64,000 bases of DNA, taken from assembly GCA_037447655.1 (NCBI GenBank), contig JBBHKE010000447.1, positions 236,760 to 300,759 on the forward strand. The letters run 5' to 3'. Numbering within the stretch: position 1 is the stretch's first letter; the number at the start of each line of letters is the position of its first letter. The translations under genes were made by a program, and so were the position numbers. The notes under the pieces are model-generated. The model saw nothing but the letters and a program-made list of their open reading frames with translations, had not been told where the DNA came from and did not search any database. Source of the DNA: Zygnema cylindricum. Its lineage: Eukaryota; Streptophyta; Zygnematophyceae; Zygnematales; Zygnemataceae. Shown piece by piece: positions 1-64,000 of this stretch.

Positions 1-437
1 AAAATCGATACTGGAGTATTGTCAGTGGACAAGTGAAACGTCCACCTCAGAGAACTCCACCAGGGTTTGGTGGAATAAGGTTTTCTACAGCAACCACTGC
101 TAGAGTTGACGAGGCAGGTGATAGGGACAGCAGTGTGTTTGAAATAGGGAAAGAGAAAGAGACGCCTCTTACTCCTATTGCTCCTATTACCACGGCACCC
201 AGAGCGGCGACGGTGAAGACCGTGGCGAACGACACCTAATCGTGGGAAGACATCAACATGGCTGCCAAAACCTTCATACTAAGACACCTCACTAGAGCTT
301 TGGCAACCCCCCATCTTCACATTTACAAGTTCGAGGAGTTGTGGGTGAGTTTGGTGGAAATCTATAGAGTTTGTAATATTCAGGAGCTCCTGTTGGCCGA
401 ACAAAAATTAGGGAATTATACTTACAAAGGGGGAAAG
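1..437 (+). pseudogene. Copia-C1 gag, 5' segment
   Basis: N-terminal part of a copia Gag (capsid) protein. The frame is open at the left edge, where residues R-Y-W-S-I-V are followed by the proline-rich stretch ending PPGFGG. A single TAA at 237-239 interrupts it. The same frame resumes at 258 with the capsid-like helical part (FILRHLT ... EELWVSLVEIYR) and stops after K-L-G-N-Y-T-Y-K-G-G-K at 437, where Copia-A1 is inserted. The protein continues at 7941 with M-L-D-Y-C-N-D-L. The minus-strand gag of Copia-C2 (26562-27239) is the closest relative in the window and shows the uninterrupted order. Confidence 0.8.
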
Positions 438-1172
438 TGTAGAAATTAAAGGTCCGTTTTAAGTATTTTCTAGGTCTAAATAGAAATATAGGAAAAAGCC
501 GAGGCAGTCTACCTCTAACTTCTCTCTCCAACTTCTCAAACTTGTCGCAGTCACTGAGAAATTGGAGAGGAAGCTAGAGCCATGGCTACCTAGGCTATCC
601 AGAGGTTTACGGGAAATATATATTAGTTAGGGGTTTATTTACTAAAAGGGATGTGTCGGCCACAGGATTTGATCCTGGTACCTACCGGACGGCAAAAAGC
701 TGGTAGACGGTAGCCTTAGCCGTTAAGTCTTTAACTAGTGTTACATACTATATGGTTTGATATTTAATTAAACATTATCAGGTAGGATAATTCATTTAAC
801 TGTAACTGTTTACGGGATACATAGATCCAGTAATGTAAAAGTACGGATTACGGTACGGATAAGAAACCAATACCGCGCATTTATTTCTTTAATGAAACGA
901 ATACCGCGCATGTATTTATTACGGCTACGATTAAATGTGAATTTAATCGGACGGCCGGAATTAACGCCGAGATCGCGGAAGAGGATTTCGGCGGTTTTTG
1001 GTCATCGCCACATCGGATGACACGTGGCGGAATGACATTGGATCGCGGCATCTCCGAGGATTAAGGGAGCGAATCTGGATATACCATGTATCGACATTTA
1101 GGCCATGTCATACAGTGTCCGTACAGAAAGTACCCAACCAGCTATACTTTTGTGTACGAAAGTGTAATCTAA
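438..1172 (+). repeat. Truncated A-type LTR at the outer 5' end of Copia-A1
   Basis: A 735-bp copy of the A-type LTR starting TGTAGAAATT and breaking off at GTAATCTAA, just before the CCAAT-box/TATA part of the LTR. It is followed at once by a complete A-type LTR. Because the target-site duplication lies at 433-437, this truncated copy belongs to the same insertion event. Confidence 0.75.
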
Positions 1173-2546
1173 TGTAGAAACTAATGGTTTTAAAGTATTT
1201 TCTAGGTCTGATAGAAATAAAGAAGCCGAGGCAGTCTACCTCTAACTTCTCTCTCCAACTCTCAAACTTGTCGCAGTCACTGAGAAATTGGAGAGGAAGC
1301 TAGAGCCATGGCTACCTAGGCTATCCTGAGGTTTACGGGAAATTTATACTAGTTTAGGGATTATTTACTAAAAGGTATATGCCGGCCTCAGGATTTGATC
1401 TTGGTACCTGCCGGCCGACAGATAGTAGATAGCCGGTAGCCTTAACCGTTAGGTCTAGAAGTAATCTTACGTAACATATAGTACGATATTAATTTAAACA
1501 TTAATACGTAGGTTAAATCATTTAACTGTAACTGTGTACGGTATACATAGATCCGGTAATGTTTAAGTACGGAATACGGTACATGCACAAAATCAATACC
1601 GCGCATTTTATTTCGTAAGTGAAACGAATACCGCGCATGTATTTATTACGGCTACGATTATATTAGATTCTAATCGGACGGCCGGAATAAGCGCCAAGAT
1701 CGCAGAAGAAGATTTTGGCGGTTTGTGGACATCGCCACATCGGATGACGCGTGGCGAAATTACATTGGATCGTGGAATCTCCGGAGATTATGGCACCGAA
1801 TCCGGATATGACATGTGTCGACATTTGGGACATGTCGTACAATGTTCGTACATAAAGTACACCGGCGGATGTACTTTTGCGTACGGAACTGTATTCTGAT
1901 TGGTTCCGTACATCAGAAGATAGAGTCTGTGAGAGAGATAGGACTTAGAAAAATTAGGAGATAGGACCCTCTCTCCGAGAGAGCTTCTGTACAAAAGGTC
2001 AACTTTGACCCTTCATAACTTACTGCTCAGGGGAGCAAATTCAGAGATTCTTTTTGCTATCGACTCAGGAGAGTCTTGTCTTCACAACTGTGAAGGTGGT
2101 TAGAGTTTTTGTCTGCCAGGGTGGCAGTTATTTTTGCTTAAACACAAAGGGGTCAGGATTATCTTAGAGGCTTCTTGGAAGCTGTCCACTCTGGGGACTT
2201 ATGGAGGTCTCAGAGTTTCATCTAATTGGCTTTATACATCAGTAGATAGAGTCTGTGAGAGAGATAAGACTTAGAAAAATTAGGAGATAGGATCCTCTCT
2301 CCTAGAGAGCTTATGTACAAAAGGTCAACTTTGACCCACCATAACTTACTGCTCAGGGGAGCAAATTCAGAGATTCTTTTTGCTATCGACTCAGGGGAGT
2401 CTTGTCTTCACAGGGGTGAAGGTGGTTAAAGTTTTTGTCTGCCAGGGTGGCAGTTATTTTTGCTTAAACACAAAGGGGTCAGGATTATTCTAGAGGCTTC
2501 TTGGAAGCTGTCCACTCTGAGGACTTATAGTGGTCTCAGAGTTTCA
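1173..2546 (+). repeat. 5' LTR of Copia-A1 with an internal 326-bp duplication
   Basis: A-type LTR (TGTAGAAAC ... GAGTTTCA). It is 1374 bp long against 1054 bp for the 3' LTR. The surplus is a tandem duplication of the last part of the LTR: unit 1 at 1899-2224 and unit 2 at 2225-2546, so the LTR 3' end (GTCTCAGAGTTTCA) occurs twice. The U3 region holds a GTAC cluster near 1830-1910. The R/U5 region holds the hairpin string described for the 3' LTR, such as TGCTC-AGGG-GAGCA and GACTC-AGGG-GAGTC. Confidence 0.8.
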
Positions 2547-2561
2547 AGTTATGGGCCCACC
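2547..2561 (+). promoter_or_regulatory. Copia-A1 primer-binding site (half-tRNA iMet type)
   Basis: AGTTATGGGCCCACC directly follows the LTR end CA. From position 2 on it is complementary to the anticodon arm of eukaryotic initiator tRNA-Met (GGTGGGCCCATAAC), not to the tRNA 3' end. This is the half-tRNA priming seen in Drosophila copia and yeast Ty5. The ATG inside it (2551-2553) is the apparent Gag start. Confidence 0.75.
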
Positions 2562-3701
2562 CTCTAGGGTACCAATCTTTAATGGAACTGGCTTCATATA
2601 CTGGGAAAGTATGATGATAGGAGCTCTATGCGAAAAAAGGTTTTGGGGGATAGTGAGTGGACGATTGGGGCGTCCATCAAGTCTTGGAATTCCTCCAGGG
2701 TTTAAAGGAAGCAGATTCACCAGGAAAGAGGAGTCACCTTCAACGGAGGATACAAAGGAAGGAGAGGTGGTGGACAAAGGAAAGGAGAAGGAGGCGACCA
2801 CACGAATAGCAACTGGTTTAGCATTCATGTCACCTATTCCGAGGAACGACGAGAATGATACTGAAACCTGGGACTTCAACAATATGGCGGCAAAGCACTT
2901 CATCCTACGCCATCTCACTCAAGGACTTGCATGTCCTCATTTGCACGTAGAGAGGGCATCCGATCTTTGATGGCTCTCATAGAGATGTACCGAAGTGGTA
3001 CGATTCAGCAACAAAAGTTGGCTGATCAGAAAGTTAAGGAGTATGTATACAAAGGGGGAAATATGTTGGATTTTTGCAATGAGCTTGCTACACTCTTCAT
3101 GGAGCTAGAGAGTGCGGGAAAAGTTTTTAATGAAAAAGAAAAGGTTAACTGTTTACTAATGAAGTTACCCGATGAGTTCGAGAACATAGTCAACCGTGTG
3201 CAGGACTTGCCGGACTTAATGTGAATATGGAACTCAGTGGTAGGGATGATTCTCGTTCGAGAGAATACGATTGAGATCCGAAGGGGAGGAAAGGGTGGCC
3301 AAGCCTTGGCAACTGTGACCGATTGGAGGAACAAGGATTCCCGGAAACCAGTCGGAAACTATGGGGGTAGGGAGCAGGTTGACGAGTTCGAACCATTGGC
3401 TCCGAAAGGTTTATGTCATTTTTGTAAGAAACCGGGGCACTATATGGCAGAGTGCACCAAGCTAACCGAGTTTCGGTTAAAGGAGGGGCAGACTAGTGGT
3501 ACCCCGAGAGGAAAGAAAAAGGCCCTTGTCACACATGTACTTGAGGCGGAATCCGAGGACGAGGACGGTGAGCTCCTTTTGGATGAGGAGTTGGAGGCGA
3601 AAAACGAGGTCGAAATTCCACGAAGGCAGAAATGTGCTTACGGTGGATTGAAAGGTGAAGCAGGTTGGATTGTAGATTCAGGTGCCTCCATGCACATGTA
3701 A
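2551..3701 (+). pseudogene. Copia-A1 gag
   Basis: Gag polyprotein that forms the virus-like particle. It begins MGPPSRVPIFNGT, with the ATG inside the primer-binding site. It keeps the Trp codon in F-W-G-I-V that is a TAG stop in three other elements. The frame shifts near 2950 and is cut by TGA at 3222-3224. Frame 0 then continues with a CCHC zinc knuckle (C-x2-C-x4-H-x4-C in CHFCKKPGHYMAEC, about 3417-3458), which binds genomic RNA. The protease signature D-S-G-A-S follows near 3679, and a small deletion after ATGT (about 3700) throws the frame again. Compared with relatives it is almost full length but not translatable as one protein. Confidence 0.8.
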
Positions 3702-6700
3702 GGATAGACACCTGTTCACTAAGATAAGAAAGATTCCCACCGTAGAGATAGAGTACGGGGATAAAAGGATAGTCACCACTACTCTTGTAGGATTGGTAGA
3801 TTTGAAAGTGTTAGTAGAAGGAAAGACATCCATAGTAACATTCTCCGATGTATTGTTTATTCCAGAGCTGAACAAAAACCTCATCTCTACATCTATATTA
3901 GATGATAAGGGTTTTTTTACTAGCACTAGGGAAGGAGTCTTTACTGCTAGTTTTGAGGAGGATGTCTATTTCATTGCTGAGAAAGGTAGCCATGGGATAT
4001 TTAGATTGGTTTTAAGTATTGAAAAGAAGAAACTTTATTATGTTGGTGTTCATGATATTATGATGTGGCATAAGAGGCTTGGGCATGTGAATCTAGACAA
4101 GTTAAGAGAGATAAAAAAGATGGGAGTGGTGGAAGGGATAAAGTTTAGTGAGAATAATAATATAAGTGATTGTAGTGGATGTGCTCAAGGTAAAACACAC
4201 AGATAACCCTTTCCTAAAACATCCACCTATAAGGGAGAAAAAATTCTAGATCTAGTACACACAGATATTTGGGGACCAGCTAAATTGCCCTCACCAAGGG
4301 GGAAGAGATTTATGATGACTATCACTGATGATTGGTCTCGGTATTCTCGAGTGTATTTTTTGAAAAACAAGTCCGAAGCTCAGGATTGTTTTAGACAATA
4401 TAAAGCATGGAGTGAAAAACTTCATGAAACTCCAATCAAGAGAATAAGGAGTGACAATGGTGGAGAGTATACTTCTAACCGGTTTGAGGATTTTCTGAGA
4501 GAAGATGGGGTCCAACACCAAAAGACAGTTCTAGAAAACCCGGAACAGAATGGGGTAGCTGAAAGGTTAAATAGAACACTAAGTGATAGTGCTAGAAGTA
4601 TGTTGTCGGATGAGAAGATAGGAAAAAGGTTTTGGGCAGAAGCAATGAACTGTGCTACTTACCTCAAAAATAGAGTTCTTACTTCAGCTATAAAAGATCA
4701 AACACCTTATGAGAGATGGACAGGCCGGAAACCAAACTTATCTCACTTAAAGGTTTTCGGTAGTCAAGTATTCAATCTAGATACAGATCGGTCTAATTGG
4801 AAGCTAGATCCTAAAAGAAAACCGGGATACTTATTAGGATATTGTGAGGATGTTAAACGATATAGAGTTTATGATCTAAAAAGAGAAGACATAATCTTAG
4901 TAAAGCATCTAGTAGTTATGGATGAAGGAAAGTCCGTGGATCCCTTCAAATATACAAAGTCAGTAAAAATCAGATTTGAGTCAGAAAATTCCGATGACTT
5001 TGAGCTCCCTAACTATCCGGGTTTTAGAGAAGATGAAATTCTTGCAGATACAAATCAGACCGAAAAGGACTCGGCTGTGGAAACTTCAGTGACAACTCTA
5101 CCCGAAGCGAAAGACGTGGTGAAAATTGATTCCGAATCAAGGGATAGGGGAAAAGCCGAGGTTGTTCGAAAGAATCCACGAGAACCATCTATTTCGGCCT
5201 CTGATTTCGAAAGGGGAAGGAGAAGTAGCAAAAGATTGCAAGAAAAACAGGTTAATAACAAGGTAACTAAACTATCTCATCAAGATAAACATCAAACTTA
5301 TAGAGAGGCGATGACTTGTCCACAAAGGAACCGGTGGAAGACAGCCATCAATGAGGAGATGGCCTCAATTATGGCAGCCGATACTTGGGAGCTAGTGGAT
5401 TGTCCACCTAACCGAAAACCAATCGGTTGTAAGTGGGTTTTCAAATTAATACTCAACCCAGATAACACAATCGAGCGCTACAAGGCCCGATTAGTGGCAA
5501 AGGGATTTACACAAAAGGAGGGAATTGACTACGAGGAAACCTTTGCCCCGGTAGTCAGATTACCATCCGTCTGCATACTTCTCAGCCTGGCAGCAGCAGA
5601 AGACATGGAAGTGCACCAGATGGACATGAAGACAACCTTTTTGCATGGAGAATTGGAAGAGGAGATCTTCATGCGACAACCTGAAGGGTTTGTGGAGGAA
5701 GGAGAGAAGAGTAAGGTATGCCGGCTGATTAAATCTCTTTATGGTTTGAAACAAGCGCCTCGACAGTGGAATAAGAAGCTTGATGAGTTTCTTACCGGTC
5801 TGGGATATATCCGGATCAGCTCAGATCACTCAATCTATGTTTTCGAAGATGAGGAAGGTTTTATATTTATTGCAATTTATGTTGAAGATTTGCTTGTTTT
5901 AAGTAAATCAATGGAAAAAATTAATAAACTGAAAATCGATCTTAAGGGGAGATTTGAAATGAAGGATATGGGGGAAGCAAAGTATATTTTGGGAATTCAA
6001 GTAGAGAGAGACCGAAAAAGAAAGATTGTAAGATTGACTCAAAAAAAAGCAATAGGGAACATGCTTGAAAAATTTCAGATGGATAAAGCTAATAGTTATA
6101 CAACTCCAATGGAGTTGAAGAAGGGGAGTGAGGGGAGTGATGAAGAAGGTGTCATAGTCTTAGACGAGGAATTATCTCCTGAAGAACAGAAGTTCATGTA
6201 GACTATTCCTTACAGGCAAGTAGTGGGAAGTCTAATATATTATATGAATTGTACCAGGCCGGATTTAGCTGCAGCTGTAGGAGTGCTGAGTAGAAGTCAA
6301 AATGCTCCCACTAAGAGGGATTGGGAGGTAGCTAAGAGAGTCCTTAGATATTTGATAAGAACTAGGGATCTATGGTTGCATTTGGGTGGAGAGAATACTG
6401 ACATCACTACTTGGAGTGATGCCAGTTGTAGTGATGCTCCGATGAGGAGATGCACTTCTGGATATGTATTATATGTGGGTGATGGGGCTTGCTGTTGGAG
6501 TAACAAATAACTAAAAGTTATTGCTCAGTCCACCATGGAGGCTGAGTATATGGCCTCTTGCTCTGCTGTAAAAGAATTGATGTGGGTCAAGTTTTTGCTT
6601 GATGAGCTTGGTCACCTTAAGAGTGGTGGGCAGAATTTTTTTTGTGATAATTAGGCAGCAATCGCTATTTCTGCCAATCCTAAACATCATTTAAAAGCCA

Positions 6701-6873
6701 AACACATGGACATCAGACTCAACTTTGTTAGACAGAAAGTAGAAAACAAAATAATCAGTTTAGAGTACCGACCAGATAGTGAGATGGTAGCACATATGAT
6801 GACCAAACTTGTGCCTTCCCCTAAGCTAATTTTCTTCAGGGAGAAGTATGGTGTGAAATTAAAGATTGACTAG
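3682..6873 (+). pseudogene. Copia-A1 pol (protease-integrase-RT-RNase H)
   Basis: Pol polyprotein in the copia order. The protease C-terminal part runs from 3682. The GAG-pre-integrase zinc-binding part (WHKRLGHVN ... CSGCAQGK) lies near 4065-4200. The integrase core follows with its three acidic residues in HTDIWGP, RSDNGGEY and NGVAERLNR (about 4255-4570). RT (about 5330-6060) has K-W-V-F-K, Y-K-A-R-L-V-A-K-G and Y-G-L-K-Q-A-P-R. RNase H (6210-6870) has T-R-P-D and MEAEYMAS. All segments share one frame, interrupted only by TAA 4204, TAG 6199, TAA 6508 and TAG 6652. The RT catalytic YVDD reads YVED, so the enzyme would be crippled even with stops suppressed. Confidence 0.85.
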
Positions 6874-7467
6874 AAAATAAGGGGAGTGTAGAAATTAAAG
6901 GTCCGTTTTAAGTATTTTCTAGGTCTAAATAGAAATATAGTAAAAAGCCGAGGCAGTTACCTCTAACTTCTCTCTCCAACTTCTCAAACTTGTCGCTGTC
7001 ACTGAGAAATTGGAGAGGAAGCTAGAGCCATAGCTACCTAGGCTATCCAGAGGTTTACGAGAAATATATATTAGTTAGGGGTTTATTTACTAAAAGGTAT
7101 GTGTCAGCCATAAGATTTGATCCTTGTACCTATCAGGCGGCAGAAAGCTGGTAGACGGTAGCCTTAGCCGTTAAGTCTTTAACTAGTGTTACATACTATA
7201 TGGTTTGATATTTAATGAAACATTATCAGGTAGGATAATTAATTTAACTGTAACTGTTTACGGTATACATAGATCTAGTAACCTAAAAGTACGGATTACG
7301 GTACGAATAAGAAACGAATACCGCGCAGTTATTTCTTTAGCGAAACAAATATCGCGCATGTATTTATACGGCTACGATTTAATATGAATTTAATCAGACA
7401 GCCAGAATTAACGTCAAGATCACGGAAGGGAATTTCAACAGTTTGTGGTCATCGCCATATCGGTTGA

Positions 7468-7635
7468 CACGTGGCGGAATTACATTGGATCGCGGCATCT
7501 CCGAGGATTAAAGGAGCAAATCCGGACATACCACGTGTCGACTTTTAGGCCATGTCGTACAGTGTCCGTACAGAAAGTACATCGGCAGCTGTACTTTTGT
7601 GTACGGAGCTGTAATCTGATTGGCTCCGTACATCA
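7468..7635 (+). promoter_or_regulatory. A-type LTR promoter: G-box, GTAC cluster, CCAAT box
   Basis: CACGTG at 7468-7473 is a G-box/ABRE core bound by plant bZIP and bHLH factors. Six GTAC tetramers follow within roughly 90 bp (about 7555-7635). GTAC is the core site of SBP-domain factors. The CCAAT box (as TGATTGG) lies between the last two. The same order recurs in C-, D- and E-type LTRs. Binding is inferred from motifs only. Confidence 0.5.
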
Positions 7636-7716
7636 GTAGATAGAGTTTGTGAGAGAGATAGGACTTAGAAAAATTAGGAGATAGGACCCTCTCTCCCAGA
7701 GAGCTTCTGTACAAAA

Positions 7717-7849
7717 GGTCAACTTTGACCCTCCTTACCTTACTGCTCATGGGAGCAAATTCAGAGATTCTTTTTGTTATCGACTCAGGGGAGTCTTGCC
7801 TTTACAAGGGTGAAGGTGGTCAGAGTTATTAACTGCTAGGGTGGCAGTT
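7717..7849 (+). other. Hairpin array at the predicted transcript start (A-type LTR)
   Basis: Five short hairpins in 133 bp: GGTCAA-CT-TTGACC (7717-7730), TGCTC-ATGG-GAGCA (7744-7757), GACTC-AGGG-GAGTC (7782-7795), CCTTTAC-AAGG-GTGAAGG (7799-7816) and AACTGCTA-GGG-TGGCAGTT (7831-7849). The near-invariant GATTCTTTTTG separates the second and third. Stem sequences differ in E- and C-type LTRs but remain complementary, which argues for selected RNA structure in the 5' leader. A role in packaging, dimerisation or translation is inference. Confidence 0.65.
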
Positions 7850-7940
7850 GCTTTTGCTGAAACACAAAGGGGTTAGGGTTATCCTAGATGCTTCTTGGAA
7901 AGTGTCCACTCTGAGGACTTATGGAGGTCTCAGAGTTTCA

Positions 7941-8321
7941 AAAAGATGTTAGACTATTGTAATGATCTTTGTTGTTTGTATATGGAGATGGAGAGTGTCG
8001 GGTGGACAGGTACAATGAAGATGAAAGTTAACACTATCATCATGAAGCTACCTGTGGAGTATGAAAACATAGTGTACCGGTACAGGAAATGATTGACAGT
8101 TCATAGAAGTGGAACAGAGTTGTTTGGATGATACTTGTGCTGCAGAACAAAATTGAGATTAGGGGGGGGGGAGAGCATCCAAGCTCTAGATGTAGGAGGA
8201 AACCGATAGGGAAAGGATCTGAAGAAACCATTCAAAGGAGAGAGAGATCATTTAGGAGGAGGGAGGCCCGCAAAGGGTCTTTCTCATTTTTGCAAAAATT
8301 CGGGACACTTCATAGCGGATT
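7941..8321 (+). pseudogene. Copia-C1 gag, second segment
   Basis: Continues the Gag cut at 437: M-L-D-Y-C-N-D-L-C-C-L-Y-M, then the conserved IIMKLPVEYENIVYR (about 8035-8080), then a frameshifted basic stretch. The zinc-knuckle region (a C-K-N-S-G-H-F-I-A-D-like stretch) is cut at 8321 by a solo LTR. The segment ends with the target GGATT (8317-8321). Confidence 0.75.
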
Positions 8322-9673
8322 TGTTGTTTTGAAGATTTAGTTTCGTGCGTACTTCTCGTTTCGTGCGTTTGCGGTGTTTCATGTGTACGCAGTTTTTAAG
8401 TGCGTACATGTTCACCGAGTGTAGCGTCGAGGTTTGCATGATTTTATTGATTTGGGGGAGTAAATGTACGAATAAATTTAAAGAGAACGTAAAAGATTAA
8501 TCAAGTGGCGCGGAACGCATAATAGAAATGGGCGGCGGATCGCGAAGGGATCCAACCTAAAATATTCAAAGTGCTTGAAAACATACGTTGGCCGTACAAA
8601 ACATAATACGACAGGCGACATTTATAAAAAGGGACGCCGCCAGTATGGAGCGTCCTATTTGACACGTGTACTTTAATTTTGGCAAGCGACAATTATCGAA
8701 AGTACCCGATTGTACAGAGTATCTATTTTGGATAGATGTTCTTTATTTGTGACAAGCAGCGAGTGTGGAAAAATGACATGTACTTTATATGTGACAAGCC
8801 GCATTTATTGAAATGGACGCGATATCCGTACGGTAAGGATTTTTGATAGTACGATATCATTTCGGCAAGTGGATTGTGTTATATTTGACGGCGGACTGCG
8901 TCCGCCACTATTTTACAAGGTTTTTATATTTTGTGATGTATTATTAACTGAGTTAGGGTTTCGACATGTTAATTAGTGTGTGTGTAGTGTCATGCTTGTA
9001 GACAAGTGTACGCATATAAATGTTTCACTCTCAGGTGTAGACAAGTGTACGCTTATGATTCTTTGACTCTCAAGTGTACGCTTACGATTATATAAGACTT
9101 AGTGACTGTGACAGTTACGTGATTAGCTGACAGCTTTCAAGTGTATATATAGCTATGAGCTTTATTAGCGAAGTTATCAATGTTTGTTAGGAAAAGTAGG
9201 GACCAAAGATGTAGTATTTTAGGGTTGCTAAATAGGTCATACATTTAAGTGATACATTTATTTATCTAATAGTATATTTGGTTTAGTGGGATGGCATTAA
9301 TTAATTATTATTTATATATGTTAATCTTTTGTTTGTTTGTCATGCATTGTGCATGTATTTGTTTTGTTGTTTAATGCATCTGTGTATGCATTTGTCCTAG
9401 GGTGGTCCTAGGCTTTTCGCAGATTTGCAAACCTATTGTGTGTTTGGTCTGTGTCAAACGGTCACAGATTTGCAGACCTATGGTGGTCTGATCTGTGGTT
9501 TTGGGAGACCTATGGTGTGTCTAATAGGGATTTTCTGTTAATGCATTTGGGAATGCATTCTGTTATGTAGAGGGTATTCATTTCAAAGGATTGTTCATTC
9601 GATTAGATTTGCTTAGCTTTAAGGTTGATAGTTTGGGTCGCTTCTGCGGTCTCTTGTAGACCAAAGAACAACA
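8322..9673. mobile_element. Solo LTR, TGTTGTT...AACAACA family
   Basis: A 1352-bp sequence with perfect inverted LTR ends (TGTTGTT / AACAACA) and an exact 5-bp target-site duplication GGATT (8317-8321 and 9674-9678), so it is a solo LTR left by LTR-LTR recombination. It is not similar to the A/C/D/E LTRs and no internal region of its family is in the window. Inside it, a GTGTAGACAAGTGTACGC-like unit recurs between about 8985 and 9080. A unit around AGACCTATNGTG recurs three times between about 9418 and 9530. Transcriptional orientation cannot be decided. Confidence 0.85.
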
Positions 9674-9757
9674 GGATTATGTCAAGTTGTCGGAGCTCAA
9701 GCTTCAAGAGAACTGTGGAGGGGGTTTTTCTGGAGGGAAGAAGAAGGCACTTGTGGT
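9674..9757 (+). pseudogene. Copia-C1 gag, third segment
   Basis: A short piece of the Gag region just after the zinc knuckle (K-L-S-E-L-K-L-Q-E, then G-G-K-K-K-A-L-V-V). It lies between two solo LTRs and ends with target GTGGT (9753-9757). It aligns with the C2 gag near 26600-26680. Confidence 0.7.
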
Positions 9758-10761
9758 TGTTGAAATCCCTAGGTTTATAGAGTATTTTCTAGGTCTGAAT
9801 AGTTTAGTAAAAAAAAAAAAAAAAAAATAGCGGAGGCTGTCTGCCTCCACCTATTTTCTCTATCCCCCATACTTTTTGTAGTCACTGAAGTACAAGAGAG
9901 TAGTGGAGTCATGGCTGCCTCAGCTCCTTAAGCACGACTAAAGAGTGACTTAAGTAACTTTTAACAAAAGATTGAGTCCGGCAAGACTCGAAGCTTCGAC
10001 CGACAGAGCGCGGCGTAGTCGTCAGCTCAAACCAGTATGTTGTAGAAGTCCGTTAAGATACATAGGGATTGATAACTATTTAAACTGTGATATGGTCTTG
10101 AAACCGATTAACTAAATTATGAACGAAGGAACATAGAAATGGTTAATATTTTAGTACGAACGTCATTTCGCACCAAAAAAATAAATCAGACATTTGTTTC
10201 GACGGCTAACATTTATTGTCGGATTTAATCATACAACATATATTGCTGCAAGGATCTCGGAATGGTCACTTTTGCGTTTGTAGATGTGGCATAACCTAGC
10301 GCCACGTGGAGGGATAACATTTGGTCGTAGGAATTCCGGGAGCGTACGGACGAGGGAAAGGTTGACACACGTCATCTCAGCGACCTTGTCGTACACACGC
10401 CGTAGCGAAAGGACATCGGCCGTAGTACCTTACTGTACTTTACAATTATGTGATTGGGTCATAGTGTAGTAGATAGGGGTTGTCAGAGGGAAGTAAGACT
10501 TAGAATATTTTTAGACACTCACCTCTCCCTTTGAGAGTTTTCTATAAATTGGCATCTTTGCCACTTCATGATTAATCGTCTGGTTGGCCGTTTCAATGAT
10601 TCTTTTTGCTAAGGGCTCAGGGGGGTATAGCTGCACAAGGGTGGAGTCAGACTTTCAATTTGTCCTTTTAGGAAGCAGTGGTTATGGCTCAAAGTGGGCT
10701 AATTAAAAGCTATCTTGAGGCTTGTTGAATTCTGTAGTCGAATGGAAGACACACAATTGCA
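9758..10761 (+). mobile_element. Solo C-type LTR
   Basis: A 1004-bp LTR, TGTTGAAATC ... ACACAATTGCA, flanked by GTGGT at 9753-9757 and 10762-10766. It matches the 3' LTR of the element it sits in (18388-19401), so one C-family copy transposed into another and then recombined to a solo LTR. Motifs include an A-run near 9810, a G-box at 10303-10308, and TATAAATTGGCATCTTTGCCA near 10543. Confidence 0.85.
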
Positions 10762-11135
10762 GTGGTCACAAAAGTGAAAGGAGAAACTGAGGACGAGTCC
10801 TCTGAGGAGGAGGATGGGGAGCTTCTCCTTGACAAGAGTCTGGAGGAGAAGGAGATCCCTCAGAAACAGAAGAATGCTCCCGGAAAAATTCGAGAAGCTC
10901 CACAGGAAGGATAGATCATCAACTCAAGTGCATCCATGCATATGTGTCGTGATAAGCACCTCTTTACTAAGTTAAGAAAGATCCCTACTGTAGAGATAGA
11001 GTATGGGGATGGGAGAGTGGTTACCACAGATCTAATAGGGTTGGTAAATCTAAAATTATTAGTGGAGGGTAAGACTTCTTTACTCACCTTCTCATATGTA
11101 CTCTACATTCCTCAGCTGAGTAAATATCTTGTCTC
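10762..11135 (+). pseudogene. Copia-C1 gag end and protease start
   Basis: Acidic Gag C-terminus (E-D-E-S-S-E-E-E-D-G-E-L-L) followed by the protease. The catalytic D-S-G-A-S reads N-S-S-A-S here (about 10920-10935), so the active-site Asp is lost, and a TAG (10912) precedes it. M-C-R-D-K-H-L-F-T-K and T-V-E-I-E-Y-G-D-G-R follow. The segment is cut at 11135 by Copia-D1 and resumes at 15383. Confidence 0.8.
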
Positions 11136-12308
11136 TTAAACTCATTGTGCTCCATTGCCCACAGAAATCGCAGATTCAAAAAAAGCTAATCTAGATAGTG
11201 TCGACTCCAAGTTGATATAAACCCAAATCACTCGCACCTTGACAATCAAAAACCCATTATAGCTTAATCCTGTGAAATAAGACTTTTTGTGTGCTCAGTT
11301 CCACCACAGAATGCAAAGTTATAATATGAGTTTTAAACACATTCACCCACTTTCACTTTCCCTTAGAAATGCAGCCGCCCTAGCAGTCAAAAACTCTGAC
11401 CGACTACACCCCTATGTAGCCTTGACTTCCCTGAATTCGCAGCAAAAAGAATCACTGAAAATGGTTAAGTAAATTGATAGTTATGAATTGTCAAAAATGA
11501 CCTTTTGTAGTGGAGCTCTCTCGGAGAGAGGCTGCTACCTACTATATTTTCTAAGTCCTATCTCTCTCTAAAACTCTATCTACTCACGTACGGCACCAAT
11601 CAAATTACTGTGTCGTAGATGAAAGTATAGGTGCCGGTGTACTTTTCGTACAACATTGCCAAAATGTCGACACATGTCATATCCGGATTTGTTCTCGTAA
11701 TCTCCGGAGTTGCCACGATCCAATGTCATTGTGCCACGTGTCATCCTACGTGGCGATGACCGCAAACTGCCGCGATTCTCTTCCGCGATCTCGGCATCGT
11801 TCCCGGCCGTTCGATCAAAACTAGATTTCAATCGTAGCCGTCATAAATACTTGCGCGGTATTTGTTTCGATATCTAAACAAAATGCGCGGTTTCTGTTTC
11901 TTCTCCGTACCGTACTCCGTACTTTACGTAATTGAATATATGCATCCTAAATAAAGTTTCAGTTGAATGAATTAAAATACGTATAAGTCTTTATATAATT
12001 ATCAAACCCTATAGCATTTAACACTAGTCTTAGACTAAACGGATAAAGCTAACGGCTAGTTTAACAGACACCGGGTACCCGGATCAAATCTTGGGTCTGT
12101 CAAAATCTTTTAGGTAACACTATCAAGATTTGCCTTCTTTTCCTCTTTGGATAGCCTAGGCAGCCATGGATCTAACTCCTCCTCAAGTCTTTAGTGACTG
12201 CGACAAGTGTGGGGACTTGAGTGAAGAGTTAGAGGCAGGCTGTCACTGTCTCCTCTTTGCGTTTTATTTTACAATCTCTAGACCTAGAAAATACTTTATA
12301 TTTCAACA
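11136..12308 (-). repeat. 3' LTR of Copia-D1
   Basis: D-type LTR (minus strand reads TGTTGAAATAT ... AGTTTAA), 1173 bp. It has a G-box at 11735-11740 and GTAC sites around 11585-11650. It also shares with the A-type LTR the conserved block containing the CCATGG / TATTTTCTAGGTCT motifs near its 5' end (12160-12300). Confidence 0.8.
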
Positions 12309-12527
12309 CTCCCTTTATTTTCTAGTCTACTTTACTTTCAACTCCCATCAAAAACAACTAATATATATATATATATTCTTTTCCTTTTTCCTTTTTCTTT
12401 CATCAAGCTTCAAGCGAATACCTTTATATTTAAGAAAGTGTATTAGATGACCAAAAATAACTTCATCTTGTCGATCATACATTTTATTTTGCATGCCATT
12501 TTTCATAAACCCGATAAAATATTTTAT

Positions 12528-12875
12528 TCACCTCCTCCCCTTTTCATCCAACCAAAACCCACTTTCCCTTTTGCTTTTCCAACAATGAACCCCATCCCCA
12601 ATCTGCAACACATACCCGGATGATAACCCTTTTACAGGCAGATCTTCACAAGCGACATCACACCAAGTAGTGATGTCAAATCCACCCCTTGTCAAATATT
12701 CCCAAAAATCACTAGTCCTCACTATGTTCCTCATAAAATCTACATCTTCCGAACTCATATTTTTATCCATGATAATTATCTCATTTACCTCACTCTCTCC
12801 CATGGAATTCTTTCCACTATCACTTTCTATTTTTACTCCCAAAAAACATTTCTCCTCCCCTAAACTTTTAATCAA
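12528..12875 (-). pseudogene. Copia-D1 pol remnant (RNase H fragments)
   Basis: An open frame of 115 codons that fuses distant pieces of copia pol. An RT/RNase H connection piece (about S-L-G-E-E-K-C-F-L-G-V-K-I-E) leads into RNase H motifs (D-I-T-T-W-C-D-V-A, L-S-S-G-Y-V-L-Q-I-G-D-G). The normal sequence between them is shortened. The catalytic residues are incomplete. No enzyme function is expected. Confidence 0.65.
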
Positions 12876-13027
12876 ATATTCCTCTCTCCCCTATCTTTTA
12901 GAGCCCCTTTTAGATTTACTTCTCCCCTTTCCTCGGAATCCGTTGAAGTCTCCCTTTCCGACCTGTTTTCTATTTCCAAAATATCTATAAAACTATCCTC
13001 AATAATTTGAACTCCCTCAAGTTTCTC

Positions 13028-14194
13028 CTATCTATTTAATTCCCTTATACCTCCAAAAGCACACTGTTGCTTTCGTGGAATTTCTGTGTGCTTTTCTTTC
13101 TTCCCCATATTATCGATGCGGAGAAGCTCCAAAATATCTTCATCCTCGTTCTCCTCTTCCCCTTGTTCCTCCTCATCAACATTCCAACTTCTAATTTCTT
13201 CCAAACAATGACACTCCTCCATATAGTGACCCGGCTCCCTACAAAAGAAGCAAACCCCCTTTTTCAAAGCTCCCCTTTCTTTTCCTCTCCCTCTCTTTCC
13301 AACAAAATTCCGATAAGGTTTACCTTTGTCTTTCTTCCTCTCATCACGCTTCCGCTCGTCATCGCCGTTCACCTCATCACATTTCTGCCAGTCACCACCA
13401 ACTGTTAGTGCATTCACCTTGTTACTCCCCCTACGAAGCTCCAAAGTGCTTTCCCTCACAAGAATTATCCCCATGGTAAAGCTCCAAGTCCATCAGGAGC
13501 CATCCATTGCTTGCATACGACAAATGATGTTTTCATACTCATCTGGGAGTTTCATGAGTAGTGTATTAATCTTCCTTTCCTCAGATTCTACATATCCCGC
13601 ACTAGCAAGCTCAACATATAGCGCAACAATATTATTGCAAAACTCTATCATACTACCGCCTTTATAAACATAGGCATCTATTTCTTGTTTTACTAATTGT
13701 TGCCTTTGAATAGTCTCACTCTTATAAATCTGACGTAGTGTTTCCCAAATTTCCAAAGACTTGGTTAGATTTAAAATAGTGATAGCTATGGACTTAGACA
13801 CATTTCTAAGTATGAGATGTTTTGTTATAGTGTTTTCATACTCCCAAATTTTATTATCATTTTCTTCAGTTTTACTTATATCCCCTCTAAGTGGAGCTGT
13901 GGCGGAGAGCCTACCTCCCCTCACCATAGGTGTCCCTTTATCCTTCTCCCCATTTACCCCTTCCATGGCAATAATTTTCCCTTCACCTTCCGTTACATCC
14001 GAAATACGGTTAATTTTCTGGGAAGCCTCAAATGATTCTCCATAGTAAGCTCCTCCAAAGCCAGTTGGCGGACATCTCACTTGTCCCAAAACAATTCCCT
14101 ATAAGTGCTTCTCGAAAAACAACCCCTCTATAATAAACTCCCAAAAAGTGAAGTCGGTTCCATCGAACATAGGCACCTTAGGTGGTGGGCCCAT
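13028..14194 (-). pseudogene. Copia-D1 gag
   Basis: Copia Gag starting at the ATG (14194) inside the primer-binding site: M-G-P-P-P-K-V-P-M-F-D-G-T. A TAG replaces the Trp codon in H-L-*-G-I-V (about 14096). After that the frame is open from 14089 to 13493 (198 codons, including LPDEYENIICR), with one TGA, and then the same frame runs to 13028. That part has a CCHC zinc knuckle (C-F-F-C-x4-H-x4-C) and an acidic tail. With only two stops and no frameshift it is the best-preserved gag in the window, in an element that has lost its enzymes. Confidence 0.8.
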
Positions 14195-14198
14195 AACC
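14184..14198 (-). promoter_or_regulatory. Copia-D1 primer-binding site (half-tRNA iMet type)
   Basis: The minus strand reads GGTTATGGGCCCACC directly after the LTR end TTTCA, a 15-nt match to the anticodon arm of initiator tRNA-Met. The Gag ATG lies inside it. Confidence 0.75.
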
Positions 14199-15382
14199 TG
14201 AAACTCTGTGTGCTCCATTGCCCACAGAAATCGCATATTCAAAAGAAGCTAATCTAGTAGTTCCGACTCCAAGTTTATATAAACCCAAATGAATGACCCC
14301 TTCACAATCAAAAAACCATTTAAGCTTCACCCCTGTGAAATAAGACTTTCTGTGTGCTCAGTTCTACCACAAAATGCAAAGTTATAATATGAGTTTTGGA
14401 CACATTCACCCACTTTAACTTTCCCTTAGAAATGCAGCCGCCCTGGCAGCCAAAAACTTTGACCAATTACACCCCTATGTAGCCTGGACTCCTTTGAGTT
14501 CGCGTTAAAAAGAATCACTGAAAATGGTCAAGTAAATTGATAGTTATAAATGGTCAAAGATAACATTTTGTATAGCAGCTCTCTCGGAGAGAGGCTGATA
14601 CCTACTAAATTTTCTAAGTCCTATCTCTCTCTAAAAATCTATCTATTGACGTACGGCACCAATCAAATTACTGTGTCGTAGATGAAAGTATAAGTGCCGG
14701 TGTACTTTCTGTACCGCTATCGTACAACATTGCCAAAATGTTGACACATGTCATATCCGGATTTGTTCTCGTAATCTCCGGAGTTGCCACGATCCAATGT
14801 CATTGTGCCACGTGTCATCCTACGTGGCGATGACCGCAAACTGCCGCGATTCTCTTTCTCAATCTCGGCATCGTCCCCGGTTGTCTGATCAAAACTAGAT
14901 TTCAATCGTAGCCGTCATAAATACTTGCGCGGTATTTGTTTCGATATCGAAACAAAATGCGCGGTATCTGTTTTTTCTCCGTACCGTACTCCGTACTTTA
15001 CGTAATTTAATCTATGCATCCTAAATAAAGTTTTAGTTGAATAAATTAGTCTATGTGTAAGTATTTATATAATTATCAAATTGTATAGCATTTAACACTA
15101 GTCTTAGACTAAACAGATAAAGCTAACGGCTAGTTTAACAGACACCGGGTACCCGGATCAAATCTTAGGTCTTTCAAAATATTTTAGGTAACTCTATCAA
15201 GATTTGCCTTCCTATCCTTTTTGGACAGCCTAGGCAGCCATGGATCTAACTCCTCCTCAAGTCTTTAGTGACTGCGACAAGTGTGAGGACTTTAGTGAAG
15301 AGTTAGAGGCAGGCTGTCATTGTCTCCTCTTTGCCGTTTATTTTACAATCTCTAGACCTAGAAAATACTTCAAATTTCAACA
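14199..15382 (-). repeat. 5' LTR of Copia-D1
   Basis: 1184-bp LTR partner of 11136-12308, clearly similar but with many substitutions and small indels, so the insertion is not very recent. The minus strand reads TGTTGAAATTTG ... GAGTTTCA. A G-box lies at about 14816. Confidence 0.8.
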
Positions 15383-18374
15383 GTCTCTACGTCTATGTTA
15401 GATGACAAAATGTTTGATACCTTCACTAGAAAGGAAGTCTTTACAGCTAAGTATGGGGATGACGTCTACTTCACGGCAGATTAGGGTAGCCAAGGAATGT
15501 TTAGGCTTAACCTGAGTAATGAAAACAATAATCATTACTATGTTGGTGTTCCAAAGTTGATGATTTGGCATAAGCGTTTGGGGCATGTGTATTTTGATAG
15601 GCTGAGGGAAATTAACAAGCTTGGTGTACTAGAAGGCATTCAGTTTGGGGATAATGAAATGTTGGACGATTGTAGTGGCTATGCTCAAGGTAAGGCTCAC
15701 ATACTCCGATTTCCCAAAGCCACAACATATAGGGATGAGATGGTATTAGATTTGGTCCACACAGATATCTGAGGACCTGCAGAAGTACTTTCGCTCAGAG
15801 GGAAGAGGTTTATGATGACGATAACCGATGACTAGTCTAGATACTCTAGAGTCTACTTCTTAAAAACAAAGTGTGTAACACCAACTTACTTTAAAGAACA
15901 TAAAGCCTCGAGTGGGAAGTTGCATGAAACCCCCATTAAGAGAATTAAGAGTGATAATGAGGGGGAATATACCTCTAACCACTTTAAAGAATATTTGAGA
16001 GATGAGGGAGTTTAGCACCAAAAAACGGTACCATTTAACACGGAACAAAATGGGGTAGCTGAGAGGTTGAACCGAACACTAGGAGATAGTGTATGCAGTA
16101 TGTTGGCCGACAAAAAAATATAAAAGAGATTTTGGGCAGAAGCCATGAACTAGGCCTACTTCACTAGGTATAGTGTCCTAACCTCAGCCGTAAAAGGAAT
16201 GACACCTTCTGAGAGAAGGGTTGGAAGGAAACCAGATGTCTCTCACCTTAAAGTATTCGGTAGCCAAGTTTACACTCTTGACACGGATAGGAAAAACTGG
16301 AAACTAGATGCTAAGAGAAAACCTAGATACTTTGTAGGATATGATGAGGATGTCAAGGCATATAGAGTCTATAACTTAGCAAAGAGAGATATCATTCTGG
16401 TCAAACACCTAGTTGTCATGGATAAAGGGAAGTCATTTGACCCCTTCAAATATACAAAGAAGATATGAATCAGTTTTGAGTCCGAAAGTGAGGAGAACTC
16501 AATCGTTCTCGAAAGGGACATGAGTGAAAAAGTGATTGCAAATTCACGGTAGATCCAAAATACAAAAGATCCATCGGAAACCTCACATATTCCTATGGCC
16601 TTCGAGGAGACAGAAGAGGAGGAATTCGAACCGGGTTCCATGGATAGGGGAGTCAATGAGATAATATGGAGAAATCTAAGACTTCCCTCCATTCCGGCTT
16701 CAAAGTTTGAGGGAGGGAGAAGGAGCAGCAAAAAGATACAAGAGAAACAGGCCGCTCATAAGGTAACTAAGCTATCTCACCCATATGAGCCGCAGTCATA
16801 GTGGGAGGCAGTGAACAGTCATGAGAAAGACAGGTGGATTAGAGCCATAAATGATGAGATGGCCTCCTCCATCATGGAAGCGAATACTTGGGAACTAGCG
16901 GAGAGTCCTCCGGACAGAAAAACTGATTGGCTGTAAATGGGTGTTGAAACTAAAACTTAACCGAGATAATACCATTGAGAGATATAAGGCTCAATTGGTA
17001 GCAAGAATGAGGGGATTGATTATGAGGAGAATTTTGCTCCAAGTGTTTGGTTCCCTTTAGTAAGGATTCTCCTCAGTCAGGCAGCAGCAGGCGAAGACAT
17101 GGAAATACACCAAATGGATATTAAGACTGCTTTTCATAATGGTGAGTTAGAGGAAGAAATTTTCATAAGGCAACCAAAGGGGTTCGTGGAGAAAGGAGAA
17201 GAGAGCAAAGTCTGCAGGCTCATAAAGTCCATATATGGACTGAAGCAGGCTCCCCAACAGCAGAATAAGAAACATGATGAGTTTCTCACTGGTCTGGGAT
17301 ATACCTAGATCAACTTTGACCATTCTATCGATATGTTTGAAGATGAGAATGGTGTCATTTTTATTGCAATTTATATGGATGAACCGCTTGCGTTAAGTAA
17401 GTCTTTGGAAAAGATCAATAAGTTAAAGAAAGGTCATAGAAGCAGATTTGATATGAAGGATTTAGGGGAGGCAAGATATATTTTGGGGATCGAAATCGAG
17501 AGGGATATGGGGAAAAGGATTATCAGAACTTACTCAAAAAGAAGCAATAGGTAATACGCTTGAGAAATTCCAGATTGAAAAGGCAAATAGTTGTTCCACT
17601 CCCATGGACTTCAAGAAACTAAGTGATGGGAGTGTACGAGGAGGAGTGATAATGTTAGATGATCAGATGAGTCCAGACGAGAGAGAGTTTATAAATTATA
17701 TTCCTTATTGATAGGTCGTAGGGAGTTTGATCTATTTTATGAACTACACAAGGCCGGACATAGCGGCACCGGTAGGAGTCCTCAGTGGGAGTCTTAACGA
17801 TCATAAAAAGAGAGATTGGGAGGTAGCTAAGAGAGTCATGAGATATCTGGTAGAAACAAAAGAGTTATGGTTCCATTTGGGAGGGGAGCACACTGATATC
17901 ACTATTTGGAGTGATGACATTTATGGGGATGGACCTATGAGAAGATGTACTTTTGGGTATGTGTTGTATGTGGGGGAAGGTGCTTGTTGTTGGAGCAACA
18001 AGCAACAAAAGGTGGTTGCTCAGTCTATTATGGAGGCTGAGTACATGGCCTCTTTTTCTGTTGTAAATGAGTTAATATGGGTCAAGTCATTGTTGAAGGA
18101 ACTTGGGTATATGAAGAAGGGAGAGCATGAAGTTTTTTGTCATAATCAGGTTGCCATTGCAATTGCAGCCAATCCAAAGCACCATTTCAAAGTTAAGCAT
18201 ATGGACATAAGATTGAGGTTTGTGAGGGATATAGTAGAAAACAAAATTGTGAATCTTGTGTATAAATCTGATGAAGAAATGGTGGCTGATATGATGACCA
18301 AACCTGTGCCATCTCCAAAGTTAAAGTATTCTAGGGAAAAGTGTGGACTAAAAGAGAAGTTGAAATTAGACTAG
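15383..18374 (+). pseudogene. Copia-C1 pol (protease end, integrase, RT, RNase H)
   Basis: Resumes after Copia-D1. The GAG-pre-integrase zinc-binding part (WHKRLGHVYFDRL ... CSGYAQGK) lies near 15565-15695. The integrase motifs HTDI, KSDNEGEY and NGVAERLNR follow to about 16070, with several stops. RT (about 16850-17560) has MEIHQMDIKTAF and YGLKQAP, and its active site reads Y-M-D-E instead of Y-V-D-D. RNase H (17727-18374) is one open frame of 215 codons with SDDIYGDGPMRRC and the C-terminal MMTKPVPSPKLKY. At least ten stops and frameshifts upstream of RNase H make it inactive. Confidence 0.85.
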
Positions 18375-18387
18375 AAAATAAAGGGAG

Positions 18388-19401
18388 TGTTGAAATAGCT
18401 AGATTTATAGTGTATTTTCTAGGTCTAAATTAGTTTAATGAAAAACGCAAGAGAAACGCAAGTAGCTTGCCTCCAATCCTTCTCTCTAGCCCCCATACTT
18501 GTTGTAGTTATTGAAGGAGAGAGAGAGAGAGTGATGGAGCCATGGCTGTCTCAGCTCCATAAGCAAGACCAAAGAGTGACATAAGTCACTCTCAACAAAA
18601 GGTTGAGTCCGGCATGACTTGAACCTCCAACCAGCAAAGCGAGGCGTAGCCGTCAGTTCTAGCTCGTCTGTCGTAGAAGTTTGATAGTATACATAAGAAA
18701 TGATAAATATATAAAATGTAATATGGTTGTTAATTCAATTAACGGAATTATGAATGAGGGAACATAGAACCAGTTGAAAATATAGTGCGAATATGATCTC
18801 CGCACGAAACAAATGAATCAAGTATTTGTTTCGACGGTTCACATTAAATGTCGGTTTTTGATCTAACGGCACATATCAGCGCCGAGATCCCGGAACGGTC
18901 ACTTTCACGGTTTTCGGACGTGGCATGACCTGACGCCAAGCGAAGAGATAACAGTTGGTCGCTCAAATTCCGGGGAACATAAGGAAGAGTAAAACATGGA
19001 TACGCATCCACTCAATGGCTTTGCCGTACACAGGCTGTACAAAAAGTACATCGGCCGTAGTACCTTTTTGTACTACACAATGATTTGATTGGATCATACT
19101 ATAGTAGATAAGGGTTGTGGGAGGGCTTTAGGACTTAGTAATTTTTTCTTTAGACAGCCACCTCTCTCTTTTAGAGTTTGTATAAATTGGCATCTTTGCC
19201 ACCTCATAACTTATCGACTGGTTGGCCGTTTTTAGTGATTCTTTTTACTACGGACTCATAGGAGTCCAGGCTGCACAAAGGTGCTGTCAAGCTGCCAATT
19301 TGTCCTCTTGTGCAAGAATGGTTGTGGCTTGAAGTGGGTTAGTTAAAAGCTAACTAGAGGCTTCTTGAATTCTGTAGTCCAATGGAGGACACACAATTGC
19401 A
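18388..19401 (+). repeat. 3' LTR of Copia-C1
   Basis: C-type LTR of 1014 bp, TGTTGAAATAGC ... ACACAATTGCA, preceded by the purine-rich AAAATAAAGGGAG. Five GTAC sites lie in about 19024-19075. A CCAAT box (TGATTGG) lies near 19082, TATAAAT at 19181-19186, and hairpins at 19188-19284. Confidence 0.85.
19188..19284 (+). other. Hairpin array at the predicted transcript start (C-type LTR)
   Basis: TGGCA-TCTT-TGCCA (19188-19201) directly follows the TATA box. GGACTC-ATAG-GAGTCC (19252-19267) and GCAC-AAAG-GTGC (19273-19284) follow after the TGATTCTTTTT block. The stems differ from those of the A and E families but pair in the same places. The second and fifth hairpins of the A-type array are not recognisable here. 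Confidence 0.6.
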
Positions 19402-19669
19402 GGTGACGGCTACGCCTCGCTTTGCGGGTCCGAGGTTGGAGTCTTGCCGGTCTCAACCTTTTTGTTAGAATTGACTTATGTCACTTCTTTTGACCTGCCT
19501 AAGGAGTCAAGGCACCCATGGCTCCACTACCCTCTTTTTCTTTCAGTGACTACAACAATTATGGGGGATAGAGGGAAGAGGTGGAGGCAGACTGCCTGTG
19601 CTTTTCTTTTCTGTTTTCACTAACCTACTCAGACTTAGAAAATACTTGATAAATCTAGCAATTTCAACA
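19402..19669 (-). repeat. Truncated 3' LTR of Copia-C3
   Basis: The first 268 bp of a C-type LTR on the minus strand (minus strand starts TGTTGAAATTGC). It ends abruptly at the 3' end of the C1 LTR. The missing part should lie left of the window if C1 inserted here. Confidence 0.8.
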
Positions 19670-19674
19670 CTCCC

Positions 19675-21016
19675 CTTATTTTTTAGTCTAATTTAAACTT
19701 TTCTTTTAGTCCACACCTCTCTCTGCAATATTTCAATTTGGGTGATGGCACAGGTTTGGTCATCATATCAACAATCATTTCTCCATCTGGTTTATACACA
19801 AGATTCACAATTTTGTTTTCAACTTTTTCCCTCACAAAACTCCGCGTTATGTTTGTGTGTTTTGCTTTGAAATGATGTTTTGGATTGGCTGCAATTAGAC
19901 TTGCATCCTGATTATCAAAGAAGACTTCATGCACCCTTTTCTTCATGTACCTCGGTTATTGTAGTAAGACTTTACTCACATCATTTTTTTCACAACAGAA
20001 CAAGAGGCCATGTACTCAACCTCCTTAGTGGACTGAGCAACCACCTTTTGTTTCTTGCTACTCCAACAGCAAGCACTTTCCCCCACATACGATACATACT
20101 CAAAAGTGCATCTTCTCATAGGTGTATCTCTATAACTGGCATCACTCCAAGTGGTGATTTCAGTGTGATCCCCTCCCAAATGCAGCCATAATTCCCTTGT
20201 TCCCACTAGATATCTCATGATTCTCTTAGCTGCCTCCCAATCTCTCTTTCTCAAATCATTAAAACTCCTACTGGGAACTCCAAATGTTGTGGCTATGTTC
20301 GGCCTAGTACAATTCATAAAATAGATTAAACTTCCTACGATCTGCCTGTAAGGAATAAACTTTATAAACTGTCTTTCTTCAAACTCATCTGATCATCTAG
20401 GATTATCACTCCTTCTACACTCCCATCACTTATTTTTTTCAAGTCCATGAGAATGGTACAACTCTTTGCCTTTTCAATCTAGAATTTCTTGAGCATATTC
20501 TGTATAGCTTCTTTCTCAGTCAGTCTGATAATCCTTTTTCCCCTATCTCTTTTCATTTCTATCCTCAAGAAATATCTTGCCTCCCCTAAATCCTTCATAT
20601 CAGAACTTCTTCTAAGATATTTTTTTAACTTATTGATCTTTTCCATAGATTTACTTAACATTAGCAAATTATCTACGTCAATTGCAATGAAAATAATACC
20701 ATTCTCATCCTCAAACATATAAATAGAATGGTCAGAGCTGATCACAGATATATTTCAGGCTCGGAGAAACTCATTTACTTTCTTATCTATTGCGTGGAAG
20801 CCTGTTTTAGTCCATATAAGGACTTAATGAGTCTGCAAACTTTGCTTTCCTCACCTTCCTCTACAAACCCTTCTAGTTGCCGCATGAAGATTTTTTCCTC
20901 TAGCTCACCATTGAGGAAAGCAATCTTAATATCTAGCAGGTGTATTTCCATGTCTTTCGCTGCCGCTAGACTAAGAAGAATCCTTACTGATGGAAATCGA
21001 ACCACACAAGCAAAGG
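19675..21016 (-). pseudogene. Copia-C3 pol, 3' half (RT end and RNase H)
   Basis: Minus-strand pol. The RT part at 20479-21005 has VRFPSVRILLSLAAAKDMEIH and Y-G-L-K-Q-A, and the catalytic site reads D-V-D-N. RNase H at 19976-20317 and 19683-19946 has MMTKPVPSPKLKYCRE. Stops and frameshifts separate the parts. It is cut at 21016 by the Copia-E insertion (target AAAGG 21012-21016) and continues at 40318. Confidence 0.8.
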
Positions 21017-21197
21017 TGTTGAAAAGAAGTTATTAATATTCATTTCTTAATTTAGACTCTAGAGTGAAGAGAGAGAGAGAGAGTCACCATGGCTGCCGCC
21101 ATAGTCAGAAAGAAATAGGCAGACAGATAGGCACATTGATAGATTGCCAAGATGTTGCCCGAAACCAGATTAGAACCTTGGTATGCGAAGTACTACA
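21017..21197 (+). repeat. 5' LTR of Copia-E, first part
   Basis: First 181 bp of the E-type LTR (TGTTGAAAAGAAGTTATTAA, then an AG repeat and CCATGGCTGCCGCCAT). It is cut at the target CTACA (21193-21197) by Copia-C2 and resumes at 28592. Confidence 0.85.
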
Positions 21198-22207
21198 TGC
21201 AATTCTATGTCGTCCATTGGACTACAAAAATTAGGAAGCCTCTAGATAGCTTTTAACTAACCTAATTCAAGCCACAACCACTGCTGCCCAAGAGGGCAAA
21301 CTGACAGTCTGACTGCACCTTTGTGCAGCGTGGACTCTCGTGAGTCCGTAGGAAAAATAATCAATGAAAACGGCAAACTTGCCGATAAGTTATGAGACAG
21401 AAAAGATGTCATTCTTTTAAACAAGCTATATGGGAGAAAGGTGCTACCTACCCAAATCCTCTAAGTCCCAAAACCCCTCTCACAACCCCTATCTACTAAA
21501 GTAAGCTCCATTCAAGAGATTGTAAAGTACAGAAAAGTATAGTGGTCGATGTACTTTCTATACGGCCTCTGTATGACAAGGGCTGGGAGTGGACGCGCGT
21601 TGCCTTTGGACTTGTCCTCATGTCGTCCGAGATTCCCGCTGCTCAATTCAATTGTGCCACTTATCACCAGGTCACGCCACGTCCGTAAACAGCAAAAGTG
21701 ACCATTGTGAGACCTCGTGATGATTAGCGCCGTCGGATGGAGACCAGCTTTTGATATACGCCGTCGAAATAAATGTCCTATTCATTTGTTTTGTGTGGCC
21801 AATTTGATTCAGGCACTGAATCTAATATGTCTTTATGTTCAATATTCGCAGTTCCGTTAATCAAACTAATGTTCATATTAATATTTAATTAAATATCTTA
21901 CCCTCTGTACTGTAACAAATTTCTACGACAGACCAGTTAGAGTTGATGGCTACGCCTCGCTCTGTTTGTCAGAGGTTTGAGTCCTACTGGACTCAACCTT
22001 TTGTTGAGAGTGACTTATGTCACTATTTAGTCCTGCCTATGGAGCTAAGGCGGCCATGGCTCAACCACCCTCTCTAACCTTCAGGGACTACAACAAGTAT
22101 GGGGGCTAGAGAGAGGAGGTGGAGGCAGGCTGTCCGCCTTTTTCTTTTTCTATTTTGCTGATCTATTTAGACCTAGAAAATACCCTATAAATCTAGTACT
22201 TTCAACA
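21198..22207 (-). repeat. 3' LTR of Copia-C2
   Basis: C-type LTR of 1010 bp. The minus strand starts TGTTGAAAGTACTAG and ends GAATTGCA. Confidence 0.85.
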
Positions 22208-22220
22208 CTCCCGTTATTTT

Positions 22221-25200
22221 TTAGTCTAACTTTAACTTCAAATTTAGTCCACAATTTTCTCTTAAATATTTTAACTTGGGAGAAGGCACTGGTTTTGTCA
22301 TCATATCAGCCACCATTTCCTCATCAGATCTATATATAAGATTCACAATCTTATTTTCAACTTTTTCTCTCACAAAACTCAATTGTATGTCTATATGCTT
22401 AGCCTTGAAATGATGTTTTCGATTAGCTGCAATTGCAATAGCAGCTTGATTATTACAAAACACTTCATGCACTCCCTCCTTCATATACCCCAGTTATTGC
22501 AACAAGGACTTGACCCACATCAATTCTTTCAGAGCAGAAAAAGAGGCCATGTACTCAGCCTCTATAGTTGACTGAGCAACCACCTTTTGTTGCATGCTAC
22601 TCCAACAACAAGCACCTTCCCCCACATAGAACACATACCCAGAACTACATCTTCTCATAGGTGCATCCCCATAACATGCATCACTCCAAGTAGTGATATC
22701 AGTGTGCTCCCCTCCTAAATAGAACCATAACTCTCTAGTTCCTACCACATATCTCATGACTCTCTTTGCTGCCTCCCAATCTCTCTTTTTAGGATCGTTA
22801 AGACTCCTACTGAGGACTCCTACCGCTGCCGCTATGTCCGGCCTTGTGCAGTTCATAAAGTAGATCAAACTTCCTACGACTTCTCAATATGGAATAAAAT
22901 TTATAAACTCTCTCTCCTCTGGACTCATTAGATCATCTAAGATTATCACTCCTCCTTCTACACTCCCATCATTTTCTTTTTTCAAGTCAATGGGAGTGAA
23001 ACAATTGTTTTCCATTTCCATCCATAATTTCTCATGCATATTACCTTTTGCTTCTTTGTGAGTAAGTCAGATAATCCTTTTCTCCCTATCCCTCTCCATT
23101 TCGATCCCCAAAATATATCTTGCCTCCCCTAAATCCTTCATATAAAATATGCTTCTAAGATCTTTCTTTAATTTCTTGATCTTTTCCAAAGACTTACTGA
23201 ACACAAGCAGATCATCCATATAAATTGCAATAAAAATGACTATTCTCGTCTTGAAACATATAGATAGAATGATCAGAGCTGATCTAGATATATCCTAGAC
23301 CGGTGAGAAACTCATCTAGTTTATTATTCCACATTCGGGGAGCCTGCTTCAGTCCATATATGGACTTTATGAGCCTGCAGAATTTGCTCTCTTCTCCTTC
23401 CTCCAAACCCTTTGGTCGCCTCATGAAAATTTCTTCCTCTACCTCACCATTAAGAATGGCAGTTTTAATTTCCATCTGTTGTATTTCTATGTCTTCCGCT
23501 AATGCCAGAGTGAGGAAAATCCTTACTGATGAGACCCAAACACCTGGAGAAAACGTCTCCTCATAGTCAATCCTCTCCTTTTAGGTGAACCGTTTTGCTA
23601 CCAATCAAGCCTTATATCTCTCAATGGTATTATCGGTGTTCAGTTTTAGTTTAAAGACCCATTTACACCCAATCGGTTTTCTGTCTGGAGGAGAGTCCGC
23701 TAGTTCCCTAGTATTTCCTTCCATGATGGAGGAGGCCATCTCATCATTTAGGGCTCTAATCTATCTGTCTTTCTCTGGACTGTTTATAGCCTCCGAGTAT
23801 GACTCAGGCTCATCTGGGTGAGATAGCTTAGTTACCTTGTGAGCAGCCTATTTTTCGTGAATCCTTTTGCTGCTCTTTCTCCCTCCCTCAAACTCTGAAG
23901 CTAGGATGGAGGGAAATCTTGGATTTCTCCTTACTGTCTCATCGGCTCCTTTATCCATCGACGCCGGTTCTGGTTCCTCCTCTTCTGTCTCCTTGAAGTC
24001 CATAGGAATATGTGAGGTTTCCGGTGGATCTCCTATATCTTGGATCTCCCTTGAATCTGCAATCCCTATTTGACTCATGTCCCTTTCGGGAAAGATAGAG
24101 TCTTCCTCACCTTCGGACTCAAAACTTATTCTTATCTTCTTGCTATATTTAAAGGGGTCAAATGATTTCCCTTCATCCATGACAACTAGGTGCTTGACCA
24201 AAATGATATCTCTCTAGGCTAACTCATAGACTTTATATCCTTTGACACTCTTATCATATCCTACAAAGCATCCAGGTTTTCCCTTAACATCTAGTATCCA
24301 GTTTTTCCTATCCGTGTCAAGAGTGTAAACTTGGCTACCGAATACTTTAAGGTGAGAGATATGTGGTTTCCTTCCAGCCCATCTCTCATAAGGTGTCATT
24401 TTTGTTACAGCTAAGGTGAGGACTATATTCTTAATGTAGGTGGCACAGTTCATGGCTTCTACCCAAAATCTCTTTCCTATTTTTTTGTCGGCCAACATAC
24501 TGCATGCACTATCTTCTAGTGTTCGGTTAAACCTCTCAGCTACCCCATTTTGTTCCGGGTTGTATGGTACAGTTTTCTAGTGTTGAACCCCTCATCTCTC
24601 AAGTATTCCTCATACTAGTTGGAGGTATATTCCCCCCATTATCACTCCTTATTCTCTTAATGGGGGTTCCATGCAACTTCTCACTCCAAGCTTTATAATC
24701 TTTGAATCAAGTTGATGTTTCACACTTCGTTTTTAGGAAGTAAACTATAGATTATCTAGACTAGTCATCATTTATTGTCAACATAAACCTCTTTCCTCCA
24801 ACCGAAGGTACTTTTGCAGGTCCCCAAATATCTGTGTGGACCAAATCTAACACTTTCTCACCTCTATATGTTGCTGCTTTGGGAAAGGGAAGTCTATGAT
24901 CCTTACCTTGAGCACATCCACTACAATCATCTATCATTTCATTATCCCCAAACTGAATGCCTTTTACTACTCGAAGCTTTTTCATTTCCCTCAACCTATC
25001 AAAATGCACATGCCCCAATCGCTTATGCCAAATAATCAACTTTAGAACACCAACATAGTAATGATTCTTCTTTTCATTACTCAGGTTAAGCCTAAACATT
25101 CCTTGGCTACCCTTATCTGCCATGAAGTAGACTTCATCCCCATACTTAGCTGTAAAGACTCACTTTCTAGTGAAGGTATCAAACTTTTTGTCATCTAACA

Positions 25201-25328
25201 CAAACGTAGAGACAAGATTTTTACTAAGCTGAGGAATGTAGATTACATCTGAGGAGGTGAGTATATAAGTATTTCCCTCCACTAATACTTTCAGATCTAC
25301 CGACCCCACTAGATGTGTTGTAACCACT
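22221..25328 (-). pseudogene. Copia-C2 pol
   Basis: On the minus strand, in protein order: protease end and GAG-pre-integrase (WHKRLGHVHFDRL ... CSGCAQGK, 24761-25123), integrase (RWAGRKPHISHLKVFGSQVY at 24214-24498), the acidic linker (23848-24201), RT (about 22880-23680, with M-D-D preserved near 23210), and RNase H (22494-22868 and 22221-22484). RNase H contains T-R-P-D-I-A-A-A-V-G-V-L-S-R and ends MMTKPVPSPKLKY. Several stops and frameshifts break it. The protease is separated by the solo LTR at 25329. Confidence 0.85.
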
Positions 25329-26362
25329 TGTAGAAATTAAAGGTTATTTTAGTGTTTTCTAGGTTTTGTAAAATGCAGAAAAGAAGCAGAGGCAGTCTGC
25401 CTCTAACTCCTCTCTCCAGCTCCCACACTTGTCGTAGGCATTGAAAGTTGGAGAGGGAGATAGAGCCATGGAAGACCATGCTATCTCGACGGGGAAATAT
25501 ATTAGGTTATTTGATTTTACCAAAATTAACTTGGCGAGCCCAAGATTTGAACCTGAAACATGCTGTCCGCCAAGTAGCCGGTAGCTTTTAGCTTTAACAA
25601 ACTAATCTAAACCAGAGATATATCATATAGGGTTTGATAGTTATTTAAATGTTAACACGTCGGCTATCTTCATTCAACGGGATATTTAGACATAGATACA
25701 GTTTGTAATGTACGGCGTACGGCACATCCAAAACGGATACCGCGCATTTTGTTTCGAAAGCGAAACAAATATTGCGCAAGTATTTATAACGGCCACGATT
25801 GTAATCCGACTTAATCGGACGGCCACGAAGCATGCCGAGATCGCGCAATAGGTTTTTGGTTGTTTGCGGTCGACGTCACATCAATCGCCACGTGGCACAA
25901 TCACGTTTGATTACGACATCTCCGGAGATTCCAGGAACGAATCCAAAAATGACATTTGTCGACTTTTTGGCCATGTCGTACAATTGCCGTACATAAATTA
26001 CAACGACACCTGTACCTTTATGTACGATACACTATTATGATTGGTGCCGTACTTCAGTAGATAGAGTTTTAGAGAGAGATAGGACTTAGAAAAATTTGAT
26101 AGATTGGACCCTCTCTCTTAGAGAGCTTCTGTACAAAAGGTCGACTTTGACCCTTCATAACTTACTGCTCAGAGGAGCAAATACAGAGATTCTTTTTGCT
26201 ATCGACTCAGGGGAGTCTTGCCTTCCCAATGGTGAAGGTGGTTAGAGTTTTTGTTTGCCAGGGTGGCGGTTATTCGTGCTGAAAAACAAAGGGGTCAGGG
26301 TAATCCTAGAGGCTTCGTGTGAGTTGCCTACTCTGATGTCCTATGGAGGTCTCAGAGTTGCA
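25329..26362 (+). mobile_element. Solo A-type LTR inside Copia-C2
   Basis: 1034 bp, TGTAGAAATT ... GAGTTGCA, with exact target-site duplication CCACT (25324-25328 and 26363-26367). It carries the A-type hairpins, for example TGCTC-AGAG-GAGCA and GACTC-AGGG-GAGTC between 26160 and 26220. It is the innermost of four nested insertion levels (C3, E, C2, this LTR). Confidence 0.9.
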
Positions 26363-27577
26363 CCACTCTCCGAACCCCATACTCTATCTCTACAGTAGGG
26401 ATTTTCTTATCGTAGTAAAGAGATGCTTATCAGGACACATTGAGTCGATAATCCATCTTTCTGGTGGAGCTTCCCGAATTGCTCCGAGAGCACACTTTTG
26501 TTTTCAAGGGATCTCTTTCTCTTCTTTGCTCTCGTCAAGAAAAGGCTCCCCATCCTCCTCCTCAAAGGACTCGTCCTCGATCTCTCCTTTCACTCTTTTT
26601 ACCACAAGTACCTTCTTCTTCCCTCCAAATTGATCCCCTCCATGGTTCTCTTTGAGCCTCAACTCCGAGAGCTTGATACAATCCGCTATGAAGTGTCTTG
26701 GCTTTTTGCAAAAGTGACAAAGACCCTTTGGGGGCCTCGCTCCTCGAGACCGATCTCTCTCTCCTTTCAATGGTTTCTTCGGATCCTTCCCCCATCGGTT
26801 TCCTCCTGCAACCAGAGCGTAGATGCTCTTTCCCCCCCCTCCTAATCTTATTTGTGTTCTCTTGCCCAAGTATCATCCGGACCACTGTGTTCCACTTCCA
26901 TGAACTATCAGTCATTTCCTGTACTCGGTACACTATGTTTTCATACTCGTCAGGTAACTTCATAATGACAGTGTTAACTTTCATCTTCATTGTACTTGTC
27001 CATCCGGCACTCTCCGTCTGTATATACAAACAAGAGAGATCATTACAATTGTCTAACATCTTTCCCCCTCTGTAAGTATAATTCCCTAACTTTTGTTTGG
27101 CCAACAAGAGCTCCTGAATTGTACCAGCTCTATAGATTTCCACAAAACTCACCCACAACTCCTCCGCCTTGTAAATTTGAAAATGGGGGATTTCCAAAGC
27201 CATAGTGAGGTGTCTTAGAATGAAGTTTTTGCCAGCCATGTTGATGTCTTCGCGTGTTTGGGTGTCGTTCTCTGCGGTCTTCGGCGTCGATGCTCCAGGT
27301 GCCGTGGAAATAGGTGCAATAGGAGTAAGAGGGGTCTCCTTCTCTTTCCATTTTTCATACTTACAACTGTCCCCGTCACCCGCCTCCTAAACTGCAACAG
27401 AGGTTGTTTAGAAAACCTTATTCCACCAAACACTGGTGGAGTTCCCTGAGGTGGACAGTTCAGTTGTCCACTGACAATACCCTAGTATTGTTTTTCGCAC
27501 AAAGCACCCATCATCATGGCTTCCCAGTAGATGAACCCTGATCCATTGAAGGTGGGCACCCTAGAGGGTGGGCCCAT
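26363..27577 (-). pseudogene. Copia-C2 gag and protease start
   Basis: Gag starts at the ATG (27577) inside the primer-binding site and reads M-G-P-P-S-R-V-P-T-F-N-G-S. A TAG replaces Trp in Q-Y-*-G-I-V (about 27482). The capsid-like part is open from 27239 to 26562 (including MKLPDEYENIVYRVQEM). A second frame, 26869-26504, holds the CCHC zinc knuckle (C-H-F-C-x4-H-x4-C) and the acidic tail E-S-F-E-E-E-D-G-E. The protease beginning lies at 26363-26500. At least one frameshift occurs near 26860. Confidence 0.8.
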
Positions 27578-27581
27578 AAAA
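27567..27581 (-). promoter_or_regulatory. Copia-C2 primer-binding site (half-tRNA iMet type)
   Basis: The minus strand reads TTTTATGGGCCCACC after the LTR end TTGCA. It has TTTATGGG where the other copies have GTTATGGG, but is otherwise the same anticodon-arm complement. Confidence 0.7.
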
Positions 27582-28591
27582 TGCAATTTTGTGTCCTCTA
27601 TTCAACTATATAATTTATAAAGCCTCTAGATAGCTTTTAACTTACCCACTTCAAGCAACAACCATTGCTGCCCAAGATGGCCAACTAACAGTCTGACTGT
27701 ACCCGTGTGCTGCTTAGACTCCCTTGAATCCGTAGCAAAAAGAATCACTGAAAGCGGGAAACCAATTGATAAGTTATGAGGCAAAAAAGATTCCAATCTT
27801 TTATAAAAGCTCTCTAGGAGAGAGGTGTTACCTACCCAAATCTCCTAAGTCCCAAAACCCTTCTCACAACCCTTATATACTGAAGTACGCTCCAATCAAA
27901 AGACTGTAAAGTACATAAAAGTACAGAGGCCGATGTACTTTCTGTACGGCATGTGTTTGACAAGGCCATGGAGTGGACGCGCGTCGCCTTCGGACTCGTC
28001 CTCATGTCGTTTAGGATTTCTGCTGCTCAATTCTATTGTGCCACGTATCACCAGGTCACGCCACGTGCGTAAACCACCAAAGTGACCATTTCGGGACCTC
28101 GGCGATGTTTAGCGCTGTTGGATGAAGACCCACTTTTTATATACGCCGTCGAAATAAATGTCCGATTCATTTCTTTCGTGCGGCGGATTTGATTCACGCA
28201 TTGAATCTAATATGTCTGTATGTTCAATATTTGTAGTTTCTTTAATCGAACTAATGTTCATATTTATGTTTAAATAAATATCTTACCCCATGTAGTGTAA
28301 CGAACTTCTACGACAGACCGGTTAGAGGTGAGGGCTACGCCTTGCTCTGGCGGTTGGAGGTTCGAGTCTTGACGTACTCAACCTTCTGTTGGAGTGACTT
28401 ATGTCACTTTTTAGTCCTGCATGTGAAGCTAAGGCAGCCATGGCTCAACCACCCTCTCTAACCTTCATTGACTACAACAAGTATGAGGGCAAGAGACGGG
28501 AGGTGGAAGCAGGTTGTCTGCCTTTTTCTTTTCCTATTTTGCTGATATATTTAGACCTAGAAAATACCCTATATATCTAGTACTTTCAACA
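27582..28591 (-). repeat. 5' LTR of Copia-C2
   Basis: 1010-bp C-type LTR, partner of 21198-22207. The minus strand starts TGTTGAAAGTAC and ends AAAATTGCA. The target duplicate CTACA follows at 28592. Confidence 0.85.
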
Positions 28592-29317
28592 CTACATAGA
28601 TGTACGCCTTAACCATTTTGGCGTTAATGAAACGTTACATGTATTCAATTCCCAATCTATTTAAAGTGTTACGCGAAACATCACTTTCATTAAAACAAAC
28701 CAAAATTGACGAAACGACATCTATAGTCAAACGACGCTCGCGGACGCAAAACTAACCGTGAAAATACATGATCGGACGAACGTCGTCGCCCCCGCAAAAC
28801 CCGAATGAATCTTTGGCTGCTTTCAAACATAGTGGCGCGCTATACCACGTGGCGCCACATCATTGGACGCCCGAAAGGATGGGAGGAGGAACGATGGCTC
28901 CCATGTTGACAAGTGTCAACCAGAAGGCCATGTAGTACAATGGCCATACAAAAAGTACAATCGGCCACTGTATCTTCTTGTACTATACACCCTTTTGATT
29001 GGCCGAGGGTAGAGTAGTAAGTAGTTGTGAGTAGGAGTTAAGGGACTTAGCGTGTTTGAGGTGCCTCTCTCCAGGTGACCTTTTGTATATATAGGCCATC
29101 TTTGGCCAGACATAACTTACTTCTCATGGGAGCAAATTCAGTGATTCTTTTTGCTTTTGACTCAGGGGATTCTTGTCCTCACATGGGTGAGGATGGTCAT
29201 AATATTTGTGTCCCTTGGCGATACTTATTCAATGGGAAATTGAAAGGGTCAAATATTATCCTAGAGGCTTTACATAGGCTGCTCATTTTGTGGGTTAATG
29301 GAGACCATATTATTTCA
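28592..29317 (+). repeat. 5' LTR of Copia-E, second part
   Basis: Rest of the E-type LTR (about 902 bp in total with 21017-21197), ending ATTATTTCA. It contains CACGTGGCGCCAC near 28848, a GTAC and CCAAT region, TATATATA near 29086, and hairpins GGCCA-TCTT-TGGCC (29094-29107) and TCCTCAC-ATGG-GTGAGGA (29176-29193). Confidence 0.85.
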
Positions 29318-29332
29318 GGTTATGGGCCCACC
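29318..29332 (+). promoter_or_regulatory. Copia-E primer-binding site (half-tRNA iMet type)
   Basis: GGTTATGGGCCCACC directly after the LTR end TTTCA. It includes the apparent Gag ATG at 29322. Confidence 0.75.
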
Positions 29333-30500
29333 CTCTAGGGTGCCCATATTTAATAGATCAGACTTTCTTTATTGGGAAATGATGATGGAGGGAGAACTTT
29401 TTGAGAAGCACCTATAGGGCATAGTGTCGGGGCAAATTCGATGCCCACCTCCACTTGGATTTGGAGGAACACGTTTTTCTAGCACCTCCGTCACAACAGC
29501 TGTTAAAATGTTAGCCACCATCACAAACGATGACGAGGAAGGGGAGGAAATAATCATGGAAGGAGAAAATGGATGAGTTGCTTCTCGAGGGACTCCATTG
29601 TCAAGGACAATACCGGAAACACCAGCAATGTAACAAAGAGTCAGATTGAACGGTCTGAATATGAAAATTAGAACTACAAGGACAAGGTAGCTAAGCTCTC
29701 AAAAGTGTAGTAAAGGGTATTGCCATTCCCGTTATGCATGTTAGATCTTCCTCTCAGATTTGGGTATCTTTAGTAAACAAATATAAAAGTGAGTCATTAC
29801 AACAGCAACATTAGGCAAAATATAAAATTTCAGCTTATACTTACAAGGGAGGAAGTATGAATGATTATTGCAATGACTTAGGTGCATTATTTGAGGAGCT
29901 AGAGAGCGCAAGTAACTCATGGTCTGAGACACAAAGAGTAAACACACTGATAATGAAACTACCTGAAGAGTATGAGAATGCCATTAATCGGTTGCAGGAT
30001 CTAGGTGATAGCAATTGGAATTGGGATGATACAATGGGGATGATTTTAGTGAAAGAGAGTACCATAAAACTTAGGAGAGGAAGTCCGATTATTCAAGCAT
30101 TGGCTGCAGGATCTGATAGGCGGAAGCGTGATGAGAAAAAAGGAAAGGATCCCTATCGAAACTTTGGAGGAAAATGACAAGGAGGTGGCAGATTTCATCG
30201 ACAGGGGAGAGGAGCTCCTCGAGGTGGACTATGTCACTTCTGCAAGAAACCGGGACATTATATAGCAGGTTGTGTCAAGCTTGCAGATCTTTGACTGAAA
30301 GATGGACAAGGTTCCTCAAAAGATGGAGGAAAGAAAAAAACTTTTCGGACTCAAGTTCATGAAGAGGAAACAGATGGCGTAACCGAACTGGAAGAGGAGC
30401 TTGAGGAGCTTCTTCTTAAACCAAAAACCACTGAGAAGCATGTAGACATTCTACGGAGACAAAAGTGTGCTTTCGGAGGTAAGAGGGATCCACTTGAGGA
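29322..30500 (+). pseudogene. Copia-E gag
   Basis: Gag beginning M-G-P-P-S-R-V-P-I-F-N, with TAG in H-L-*-G-I-V (about 29415). The capsid-like middle is partly lost. Frame 29857-30177 keeps MNDYCNDLGALFEELESA and IMKLPEEYENAINRLQDL. A frameshifted zinc knuckle (C-H-F-C-x4-H-x4-C) lies near 30228-30270 and an acidic tail follows. Not translatable as one protein. Confidence 0.75.
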
Positions 30501-33500
30501 TGGGTGGATCATAGACTCAAGGGCCTCAATGCATCTGTGCAAAGATAAGAGGTGGTTTACTAAATTAAGAAAAATTCCAAAAGTTAAGATAGAGTATGGA
30601 GATGGTAGAGTAAAAACCACAAGTCTTGTTGGATCAGTTGATTTAAAAGTTCTAGTTGATGGAAAGGCTTCAATTGTAACACTCTTTGATGTTATTTACA
30701 TTCCACGGCTTAGCAAGAATCTAGTCTCTACAGTTGTTTTAGATGAAAAAGAGTACGAAACAGGAACTAAGAAAGGAATCTTCAAAGTTAGCTTTGATAA
30801 TGAGGTTTATTTTATAGCTGAAAAGGGTAGTCAAGGAATGTTCATAATTGTAATTTGCAATGAAAAAATGTTCTCTACTCATGTGGAAGTGATATGATGG
30901 TTTGGCACAAGAGGTTAGGGCATATGAATCTAGATAGATTATAGAAAATGAAGAAAAAAGGAATACTGAATGGAATTGAGTTTGGAGATGATGAGACCTC
31001 AGATGATTGTAGTGGATGTGCCCAAATGAATATTCATAGACTTCCATTTCCAAAGGCATCCACATTTAGAAGAGAAAAAGTATTAGATCTAGTTCACACT
31101 GATGTTTGGGGAGCAGCTAGGTATGCTTCACATGGGGGGAAAAAAAGTTGCTAACCATTACAGATGAGTAGTCTACATACACTAAGGTATATTTTCTTAG
31201 ACATAAGTCAGAGGTACTAAGATGTTTCAAAGAATACAAATTATGGAGTGAAAAATTACATGAAACCTCAATAAAAAAGATAAGAAGTGATAATGAGAAA
31301 TAATACACCTCAAAGGAATTTGAAGAATTTCTTAAAGAAAAAGGAATCCATCATGAGAAAATTGTTCCTTATAATGCGGAACAAAATGTAGTAGCATAAA
31401 GAGTGAATAGAAATTTAAGAGATATGTCCATAAGTATGCTAATTGATAAAATAATATGATTGCAGTTTTGGGCTGAGTCTATGAACTATGCAAACTTTAT
31501 CAAAAATAGAGTGCTAACTTCGGCAAATAAGAAGGAAACTCCGTATAAAAGGTGGACGGGAAAAAAACCAGATTTGTCTAGTTTGAGAGTGTTCGAAAGT
31601 CAAGTTTACAGTTTGGATTCCAATATGACTAAATGCAAGTTAGAGGGAAGAGGGAATCACGATTGCTTATAGGATATGATGAGAGCACAAAAGGATATCG
31701 AGTGTATGACTTGAAAAAGAGAGATATCATTTTGGTAAAACACATAGTGGTGATGAATGAAGTAAAGTTTGTTGGTCCATTCAAATATAACAAAGAAGTC
31801 AAAAGCAGATTTCAATCTGGTCAGTATTCTAAGTTTGACTTGGGAAATGAAGACAAGGAAGACGGGGAGAAAGAAAATTATGCAGATGTACCAAAGGAGA
31901 AGGACAAAAAGACAACATCCGAGGTAACACCATAATACGAAATGGAAACCGACGAGGAACTTGATCAAACAGCGGAATTGGAAGATAGGGGAGATAAAAA
32001 TCTTCCTAAACGAAACCCGAGGATGCTTTCCATACTGGCGTCAGATTTTGAAGGAGGAAAAAGAAGTAGTAAACGGCTTCAACAAAGACATGTAAATAAC
32101 AAACTCACAAAGATGTCTCACCCATAAGAACCCCAAACATACTTCGAGGCCATAAATTCCCAAGAAAGTAGCCGGTGGATCAATGAAGAAATGAAGAAAT
32201 GAAGAATTTAAACAATGAAGAAATGGCCTCTATCATGGAAGCCAATACATGGGAGTTGGTAGATTGTCCATCGGACAGAAGACCGATTGGATGTTAGTGG
32301 GTTTTTCAGCTTAAACTAAACCCAAATAATACCATTAAAAGATATAAGGCTAGGTTGGTAGCAAAAAGTTATACTCATAAAGAAAAAATAGACTATGAAC
32401 AAACCTTTACACCCCTAGTCAGAATCCCTTCTGTCAGAATCCACTTAAGTTTAGCCGCAGCAAAGGATATGGAAATACACCAGATGGATATTAAGATCGC
32501 CTTCTTACATGAAGAGTTGGAAGAAAAAATCTACATGAGGCAACCGGAAGGATTCTTGGAAAGTGGAGAAGAAAGCAAGGTGTGCAAACTGATAAAATCA
32601 CTTTATGGCCTTAAGCAAGCCCCGCGGCAATGGAACATAAAATTGGACCAATTTTTGACAGGTTTGGGAAACATTAGAATAAGTTCAGATCACTCCATAT
32701 ATATATTTGAGGATGAAAATAGAGTGATATTTATTGTTATTCATGTTGATGATTTGTTAGTCTTAAGCAAGTCCTTAGATAAAATTAACAAACTCAAATA
32801 GGATTTGAAAAGTCGGTTTGACAGGAAAGATTTTGGCGAAGCAAAATACATTTTGGGGATTCAAATGGAGAAGGATAGAAGGAATAGAAATTATAAGACT
32901 CACTCGGAAAGAAGCTATTGGTAATATGCTAGAAAAGTTTCAGAGGGAGAAAGCAAATGGGTGTACCACTCCCATAGATCTAAATAAAGTATCGGAGGGG
33001 AGTGAAGAGAGAGGGATATTGATTTCGAATGATAGGATGGATGAGGAAAAAAAGAGGTTTATGGAAAGAATTCCTTATAGGCAAATTGTAGGCAGTTTAA
33101 TTTACATTATGAATTGTACACGTCCGGACATAGGTGCGGTTGTAGGTGTTCTCACTAGAAGTCTTAATGAACCTAGGAAAAGAGATTGGGAAGCAGCCAA
33201 AAGAGTGATGAGGTATTTGGTGGGAACAAAGATATTATGGTTGCATTTGGGAGGGGGGCACACTGACATCACCACTTAAAGTGATGCCAGTTATGGGGAT
33301 GTGCCTTTGAGACGATGTACAACTGGATATGTGTTGCAAATTGGTTGCTGTTGGAGTAGCAAACAACAAAAAGTAGTTGCTCAATCCACTATGGAGGTTG
33401 AATACATGGCTTCATGTGCTGCCACTAAAAAATTAATGTGGGTAAAATCTCTATTCGCAAAACTTGGGTTCATGAAATCTGGGACTCAGAATGTCTTTTG

Positions 33501-33726
33501 TGATAATCAAGCTGCTATCTCTATCGCACCTAATGTAAAACACCATTTCAAAGCTAAACATATGGAAACAAGACTAAGCTTTGTCAAAGAGAAGGTTGAG
33601 AATAAAATATTTAAATTGGTTCATAAAAATGATAAACAGATGATTGTAGAGATGACAAAACCGGTACCTTCTCCAAAGTTAAAATTCTCCAGAGAAAATT
33701 GTGGACTTAAATTAAAAGTTGACTAA
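30500..33726 (+). pseudogene. Copia-E pol
   Basis: Protease (30500-30890) has D-S-R-A-S instead of D-S-G-A-S. The pre-integrase zinc-binding part (H-K-R-L-G-H-M-N-L ... C-S-G-C-A-Q) lies near 30900-31030. Integrase (31080-31500) has several stops. RT is partly open at 32355-32801 with MEIHQMDIKIAFLHEELEE, YGLKQAPRQW and the catalytic H-V-D-D. RNase H (33060-33726) has TRPDIGAVVGVL and CDNQAAISIA. Many stops and frameshifts. A second, independent copy of the end of this gene occurs at 38470-39399. Confidence 0.8.
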
Positions 33727-33739
33727 GAATTAATGGGAG

Positions 33740-34791
33740 TGTTGAAAAGAAGTAATTAATATTCACTTCTTAATTTAGACTCTAGAGTGAAAAGAGAGAG
33801 AGAGAGAGAGAGAGTCACTATGGTTGCCGCCATAGTCAGAAAGAAACAGGCAGACAGGTAGACATATTGATAGATTACCAAAAAGTTACACTTAACAGGA
33901 TCTGAACCTAAGTCTACGAAGTTCTTTATAGAAATACGCCTTGACCATTAAGGCATTAACGAAACAATACATGTATGCGGTTCGGTGATTAATTAAAGTG
34001 TTATGCAAACTCACTTTCACATAACCACACTAAAATTGACAAAACTGCATCCATAGTCAAACGGCGCTCGCGGACACGAATCTAACCGTGAAAAATACAT
34101 GATCGGGCGGACGACGTCGCCCCCGCTAAACCTGAATGAATCTTTGGGGGCTTTTGGACATAGCGTCGCGTTGTACCAAGTGACGCCACATCATTGATTG
34201 CCATAAAAGATGGGAGGAGGAACGATGGCTCCCAAGTTGACAAGTGTGAACCAGAAAGCCATGTTGTACAATGGTCGTACAAGAAGTACAATCTATCACT
34301 GTACCTTCTTGTACTATACACTCTTTTGATTGGTCTAGGGTACAATAGTAGGTAGGTGTGAGTAGGAGTTAAGGGACTTAGCGTGAATGAGGCGCCTCTC
34401 TCCAGGTGACCTTTTGTATTTATATGCCATCTTTGGCCAGCCATAACTAACTGCTCAGGGGACTGCTCAAGGGAGCAAATTCAGTGATTCATTTTGCTAC
34501 GGACTCATGGGAGTCCAGGCTACTCAAGGGTGTAGTCGGTCAGATTTTTTGCTTGCCAGGGTGGCGGCATTTCTAAGAGAAAGTCAAAGTGGGGAATGTT
34601 GTCCAAAACACATGTTTGAGCTTTGTATTCTTTGGTGAAACTGATCACACAGAAAGTCAGCTGTATACGAGTGAGTTTTGACTGTCAAGGTGTCAGTCAT
34701 TTGGGTTTGTATCAACTTGGAGTCGGCACTATCTAGATAAGCTTCTTTAGGTCTGCGATTTATGTGGGGAAATGGAACCCATAGAATTTCA
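33740..34791 (+). repeat. Chimeric LTR (E-type start, D-type end)
   Basis: Starts TGTTGAAAAGAAGTAATTAA like other E-type LTRs and follows them to about 34480. It then matches the D-type LTR end (GAGTCC-AGGCTACTCAAGGGTGTAGTC, then CTTGGAGTCGGCACTATCTAGAT) and ends AGAATTTCA. Length is 1052 bp against about 900 for the other E LTRs. Hairpins include TGCTC-AAGG-GAGCA (34464-34477) and GGACTC-ATGG-GAGTCC. A recombinant LTR is the simplest reading. No matching target duplication was found beside it. Confidence 0.65.
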
Positions 34792-35400
34792 TTATTTGTA
34801 GGACTTGGTCATTTTTGGACTTAGGAACTTTTTGTACCAAATCTGTTTTTTGTCATTTTTGGGAATTTCATCTAAGGATTGCTCTCATATGTATTGGCAA
34901 AATTATCTAAAATTTTGCGTGTGTGTTCCTCCTTGTATTGCAAATATTGTGGCAAATTTGCTAACCTAGCATGTGTGTCGTTTGCTTGTAGCTTCATTGT
35001 GAAGTTGGTCAGATTTACCAAAGTTCTGGCATACTGTTTTTTTGCAACTTTGATTGAGTGATGGGATAAGTCTGTTTGGTATTTTATATGATTTTTTTTG
35101 GGAATACTAAGTGGCCTTGAAAATATCTGTTCATGTAGTTTCAGCATGTTTTGTTTATTCTGTAGAATTCTAAGTGGATTCAAATCATACTGTTTTTTTG
35201 CAACTTTGATTGAGTGATGGGATAAGTCTGTTTGGTATTTTATATGATTTTTTTTGGGAATACTAAGTGGCCTTGAAAATATCTGTTCATGTAGTTTCAG
35301 CAAGTTTTGTTTATTCTGTAGAATTCTAAGTGGATTCAAATTAGGCTGTTTTTGGGATAGTCTGTGATGCTTCCGATGGTAAATCCATGGCTGGAAATGG
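34792..35400. repeat. AT-rich spacer with a 156-bp tandem duplication
   Basis: Two near-identical units at 35031-35186 and 35187-35342, each starting ATACTGTTTTTTTGCAAC. The rest of the stretch is T-rich and unassigned. A minus-strand open frame across the units is a by-product of the repeat. Confidence 0.7.
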
Positions 35401-35725
35401 CTATGGACAACACTACATATATCAGCACAGTTCTTATACTATAAGATAAAGCTAACGGCTACCGGCTACGTTGACGGACGGTAGGTACCAGGATCAAATC
35501 CTTGTTCCAACAACCTTTTTGGTAAAGTATAATCTTAGACTACTCCCTATCTCCCTGGGCAGCATAGGCAACCATGGCTATAACTCTCTCTCTCCAGTCT
35601 TCAATGACTACAACAAGTGTGGGGACTTGGGAGTGGAGTGAGAAGCAGGATGCCTTTGCTATTTTACTCCTTTTATTTTTCCTATTCAGTCCTAGAAAAT
35701 ACAAAAAATACATAACAAAAACCTT
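35400..35725 (-). repeat. A/D-type LTR fragment
   Basis: The minus strand reads GTATTTTCTAGGACTGAATAG, then the CTTGTTGTAGTCATTGAAG and GCCATGG block typical of the 5' end of A/D-type LTRs. The antisense tRNA-like part follows (plus strand GGTACCAGGATCAAATCC near 35487). Both ends are lost. Confidence 0.65.
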
Positions 35726-38469
35726 TATTTTCTACAGTGACAATTTCGACATCACAGATTTAAGAAATTTCGGCCATAGCTACTCGATTTTGTTTTTTCG
35801 ACTTTTCTCACGACTTGCCATAAAAATATACATAAAGGTAGTCAAAAGAATTATTTTTCAAATATATTTCATTTAATACCCGAATTATCGTGCCTTGTTT
35901 TAAAAAGTGTGAGATTAAAGCGATAATGAAAGGGAGAGAGGAGAGGCGACGACGGGGAAAAGTTATGCAAAGGACCCATGAATGAAAGCGGAGGTCCAAG
36001 ACTCCACCAGGTTTTTTTCTGTACATGTTCGTATTTTTCTGTACATGCGCGGGACGAGTAGGGATAAAAATGGTGAGTAGTCTTTCTCGTCTTGAAATTT
36101 TCCCACTCGTGTGGCGCGTGCGTGGGCCATTTTTTATTCGTTGTTTTGGCTTTACCCAAAATCCAATAGCGAGGTGATTTTTGATGAAGTTTTTTGACGG
36201 AATGGATTCTTTTGCCCATTGGTTGAAAAAAGGAAAACGTCAAAATGTGTTCACATGCCGAAAAACATGAAGTACGTTCAAAGTATCGACTTGACATTTG
36301 CTACACTTTTGTAACGATTTTAACGATTTTTCAAATCGACCTCTTCGGTTTCTACGTATTGTACGCGCCTTTGAATAGTGCGTAACATGCGTTTGATCAA
36401 CTATGCTATTTTGTATCATACGATATAATAATGTATAATATATAAGATAAAATGTATAACATGTCACGCCACATATTATAATCCGGTGTGTACTTTGAAA
36501 GTACGGAACTCAGTAAAAATGAACAACTGTAGCGTACAAAATAGTACGTACCGTGGAATAAATCATTAAAACCAACATTTATCGGCATATCGGAACAATT
36601 TATCGGTAAATACGACAACTATTCCTCAATTGATACATAGAAGCAATATGCCAATTATCGTTAAAGGTAGATGAATTAAAGGTGCATTTCGATTATCGGT
36701 AAAAATGGAACCAATACATAACAATACAGCGCCAATCGTCATTATAGTTTATTCATTTTTCGGGCAAATCCAAGTACGGTACTTTTTTTTAACCACACAG
36801 ATTTCAGATTTGCAATCAAGACATCGCGATCTAATGGTAAGACCTTTATCTTGCGACAGAAATAGAATCCAACGGTCTATTACGAAGCTTAACTGCCCGA
36901 AAAGTTGTTTAACTCAAAACGATGAGCGGTGTAGTATTTTGAATACAACGATTAAACAATTGCATCGGCACAGAGAGTGCAGTACCGTACCGTTTAATCA
37001 AATGCGTTACAATCCAGAGCATCGCCGAGGAGAGCCCGAAGTTACTGCAAAAAGTTTGCGAACATCCGAGCATTTTCCTCCTAGCAAAAAAACGTCAGGT
37101 CTTCTCCGTTATGCTAGTGACGAGCAAGAGTTAGCCACGTGTTGCTGTGGTCTCCAAATGTTTCACGTCATCACTTTCCACGGTCTCCAAGAGGAAGAAA
37201 ATTGAACTTAAAAAAAAAAACAAAAAACGGAAAAAACAAAGTAAACCTTCGCATTAAATTACTGAAGGCGTGTCTCCATGTAACCAAAACTTTGAAACGT
37301 TACTTTGGATTTTAGCATCGATTTTACGGTGTACTTTTCAAAGTGTGCTATGTCAATCGTTACTTGTGCGTTCATTACTTCGAATATGTGACAATTGTAG
37401 ACGTCTACAAAATGTGCGACAGTCTACGAAACAAAATGTAAACGAGTACGAAACTACGAAACTTCCTAAAAACGGCGACGGTCGTAGACGTCGAGGTTTT
37501 TGTGACGTTGTAGATGTTTAGGGTTTTGTGACATATTGAAGTCATGCTACCATGTGACGTCATCAGTACTTACATTTTCTGCCATGGCTTCCTGATTTCG
37601 TTTTCTTATCTTTTATAATTCGATATGCCATCAAACTTAGACCAAAAATATTCAAAAAAAAGAAAAAAAATATACCTTTCATTTGATACTATTATTGATG
37701 CATCTCGTGTAAATATGAGAGAAAGAGGAGTGGTCGGGTGAGAAACATGGGGAGAGACGAGGACGCCGTAAAGTTTTGCAAAAGACCCATGAAGGAAAGT
37801 GGAGGTCCGCGACCCCTGCAAAATTTTTTCAGTACATGTTTGTCATTTTCATATGTGCATGCGCGTGACGAGGAGTGAAAAAAATAGCGTGTACTTTCCT
37901 TCGTGCAATTTTTTTCGAAAACGTTTGACACGTGCAATCCCAGTTTTCTATTCGTCAATGAGGTAGTATTTTGATAAAAATCAGGTCGCGATTTGATTCC
38001 AGTGCAAGTGTGAAGATGAGCTGGAAGTGGGTAGCGATGATAATAACGCCAAATTGTCGTACCCTCCAAGTTCCAAGAAGACCCAAAATGTACTTGTGCT
38101 TTTGCCCATTTTTCGTACGGCGTAATATTTTCTCGTTACAAGTCTCTTTTTTTGTGAAAACGACGGAAATAAACCTTTACTTGAACACATAGGGACACGC
38201 CTTGAGTGGAAAAACTTGCGTAGACCGTTTAGCTGTTTTTCTTTAATTTGTGTTTAACTTTCGAAAACTCCCAACATTGCCCGATTGTACACCTAGTCAT
38301 GTATGTAACGCTGTTGTTATAAAGGGTTTGAAGGAAAAAAACGTTTTTTTTTTAAAGACCGGATTCATGGACCATTGCATGGAGCGAGCCACATTTTTCA
38401 CCATCTTTGGAACAAAACGGAAAAAAACTTCGAGAAGAACAAACATATGTGTAAGTTTTTCAACGACAG
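35726..38469. repeat. Unassigned sequence containing a diverged direct repeat
   Basis: No protein homology is visible. Two related stretches, about 35740-36230 and 37565-38000, share blocks such as AAAGTT(A/T)TGCAAA(A/G)GACCCATGAA and GGAGGTCC, then TCAGTACATGTTTG-like and CATGCGCG(G/T)GACGAG. They could be old LTRs of an unrelated element about 1.8 kb apart, but no clear TG...CA ends or target duplication is visible. A dense GTAC cluster lies at about 36485-36555. Confidence 0.45.
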
Positions 38470-39399
38470 TTTAGTCGGTTTGACATGAAAGATCTCGGCA
38501 AAGAAAAATACATTTTAGGGATTCAAATGGAGAGGGATAGATGGAATAGAATTGAAAGACTCACTCAGAAATAAGTTATCGATAATATGCTAGAAAAGTT
38601 TCAGATAGAGAAAGCAAATGGGTGTACCATTCCCATGGATCTAAAGAAAGTATCGCATGGGAGTGAAGAGGGAGGGATATTAATTTTGAATGATAAGATG
38701 GATGAGGAAGAAAAGAGGTTTATGGAAGAAATTCCTTATAGGCAAATTGTAGGCAGTTTAGTTTACTTTATGAATTGTACACGTTTGGACATAGCTGCGG
38801 CTGTAGGCTTTCTAAGTAAAAGTCTAAATGAACCTACGAAAAGAAACTAGGAAGCAACCAAAAGAGTGATGAGATATTTAGTGGGAACAAGGGAATTATA
38901 GTTGCATTAGGGAGGGGAGCACACTGACATCACAACTTGGAGTGATGCTAGTTATGGGGATGTGCCTTTGAGACGATCTACAACTGGATATGTGTTGCAA
39001 ATTCGATCTGGTGCATTTTGTTGGAGTAGAAAATAGCAGAAAGTAGTTGCTCACTCCACTAGGGAGGCTGAATACATGGCTTCATGTGCTGACACTAAAG
39101 AATTAATGTGGGTAAAATCTCTACTCGAAGAACTTTGGTTCATGAAATCTGGGACTCAGAATGTCTTTTGCGATAATCAAGTTGCTATCTCTACCGCAAC
39201 TAATCCAAAACACAATTTCAAAGCTAAATATATGGATATAAAACTAAGCTTTGTCAAAGAGAAGGTTGAGGATAAAATAATTAAACTAGTTCATAAAAGT
39301 GATAAAGAGATGATTGTAGATATGATGACAAAACCGATACCTTCTCCTAAGTTAAAATTGTGTAGAGAAAATTGTAGGCTTAAATTAAAAATTGACTAA
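38470..39399 (+). pseudogene. Second copy of Copia-E pol 3' end
   Basis: Begins abruptly inside RT (S-R/K-F-D-M-K-D-L-G) and runs through the RT-RNase H connection (38587-38850, MDLKKVSHGSEEGGILILND) and RNase H (39076-39399, CDNQVAISTATNPKH ... MMTKPIPSPKLK). It matches 32811-33726 closely but has its own mutations, for example a stop near 38850. It leads directly into the outer E-type LTR. Confidence 0.8.
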
Positions 39400-39412
39400 G
39401 AATTAGGGGGAG

Positions 39413-40312
39413 TGTTGAAAAGAAGTAATTAATATTCACTTCTTAATTTAGAATCTAGAGTGAAGAGAGAGAGAGAGAGTCACCATGGCTGCCGCCATAG
39501 TCAGAAAAAAAGAGGCAAACATGCAGACAGATTGATAAATTGCCAAAATATTGCACTGAACCAGATTTCAACAGTATGAGAAATACTACATAGACGTACG
39601 CGTTAGCCATTATGGCGTTAACAAAACGATACACATATTCAGTTCACTATGTATTTAAAGTGTTACTCAAAACGTCACTTTCATTAAAACAGACCAAAAT
39701 TGACGAAACGATAACTATAATCAAACGTCCCTCGCGAAAGCGAATCTAACCGTGTAAAATACATGATCGGACGAATGTCGTCTACCCCGCCAAACCCGAA
39801 TGAATCTTTCGCGGCTTTCGTGCATAGCGGCGGGCTGTGCCACGTGGCGCCACATCATTGGAGGCCGAAAAAGATGGGAGGAGGAACGATAGCTCCCATG
39901 TTGACAAGTGTCAACCAGAAGGCCATGTTGTACAATGGCCGTACAAGAAGTACAATCGGCTACTGTACCTTCTTGTACTATACACCCTTTTGATTGGCTG
40001 AGGGTAGAGCTGTAAATAGTTGTGAGTAGGAGTTAAGGGACTTAGCGTGTTTGAGGCGCCTCTCTCCTAGTGACATTTTGTATTTATATGCCATCTTTGG
40101 CCAGCCATAACTTACTGCTCAGTGGAGCAAATTTAGTGATTCTTTTTGCGTTTGACTCAGGGGAGTCTTTTCCTCACAAAGGTGAGGGTGGTCAGAATAT
40201 TTGTGTGCCTAGGTGGCACTTATTTAGTGGGAAAGTGAAAGAGTCAAATATTATCCTCGAGGCTTTACATAGGCTGCTCATTCTGTGGGTTAATTCAGAC
40301 CATACAATTTTA
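39413..40312 (+). repeat. 3' LTR of Copia-E
   Basis: 900-bp E-type LTR, TGTTGAAAAGAAG ... CAATTTTA (terminal CA mutated to TA), followed by AAAGG. It has G-box CACGTG 39841-39846, five GTAC sites at about 39929-39980, a CCAAT box (TGATTGG, about 39992) and TATTTATA near 40082. Confidence 0.85.
40090..40219 (+). other. Hairpin array at the predicted transcript start (E-type LTR)
   Basis: GCCA-TCTT-TGGC (40090-40101), TGCTC-AGTG-GAGCA (40116-40129), GACTC-AGGG-GAGTC (40154-40167), CCTCAC-AAAG-GTGAGG (40172-40187) and GTGCC-TAGGT-GGCAC (40205-40219). The fourth and fifth stems differ from the A-type LTR at both strands of the stem, which are compensatory changes. Confidence 0.65.
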
Positions 40313-40317
40313 AAAGG

Positions 40318-42316
40318 TCTCCTCATAATGTATCCCCTCTTTTTGAGTGAACCGTTTTGCTACCAATCGAGCCTTATATCTTTCAATGGTAATATCAGGG
40401 TTCAATTTTAGTTTAACACCCATTTGCACCCGATCAGTTTTCTGCTTAGAGGACAGTCCGCTAGTTCCCAAGTATTTACTACCATGATGGATGCCATCTC
40501 ATCATTTATGGCTCTAACCCATGTGTCCTTCTTTTAACTGTCCATTGCCTATGAGTATGCCTTAGGCTCATCTGGATAGGACAGCTTAGTTACCTTGTGA
40601 GCCGCGTGTCTTTCCTACAGCCTTTTGCTGCTCCTTTGTCCTCCTTTAAAGTCTGAAGCGGGGATCGAGGGAAGTCACGGGTTCCTCCTCACTGTCTCAT
40701 TAGCTCCCCTATCTGTGAAAGCCAGTTCCATCTCCTCCTCTTCTTTCTCCTGGAAGTGTGAAGGGATATGAGCAGATTCCGGTTTATCTCCTTCATCGTG
40801 GAACACCGCTGAATCTACAATCACTTTTTCAATCATGTCTCTTCTAGGAAGATCGGAGTCTTCCTCACACTCGGACTCAAAGCCGATTTTTATCTTCTTG
40901 GTGTATTTCAAAGGGCAAAATGACTTCCCTTTATCAATGACAACTAGATGCTTTGCCAAAATGATATCTTGTTTAGCTAAGTCATAGACTCTATATCCTT
41001 TGACATCCTCATCACATCCCACAAAGTATCCCAGTTTCCCTTTAGCATCAAGTTTCCATTTCTTCCTATCTGTGTCAAGACTGTAAACTTGAATACCGAA
41101 TACTTTCAGGTGAGAAATAGTTGGTTTCCTTCCAACCCATCACTCATAAGTTGTCATTCGTTTCACAGCTGAGGTAATGACTCTATTCTTGATGTAGTTA
41201 GCACAATTTATGGCCTCAGCCCAAAACCTTTTTTCCTATCCTTTTGTCGCCCAACATACTACATATGATATCTCGTAGAAACCTGGTTCAACCTCTCAGC
41301 TACCCCATTTTGTTCTGGTTTATAAGGTACAGTTTTTTTATGCTTAACTCCCTCATCCCTTAGATATTCCTCAAACTGGTTAGAGGTATATTGTCCCCCA
41401 TTGTCACTCCTTATTCTCTTAATGGGGGGTCCATGCAACTTCTCACTTCAAGCTTTATATTCTCTGAAGTAAATTGGTGCTTCAAACTTTGTTTTTAGGA
41501 AGTAGACTCTGATGAATCTGGACCAGTCATGAGTTATAGTCATCATGAACCTCCTACCTCCTACCGAAGGTACTTTTGCTGGTCCCCAAATATATGTGTG
41601 GACCATATCTAGTAATTTCTCACCTTTATATGTGGCACTTTTGGGAAATGGAAGTTTATGAGCCTTACCTTGGGCACAACCACTGCAATCATCCACCATT
41701 TTGTTATCCCCAAACTGAATGCCTTTTACTACACCAAGCTTCCTCATTTCCCTTAGCCTATCAAAGTGCACATGCCCCAACCGCTTATGTTTAATCATCA
41801 AGTATGGTACACCAACATAGTAAGAATTCTTCTTTTCATTACTTAGGTTAAGCCTAAACATTCCTTGGCTACCCTTATCTAAAGTGAAGTAGACATCATC
41901 TCCATAATTAGTTGTAAAGACTCCCTGTCTAGTGAATGTATCAAACCTTTTATCATCTAATACAGAATTAAAGACAAGATTTTTGGTCAGTTGAGGGATA
42001 TAAAGTACATCTGAGAAAGTGAGTATGGAAGTCTTACCCTTTACTAAGACTTTTATATCTAACGATCAAACTAGATATGTACTACTACTCTCCCATCTGC
42101 GTACTTTATCTCTTCAGTGGGGATCTTTCTTAGTTTGGTGAAGAGGTGACTGTCAGCACACATATGCATGGATGCACGTGAATCGATGATCCATCCTTCC
42201 TGTGGAGGTTCCCGAATGGCTCTAAGAGCACATTTATGTTTTCAAGGAATCTCATTCTCCTCCAGATACTCGTAAGGAGAAGCTCTTCATCCTCCTCCTC
42301 AAAGGACTCATCCGAG
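40318..42316 (-). pseudogene. Copia-C3 gag end and pol 5' half
   Basis: Minus strand, in protein order: acidic Gag tail (E-S-F-E-E-E-D-E-E-L-L, near 42300), protease region (about 42080-42180), pre-integrase zinc-binding part (HKRLGHVHFDRL ... CSGCAQGK, 41448-41861), integrase with HTYIWGP (41590) and broken core, the V-F-G-I-Q-V-Y part near 41090, the acidic linker (40675-41022), and the RT start to 40318. It joins 21016 across the Copia-E insertion. Its 5' end abuts the oppositely oriented Copia-C4 at about 42316. Confidence 0.8.
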
Positions 42317-42967
42317 TACAAGAAATGGATGACAATTTGTAGAAGTGGAACACAATGGTCCGGATGATTCTTGTGCAAGAGAACACTATGGAGATTCGGA
42401 AAAGAGGAAAGAGCGTTCAAGCTCTAGCCGACAGAACGGACTGATGCGCGAAAGATTCAAGGAAGTCATACATCAAATTCAAGGGAGAGAAAGATCAAAT
42501 TGGATGACCGAGGTCTCTAAAGGGCCTTTGTCATTTCTGAAAAAAAGTCGAGACAGTTCAAAGCTGGTTGCACCAAGCTATCGGAGCTGAGGCTCCAAGA
42601 AAACCGTGGAGGAGGTTATTCGAAGGGAAAAAAGAAGGCACTTGTGGTCACACAAGTAAAAAGGGAGACCGAGGAGGATGAGTCCTCTGAGGAGGAGGAT
42701 GGAGAGCTTCTTGATGAGAATTTGGAAGAGAAAGAGATTCTTCAAAAACAAAAGTGTGCTCTCGGAGCCATCCGGGGAACCTCCACACGAAAGATGGATC
42801 ATCAATTCAGGTGCATCCATACATATGTGTCGTGACAGCCACCTCTTCACCAAGCTAAGAAAGATCCCCACTGAAGAGATAAAGTACCCTGATGGGAGAG
42901 TAGTTACTATATATCTAGTTCGATCGTTAGAAGTAAAAGTCTTAGTAAAGGGTAAGACTTCCATACT
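42317..42967 (+). pseudogene. Copia-C4 gag end and protease start
   Basis: Fragments in shifting frames: W-N-T-M-V-R-M-I-L-V-Q-E-N-T (about 42345-42385), a degraded zinc-knuckle region near 42530, the acidic tail E-S-S-E-E-E-D-G-E-L (about 42680), the protease site N-S-G-A-S (Asp to Asn, about 42808) and R-D-S-H-L-F-T-K-L-R-K-I-P-T. The target ATACT (42963-42967) ends it. The reading continues after the miniature element at 43770. Confidence 0.75.
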
Positions 42968-43196
42968 TGTTGGATTGGCACGTGAAGCCGGTCCAATACG
43001 GGGTAGAATATGGAAATATCCATACTCGAGCCGCCCGTAATAAATGGGTACGGACCCGCCAGTCTCAACATCGAGCTGGTGGCACAGTGGTAGTGCGTTC
43101 GCAGCTGAAGTGAAAGGTCCCAGGTTCGAACCCTGGCCGGCTCAATTTTCCCAAGTGTGGGACATGCCGAATCCCGGATTTCTAGGAAATCTAACA
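42968..43196 (+). repeat. Miniature element LTR 1
   Basis: 229 bp, TGTTGGATTGG ... ATCTAACA. The tRNA-like part occupies positions 106-176 of the LTR. Confidence 0.9.
43073..43143 (+). tRNA. tRNA-like sequence inside miniature element LTR 1
   Basis: 71 nt that fold as a cloverleaf. The acceptor stem is GAGCTGG/CCGGCTC, followed by discriminator A (43144). The D-stem is GCAC/GTGC, the anticodon stem TTCGC/GTGAA, the loop AGCTGAA, and the T-arm CCAGG-TTCGAAC-CCTGG. A and B boxes of a Pol III promoter (TGGCACAGTGGTAG, GGTTCGAACCC) are present. Position 33 is G rather than the near-universal U, so decoding function is doubtful. An anticodon CUG would be read if the loop is taken at face value. 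Probably a promoter module of the element. Confidence 0.6.
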
Positions 43197-43253
43197 TGGT
43201 ATCGGAGCCAGCGGGATTGCGGATGGTTTGACCGGCTTTCCCGTGAGGGGGGG
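43197..43253 (+). other. Miniature element internal region 1 (primer site and polypurine tract)
   Basis: 57 bp: primer-binding site TGGTATCGGAGCCAG (43197-43211) and polypurine tract GAGGGGGGG (43245-43253). No coding capacity. Confidence 0.85.
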
Positions 43254-43482
43254 TGTTGGATTGGCACGTGAAGCCGGTCCAATACGGGGTAGAATATGGA
43301 AATATCCATACTCGAGCCGCCCGTAATAAATGGGTACGGACCCGCCAGTCTCAACATCGAGCTGGTGGCACAGTGGTAGTGCGTTCGCAGCTGAAGTGAA
43401 AGGTCCCAGGTTCGAACCCTGGCCGGCTCAATTTTCCCAAGTGTGGGACATGCCGAATCCCGGATTTCTAGGAAATCTAACA
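43254..43482 (+). repeat. Miniature element LTR 2
   Basis: 229 bp, same sequence as LTR 1 by eye. Shared by both units of the tandem, as expected from LTR-LTR recombination or a two-copy cDNA. Confidence 0.9.
43359..43429 (+). tRNA. tRNA-like sequence inside miniature element LTR 2
   Basis: Same 71-nt cloverleaf as at 43073, 286 bp downstream. Confidence 0.6.
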
Positions 43483-43539
43483 TGGTATCGGAGCCAGCGG
43501 GATTGCGGATGGTTTGACCGGCTTTCCCGTGAGGGGGGG

Positions 43540-43769
43540 TGTTGGATTGGCACGTGAAGCCGGTCCAATACGGGGTAGAATATGGAAATATCCATACTCG
43601 AGCCGCCCGTAATAAATGGGTACGGACCCGCCAGTCTCAACATCGAGCTGGTGGCACAGTGGTAGTGCGTTCGCAGCTGAAGTGAAAGGTCCCAGGTTCG
43701 AACCCTGGGCGGCTCAATTTTCCCAAGTGTGGGACATGCCGAATCCCCGGATTTCTAGGAAATCTAACA
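43540..43769 (+). repeat. Miniature element LTR 3
   Basis: 230 bp. It differs from LTR 1 and 2 by CCTGGGCGG for CCTGGCCGG (in the acceptor stem) and by one extra C in GAATCCCCGG. Followed by the target duplicate ATACT. Confidence 0.9.
43645..43715 (+). tRNA. tRNA-like sequence inside miniature element LTR 3
   Basis: Same cloverleaf, but the first 3'-side acceptor base is G instead of C, which breaks the 7th acceptor pair. Evidence of decay or relaxed constraint. Confidence 0.5.
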
Positions 43770-45497
43770 ATACTCACTTTCTCAGATGTACTTTATATCT
43801 CTCAGCTGAGGAAAAATCTTGTCTTTCATTCTGTATAGTTTGATAAAAGGTTTGATACATTCACTAGAAAAGGAGTCTTTACAGCTAAGTATAGAGATGA
43901 AGTCTACTTCAGTGGAGATAAGGGTAGCCAAGGAATGTTTAGGCTTAACCTGAGTAATGAAAAGAAGGATGCTGACTATAATGGTGTCCCAAACTTGATG
44001 ATTAGGCATAAGCGGTTGGGGCATGTGCACTTTGATAGGCTGAGGAAAATGAGGAAGCTTGGTGTAGCAGAATGCATTAAGTTTGGGGATAATGAACTGG
44101 TGGATGATTGTAGTGGTTGTGCCCAAGGTAAGGCTCACAAACTTGCATTTCCCAAAAGTGCCACATATAAAGGCAAGAAATTACTAGATATGGTCCACAC
44201 ATATATTTGGGGACCAGCAAAAGTACCTTCGTTATGATGTAGGAGGTTCATGATGACTATAACTCATGACTGGTCCAGATACTTTAGAGTCTACTTCCAA
44301 AAACAAAGTTTGAAGCAACAATTTACTTAAAAGAATATAAAGCTTAGAGTGAGAAGTTGCATGGAACCCCCATTAAGAGAATAAGGAGTGACAATGGGGG
44401 ACAATATACCTCTAACCAGTTTGAGGAATATCTAAGGGATGAGGGAGTTAAGCATCAGAAAATTGTACCTTATAATCTAGAAAGAAATGGGGTAGCTGAG
44501 AGGTTGAACCGGTTTTCTAGGAGATATCATATGTAGTATGTTGGGCGACAAAATGATAGGAAAAAAGGTTTTGGGCTGAGGCCATAAACAATGCTAACTA
44601 TATCAAGAATAGAGTCCTTACCTCAGCTATGAAAGGAATGACAACTTATGAGTGATGGGTTGGAAGGAAACCTACTATTTCTCACCTGAAAGTATTCGGT
44701 TATCAAGTTTACAGTCTTGACACAGATAGGAAGAACTGGAAACTAGATGATAAAGGGAAACTGGGATACTTTGTGGGATGTGATGAGGATGTCAAGGGAT
44801 ATAGAGTCTATGACTTAGCTAAACAAGATATCATTTTGGTAGAGCATCTAGTTGTCATTGATAAAGGGAAGTCATTTTGCCCTTTTTAAATACACCAATA
44901 AGATAAAAATCAGCTTTGAGTCCGAGTGTGAGGAAGACTCCAATCTTCCTAGAAGAGACATGAGTGAAAAAGTGATTGCAGAATCAGCGGAGATCCACGA
45001 TGAAGGAGATAAACCGGATCTGCTCATATCCCTACACACTTCCAGGAGAAAGAAGAGGAGAAGATGGAACTGACTTTCATGGATAGGGGAGCCGATGAGA
45101 CAGTGAGAGGACCCGAGACTTCCCTACATCCCATCTTGGGACTTGCTCAGTCCACTATGGAGGCTCAGTACATGGCCTCTTATTCTGCTGTAAAAGAATT
45201 GATGTGAGTTAAGTCTTTGCTAGAAGAATTGGGGTACATGAACAAAGGGGTGCATGAAGTCTTCTGTGATAATCAGGCTGGAATTGCAATTGCAACCAAT
45301 CCAAAACATCATTTCAAAGCTAAACACATGGACATAAGGTTGAGTTTTGTGAGGGAAAAAGTGGAAAACAAAATTGTGAATCTTGTGTATAAACCAAATG
45401 GAGAAATTATTGCTGAAATGATGACCAAACATGTGCCCTCACCGAAATTGAATTATTGTAGAGAGATGTATGGACTAAAAGAAAAGTTTAAATAAGA
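43770..45497 (+). pseudogene. Copia-C4 pol (RT deleted)
   Basis: The protease end follows the miniature element. The pre-integrase part is open at 43935-44237 (HKRLGHVHFDRL ... CSGCAQGK, HTYIWGPAKVPS). Integrase is broken by stops (44240-44700). The linker lies at 44852-45073. A deletion near 45141 then joins the linker to RNase H (45150-45497: STMEA-Q-YMAS, CDNQAGIAIATNPKH, ending K-H-V-P-S-P-K-L-N-Y). The whole RT catalytic region is absent. Confidence 0.8.
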
Positions 45498-45513
45498 CTA
45501 GAAAAAAAAGGGA

Positions 45514-47374
45514 GTGATGAAATTGCTAGATTTATAAAGTATTTTCTAGGTCTGAATAGGTTTGTGAAAACAGAAAAGAAAAGCGCAAGCAGTCTACCTC
45601 CACCTCCTCCCTCTATCCCCCATACTTGTTGTATCAGTGAAAGAAATAGAGAGTGGTGGATCCATGGTTGCCTTGCCTCCTTAGGCAGGTCACAAAAAGT
45701 GACATATGTCACATCTAACAAAAAGGTTAAGTCCAGCAAGAATCGAACATCCAACCGGCAAAGCGAGGCGTAGCCGTCAGCCTTAGTCGGTCTGTTGTTG
45801 AAGTCCGTTAGACTACATGGGGTGTGATTAGGATTTAAATGTGTCAGAGTTCACGAATCATGTTGTTTATGACACAACTGCTAGTACTGAAGATTAAGAA
45901 GAGGTAGCAGTAGTAGTCATTGTAGAACAAAACAAGAGAGGAAGCTTCCACAAATACCGGTGGCAAAACAACAACTTTGAAAGACAATAACTTCCAACAA
46001 AGGGACACAATAGTCCTACAAATCTACCACAGTGTAGATATCATAAAAATGAACACACACATAAAATTTCACTTAATTCTGCTCACACATCTGTGAGATA
46101 TTCAGAGGTGAATTTTCATAAAACTGAGTGTACAGTTTATCATATCATTTGTTCCTAATGAATCAAAATTTACTAAGTCCTACTTCTATACACTGAAACT
46201 ACACTAAGCTGTACGGAGGCATTCCAGCCGTACATTTAACATTCTAACACAAAAATATTGTGAGTATACCTGTATACTGAAGGTATGTCATAATTCACAT
46301 TCTCAACACTAAACAACTAATTCACTACAAACAAAATTCTGTTCTACCAAATATTTACACCGAAGTTCCGACAACGTAAAGTGATAGTGATCTAGTCATG
46401 CCTCGTCAGTATTTGTTGGCGGCGGCTGTCAGCCGTCTGATTAGAGGATTTGGCACCATAGATGTGACTTCACAAAGTACCGTGGTCCCGCCGAATTTCC
46501 ATACGTCCACGGAGGACATACTCACGCATTTCTCTCAAGTGACGACGCGTGTCCCAAGTGTGAATGAACCGTGAACTCCCTACTTCAGTGTCACACTAAT
46601 TTTGGTAAGTACTGAACCGAACTCAACCAAAAATAACTTAAGTGCTGAATAGTGCTCTTTCCCTCACAGCTGAGGCATAGAGAGGACTAAAGCTTTCTAA
46701 AAACAACAAATCCGATTAACTGAATTCTGGATAAGTAACATAGAAACAAATTGGATTACACTGCGAACATGAAACTGCACGAAACAAATTTATTGGACAT
46801 CGATTTTCAACGGCAAACATTAAAAGTCGTCTTAGATCTGACAACACGCATTATCGATGAGATCCGAGAATAGTCGTTTTGGCGGTTTTCGGGCGTGACA
46901 TGACCTGGCGCCACGTGGCAAGATAACATTGGGAAGCGGGAATACCGGAGAGCATGAGGGCAAGTCTAGAGGAGACAGGGGTCCGCTCAATGGCCGAGTC
47001 GTACACAGACTGTACAAAGAGTACACAGGCCACAGTACCTTTTTTTACTTTACAGTTCTTTGATTAGTTCGTACATCAATAGATAGGGGTTGTTAGAGGG
47101 GTTTAGGACTTAGGAGATTTAAGAGGTAGCCGCCTCTCTCCTAATGAGCTTGTATATATTTTGGCATCTTTGCCACCTGATAACTAATATCCTGGTTGGT
47201 CGTTTTCAGTGATTTCTTTTGTTGCGGACTCAAGGGAGTCCAGAGTGTACACGGGTGCAGTCAAATTGTTTGTTTGTCTACTAGGGTAGCTGTGATCCTA
47301 GCTGAAGTAGAGTTAGTCAAAAACTACCTAGAGGCTTTCTAAATTTTGTAGTCCAATGGGTGACACAGAATTCC
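45514..47374 (+). repeat. 3' LTR of Copia-C4, enlarged by an insertion
   Basis: C-type LTR starting TGATGAAATTGC (TG-T mutated) and ending GACACAGAATTCCA. C-type LTRs are about 1010 bp and this one is about 1860 bp. The surplus lies between about 45842 and 46708. Downstream of it the GTAC cluster (about 46995-47035) and TATATATTTTGGCATCTTTGCCA (about 47153) are recognisable. Confidence 0.75.
45842..46708. mobile_element. Unidentified ~867-bp insertion in the Copia-C4 LTR
   Basis: Sequence absent from the other C-type LTRs. It could run from TGTCAGAGTTCAC (45842) to AAAACAACA (46708), which would fit LTR-like TG...CA ends, but no 5-bp target duplication is convincing (AAAT on both sides at best). 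No coding potential. The element type is open. Confidence 0.4.
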
Positions 47375-48970
47375 AAACCCCGAATGCGCACCTCATACGT
47401 GATACGTGTGGAAAATATGGACATGGTTGGGTCCATGATAACCAGTTTGTTTGTGTTTGTTTTCCTTTATGTAAAAACAAAAGAGTCATTGAACTGTCGC
47501 GCGTACCCTTGTATCAAAACGTGGCAAGGGTATATGTGACACCTTTGTTTCTATGTGCACCTTGCCTTGCCTCCCAGTTAAGCAGTTACGTATAGAACCG
47601 TATCTAACAGCCATTGGTTGATTCCTATTTTGCGGGCAACGAAGCAAATGGACACCCTCCATATATATAAGTTAACCTCAAATGCAACAGGGCTAGCCGA
47701 GGAGCGAAGTGGCCAACGTAATGTAGTGTATGAGCAAAATCTATTGTATATTAAACTAGGTTATAGCCTTTATCCCCAAATAATAGTAAACTTGAGCACG
47801 GGCTCCAGATGAACAAAGCGCCTCAATAAAGCTTTCGAGACCAATGGCGGCTACCTATTAACGATATGTTGAATTTTAAAGTATTTTCCAATCACTGAAA
47901 AGCAGAAGGGGGAACTTGATATTTCACATCAACCAGTAAAAGCATATGAGTATACAACAATGATTGTTGAAACATTAACAAAATCTCTTTGACTTTAGAG
48001 CCCACGTTGTTTAAAATAACGGTGTTGTCCACTAACAGTCGTATCGTGATAATTTACGCATTTGTAGCTTGACATTCGGGTTAGTTGTTGGTCGTATAAC
48101 TCATAATGCGTTCTTTGAAGAAGACTAGAAAAATAACTTGTTTACAAGTGAGTAGTCATTTTAGGGAATCAATAATACCATGGACTAGGTGATTGTGAAA
48201 TATTAAAGAGTTGATTACAAAAATTTAAAAGTGAGGAATCGACAAGTGAATTGAAATATTATGTAATGTCCTTATCGTGGGCGTAGTCATCTAGCAAATC
48301 ATTTTTAACAAATTGGTTCACAAAATTGAGTGTCTCAATAGTGGAACCTAAAGTCGCTATACTTGATTGAAAACCACAACTACAAAACCTTGAAGGGAGT
48401 GGGGAAGTTGGTGGCAGCCTTATAAGGCACCGTGTGATCGTTTGGTGGACTCGACGAAAAGATGTATTGTTGTTAAGAAAAAATGGTATAAAGCAAGACT
48501 TGTCGAAGGTATATGAGTGATCGTCGACAAAATTAAATAGACTGATTAGAAAAACAAAATTCGATTATTTGAAAGCACGTGGTTGTGGTGAAGTAATCAA
48601 TTAAACTCATAAAGGGTCTCATTCGTGAGTATTTTTTGCGGATTAGAAAGTTGAAACATCCCCTAATGGTCATAAAATTGGATAAAGACGGGTGTTTGAT
48701 TGTAAAAAATAGGAAAAAATAATTGTGGTTATTCTCATGCGTGGCACTCAAAGCTCGCGAATGACGACATTACAAGCAACAATGTTGAAATAACATGAAA
48801 ATGCAAGCTCAAGGAACCACCCAATCCGGGTGTAAGTTAAGTATCGACCCTGAATCATGGAAAACCAGCCTACAACCTCGTATTATGAGACCAATTTGAT
48901 GCGTGAAAATTTGATCATAAAGAGCCTTTGACGTCGAAGACACTTTGATTTAGCTACAAGACGTTTCTTA
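47375..48970. other. Unassigned intergenic sequence
   Basis: No coding region, tRNA or clear repeat seen. Short open frames here show no recognisable protein. It may contain very old element remains. Confidence 0.5.
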
Positions 48971-49538
48971 TGTTAGAATATTGGGATAATCGGCGGGTTT
49001 GGTCGATACAGTATTATTTTGTTCGCGTTGTATTATGATTACGTTTCAGTTGTATTTGCGGTATTATAGTTTTGTCGGTGTCGTTTGGTCATGTACGGTA
49101 GTGTAACATTTTAGTGCGGCTACTTCGTGTTAAGTGCTAGTTCGTTGCATGCCGTGAAGTTCGTGTCTTGTTAGGCGTGGCGTGAAATGTTCAGCGCGCC
49201 AATGTGTTTTGTACAGCGCACGTATGCATATGGATTGCGGCGCCTTGTGTTTGGTTTTGTAGTGGGCTTTCGTGGCAGTGAGTTGTCGGTACTTTAGAAG
49301 GTATTTAGGGAACGACTTGTGGCAGCCTTTTATCATCAGTGGCAGTGATCAGAGTTAGCAATATGAGTGAGTGAGTGAGTGAGGAAATATTGTAAGTGAG
49401 AAAAGCTTCAGTGAAATATATTTATGTTTTGCTGAATTTTCGTGTGATCTATAAAATTATGAATTGTATATTTTTATTTGCTTCCGCTGTGATTCGTGAG
49501 TGTATTTGTGAGCGTCAGATCGATCCTGATTTATAACA
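48971..49538. mobile_element. Solo LTR with TCTTA target duplication
   Basis: 568 bp, TGTTAGAATATTGGG ... GATTTATAACA, with inverted ends TGTTA/TAACA and exact flanking TCTTA (48966-48970, 49539-49543). It includes a short GAGT repeat near 49365-49382. It is unlike the Copia LTR families to the left, and no internal region of this family is in the window. Confidence 0.85.
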
Positions 49539-50374
49539 TCTTAACCTCCCCCGCTCCATCACGATGAAGGCCTATGTTGGGCTATAAGACAAAAGCAATA
49601 GGTGTTGTTGCAAAAAGTGGGAGTCTAGTGGGTGATACATGTTCACAAGCCATTTTAGATGCCATCTTAAACTATAAGTCAAGATCCCACCGATGGATTT
49701 TTTGAAAGAAAAATAAATGTTCACACCATTCCTAGGGTCATTTGATGGAGACGAGGGGGGGGGGAACCTAAGCTTCTGAAATTGTATCTATATCAAGAAC
49801 GAAAGGTTCAAACAAATCATAAGATTCAAAAGAAGGCAAAACTTAGTCAAGTGCTTGAGGGTGAAGGGGCAACCACTTCAACCGTGGCCTCTGTTTTTAG
49901 TGATACAATGAATGTCGAAATGCTCTTGCAATGTGAGGGGAGTTCGCCACATAGCCCTAGGTGCAAGATGTGACGCTTAAGGGCCTTAAAGGTAAGCTGT
50001 AGAGCGGCCCGTTTAGGAGGGGACACAAGCAATTACTCGAAACATAGCCGAAGTGGAACAACCGTAATTCGTGTTTAGCGAACAGCAAAACCCTCGATTC
50101 ACTGTTCAAGCTCATCGTCTCATGGAGAGTTGGAAAAGCACAATTTGAGATAATCCGGATAATTTGAGATAAGCTTGCATGGGAACCTCCTAAACGTTTT
50201 CGAGTAGCTTGGAAGAGTCTGACATAATCTCCTCGCGCGCAAAAACATGGGATGCGTTCCATTCAGCAATCGCCAATCTGACGGCTCATGCTAATCCTCA
50301 AATTGTGCCAGGAAAGTGGAAACAACTGAAAACAACCCTAGCATTCGCTCCGTGCCATTTCTCACAAAATCCAG
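49539..50374. other. Unassigned intergenic sequence
   Basis: No gene recognised. A G-run lies near 49755. The sequence on the two sides of the solo LTR presumably formed one older unit. Confidence 0.5.
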
Positions 50375-50879
50375 TACACCGCGAATCGTAATTAGAGTAA
50401 ATTACTCTAATTCGGTCGCTCGAAATTTCGACTCTATCACATGAAATAGAGTAAATGATTCTAATTTTATCATTATTATATTTAAGGTATAGTTTAATTA
50501 GCGTTTTTAATTCTAATATAGGTTCGTTTTAAATAGTGTGGAGTACGGACGACCTCCGACCGTGCAAAATTGTACTTTATTAAGTAAAAAAGTACAAATA
50601 ATGATTTAATACAGGCCGTTATCATGTAACTGCGTTTTAACAAACCGCGTAGTGCAAACGTCATAGTGACGATAAATTGTACGTTTTTCCAAATTCTGTA
50701 CGAATACCTTATTTACAGTAGAGGATATTAGCGTGCCAAATTAGAGTACTTAAATAAATTAGAGTAAACTTCATAGTTGAAACAGCTCTATCACATAAAT
50801 TAGCGTTCAATACTCTAATTCATTTTTTTAGTTTTTGTACTCTAATTTTTTCATTACTCTAATTACGATTCGCGGTGTA
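50375..50879. mobile_element. MITE-like inverted-repeat element upstream of the formin gene
   Basis: A 505-bp AT-rich element with a perfect 26-bp terminal inverted repeat, at 50375-50400 (starts TACACCGCGAATCG) and 50854-50879. If the outer TA is the target duplication, the inverted repeat starts CACCGCGAATCG and the element fits a Tc1/mariner-type MITE. ATTAGAGTAA-like motifs recur inside. Seven GTAC tetramers are visible. No transposase. It ends about 150 bp before the formin start codon. Confidence 0.8.
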
Positions 50880-51012
50880 GTGACAGCCTCTCACCGTCAC
50901 GCTGTGTTCCATGTATAGCCGTTCCGTTTTGACTTCTTCCGCGTCCATCGTCACAACTCTCAACATTCAAACTCCCGCCTCCTAGCCATTATCTCCCGCC
51001 TCGTTCTTACTG

Positions 51013-51028
51013 GGCGCCACGTGGCGCC
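51013..51028. promoter_or_regulatory. 16-bp palindrome with G-box core next to the formin ATG
   Basis: GGCGCCACGTGGCGCC is a perfect palindrome centred on CACGTG and abuts the ATG at 51029. The same GCCACGTGGCGCC string occurs in the E-type LTRs (about 28845 and 39838). It may be a bZIP/bHLH site in the 5' leader. Confidence 0.4.
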
Positions 51029-54000
51029 ATGTTCTCTCGCAGTCGAATCAGCGCCGCTGCGCGCGAAGAGGAGGCCGTCGCCGCCATCGAGCGCAGGCTT
51101 GGCTCCGCCTCCATTTTCGCTCAATCTATCCAGGCCGATTCTCCTCTCTTCACCTCCTTCCCTCGGGCCACCTCTGGAGACCGTTTCGGTCGGCGACGAG
51201 TAGCTTCTGTAGAAGTCGCCGAAGCCAGCGCGAATGCCGCCGCGATTTCCGCATCATTGTCCGATTTAAAGTCGGAGGTGGAACTCAACGAAGCTCGCGC
51301 CGATGCCATTGTCGGGACGTTCCTTCTGAATGGACTCCAGCCTCCTCGTCACCGTCGTCGACTTCGATATGGAAAGGCTAAGGGTCACAACATCAATAGT
51401 AGCAAAAGCACTAGCAACAGTAATAACAGTAAGAGTAATGTCAGAAACAACAGCAGTGTTGTTAAACATGTTACTGGCAGCAATAACAACGGAACTATTG
51501 CAGGAGGGGAATCTCTCCGCATCACTCTTCCCTCAAAGCCTTTGCCATGGCAGCAAAGTTCCAACGGTTCCGAAAATGCTTCCACTCCTCTCAGTCGGAG
51601 AACACCTCCGGAAACCATGGCCGGATCTCACCAGCTGTCTCTCATGGCGCCTATTCCGTCCGACTGGACACAGTCGGATACAGGGACCGAATTTGCAACG
51701 AAGGCTTCCATTCCGTGTGATTGGAGTGATACGGGAGGAGATCATGGGAGGGTAATTAGCAGGAGAACCGTACAGGAAGGTAGCAGAGAAGTAAGATCAG
51801 CTAGCGACCGACTTATGGTGGAATTAGGTCAAGCAGGACCTTTGGGCAGTCCGAAAGCCTCAGGCGGTTGGGACTCAGGGTTAGGGTTAAGCAGAGGTCG
51901 TGGAGGAGGGGGAGTAGTAGGTGTTGGGGCAGGGGCAGGGGCAGGGGCAGGGGCTGGGGGAGGGGTAGGGGTAGGAGGAGGGCCTCGTTTGGAACGTAGT
52001 ATTTCTAAGGGCAGGTCTTTATTTCGGACGAGTTCAACACCGGCAGATTTGATAGAGGCCCTTAATGAGCTCAGCCCCTCTCCCTCTGAACAGTTACCAT
52101 TCTACTCAAAGACCCCTCCACCTAGGGATAGAGGGGGAGGGATGAGAGAAGTAGAGGCCGGGGATGGGATGAACGGAGAAATAGACAGGGAATCTGGAGG
52201 AGATGGTAGTGATAAAGGGATTGTGAGGATAAGTTCTGGGAAGTCTTTCGCTCGGTCTAATTCGGGAGGGTCAGGGAGGAGTGGTTCTGGAAGTGGGACT
52301 GGTTTGGTTTGGAAATCGAAAACAGACGACGAGGAGGAGGAGGACGTGGCGAAGGTGTTAGTCACTGAGGAAAAACAGGTTCCATCAAAGGCAGATTGGG
52401 CGAGACAAGGGTCAGGAAGGAGTCTTAGGGGATCGCTTGCTAGGTCAGGGAGAATTGACCGCCGGGCAAAAGAAGCGGTGGATAATGCCGATTCTGAGTT
52501 GGGTTTAGAGCAAAAAGAAGATCAAAATGTGGAATTAACGCCTCCGACCAAAAAGTGGACTGTGAATATGTCAAAGAATGTTTTTAGAGGCAATTGGTCC
52601 CCACAACTTGTCCAAAGTAACTCTACTCTTGGAGCCTATAGGCCTCCAACCGTGGACTCCGAGCCTGTGTCAGGAACTCCCAAAGTTACTCCTGGAAAAG
52701 TCGGTGTCCTTCCTTCCTCTCCTGCTGTGGGAGTAGTATGGGGTACGCCAGCTAGTAAGGATGACCCTCCTGTACCTTTCCTCACAGCTTTGTCAACTTC
52801 TGGTGAGACGATAAGATCCACAGTCAGCATAGGAGTCCCTGTGGCTACTGGCCTTCCCTCTACTCCTTTCCGTGGGAGTCCAAGAAAACTTTCGTTGGCA
52901 GAGGGCGAGTGTGTTGTGGAGCCCACTAAAAGTGTGAAAGATGTGTTAAAAAGTCTCGAATATGGGGCAGAAAGGAATTTTAAGAACTCCGGTGTAAAAG
53001 AGGAGAAGGGATTGTTGAGTGGTCAAACGACAGTTGTAAGCAGTAAAGTTATCGATGCAGCATTTGGATATATGACAAAAGCCGGAGCAGCAAGTCAGCA
53101 AAGAAATGTGGTAGGGATTGGTGCAAGTGAGCAGGAAGAAGCCCATATAGAAGAATCACAACAGAGCCTCGGACCAGGATTACCGCGGACATTATATGTG
53201 GGTCACCTGAATTCTGTTGATGTAGAAGATAATGGTAGAGGAGGGGAGTTTGGAGAGGTGTTGGAGGGAGGTGCCGAGTTTTTTGTGATGGGCTCAGAAA
53301 GAAGGGATCCTCCAGACGTATTTGTAGATGGTGGAGTGCCCAAAGAACAGGTTATTAACAAAGTTGCGAAGTGGTTAACGGATGTGGGAGATGACTCGGC
53401 AGTGAGTGAAGTTGACAGTCATGCTTCTTCTCAACCACAATCGGATCAAATGTCAGAATGTGGAGGAGAGTCTATGGCTGGCTCGATAGGGGAAGGCATT
53501 AGACGGACGTCCACGCCTCCCTCGACTTATAACAGTTTACCTTTTGTCAACACTTCTCGGAGGCAAAGTTTAGAGCCCTCAGGTCGAGCGCCTTTACCGA
53601 CAAACCCGAGAGGTGCAGGAGAGAGAGAAGGGATGAGTAGCTCACATAGGCCGAGGGTCGTATTCCCTTTACCTGATTTCCAGAAGGTTTCTGGTAGTGG
53701 TGGAAGAAGTAAGGAGGAATTGGAGAGGAATCGACGATTAGATGCGGCTCGGGAAAGAAAACTTCGAAACCCCAAACCGGTATCGATTCGAGAAGGAGAC
53801 GATATGATAACTGTAGTCGGGAGTGGTCTTTTTTCGATTGAGCTTACCAAACGTCCTCTAAGGAAAGGAGACAATACTCTAAGCAATAGTGGGAGCTCAG
53901 GAGCGATAAGGTCGAGTGGTCTTATGGGAACAGATACGAGGAAAGATAGGGAAACTACAACCTCTGGTAGTCCTGGTCATCAACGCAGCAAAAGTCTAGA

Positions 54001-54539
54001 ACTAGAGCCACCTATAGAGTCTCTCTCTCCCCCTCCTCCCATCCCATCTCACTCACCGAAGTTGCCTACGATTTCTGGGCAAAAAAATGTAACACTTGTC
54101 CATTTTTCAGACTCACCTGCCCTTAGTTCCATTTCATTCGCTGATGGGCTGGGCTTCATTCCATTCCCTCTCCACGCCGTTGGAGGGCGCTCTCCCTAAA
54201 ATTGAAACCTCACACGCGTTAAGTATACCTGGATATGGTCCTGTCCCTCCCCCTCCTCCCCCTCCTCTACCTCCAACCACTATCCTGACCCATGTCCCCC
54301 TCCCCTTCCTCCCCTCCCCCTCCCTTCCTGGCCCCTCCTCCTCTTTTGTCCTCCTCCTTTTAATGATTTTCACTCCCCCCCCATCTCGAATTATCCCCGA
54401 TTTCCATCGGATTCCTCCCCCCTCCTGGGATTCGCCCTCCTCCACCTCCCCCGGGTGGTAGAGTTCCCCCTCCTCCGGGACCCGGGCAAAAGGGAAGCCT
54501 ACCGTCCAAATTTGCCGGCACTATTTGGGATACAGCTTT
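51029..54539 (+). CDS. Formin, exon 1 (long N-terminus plus FH1)
   Basis: Formins nucleate and elongate actin filaments. The FH1 region recruits profilin-actin and the FH2 dimer caps the barbed end. This exon opens at the first ATG after an upstream region without one and stays open for 1056 codons to 54199. It is Ser/Gly-rich and apparently disordered, with a Gly-Ala-Val run at about residues 290-324. There is no signal peptide, membrane segment or PTEN-like domain, so it fits neither class I nor class II plant formins by its N-terminus. FH1 follows ([12 protein letters not shown] near 54240; PPPPPPGGRVPPPPGPG near 54436). Reaching it needs two frame changes, each explained by one extra C (CCC at 54194-54196; C6 at 54417-54422). 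The exon ends at the GTGAGT donor at 54540. Confidence 0.75.
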
Positions 54540-56379
54540 GTGAGTTTTTTCTTCCGCACTTATTCAGGTTTATGTTTATAGCTTTCGATTCTAGGGACCG
54601 AAGGGCTAAATATGACACACAAATGTTGTTTTTGGGGTAGGATAATTTAATGCGATGATTCTTATTTTTTACGGCGATGATAAGTTGCTTTTGAGGGTTT
54701 TCCCACATTTAAAATTTTACGGGAAAGGTCCAACGGTTTTAGTTACTCCGTAGTGTGAACTCTGTCTAACCGAAAATAAGTAACGTGTGACTGAGTTTAT
54801 TGTACTACTATGTGAGTACAAAATCCTGAAAAATATAACATTGCTAAAACGTTATCGGAAAGGTTCGAACCTGAGTCTACAGGACACAAAGCCGATGATT
54901 TGCCGCTATAATATTATTAATAATGCCTTGGTTCAAATCTCTGACAGAACTGGAAAAAGCGGCTCAATCTTTTAACCAGCTGGGTGCTTCAGTAGGTGGC
55001 TTAACATGAGACTGACTGTACACCGTAAAAACATGTTTTTGCGGGGACTTTATCGTGGTATAACAAATGTCGAACCAGAACTCGTAATTCCTTTTTTTTT
55101 AGTTTTTGGTTGGAAGGTGAACAACCGAGGTCTGAGTTATCTTTACCGTTAAAGACGGAAATTAAAGAAACGAAAGACAAAGTGGTTGCAGGGAACATTC
55201 TCTACTATTTGGTTTTGATACATGGAAATGTTTTCATGTTGTCTACTTTCATTGTCGTTGACGCTGGTGTATTTTCGGCTACTTGTAATACCTTGTGACG
55301 TTATCACTTAAAAGTTGAATGTTTGTGGTATTATCAGTACCTGTATAGTCACTCACCAGCTGTATAGACCGGCTGGTACGAGGTCAGTTTGACAAAACAT
55401 GTTTGGTTCTTTCTTGAAAGTCTATTTTAAGGGTCACAAACGTGAACCTGACGAAGTTATTTGTAATACAAACAAGCGGGATCAAATCTTTTAAGGTTCG
55501 GACATGAGCGATTTAAAGGTGTCAACAATATACAATATAAAGGAAGGTTGTTTCATTTTTAGGCTCTTTTTTCAGTGTCCACAGCGAGTTTAGGAAATCG
55601 GTTGTCTGTTTGTAACAAGAATGTGCTGCTTTTTTTTTTGAAATGAGAATGCAAGTCACAGCACAACCAAAAGTAGTGTTCCATTTACTGCCTCAGAGTG
55701 GCTATGAAGTGCATTATAACAGCAATTAGGAAAGGTGAAGTAAAATGGATAGAAAATATAACTTTTGGCTACAATGGATCATGTCACATATTATTTGTAT
55801 CACTCATTTAAAGTATGGGTTCCACATGTTCACAGGTTTACACTTTGAATTTTAACTTGATGACAGGCAGTGTACAATTGTTTGATTATCACTTGCACTT
55901 TTTTTCCAAATGTTTGACGCCAAATGGTTTCAAAAACTAAAAGTTATCAGTCTAAACACGACTTTACAGATAGTTTATCTCAAGAGTACACCATATATTT
56001 TCTGGGAGGGGAAATTGATGATTCTTTATTACCATAGCTGTTAATAATTTTTTCTTTAATAGTGACAAGTCATGTATTTTTGACGTAAAATGGGTCGTTA
56101 GTAGTGATTGAAAATGGGCGTTCATGGCTCTTTTTAATTGAAAAATGCAAACAAAGCTATACACTATTGAAGATAACCATCAGTGGTTTCATCACAAATC
56201 TCTTCCAACAGAAAAACTGAAATGTCTTTTGTTAGTGAGCTCTTGAGAAGCTTTTCTGTTGTCAGTTTATAGGACAAGTAAAGGAATGGAGATAGGTCTT
56301 TTATGATGAAACAGTAGCAACTTGAGTGATATATGTTTATCAGTTTTGCTGACTTTTCTTTTGTCCTCTTGGGTGACAG
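54540..56379 (+). other. Formin intron 1
   Basis: 1840 bp between the GTGAGT donor and a TGACAG acceptor. AT-rich. No coding exon or mobile element recognised. Confidence 0.6.
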
Positions 56380-56488
56380 GGATATTTCATTGGACAAAGA
56401 TGCGATGAAAGTCTTTTTTGGCACGAATAGATTGGGTAATAGCACTGATCGTAAAATTACGGTCGTAAAAAAGAAGTTTATTCGATTT
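56380..56488 (+). CDS. Formin, exon 2 (FH2 start)
   Basis: 109 nt between TGACAG and GTAAGT. It begins with one base that completes the Leu codon left open by exon 1. It encodes D-I-S-L-D-K-D-A-M-K-V-F-F-G and onwards, matching the FH2 pattern where an acidic-hydrophobic helix follows the W-D-x-L linker and precedes the L-D-P-K-K motif. Ends in phase 0. Confidence 0.7.
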
Positions 56489-57048
56489 GTAAGTTCTTTG
56501 TCCTCGCCCAAAGTCAAGTAACCTATCGAAGAGCTCATTTTTAAATGGTCTGTGAAGGTTTTGTAAGGAATACATTACCCTGCTAAAAAGATTAATCAGG
56601 GAATTAGTGTGGATTGGAATATCACATTGTTCTGTGTACAGGCAGGAAGGCTGGTTTTGAGTTCCGGGAATTAGTCCAGAAATTCTCTCATTGATTTTTT
56701 CTGGGATCCTGACAGTTTAAAGAAGTTTGACAAATTGATTAGTAACCAATTTATTGTTTAAACCACGTAAATCCTTTAGGATACCAGCTCTTGGAAGGAT
56801 AAAAATTGACATTTTTTGTTACTCCAAACTCACCGTAGCTTCGGTTATGTTAGAGCAACACAACGGGATTTTTTCTGTAATGTTCTTTGAGTTTTTAATT
56901 ACTTGCGAGACTTGTAACTCAAGAGCTTCGTTCGTGGTATAATGTGTGAAGTGGGAGAGCAAGTCGGACAAACCCAAGGACTGTAGAATTCAAAAGGATG
57001 ATGTTGATTTGTACTGTTTGTGTTGACTGGTGGATGCTGGGCATCCAG

Positions 57049-57120
57049 CTTGAGCCGAAAAAAGCCCAAAATATCGAAATCGCAATGAAGCCGTTGAAAA
57101 TGAGCCCTAAAGAATTGGCG
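57049..57120 (+). CDS. Formin, exon 3 (LEPKKAQN motif)
   Basis: 72 nt after a CATCCAG acceptor and before GTAAGC. It encodes L-E-P-K-K-A-Q-N-I-E-I and K-M-S-P-K-E-L-A, the well-known FH2 core signature (consensus L-D-P-K-K-A-Q-N-I-x-I). This is the clearest single piece of evidence for the formin call. Confidence 0.85.
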
Positions 57121-57172
57121 GTAAGCACACTGACCACTACCCTTAGTGAGGTCTGTACTGTTTCTGAAGCAG

Positions 57173-57174
<2 letters not shown>

Positions 57175-57227
<53 letters not shown>
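57175..57227. repeat. (TC)n microsatellite in formin intron 3
   Basis: 53 bp of uninterrupted TC dinucleotides, 55 bp downstream of exon 3. Confidence 0.95.
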
Positions 57228-57228
<1 letters not shown>

Positions 57229-57657
57229 GAAGCCAGTCAGGTAATTAGTGTGGATTGACGTCAAGACGCGGTTTCAACCTGATAACAAGAGCCACATTTA
57301 CAGTGGTCAGGAGTGTGGTTCCTATCCTTCATAGGTTCATCAGCTGATCGTGAAGCGAATATAGCAATAGTGATCTCAACTAATGTTGAGTGTTGACTTA
57401 TAAAATGCAGCCAAATAAATGAGGTTGTCATCTGGGGGGATCTAGGAAATAGCTTCCTTAATCAGGCTCTTTTTCCTGTTTTCCTTATTATTAATTCACT
57501 GTTTCTCTAAGGGTACAGGTCAGTTTCTTTCTTGTGATTCCCAAGTATTTTTTAGTTCCTTTGTAATTCAGGTTCTTATCAACGCGTAATGATAGGTGGT
57601 ACAATCTGATTTTCTTTTAACTTCTGACTCCAATTTTGAGTGTCATGGAAATCTCAG

Positions 57658-57765
57658 GTGGCTATATTGAAAGTCGATGCTGACTCCTTAGGCGACTGCT
57701 GTGACGCCATGGCATTCACACTGCTCAAATATTCGCCCAAGGATGACGAGAGAGCAAAAATTAAG
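57658..57765 (+). CDS. Formin, exon 4
   Basis: 108 nt after ATCTCAG, phase 0 at both ends. It encodes V-A-I-L-K-V-D and [11 protein letters not shown], the FH2 stretch usually seen as L-L-K-x-x-P-x-x-x-E. The donor is GTCTGT. Confidence 0.8.
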
Positions 57766-59113
57766 GTCTGTCGCACGTCTCCTCTATCCCTCTATTCCCT
57801 CCTCCCCACATTTTCTGCCCCTTCCTCCTTTCCGACTCAAGTTCAACCTCCAGGAAATCACAGCTTCAACCTTTCCCTCTCTCTCCCTCTCCTCTCCCTC
57901 TCCCTCTCCCTCCTTGTCCTCACCCTTCCTCGTCCTCACCCTTTCCCTCTCCCTCTCCCTCTCCCTCCCCCTCTCCCTCTCCCTCTCCCTCTCCCTCTCC
58001 CTCTCCCTTTCCCTCTCCCTCTCCCACTCCCTCTCCCTCTCCCTCTCCCTCTCCCTCTCCCTCTCCCTCTCCCTCTCCCTCTCCCTCTCCCTCTCCCTCT
58101 CCCTCTCCCTCTCCCTCTCCCTCCCCCTACCCCTCTCCCTCTCCCTCTCCCTCTCCCTCTCCCTCTCCCTCTCCCTCTCCCTCTCCCTCTCCCTCTCCCT
58201 CTCCCTCTCCCTCCCTCTCCCTCCCCCTACCCCTCTCCCTCTCCCTCTCCCTCTCCCTCTCCCTCTCCCTCTCCCTCTCCCTCCCCCTCCCTCTCCCTCT
58301 CCCTCTCCCTCTCCCTCTCCCTCTCCCTCTCCCTCTCCCTCTCCCTCTCCCTCTCCCTCTCCCTCTCCCTCTCCCTCTCCCTCTCCCTCTCCCTCTCCCT
58401 CTCCCTCTCCCTCTCCCTCTCCCTCTCCCTCTCCCTCTCCCTCTCCCTCTCCCTCTCCCTCTCCCTCTCCCTCTCCCTCTCCCTCTCCCTCTCCCTCTCC
58501 CTCTCCCTCTCCCTCTCCCTCTCCCTCTCCCTCTCCCTCTCCCTCTCCCTCTCCCTCTCCCTCTCCCTCTCCCTCCCCCTCTCCCTCCCCCTCCCCCTCC
58601 CCCTCCCCCTCCCCCTCTCCCTCCCCCTCCCCCTCCCCCTCCCCCTCCCCCTCCCCCTCCCCCTCCCCCTCCCCCTCCCCCTCCCCCTCCCCCTCCCCCT
58701 CCCCCTCCACCTCCATAGTTGTTTCGATAACCATCTCTGTTTAGTTTGCTTAAAATAATTGGTGACAGACTCCTATCTCCAATCAGGTAATTCATTGTTT
58801 TCTTCATTCTGACAGTTTGTTGAGATCTCAAAGCTACTCTTTGAAGTTTTTTACTGTTCTTCTGTTAGTGTCGTATTTCGTTTTATTTTTCTTCAAAATT
58901 GTAATCGGATGGTTTTTACTGTTATCAATTTAATTAGTGTTGTATTTCGTAGAATTGAACTTCAGATCTGTTGTTGTGTGTGTTTTACTGTTATTGATTT
59001 TCTAGTGTTGTATTTCGCATTGTTCTCATTTTTTTTTATCACATAAATGGGAAAAAGATATTCTCCATCATATCTTGTTTTGTCTGTTATCTTTGATTGT
59101 TATTTTTCTTCAG
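57766..59113 (+). other. Formin intron 4, dominated by a pyrimidine repeat
   Basis: 1348 bp, with the CTCCCT repeat at 57871-58714 and T-rich sequence after it. The acceptor is TTCTTCAG. Confidence 0.75.
57871..58714. repeat. CTCCCT/CCCCCT pyrimidine repeat (~840 bp)
   Basis: Nearly pure pyrimidine strand. Hexamer CTCCCT dominates to about 58570, then CCCCCT to about 58710. Two similar interruptions (CCCCCTACCCCT near 58125 and 58225) lie about 100 bp apart and suggest an internal duplication. All reading frames are open, producing spurious Ser-Pro, Leu-Pro, Gly-Glu and Gly-Arg repeats. Such tracts can form triplex (H-) DNA. Confidence 0.95.
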
Positions 59114-59155
59114 GGATATTTGGGAGCGCTTGAGGAGCTTGGTCCGGCAGAGCAG
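59114..59155 (+). CDS. Formin, exon 5 (GYLGALEELGPAEQ)
   Basis: 42 nt, phase 0. G-Y-L-G-A-L-E-E-L-G-P-A-E-Q matches the FH2 segment Y-x-G-D-x-x-x-L-G-x-A-E-x. Confidence 0.85.
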
Positions 59156-59647
59156 GTTCGCTATTTGAAAATCGTTCTATTTTTCTGCAACTTTATATTT
59201 GTTTTATGAGTTTTTATCCGTTTTTATTTAAATAGCCTTGGTGATTTGTGTGTGTTTTCAAGAACCTCTGTGTTTGAATAAAGACGTATTTTTCTTGCGT
59301 TTAGTTTTACCTATGTATTTTTGTAATTTTCTTATGTTTACTTTTTCTTACCTTTAGGTTCCATGATTGAGAAATTTATTTTTCGCAAAGTGATGGCAAT
59401 AACCTCTGTGTTTGCAATAATTTTTATTTTTTTTTCCTTTTCGTTTAGTTTTATTGATGAATTGGAAGATTTCGCTTAGTGGTGTTAATGGTGAATCGGT
59501 TTGTTACGAAAGGAGAAGGGAAATCCAGTTCTGACTATGATATAGTGTAAGTGTTTCCCTTTCCCCCTTTTGCCTTGTGAAAACTATTTCTGACAAGCGA
59601 TTGCCACTTTTTTTGTTGTTGTTGTTTTTTTTTTTTTTTCTTTTTAG

Positions 59648-59728
59648 CTCTGGTCTGCCCTTCTTCCAATTCCACGGTTGGAGAGAAAACTTCACATGCT
59701 CAGATTTCGATCATCTATTCATGATAGG
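59648..59728 (+). CDS. Formin, exon 6 (IPRLERKL)
   Basis: 81 nt between TTTTTAG and GTAAGC, phase 0. It encodes I-P-R-L-E-R-K-L and R-F-R-S-S-I-H-D-R, the conserved FH2 helix I-P-R-L-E-x-R-L. Confidence 0.85.
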
Positions 59729-60124
59729 GTAAGCAAACGTTTTCACTTTTTTTTTTTGGGGGCAAGAAACGTTTTTTCGTGCCGTTGATTCTGGACTGAA
59801 TGCATCTTTGTGCGAGGAAAATAAAAAAAAGGCTTACAGCGAGCTTAGATTAGCCGTGAAGTAAAAGGTAGATTCGTTTAGTTCGAGACGTAGATTGAGT
59901 CCAGATTGAGTTTTAAGTTCATTTTTAGATTGTAGGATCCGTATGTAGATTTTTTATATAAGATATAAGAGTCACTGTTAGGTCAAGAGCTAATTTCTAC
60001 GAATTGAATCTTTTATAGGAAATGGATACATTCTTAGGAAAGTCAAATGGATACATTTGTTTAAAATCAAGTAGGAGTGTTTTATAATCTGTTTTTTTTT
60101 TCCAATATTTATTTTTGGTTGCAG

Positions 60125-60175
60125 GTGGATCCATTGGAGGAGAAAATTAGCAATGTCATACTTTTGTCTGAAAAG
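60125..60175 (+). CDS. Formin, exon 7
   Basis: 51 nt between TTGCAG and GTAGGA, phase 0: V-D-P-L-E-E-K-I-S-N-V, the FH2 helix after I-P-R-L-E. Confidence 0.8.
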
Positions 60176-60763
60176 GTAGGAATACTTTTTTCTCGAGCAT
60201 CGGTTTTTTTAGTCTTTTACCAGTTTGAGGGTTGTTTTTTCGACAATGGAATCAAAAACGTAACGATGAAATTGGGCCTTTTTTATTTTTGTAAGGACAA
60301 AAAGTTGTTTCTACTAGTGGTGGGTTGTTCAATGGCAATTATTAGTCCCAGCACCTGATGATTATTTTCTGAAAAAGGTTATTGTTACAATTTTAAGCTA
60401 TGTATGATGTGATATATATGGATGAAAAGCTACAAAACAGGCCTGAATTGAAACATTGTAAGAAAAATGGTTTTCCTTTTGGCATTTATTAGACTGTACA
60501 TATAAAACACATACAGATATGGCCTCATTGTTCCTCTGCACAGAAGTGGGTGGTGGACTACAAAAGTTAATAAAGAAAATGTGTACCCGTATTTTGCCTA
60601 TATGGTGATGTAAACTGTACTGATTTCATGTCCATATTATTGGTGCGGCCAGACTAATTAAGGAGTGAAAACTGTGCAAACAAGCGGCAGAGTGTATTTA
60701 AAGAGTTTGTGGTGCAATTGCACAAGGTTGACCTTTGTTGTGTTTTTTATTCATATGTTACAG

Positions 60764-60836
60764 ATCCAGGCTTCTAATAAACTGCAAAACGTTCTGCGAG
60801 TTGTGTTGGGCATAAGAAATGAGCTCAGTACACGAG
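60764..60836 (+). CDS. Formin, exon 8 (GNxxN region, degenerate)
   Basis: 73 nt between TTACAG and GTAAGT, leaving one base of a split codon. It encodes L-Q-N-V-L-R-V-V-L-G-I-R-N-E-L-S. In most formins this spot reads L-E-x-V-L-x-x-G-N-x-x-N. Here the Gly and second Asn are replaced (R-N-E-L-S), an unusual change at a conserved site. Confidence 0.8.
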
Positions 60837-61114
60837 GTAAGTTTTCCTACCATAAAGGGAGGGAGAGCATGTAAACGCTTGTGGTTAGCTTATTTAGATT
60901 GAAATTCTTTAGAGGAAAGGGGATCAGAAAATAACGTGTAAGGTTGGTTTTCATTGAATGACGGTGTTTGCAGATGTGCTTACAGAAATGATTTCAGCAA
61001 AATCCAACACCTATTATGATGATGATGATGGATGTTTTTGTTCTGAGTTATTTTAGAGAGAATCTGGAATGGAGAATGAAAATTCACAGCTGTCATTGTT
61101 TTTTTCTTTTTTAG

Positions 61115-61191
61115 GCCAAGCTCAAGGAATTGCACCCCAAGACTTGGTTATGGCTGGACGAACGGCAGGATTGATGCGTTTTTTATGCAAG
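61115..61191 (+). CDS. Formin, exon 9
   Basis: 77 nt between TTTTAG and GTTTGT. It completes a Gly codon, then G-Q-A-Q-G-I-A, the position of R-G-x-A-x-G-F in other formins, and G-L-M-R-F-L-C-K, the position of T-L-L-H-F-L/V-V. The stretch between is shorter than usual. Confidence 0.75.
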
Positions 61192-63411
61192 GTTTGTACA
61201 ACCCGTATGCTTTTCAGTTTATCATGAAATGATTAATTTCCTTAGAAAGGTCTTCACAGAATATGGTTCAGGATTTGGATAACGTGGGTGATGTCATTAT
61301 CGCTTTCGGAGGAAGTGGTAGAAAGTTTACTTACAAATATGTCGATATTCTCGATACCGATTTCTCCTGACGATTCTATCCATGAAGTTTACCATTGATA
61401 ACACCGTTTCAGAGAGAGTGGTAAAAAATCTACCTTTGAATCTATCGATGTTCTCGACATGTTTTTCTTCCAGCAGTGCTATCCGTGAAGTTTACCATCG
61501 AAAGAAGTTTTCCTTTGAATCTATCGATGTTCTCGACATGTTTTTCTTCCAGCAGTGCTATCCGTGAAGTTTACCATCGAAAGAAGTTTTTCGATCCGAA
61601 ATGGCATTATGTTGTCTTCGTCAAGGATCTGTTTTAACTGCACTTTTGGAGACAAAAACTGCAGGTTTAAATTGAAGAGTGAGTTGAAGTATCGATCAGA
61701 AAGAGTTGAAATTGGTGGGAATTTTTCATGATGCAGGTGAATTTTTCCAATACCCAACGAATCATCAGGTTTTGGTAGTTAAGTATGTCATGAAAATGTA
61801 GTGTATGATTTCATTTCAATTCTGTATGTTACAAACTCGCCAAACATTGATGTAGTGCTTATGCTACACCTTGTATTGCTGTTAACGTTAATGTGTTTCT
61901 ACTCCACTTAAATTAGCTTTTCTTCGTGCACACAATGCATATGGGGACTGCCAATTCGAAGGTAATAATCCAAACTTTCCATTGCAGCAGTTGCATAGGA
62001 GCTTAAGGCTGAAAAAACGGTTAACTCTAATATCGATACACGGGGTAGTCTTGTGTTTTTTGGTTTTCAGTTTTCCTACATGTGGAAATGTCTTTCGTAT
62101 TCGCGAATATATGAGTTTCAGTATTGTATCGGCCATACACTCGAAAGTGCCAATATAAATGTCAAACAATGTTTTGACACAAATTTCCTTTGTATGAAAA
62201 TTTATATAATAGAGAGGCAAATGGCTTAAAATTGCCAATGTCACGATGAAATATAATGGCCTCAAACTTGTAAGTATATTACAAGCCTAGCCTACAGAAT
62301 CTTATTGAAAACTCTTGGGGAATGTCAAAATCTTGAAACTCCTACTATTTTACTAACAGTTATCAGCATTATGTTTCTAAAATAAATTAAACCTTAAGTT
62401 TTTTACCCTTGTAATCTCCACATGTTGTTACAACTTTACCATGTAGTTATGTAAATAATCAATGATTTCACGACAGAATATCTCAACGTACTTTTTATCG
62501 TTTGGCACTTTAAAGTAGAAAGACCGACTATGTTGTCATTTACAGTTGATCTGTAGTATTAGAATTAAATATTGAACTTGTTTTTTGATGTGTTATTCAA
62601 GTGACAAGCACTTGCTTGATATTTTAAACCATTGGAACATAACTTCCACTGGTATAACATTTGTGGTAATTACACATACATAGTCACTAGGATTTGCCAT
62701 TTCAAGAAAAGTGATGCATGTTTTGATGCATTGGAATAACTGACTTCAATGGCGAATATCCGGCCAGTTTTATAGGTTTGAAGTTTGGAATATGTGAATA
62801 CTCTGAAAAAGTCAGTATACAGTCTATAGTGAATAGGGTCCTTTTTCTTTAATTCTGTCAAGTTCACATGATCATTGTTTTCTCTCCCAATTGGTCTCTA
62901 CCGCACTCCCCCGTCTTTTTTCTTTCTTAATTTGTGGTGAAAGATAATGTCGCCCAAGGTATTCTATTCCAAGTATCACATATTGCAAATGTCCATGATC
63001 AGCATCCGCTTATGTGTCCAACTGCTAAAATGTTTTGATGTCTTGCAGCCATGTTTTTATTATTGAATATTTTTATTATCGACGTACCGTGGGGACGTTG
63101 CATGTTGAAACACTTTTCAGATTTTGCCAAGATTGGGATTATCAAGGATGTTCTAGCCCTAAGCATTAAGTATCACCAGATTTTCATCAATAGTAACTAT
63201 TGTTTTTAGTATGGACCACCCTTTTTGGAACAAAGTTGATTTGATGGTTTATTATGCAAAACTAGGGAATTTGGTTAGTGCAAAACACGATTTATTGGAC
63301 AACATCTGATCTTAATATCATTCAAATATATATGTTCCAACAAAATCCACTGTAATTACGGCGAGCAATTTTAGTGGATTGGGACTGAAGGTGTAATTGT
63401 TTGGGCCACAG
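61192..63411 (+). other. Formin intron 9 with a 79-bp tandem duplication
   Basis: 2220 bp. Two copies of a 79-bp unit lie at 61435-61513 and 61514-61592 (starting TTTGAATCTATCGATG). Each contains a CTTCCAG acceptor-like site. The rest is AT-rich with no recognised exon, though a short FH2 exon could be hidden here. Confidence 0.6.
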
Positions 63412-63501
63412 GTTTTGGCAGACAATCGGGCCCATTTGCTCAATTTTTATGATGATTTTACTGAGGATGGTCGCTATCTCCTTGGAAAAGAAATGCTTAA
63501 G
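63412..63501 (+). CDS. Formin, exon 10
   Basis: 90 nt between CCACAG and GTAAGT, phase 0: V-L-A-D-N-R-A-H-L-L-N-F-Y-D-D and K-E-M-L-K, fitting the FH2 part after the lost T-L-L-H-F-L segment. Confidence 0.75.
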
Positions 63502-63963
63502 GTAAGTTAAGTGTTTTGGACCTTGTTTCAAGTTTTTTTCGTTTCTTTTCTTTTCTTTCCTTTCCTTTTTGCAGTGACGGGGGAAATTTTGAGACTTGAT
63601 TAGATTCGAGGAAGTTTAGCTGAAGGCAAATACCCTGTTACAGGGAGGCGATGGATGGTCAAAGGTAGTTTAGTTTGGAAAGCATTTGGGAGTGGCTAAA
63701 TCAAGAGGGGAACAGGAGGAGACAACATGGGTGGGAAATAGTGTGGATCGGACCATCATGTACCCATGTAATGCTTGTCATAGACACAATGTTAGTTTAG
63801 TAAATGATTTTTTCACCTGCATTGTCAGCATTTTTGGAGGAAATGGTGCATATTCGGATTTGATTGGACATTTGGCAAAGAAGCAGAATATTGCTCCACT
63901 TGTTTTAATTGTCCGGTTGACAGAAAACGAATAAACATAATTTTTGGGTTTAAATCGTTTTAG

Positions 63964-64000
63964 GCATCCACCAATGGACGAGACTCCATCTTGCCAACCT
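63964..64000 (+). CDS. Possible formin exon 11 (cut by window edge)
   Basis: After the acceptor GTTTTAG the phase-0 frame reads A-S-T-N-G-R-D-S-I-L-P and is open to the edge. The splice site and phase fit, but the sequence is too short to confirm homology. Confidence 0.35.

Follow-up and report, generated by a model that had tools for sequence, protein, structure and literature searches.

A tandem TRIM of probable Helenus type, with a tRNA-like module in each LTR, inserted in a Copia element of Zygnema cylindricum

The analysed stretch of Zygnema cylindricum DNA (64,000 nucleotides; the window) contains a head-to-tail array with the layout LTR-int-LTR-int-LTR (L3I2), with component lengths of 229/57/229/57/230 bp and a period of 286 bp. 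The features of the array and its target are as follows.

42022..42026, minus strand: empty site with a single ATACT, in an inverted Copia paralogue
42963..42967, no strand: 5' target site duplication (TSD) ATACT, read from the letters and matched by the single ATACT of the empty-site paralogue
42968..43196, plus strand: LTR1, 229 bp, TGTTGG...CTAACA
43039..43045, plus strand: AATAAAT, a putative TATA-like site at -34 from the module start in LTR1, with LTR2 and LTR3 having it at the corresponding position
43073..43144, plus strand: tRNA-like module 1, 72 nt; stems of 7, 4, 5 and 5 pairs; anticodon loop AGCTGAA, which carries G33 (ARAGORN, Rfam)
43080..43090, plus strand: A box TGGCACAGTGG (sequence match)
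43123..43133, plus strand: B box GGTTCGAACCC (sequence match)
43146..43149, plus strand: TTTT directly after module 1, candidate weak Pol III terminator
43197..43253, plus strand: internal region 1, 57 bp
43197..43211, plus strand: PBS TGGTATCGGAGCCAG, predicted to pair with the 3' end of tRNA-iMet, one of the pairs being G:U
43245..43253, plus strand: polypurine tract (PPT) GAGGGGGGG, adjoining LTR2
43254..43482, plus strand: LTR2, 229 bp, identical to LTR1
43359..43430, plus strand: tRNA-like module 2 (ARAGORN, Rfam)
43483..43539, plus strand: internal region 2, 57 bp, identical to region 1, PBS and PPT included
43540..43769, plus strand: LTR3, 230 bp, differing from LTR1 at two sites
43645..43716, plus strand: tRNA-like module 3, with one mismatched pair in the acceptor stem (ARAGORN; Rfam short-region scan)
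43770..43774, no strand: 3' target site duplication ATACT
43839..44234, plus strand: target Copia reading 3' of the insertion, gag pre-integrase domain (Pfam PF13976)

An earlier note on this DNA had described a perfect 286-bp tandem. The first two LTRs and the two internal regions are indeed perfect repeats, but the description is slightly overstated because LTR3 carries one substitution, in the 3' strand of the acceptor stem, together with an extra C. The single ATACT target duplication and the insertion into Copia were both borne out: the PF13976 reading lies downstream, and an inverted paralogue of the interrupted Copia, within the same 64-kb window, has an uninterrupted target with one ATACT. 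A gene search of the window gave no match.

ARAGORN detected all three modules of the window. With Rfam RF00005, modules 1 and 2 scored 53.6 bits each in a scan of the whole window, which missed the third, and module 3 scored 44.0 bits in a scan of 351 bases; these matches support the tRNA-like assignment made earlier from the letters. The modules had been put at 71 nt. They are present in all three LTRs, but their length is 72 nt including the discriminator base. Both the A box and the B box, whose roles are well established, were located in the sequence, and the reported G33 is present in the anticodon loop. U33 was found in 0/157 parsed modules, so the modules are unlikely to be working tRNAs; that candidate was ruled out by the anticodon loop sequence, in agreement with the earlier note. 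TTTT lies within 7 nt of the module in 147/157 parsed modules. A single module folds into a cloverleaf, but no better than shuffled sequences (z -0.66), and the z of -5.8 for a 654-nt stretch was set aside because that stretch is internally repeated. The exact module pattern had 0 matches in viral contigs and 0 in bacterial contigs. Host tRNAs were read from 20 loci, of 63 scored among 24,620 first-look candidates, a sample from which iMet, most isotypes and Gln-CTG are absent. The best match to the module in this sample was Arg-CCT (51/72 identical positions), with 50 for Cys and 43-46 for Gln-TTG, and derivation from one of the sampled host tRNAs was set aside.

The element is present in high copy number. 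The 39-nt module core had 557 matches in the 353-Mb genome (reversed-pattern control 0), LTR-PBS junctions with ≤2 mismatches had 306 (control 3), and modules of a second family had 241 (control 1). In the same genome rbcL had 0 matches, and its Lhc sequences are those of a green plant; the first entry in both structure searches was 9vfj_2, a chain holding the domain twice, and for one Lhcb exon the moss entries 8htu and 7xqp came after it. The module matches are dispersed, and among the copies examined most are single L-i-L elements, 229+57+229 bp for the plain element (48/58 full-ended rows). Among the 58 full-ended elements the 5-bp TSD is exact in 34, has one mismatch in 4 and is lacking in 20; it is exact in 6/6 clean arrays. 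The rate of exact TSDs is 29/38 in the best-scoring sample plus the window and 5/20 in the junction-chosen sample, which is the less biased of the two. Out of 193 LTR matches, 167 span the whole module, 14 are partial and 12 are pieces outside the module. The element is neither a plain satellite without target duplications nor one in which the module is missing from most LTRs, the two outcomes that the earlier note had set against its own reading. That reading, an LTR element with a module in every LTR, integrated with a target duplication, is upheld by the PBS, PPT, TSD and empty site.

Three families (F1, F2 and F3) were recognized, with two tRNA types and one common iMet-type PBS; LTR/internal sizes in the genome's families are 229/57, 246/61 and 222/66 bp. 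F1A and F3 share 93% identity in the module, 63% in the part before it and 61% in the part after it, and in F1B two double substitutions and a single one leave the anticodon stem intact. The comparison of F1A with F1B counts against module-specific conservation, with 92% identity in the part after the module and 89% in the module. In family 2 the tRNA is of another type. Outside the module its LTR aligns with those of the other families no better than shuffles, and its LTR ends, TGTTGG and CTAACA, resemble theirs. Among 90 mostly young LTRs the per-site difference is 0.0134 in the module, 0.0109 before it, 0.0085 after it and 0.0212 in the A box alone; variation in the module is thus no lower than elsewhere in the LTR, giving no sign of selection within copies. 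The A-box motif is TAGCT and TGG in F2, and TGGCA (4/5 positions of TRGCY) and TGG in F1 and F3, each with the B box GGTTC. In F3, T4 lies ≤8 nt from the module in 0/2 parsed modules, and among F3-type LTR ends TTTT occurs slightly farther on in 2/7 (L133 and L137).

Three loci join unlike families precisely at the PBS. One of these chimeras, L139, has the structure LTR_F2b-INT_F3-LTR_F3 between perfect duplications (AATTG/AATTG); two different LTRs within a perfect duplication imply that recombination preceded integration. The exact iMet-type PBS ACATGGTATCAGAGCCAGG occurs at 12 places (control 1). No autonomous partner was found at this PBS among 8 loci beyond those already sampled (4/12 places), the exact-PBS loci examined being family-3 elements or F2/F3 chimeras at that PBS. 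The window's Copias have no iMet-type PBS; both matches in the window are the TRIM itself.

In the features tested the element fits Helenus, a type of TRIM with tRNA-derived sequence in its LTRs named in 2024 (Kojima 2024, PMC10886601), the placement being by described features. The earlier note had offered Cassandra as the precedent, and Cassandra is comparable but is not the sole one. According to PMC10886601, the sole plant reported for Helenus is Selaginella moellendorffii (Helenus-1_SMo, LTR 120 and internal region 85 bp), the TSD is 5 bp in plants and fungi, some families prime with the iMet 3' end, and tandem arrays occur in LTR-11_DR. The predicted Helenus tRNAs are mostly non-functional, with isotype disagreement in tRNAscan-SE for many families; the Helenus modules have no complementarity to the PBS, and most families have a box A of TRGCY and YGG and a box B of GGTTC (PMC10886601). 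The Zygnema elements share with Helenus the TRIM size, the tRNA-derived sequence with A and B boxes in each LTR, the PBS, PPT and 5-bp TSD, the iMet-type priming site, the tandem arrays and a predicted tRNA that is mostly unfit to function. They differ in their LTR and internal lengths, in having two tRNA types in one genome, in the interfamily chimeras, and in the TGGCA of F1 in place of the TRGCY of most of Kojima's families. Kojima proposes tRNA-derived SINEs (SINE2) as the module source (PMC10886601); these have a similar tRNA head with A and B boxes, but the elements here have LTRs, a PBS, a PPT and a 5-bp TSD.

Cassandra resembles the present element in carrying a Pol III-promoter small-RNA gene within the LTR, a terminator and short arrays of about three LTRs, Pol III use being putative in our case. 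Its insert is 5S rRNA, not tRNA, and conservation is reported for both its Pol III promoter and its terminators. No 5S rRNA was found in the window, where only RF00005 reached the Rfam gathering threshold. TA-TRIMs form L3I2 and L5I4 arrays, the former as in the window, with 129 subfamilies in 35/43 plant genomes, and no word beginning with 'trna' occurs in the main text of that paper (Gao 2016, PMC4717578). The titles and beginnings of abstracts listed in the literature yielded no TRIM with a tRNA-like LTR besides Kojima's.

The window feature is very probably a tandem (L3I2) Helenus-type TRIM, non-coding, inserted in Copia, mobilised in trans and bearing a putative Pol III module. It would be moved by an autonomous LTR element, likely of Copia type in view of the 5-bp duplication and the iMet-type PBS. 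Transcription may begin at or near the module, which has A and B boxes and, in F1A, F2 and F3, a TATA-like site 30-34 bp upstream; from these motifs, Pol III use is plausible. The T4 after the module would be a leaky terminator, some transcripts passing through the 5' LTR and ending in the 3' LTR, and the module would thereby form R. With tRNA-iMet priming reverse transcription, strand transfer among co-packaged RNAs or cDNAs, at the common PBS or in the LTRs, could generate the chimeras as well as part of the tandem arrays. In this scheme the module would have three roles, those of promoter, terminator and R, and would not serve as a tRNA. AATAAAT at 43039..43045 could alternatively act as a poly(A)-type signal.

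A fuller version of this scheme is put forward tentatively, the balance being somewhat against it. One VLP and one PBS would be common to several Helenus families whose tRNA promoters differ, with the module serving as R through the leaky T4. Interfamily second-strand transfer at the PBS would produce elements with unlike LTRs, the 5' LTR coming from one family and the PBS, interior and 3' LTR from another; L139 would be one such element, caught with its TSD, and window-type arrays would reflect the same strand jumping.

For the three-LTR array, the main competing explanation is that a single ordinary element was inserted first and that its LTRs then recombined unequally; to this we give slightly less than an even chance. 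The earlier statement that the locus proves integration of an LTR-LTR-LTR unit is too strong, since unequal recombination inside one inserted element leaves the same outer duplication. LTR1 equals LTR2 and LTR3 has private changes only, so the window locus fits unit insertion and later recombination alike; integration of the array as one unit is possible. Later recombination is favored by the prevalence of the plain L-i-L form. It is also favored by array L023, in which LTR2 and LTR3 share 59A while LTR1 and LTR4 share 144C and 190A, variants unique to L023 among the compared loci, and the literature on Cassandra considers unequal crossing-over for its arrays. Against it, 2/6 clean arrays (L014 and L038) contain one LTR with a linked three- or four-variant haplotype present at other loci, which within-element recombination could not make without conversion from elsewhere. 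Elsewhere in the genome, copies (arrays L014 and L038, chimera L139) show joining of different sources.

That Pol II transcribes the element, starting out from the TATA-like site, and that the tRNA-like part is a passenger or serves only as an R/packaging structure, is rather unlikely but has evidence behind it. A TATA-like 7-mer occurs at -34 in 74/80 F1A and 8/8 F2 and at -30 in 2/2 F3 upstream sequences examined, it is equally fit for Pol II, and among copies the A box has no extra conservation over the rest of the LTR. TATA boxes also occur in Cassandra-like TRIMs without the 5S promoter, according to PMC10853983. The 7-mer is, however, present in only 1/5 F1B and 0/7 F2b, and the A and B boxes are retained across families of different tRNA type. 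Plant Pol III tRNA genes are themselves helped by TATA boxes near -30.

It is very improbable that a real tRNA gene was multiplied by hitch-hiking and that the modules supply tRNA-Gln. All 21 stem pairs are intact in 104/146 F1A modules, and ARAGORN labels most modules in the window and L009-L046 as tRNA-Gln, but the lack of U33 in every parsed module stands against this, as does the lower similarity of host tRNA-Gln-TTG than of Arg-CCT or Cys in a sample without Gln-CTG. That the array is simply a satellite or a cluster of tRNA genes repeating every 286 bp, or an artefact, is scarcely credible: the head-to-tail array suggests it, but the outer duplication, the PBS and PPT, the mostly single L-i-L form among copies examined, the empty site and the hundreds of dispersed matches, with TSDs on many copies, rule it out.

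For plants, Helenus had been reported from a single Selaginella family; the present element, with its putative Pol III module, adds a genome that carries hundreds of copies, belonging to three families and representing two tRNA types. The tRNA-gene annotation of this genome is likely inflated, given the ARAGORN labels. In the modules one can compare the ways in which promoter, terminator and R may come together in a non-coding element. Recombination during reverse transcription leaves a natural record in elements whose two LTRs are unlike but whose target duplication is perfect, and such elements put the origin of tandem TRIM arrays within reach of a test.

The element occupies the following stretch of the window:

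42963-43774, array ATACT-LTR1-INT1-LTR2-INT2-LTR3-ATACT (INT, interior between LTRs)

LTR1 and LTR2 are identical at 229 bp each, as are INT1 and INT2 at 57 bp each. LTR3 is 230 bp long and has two differences from the other LTRs, so the 286-bp tandem that an earlier note called perfect is perfect in its first two LTRs and both interiors and imperfect in LTR3. The insertion target is a degenerate Copia element with a second copy on the opposite strand of the same window. The two copies, at 40688-42213 and 42775-45107, are inverted, with arms ~90-94% complementary. The latter holds the TRIM, while the former is a direct empty site because it contains one ATACT with matching flanks. The ATACT flanking both ends of the array is thus a target duplication within Copia, as proposed earlier. 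Elsewhere in the window, a long tract at 57877-58707 consists of (CTCCCT)n repeated 139 times, and 50933-54199 is an open frame that runs 1088 aa from one stop to the next. The 1056-aa part of this frame from 51029 had no Pfam match, and 0/8000 scored protein-search candidates passed E 0.001.

A tRNA-like sequence was claimed for every LTR, and ARAGORN called one tRNA in each of the three. The LTR1 and LTR2 modules scored 53.6 and 53.6 bits against Rfam RF00005 in a scan of the whole window. The LTR3 module, in which a single acceptor pair is broken, was absent from that scan's listing and scored 44.0 bits in a separate scan.

The genome assembly (352.8 Mb, 2689 contigs) was then examined for relatives. 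The first family search, which scored 40 of 985 candidates, generated 95 matches. Whole-genome pattern counts yielded 306 matches to the LTR-PBS junction with ≤2 mismatches (control 3) and 557 to a 39-nt module core with ≤3 mismatches (control 0); by its sequence the core fits family F3 as well, with one mismatch. Loci were fetched from the first search (38) and from 100 listed junction matches, among which 40 were chosen. Together with the window these contained 58 full-ended elements or pieces, with 34 exact 5-bp duplications, 4 with one mismatch, and 20 with none. Exact duplications were present in 29/38 of the first sample plus window vs 5/20 of the junction sample, which is therefore richer in old or disturbed copies. 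The whole module was spanned by 167/193 LTR hits; 14 were partial and 12 lay outside it. The copies are accordingly not a plain satellite without target duplications, nor is the module missing from most family LTRs, the two outcomes the earlier note had named as counting against it. One fetched locus (L068, 1-842) is an array of ~243-bp period in which successive LTRs are separated by 17-bp stretches, not the 57-bp interior. L064 and L066 carry tRNA-Asn-like sequences, which we take to resemble plastid and bacterial types and which are possibly organelle insertions or contamination. Large chlorophyll a/b-binding gene clusters, in both orientations, were seen on contigs C519 and C2590. These Lhc genes identify the host as a green plant. 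9vfj_2, whose chain holds the domain twice, headed both structure searches. Behind it, one Lhcb exon scored highest against the moss chains 8htu and 7xqp, narrowly ahead of a pea chain (337.8 and 337.5 vs 328.7 bits), and a second gene scored highest against Lhcb3-type chains, which suggests a land plant. A search for rbcL found no match.

Six clean arrays were identified, three LiLiL (window included), two LiLiLiL and one LiLiLiLiL. All six have exact outer duplications, a score that covers intact-ended arrays. The broken composite L101, counted as full-ended, has none. A linked haplotype (47 deleted, 74G, 78A, often 100T) is found in all compared LTRs of L091, L093, L095, L097 and L099, and in part in L072. 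L014 and L038, both among the six clean arrays, each have one LTR that differs from its partners in this haplotype, and these two arrays therefore combine units of different sources. The window array was said to prove integration of an LTR-LTR-LTR unit. This was too strong, as the array may have integrated whole or have arisen afterwards by unequal recombination, and the data favour neither.

Further families share this anatomy. Subfamily F1B (L079, L100, L104 and others) has a partly different pre-module part, with 79% identity to F1A, the window's subfamily. F3 (L094, L134-L138, L140) has a 222-bp LTR (L094), a 66-bp interior and the window family's tRNA type. F2 with its subfamily F2b (L073, L087, L090, L107-L126) has a 246-bp LTR (L090), a 61-bp interior and a tRNA type different from F1/F3; 241 F2-type modules were counted genome-wide (control 1). 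A script found exact 5-bp duplications in 8/20 of loci L107-L126; three of the eight are solo LTRs and five are two-LTR copies, one of them inside a GA repeat. Two more became legible in L113 and L124 once the F2b LTR end was set by eye. In F3, exact duplications flank L136 and, if its final LTR base is counted as changed, L134; L137 has one with one mismatch, and L135, L138 and L140 have none at the ends examined.

Three loci join two families. L139 (774-1307, minus-oriented) has the structure LTR_F2b-PBS-INT_F3-LTR_F3 and is flanked at either end by AATTG, a perfect 5-bp duplication. L122 (469-1041) has the same order inside a longer broken array with no clear duplication, and L133 (870-1192, minus-oriented) is the reverse, a truncated LTR_F3-PBS-INT_F2-LTR_F2b. 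In all three the LTR of one family and interior of the other meet exactly at the PBS, which is common to the chimera-forming families. Such joins would be expected if second-strand (plus-strand strong-stop) transfer had run from one co-packaged molecule to another. No description of chimeras with unlike LTRs was found among the openly licensed papers listed by literature searches aimed mainly at other topics.

F1A and F3 modules are identical at 67/72 positions, vs 63% before and 61% after the module (shuffled means 48% and 47%). As a pattern in sequence, this fits constraint or module exchange. Through two double changes plus a single one, F1B has the anticodon stem CTGAC/GTCAG in place of TTCGC/GTGAA, and all pairs are kept. 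All 21 stem pairs form in 104/146 F1A, 1/7 F1B, 1/2 F3 and 0/31 F2 modules, and at least 19 in 140/146, 5/7, 2/2 and 26/31, respectively. The constraint reading is weakened because the module varies as often as the rest of the LTR among 90 mostly young LTRs (per-site difference 0.0134 in the module and 0.0212 in its A box, vs 0.0109 before and 0.0085 after the module), and because F1A and F1B resemble each other no less after the module than within it. Position 33 was T in 0/157 modules parsed, being mostly G in F1 and F3 and C in F2. The modules should therefore not function as tRNAs, in agreement with what the loop had suggested in the window.

TTTT lies ≤7 nt 3' of the module in 147/157. 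In F3 it was within 8 nt in 0/2 parsed, and slightly further on in 2/7 F3-type LTR ends examined. Plant tRNA genes are aided by upstream TATA and CAA. Among the upstream sequences examined, a TATA-like 7-mer is at -34 in 74/80 F1A and 8/8 F2, at -30 in 2/2 F3, and was found in 1/5 F1B and 0/7 F2b; CAA is at -7 in 68/80 F1A.

TRIMs with tRNA-derived LTR sequence have been named Helenus (Kojima 2024, PMC10886601). Since this kind is already named, the window element and its relatives are a new set of Helenus families. Helenus elements have a PBS and PPT, make 5-bp duplications in fungi and plants, and form tandem arrays in the case of LTR-11_DR; their tRNA predictions are mostly non-functional, Pol III use is unproven, and Selaginella is the sole plant with Helenus in that study (PMC10886601). 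Tandem TRIMs are reported in 35/43 plant genomes by Gao 2016 (PMC4717578), whose main text contains no mention of tRNA. Cassandra arrays have also been described (Kalendar 2020, PMC7215508).

Beyond element anatomy, we infer the following life cycle. Mobilising enzymes would come in trans from another element, which was not found in this analysis. Reverse transcription would be primed by tRNA-iMet. The PBS TGGTATCAGAGCCAGG is present in some copies of F2, of F3 and of the chimeras, and the F1 PBS has one G:U in pairing with iMet. The transcript would begin at the 5'-LTR module, pass the first TTTT and stop at that of the 3' LTR. In such a read-through transcript the module would be R, meeting the requirement of an LTR element.
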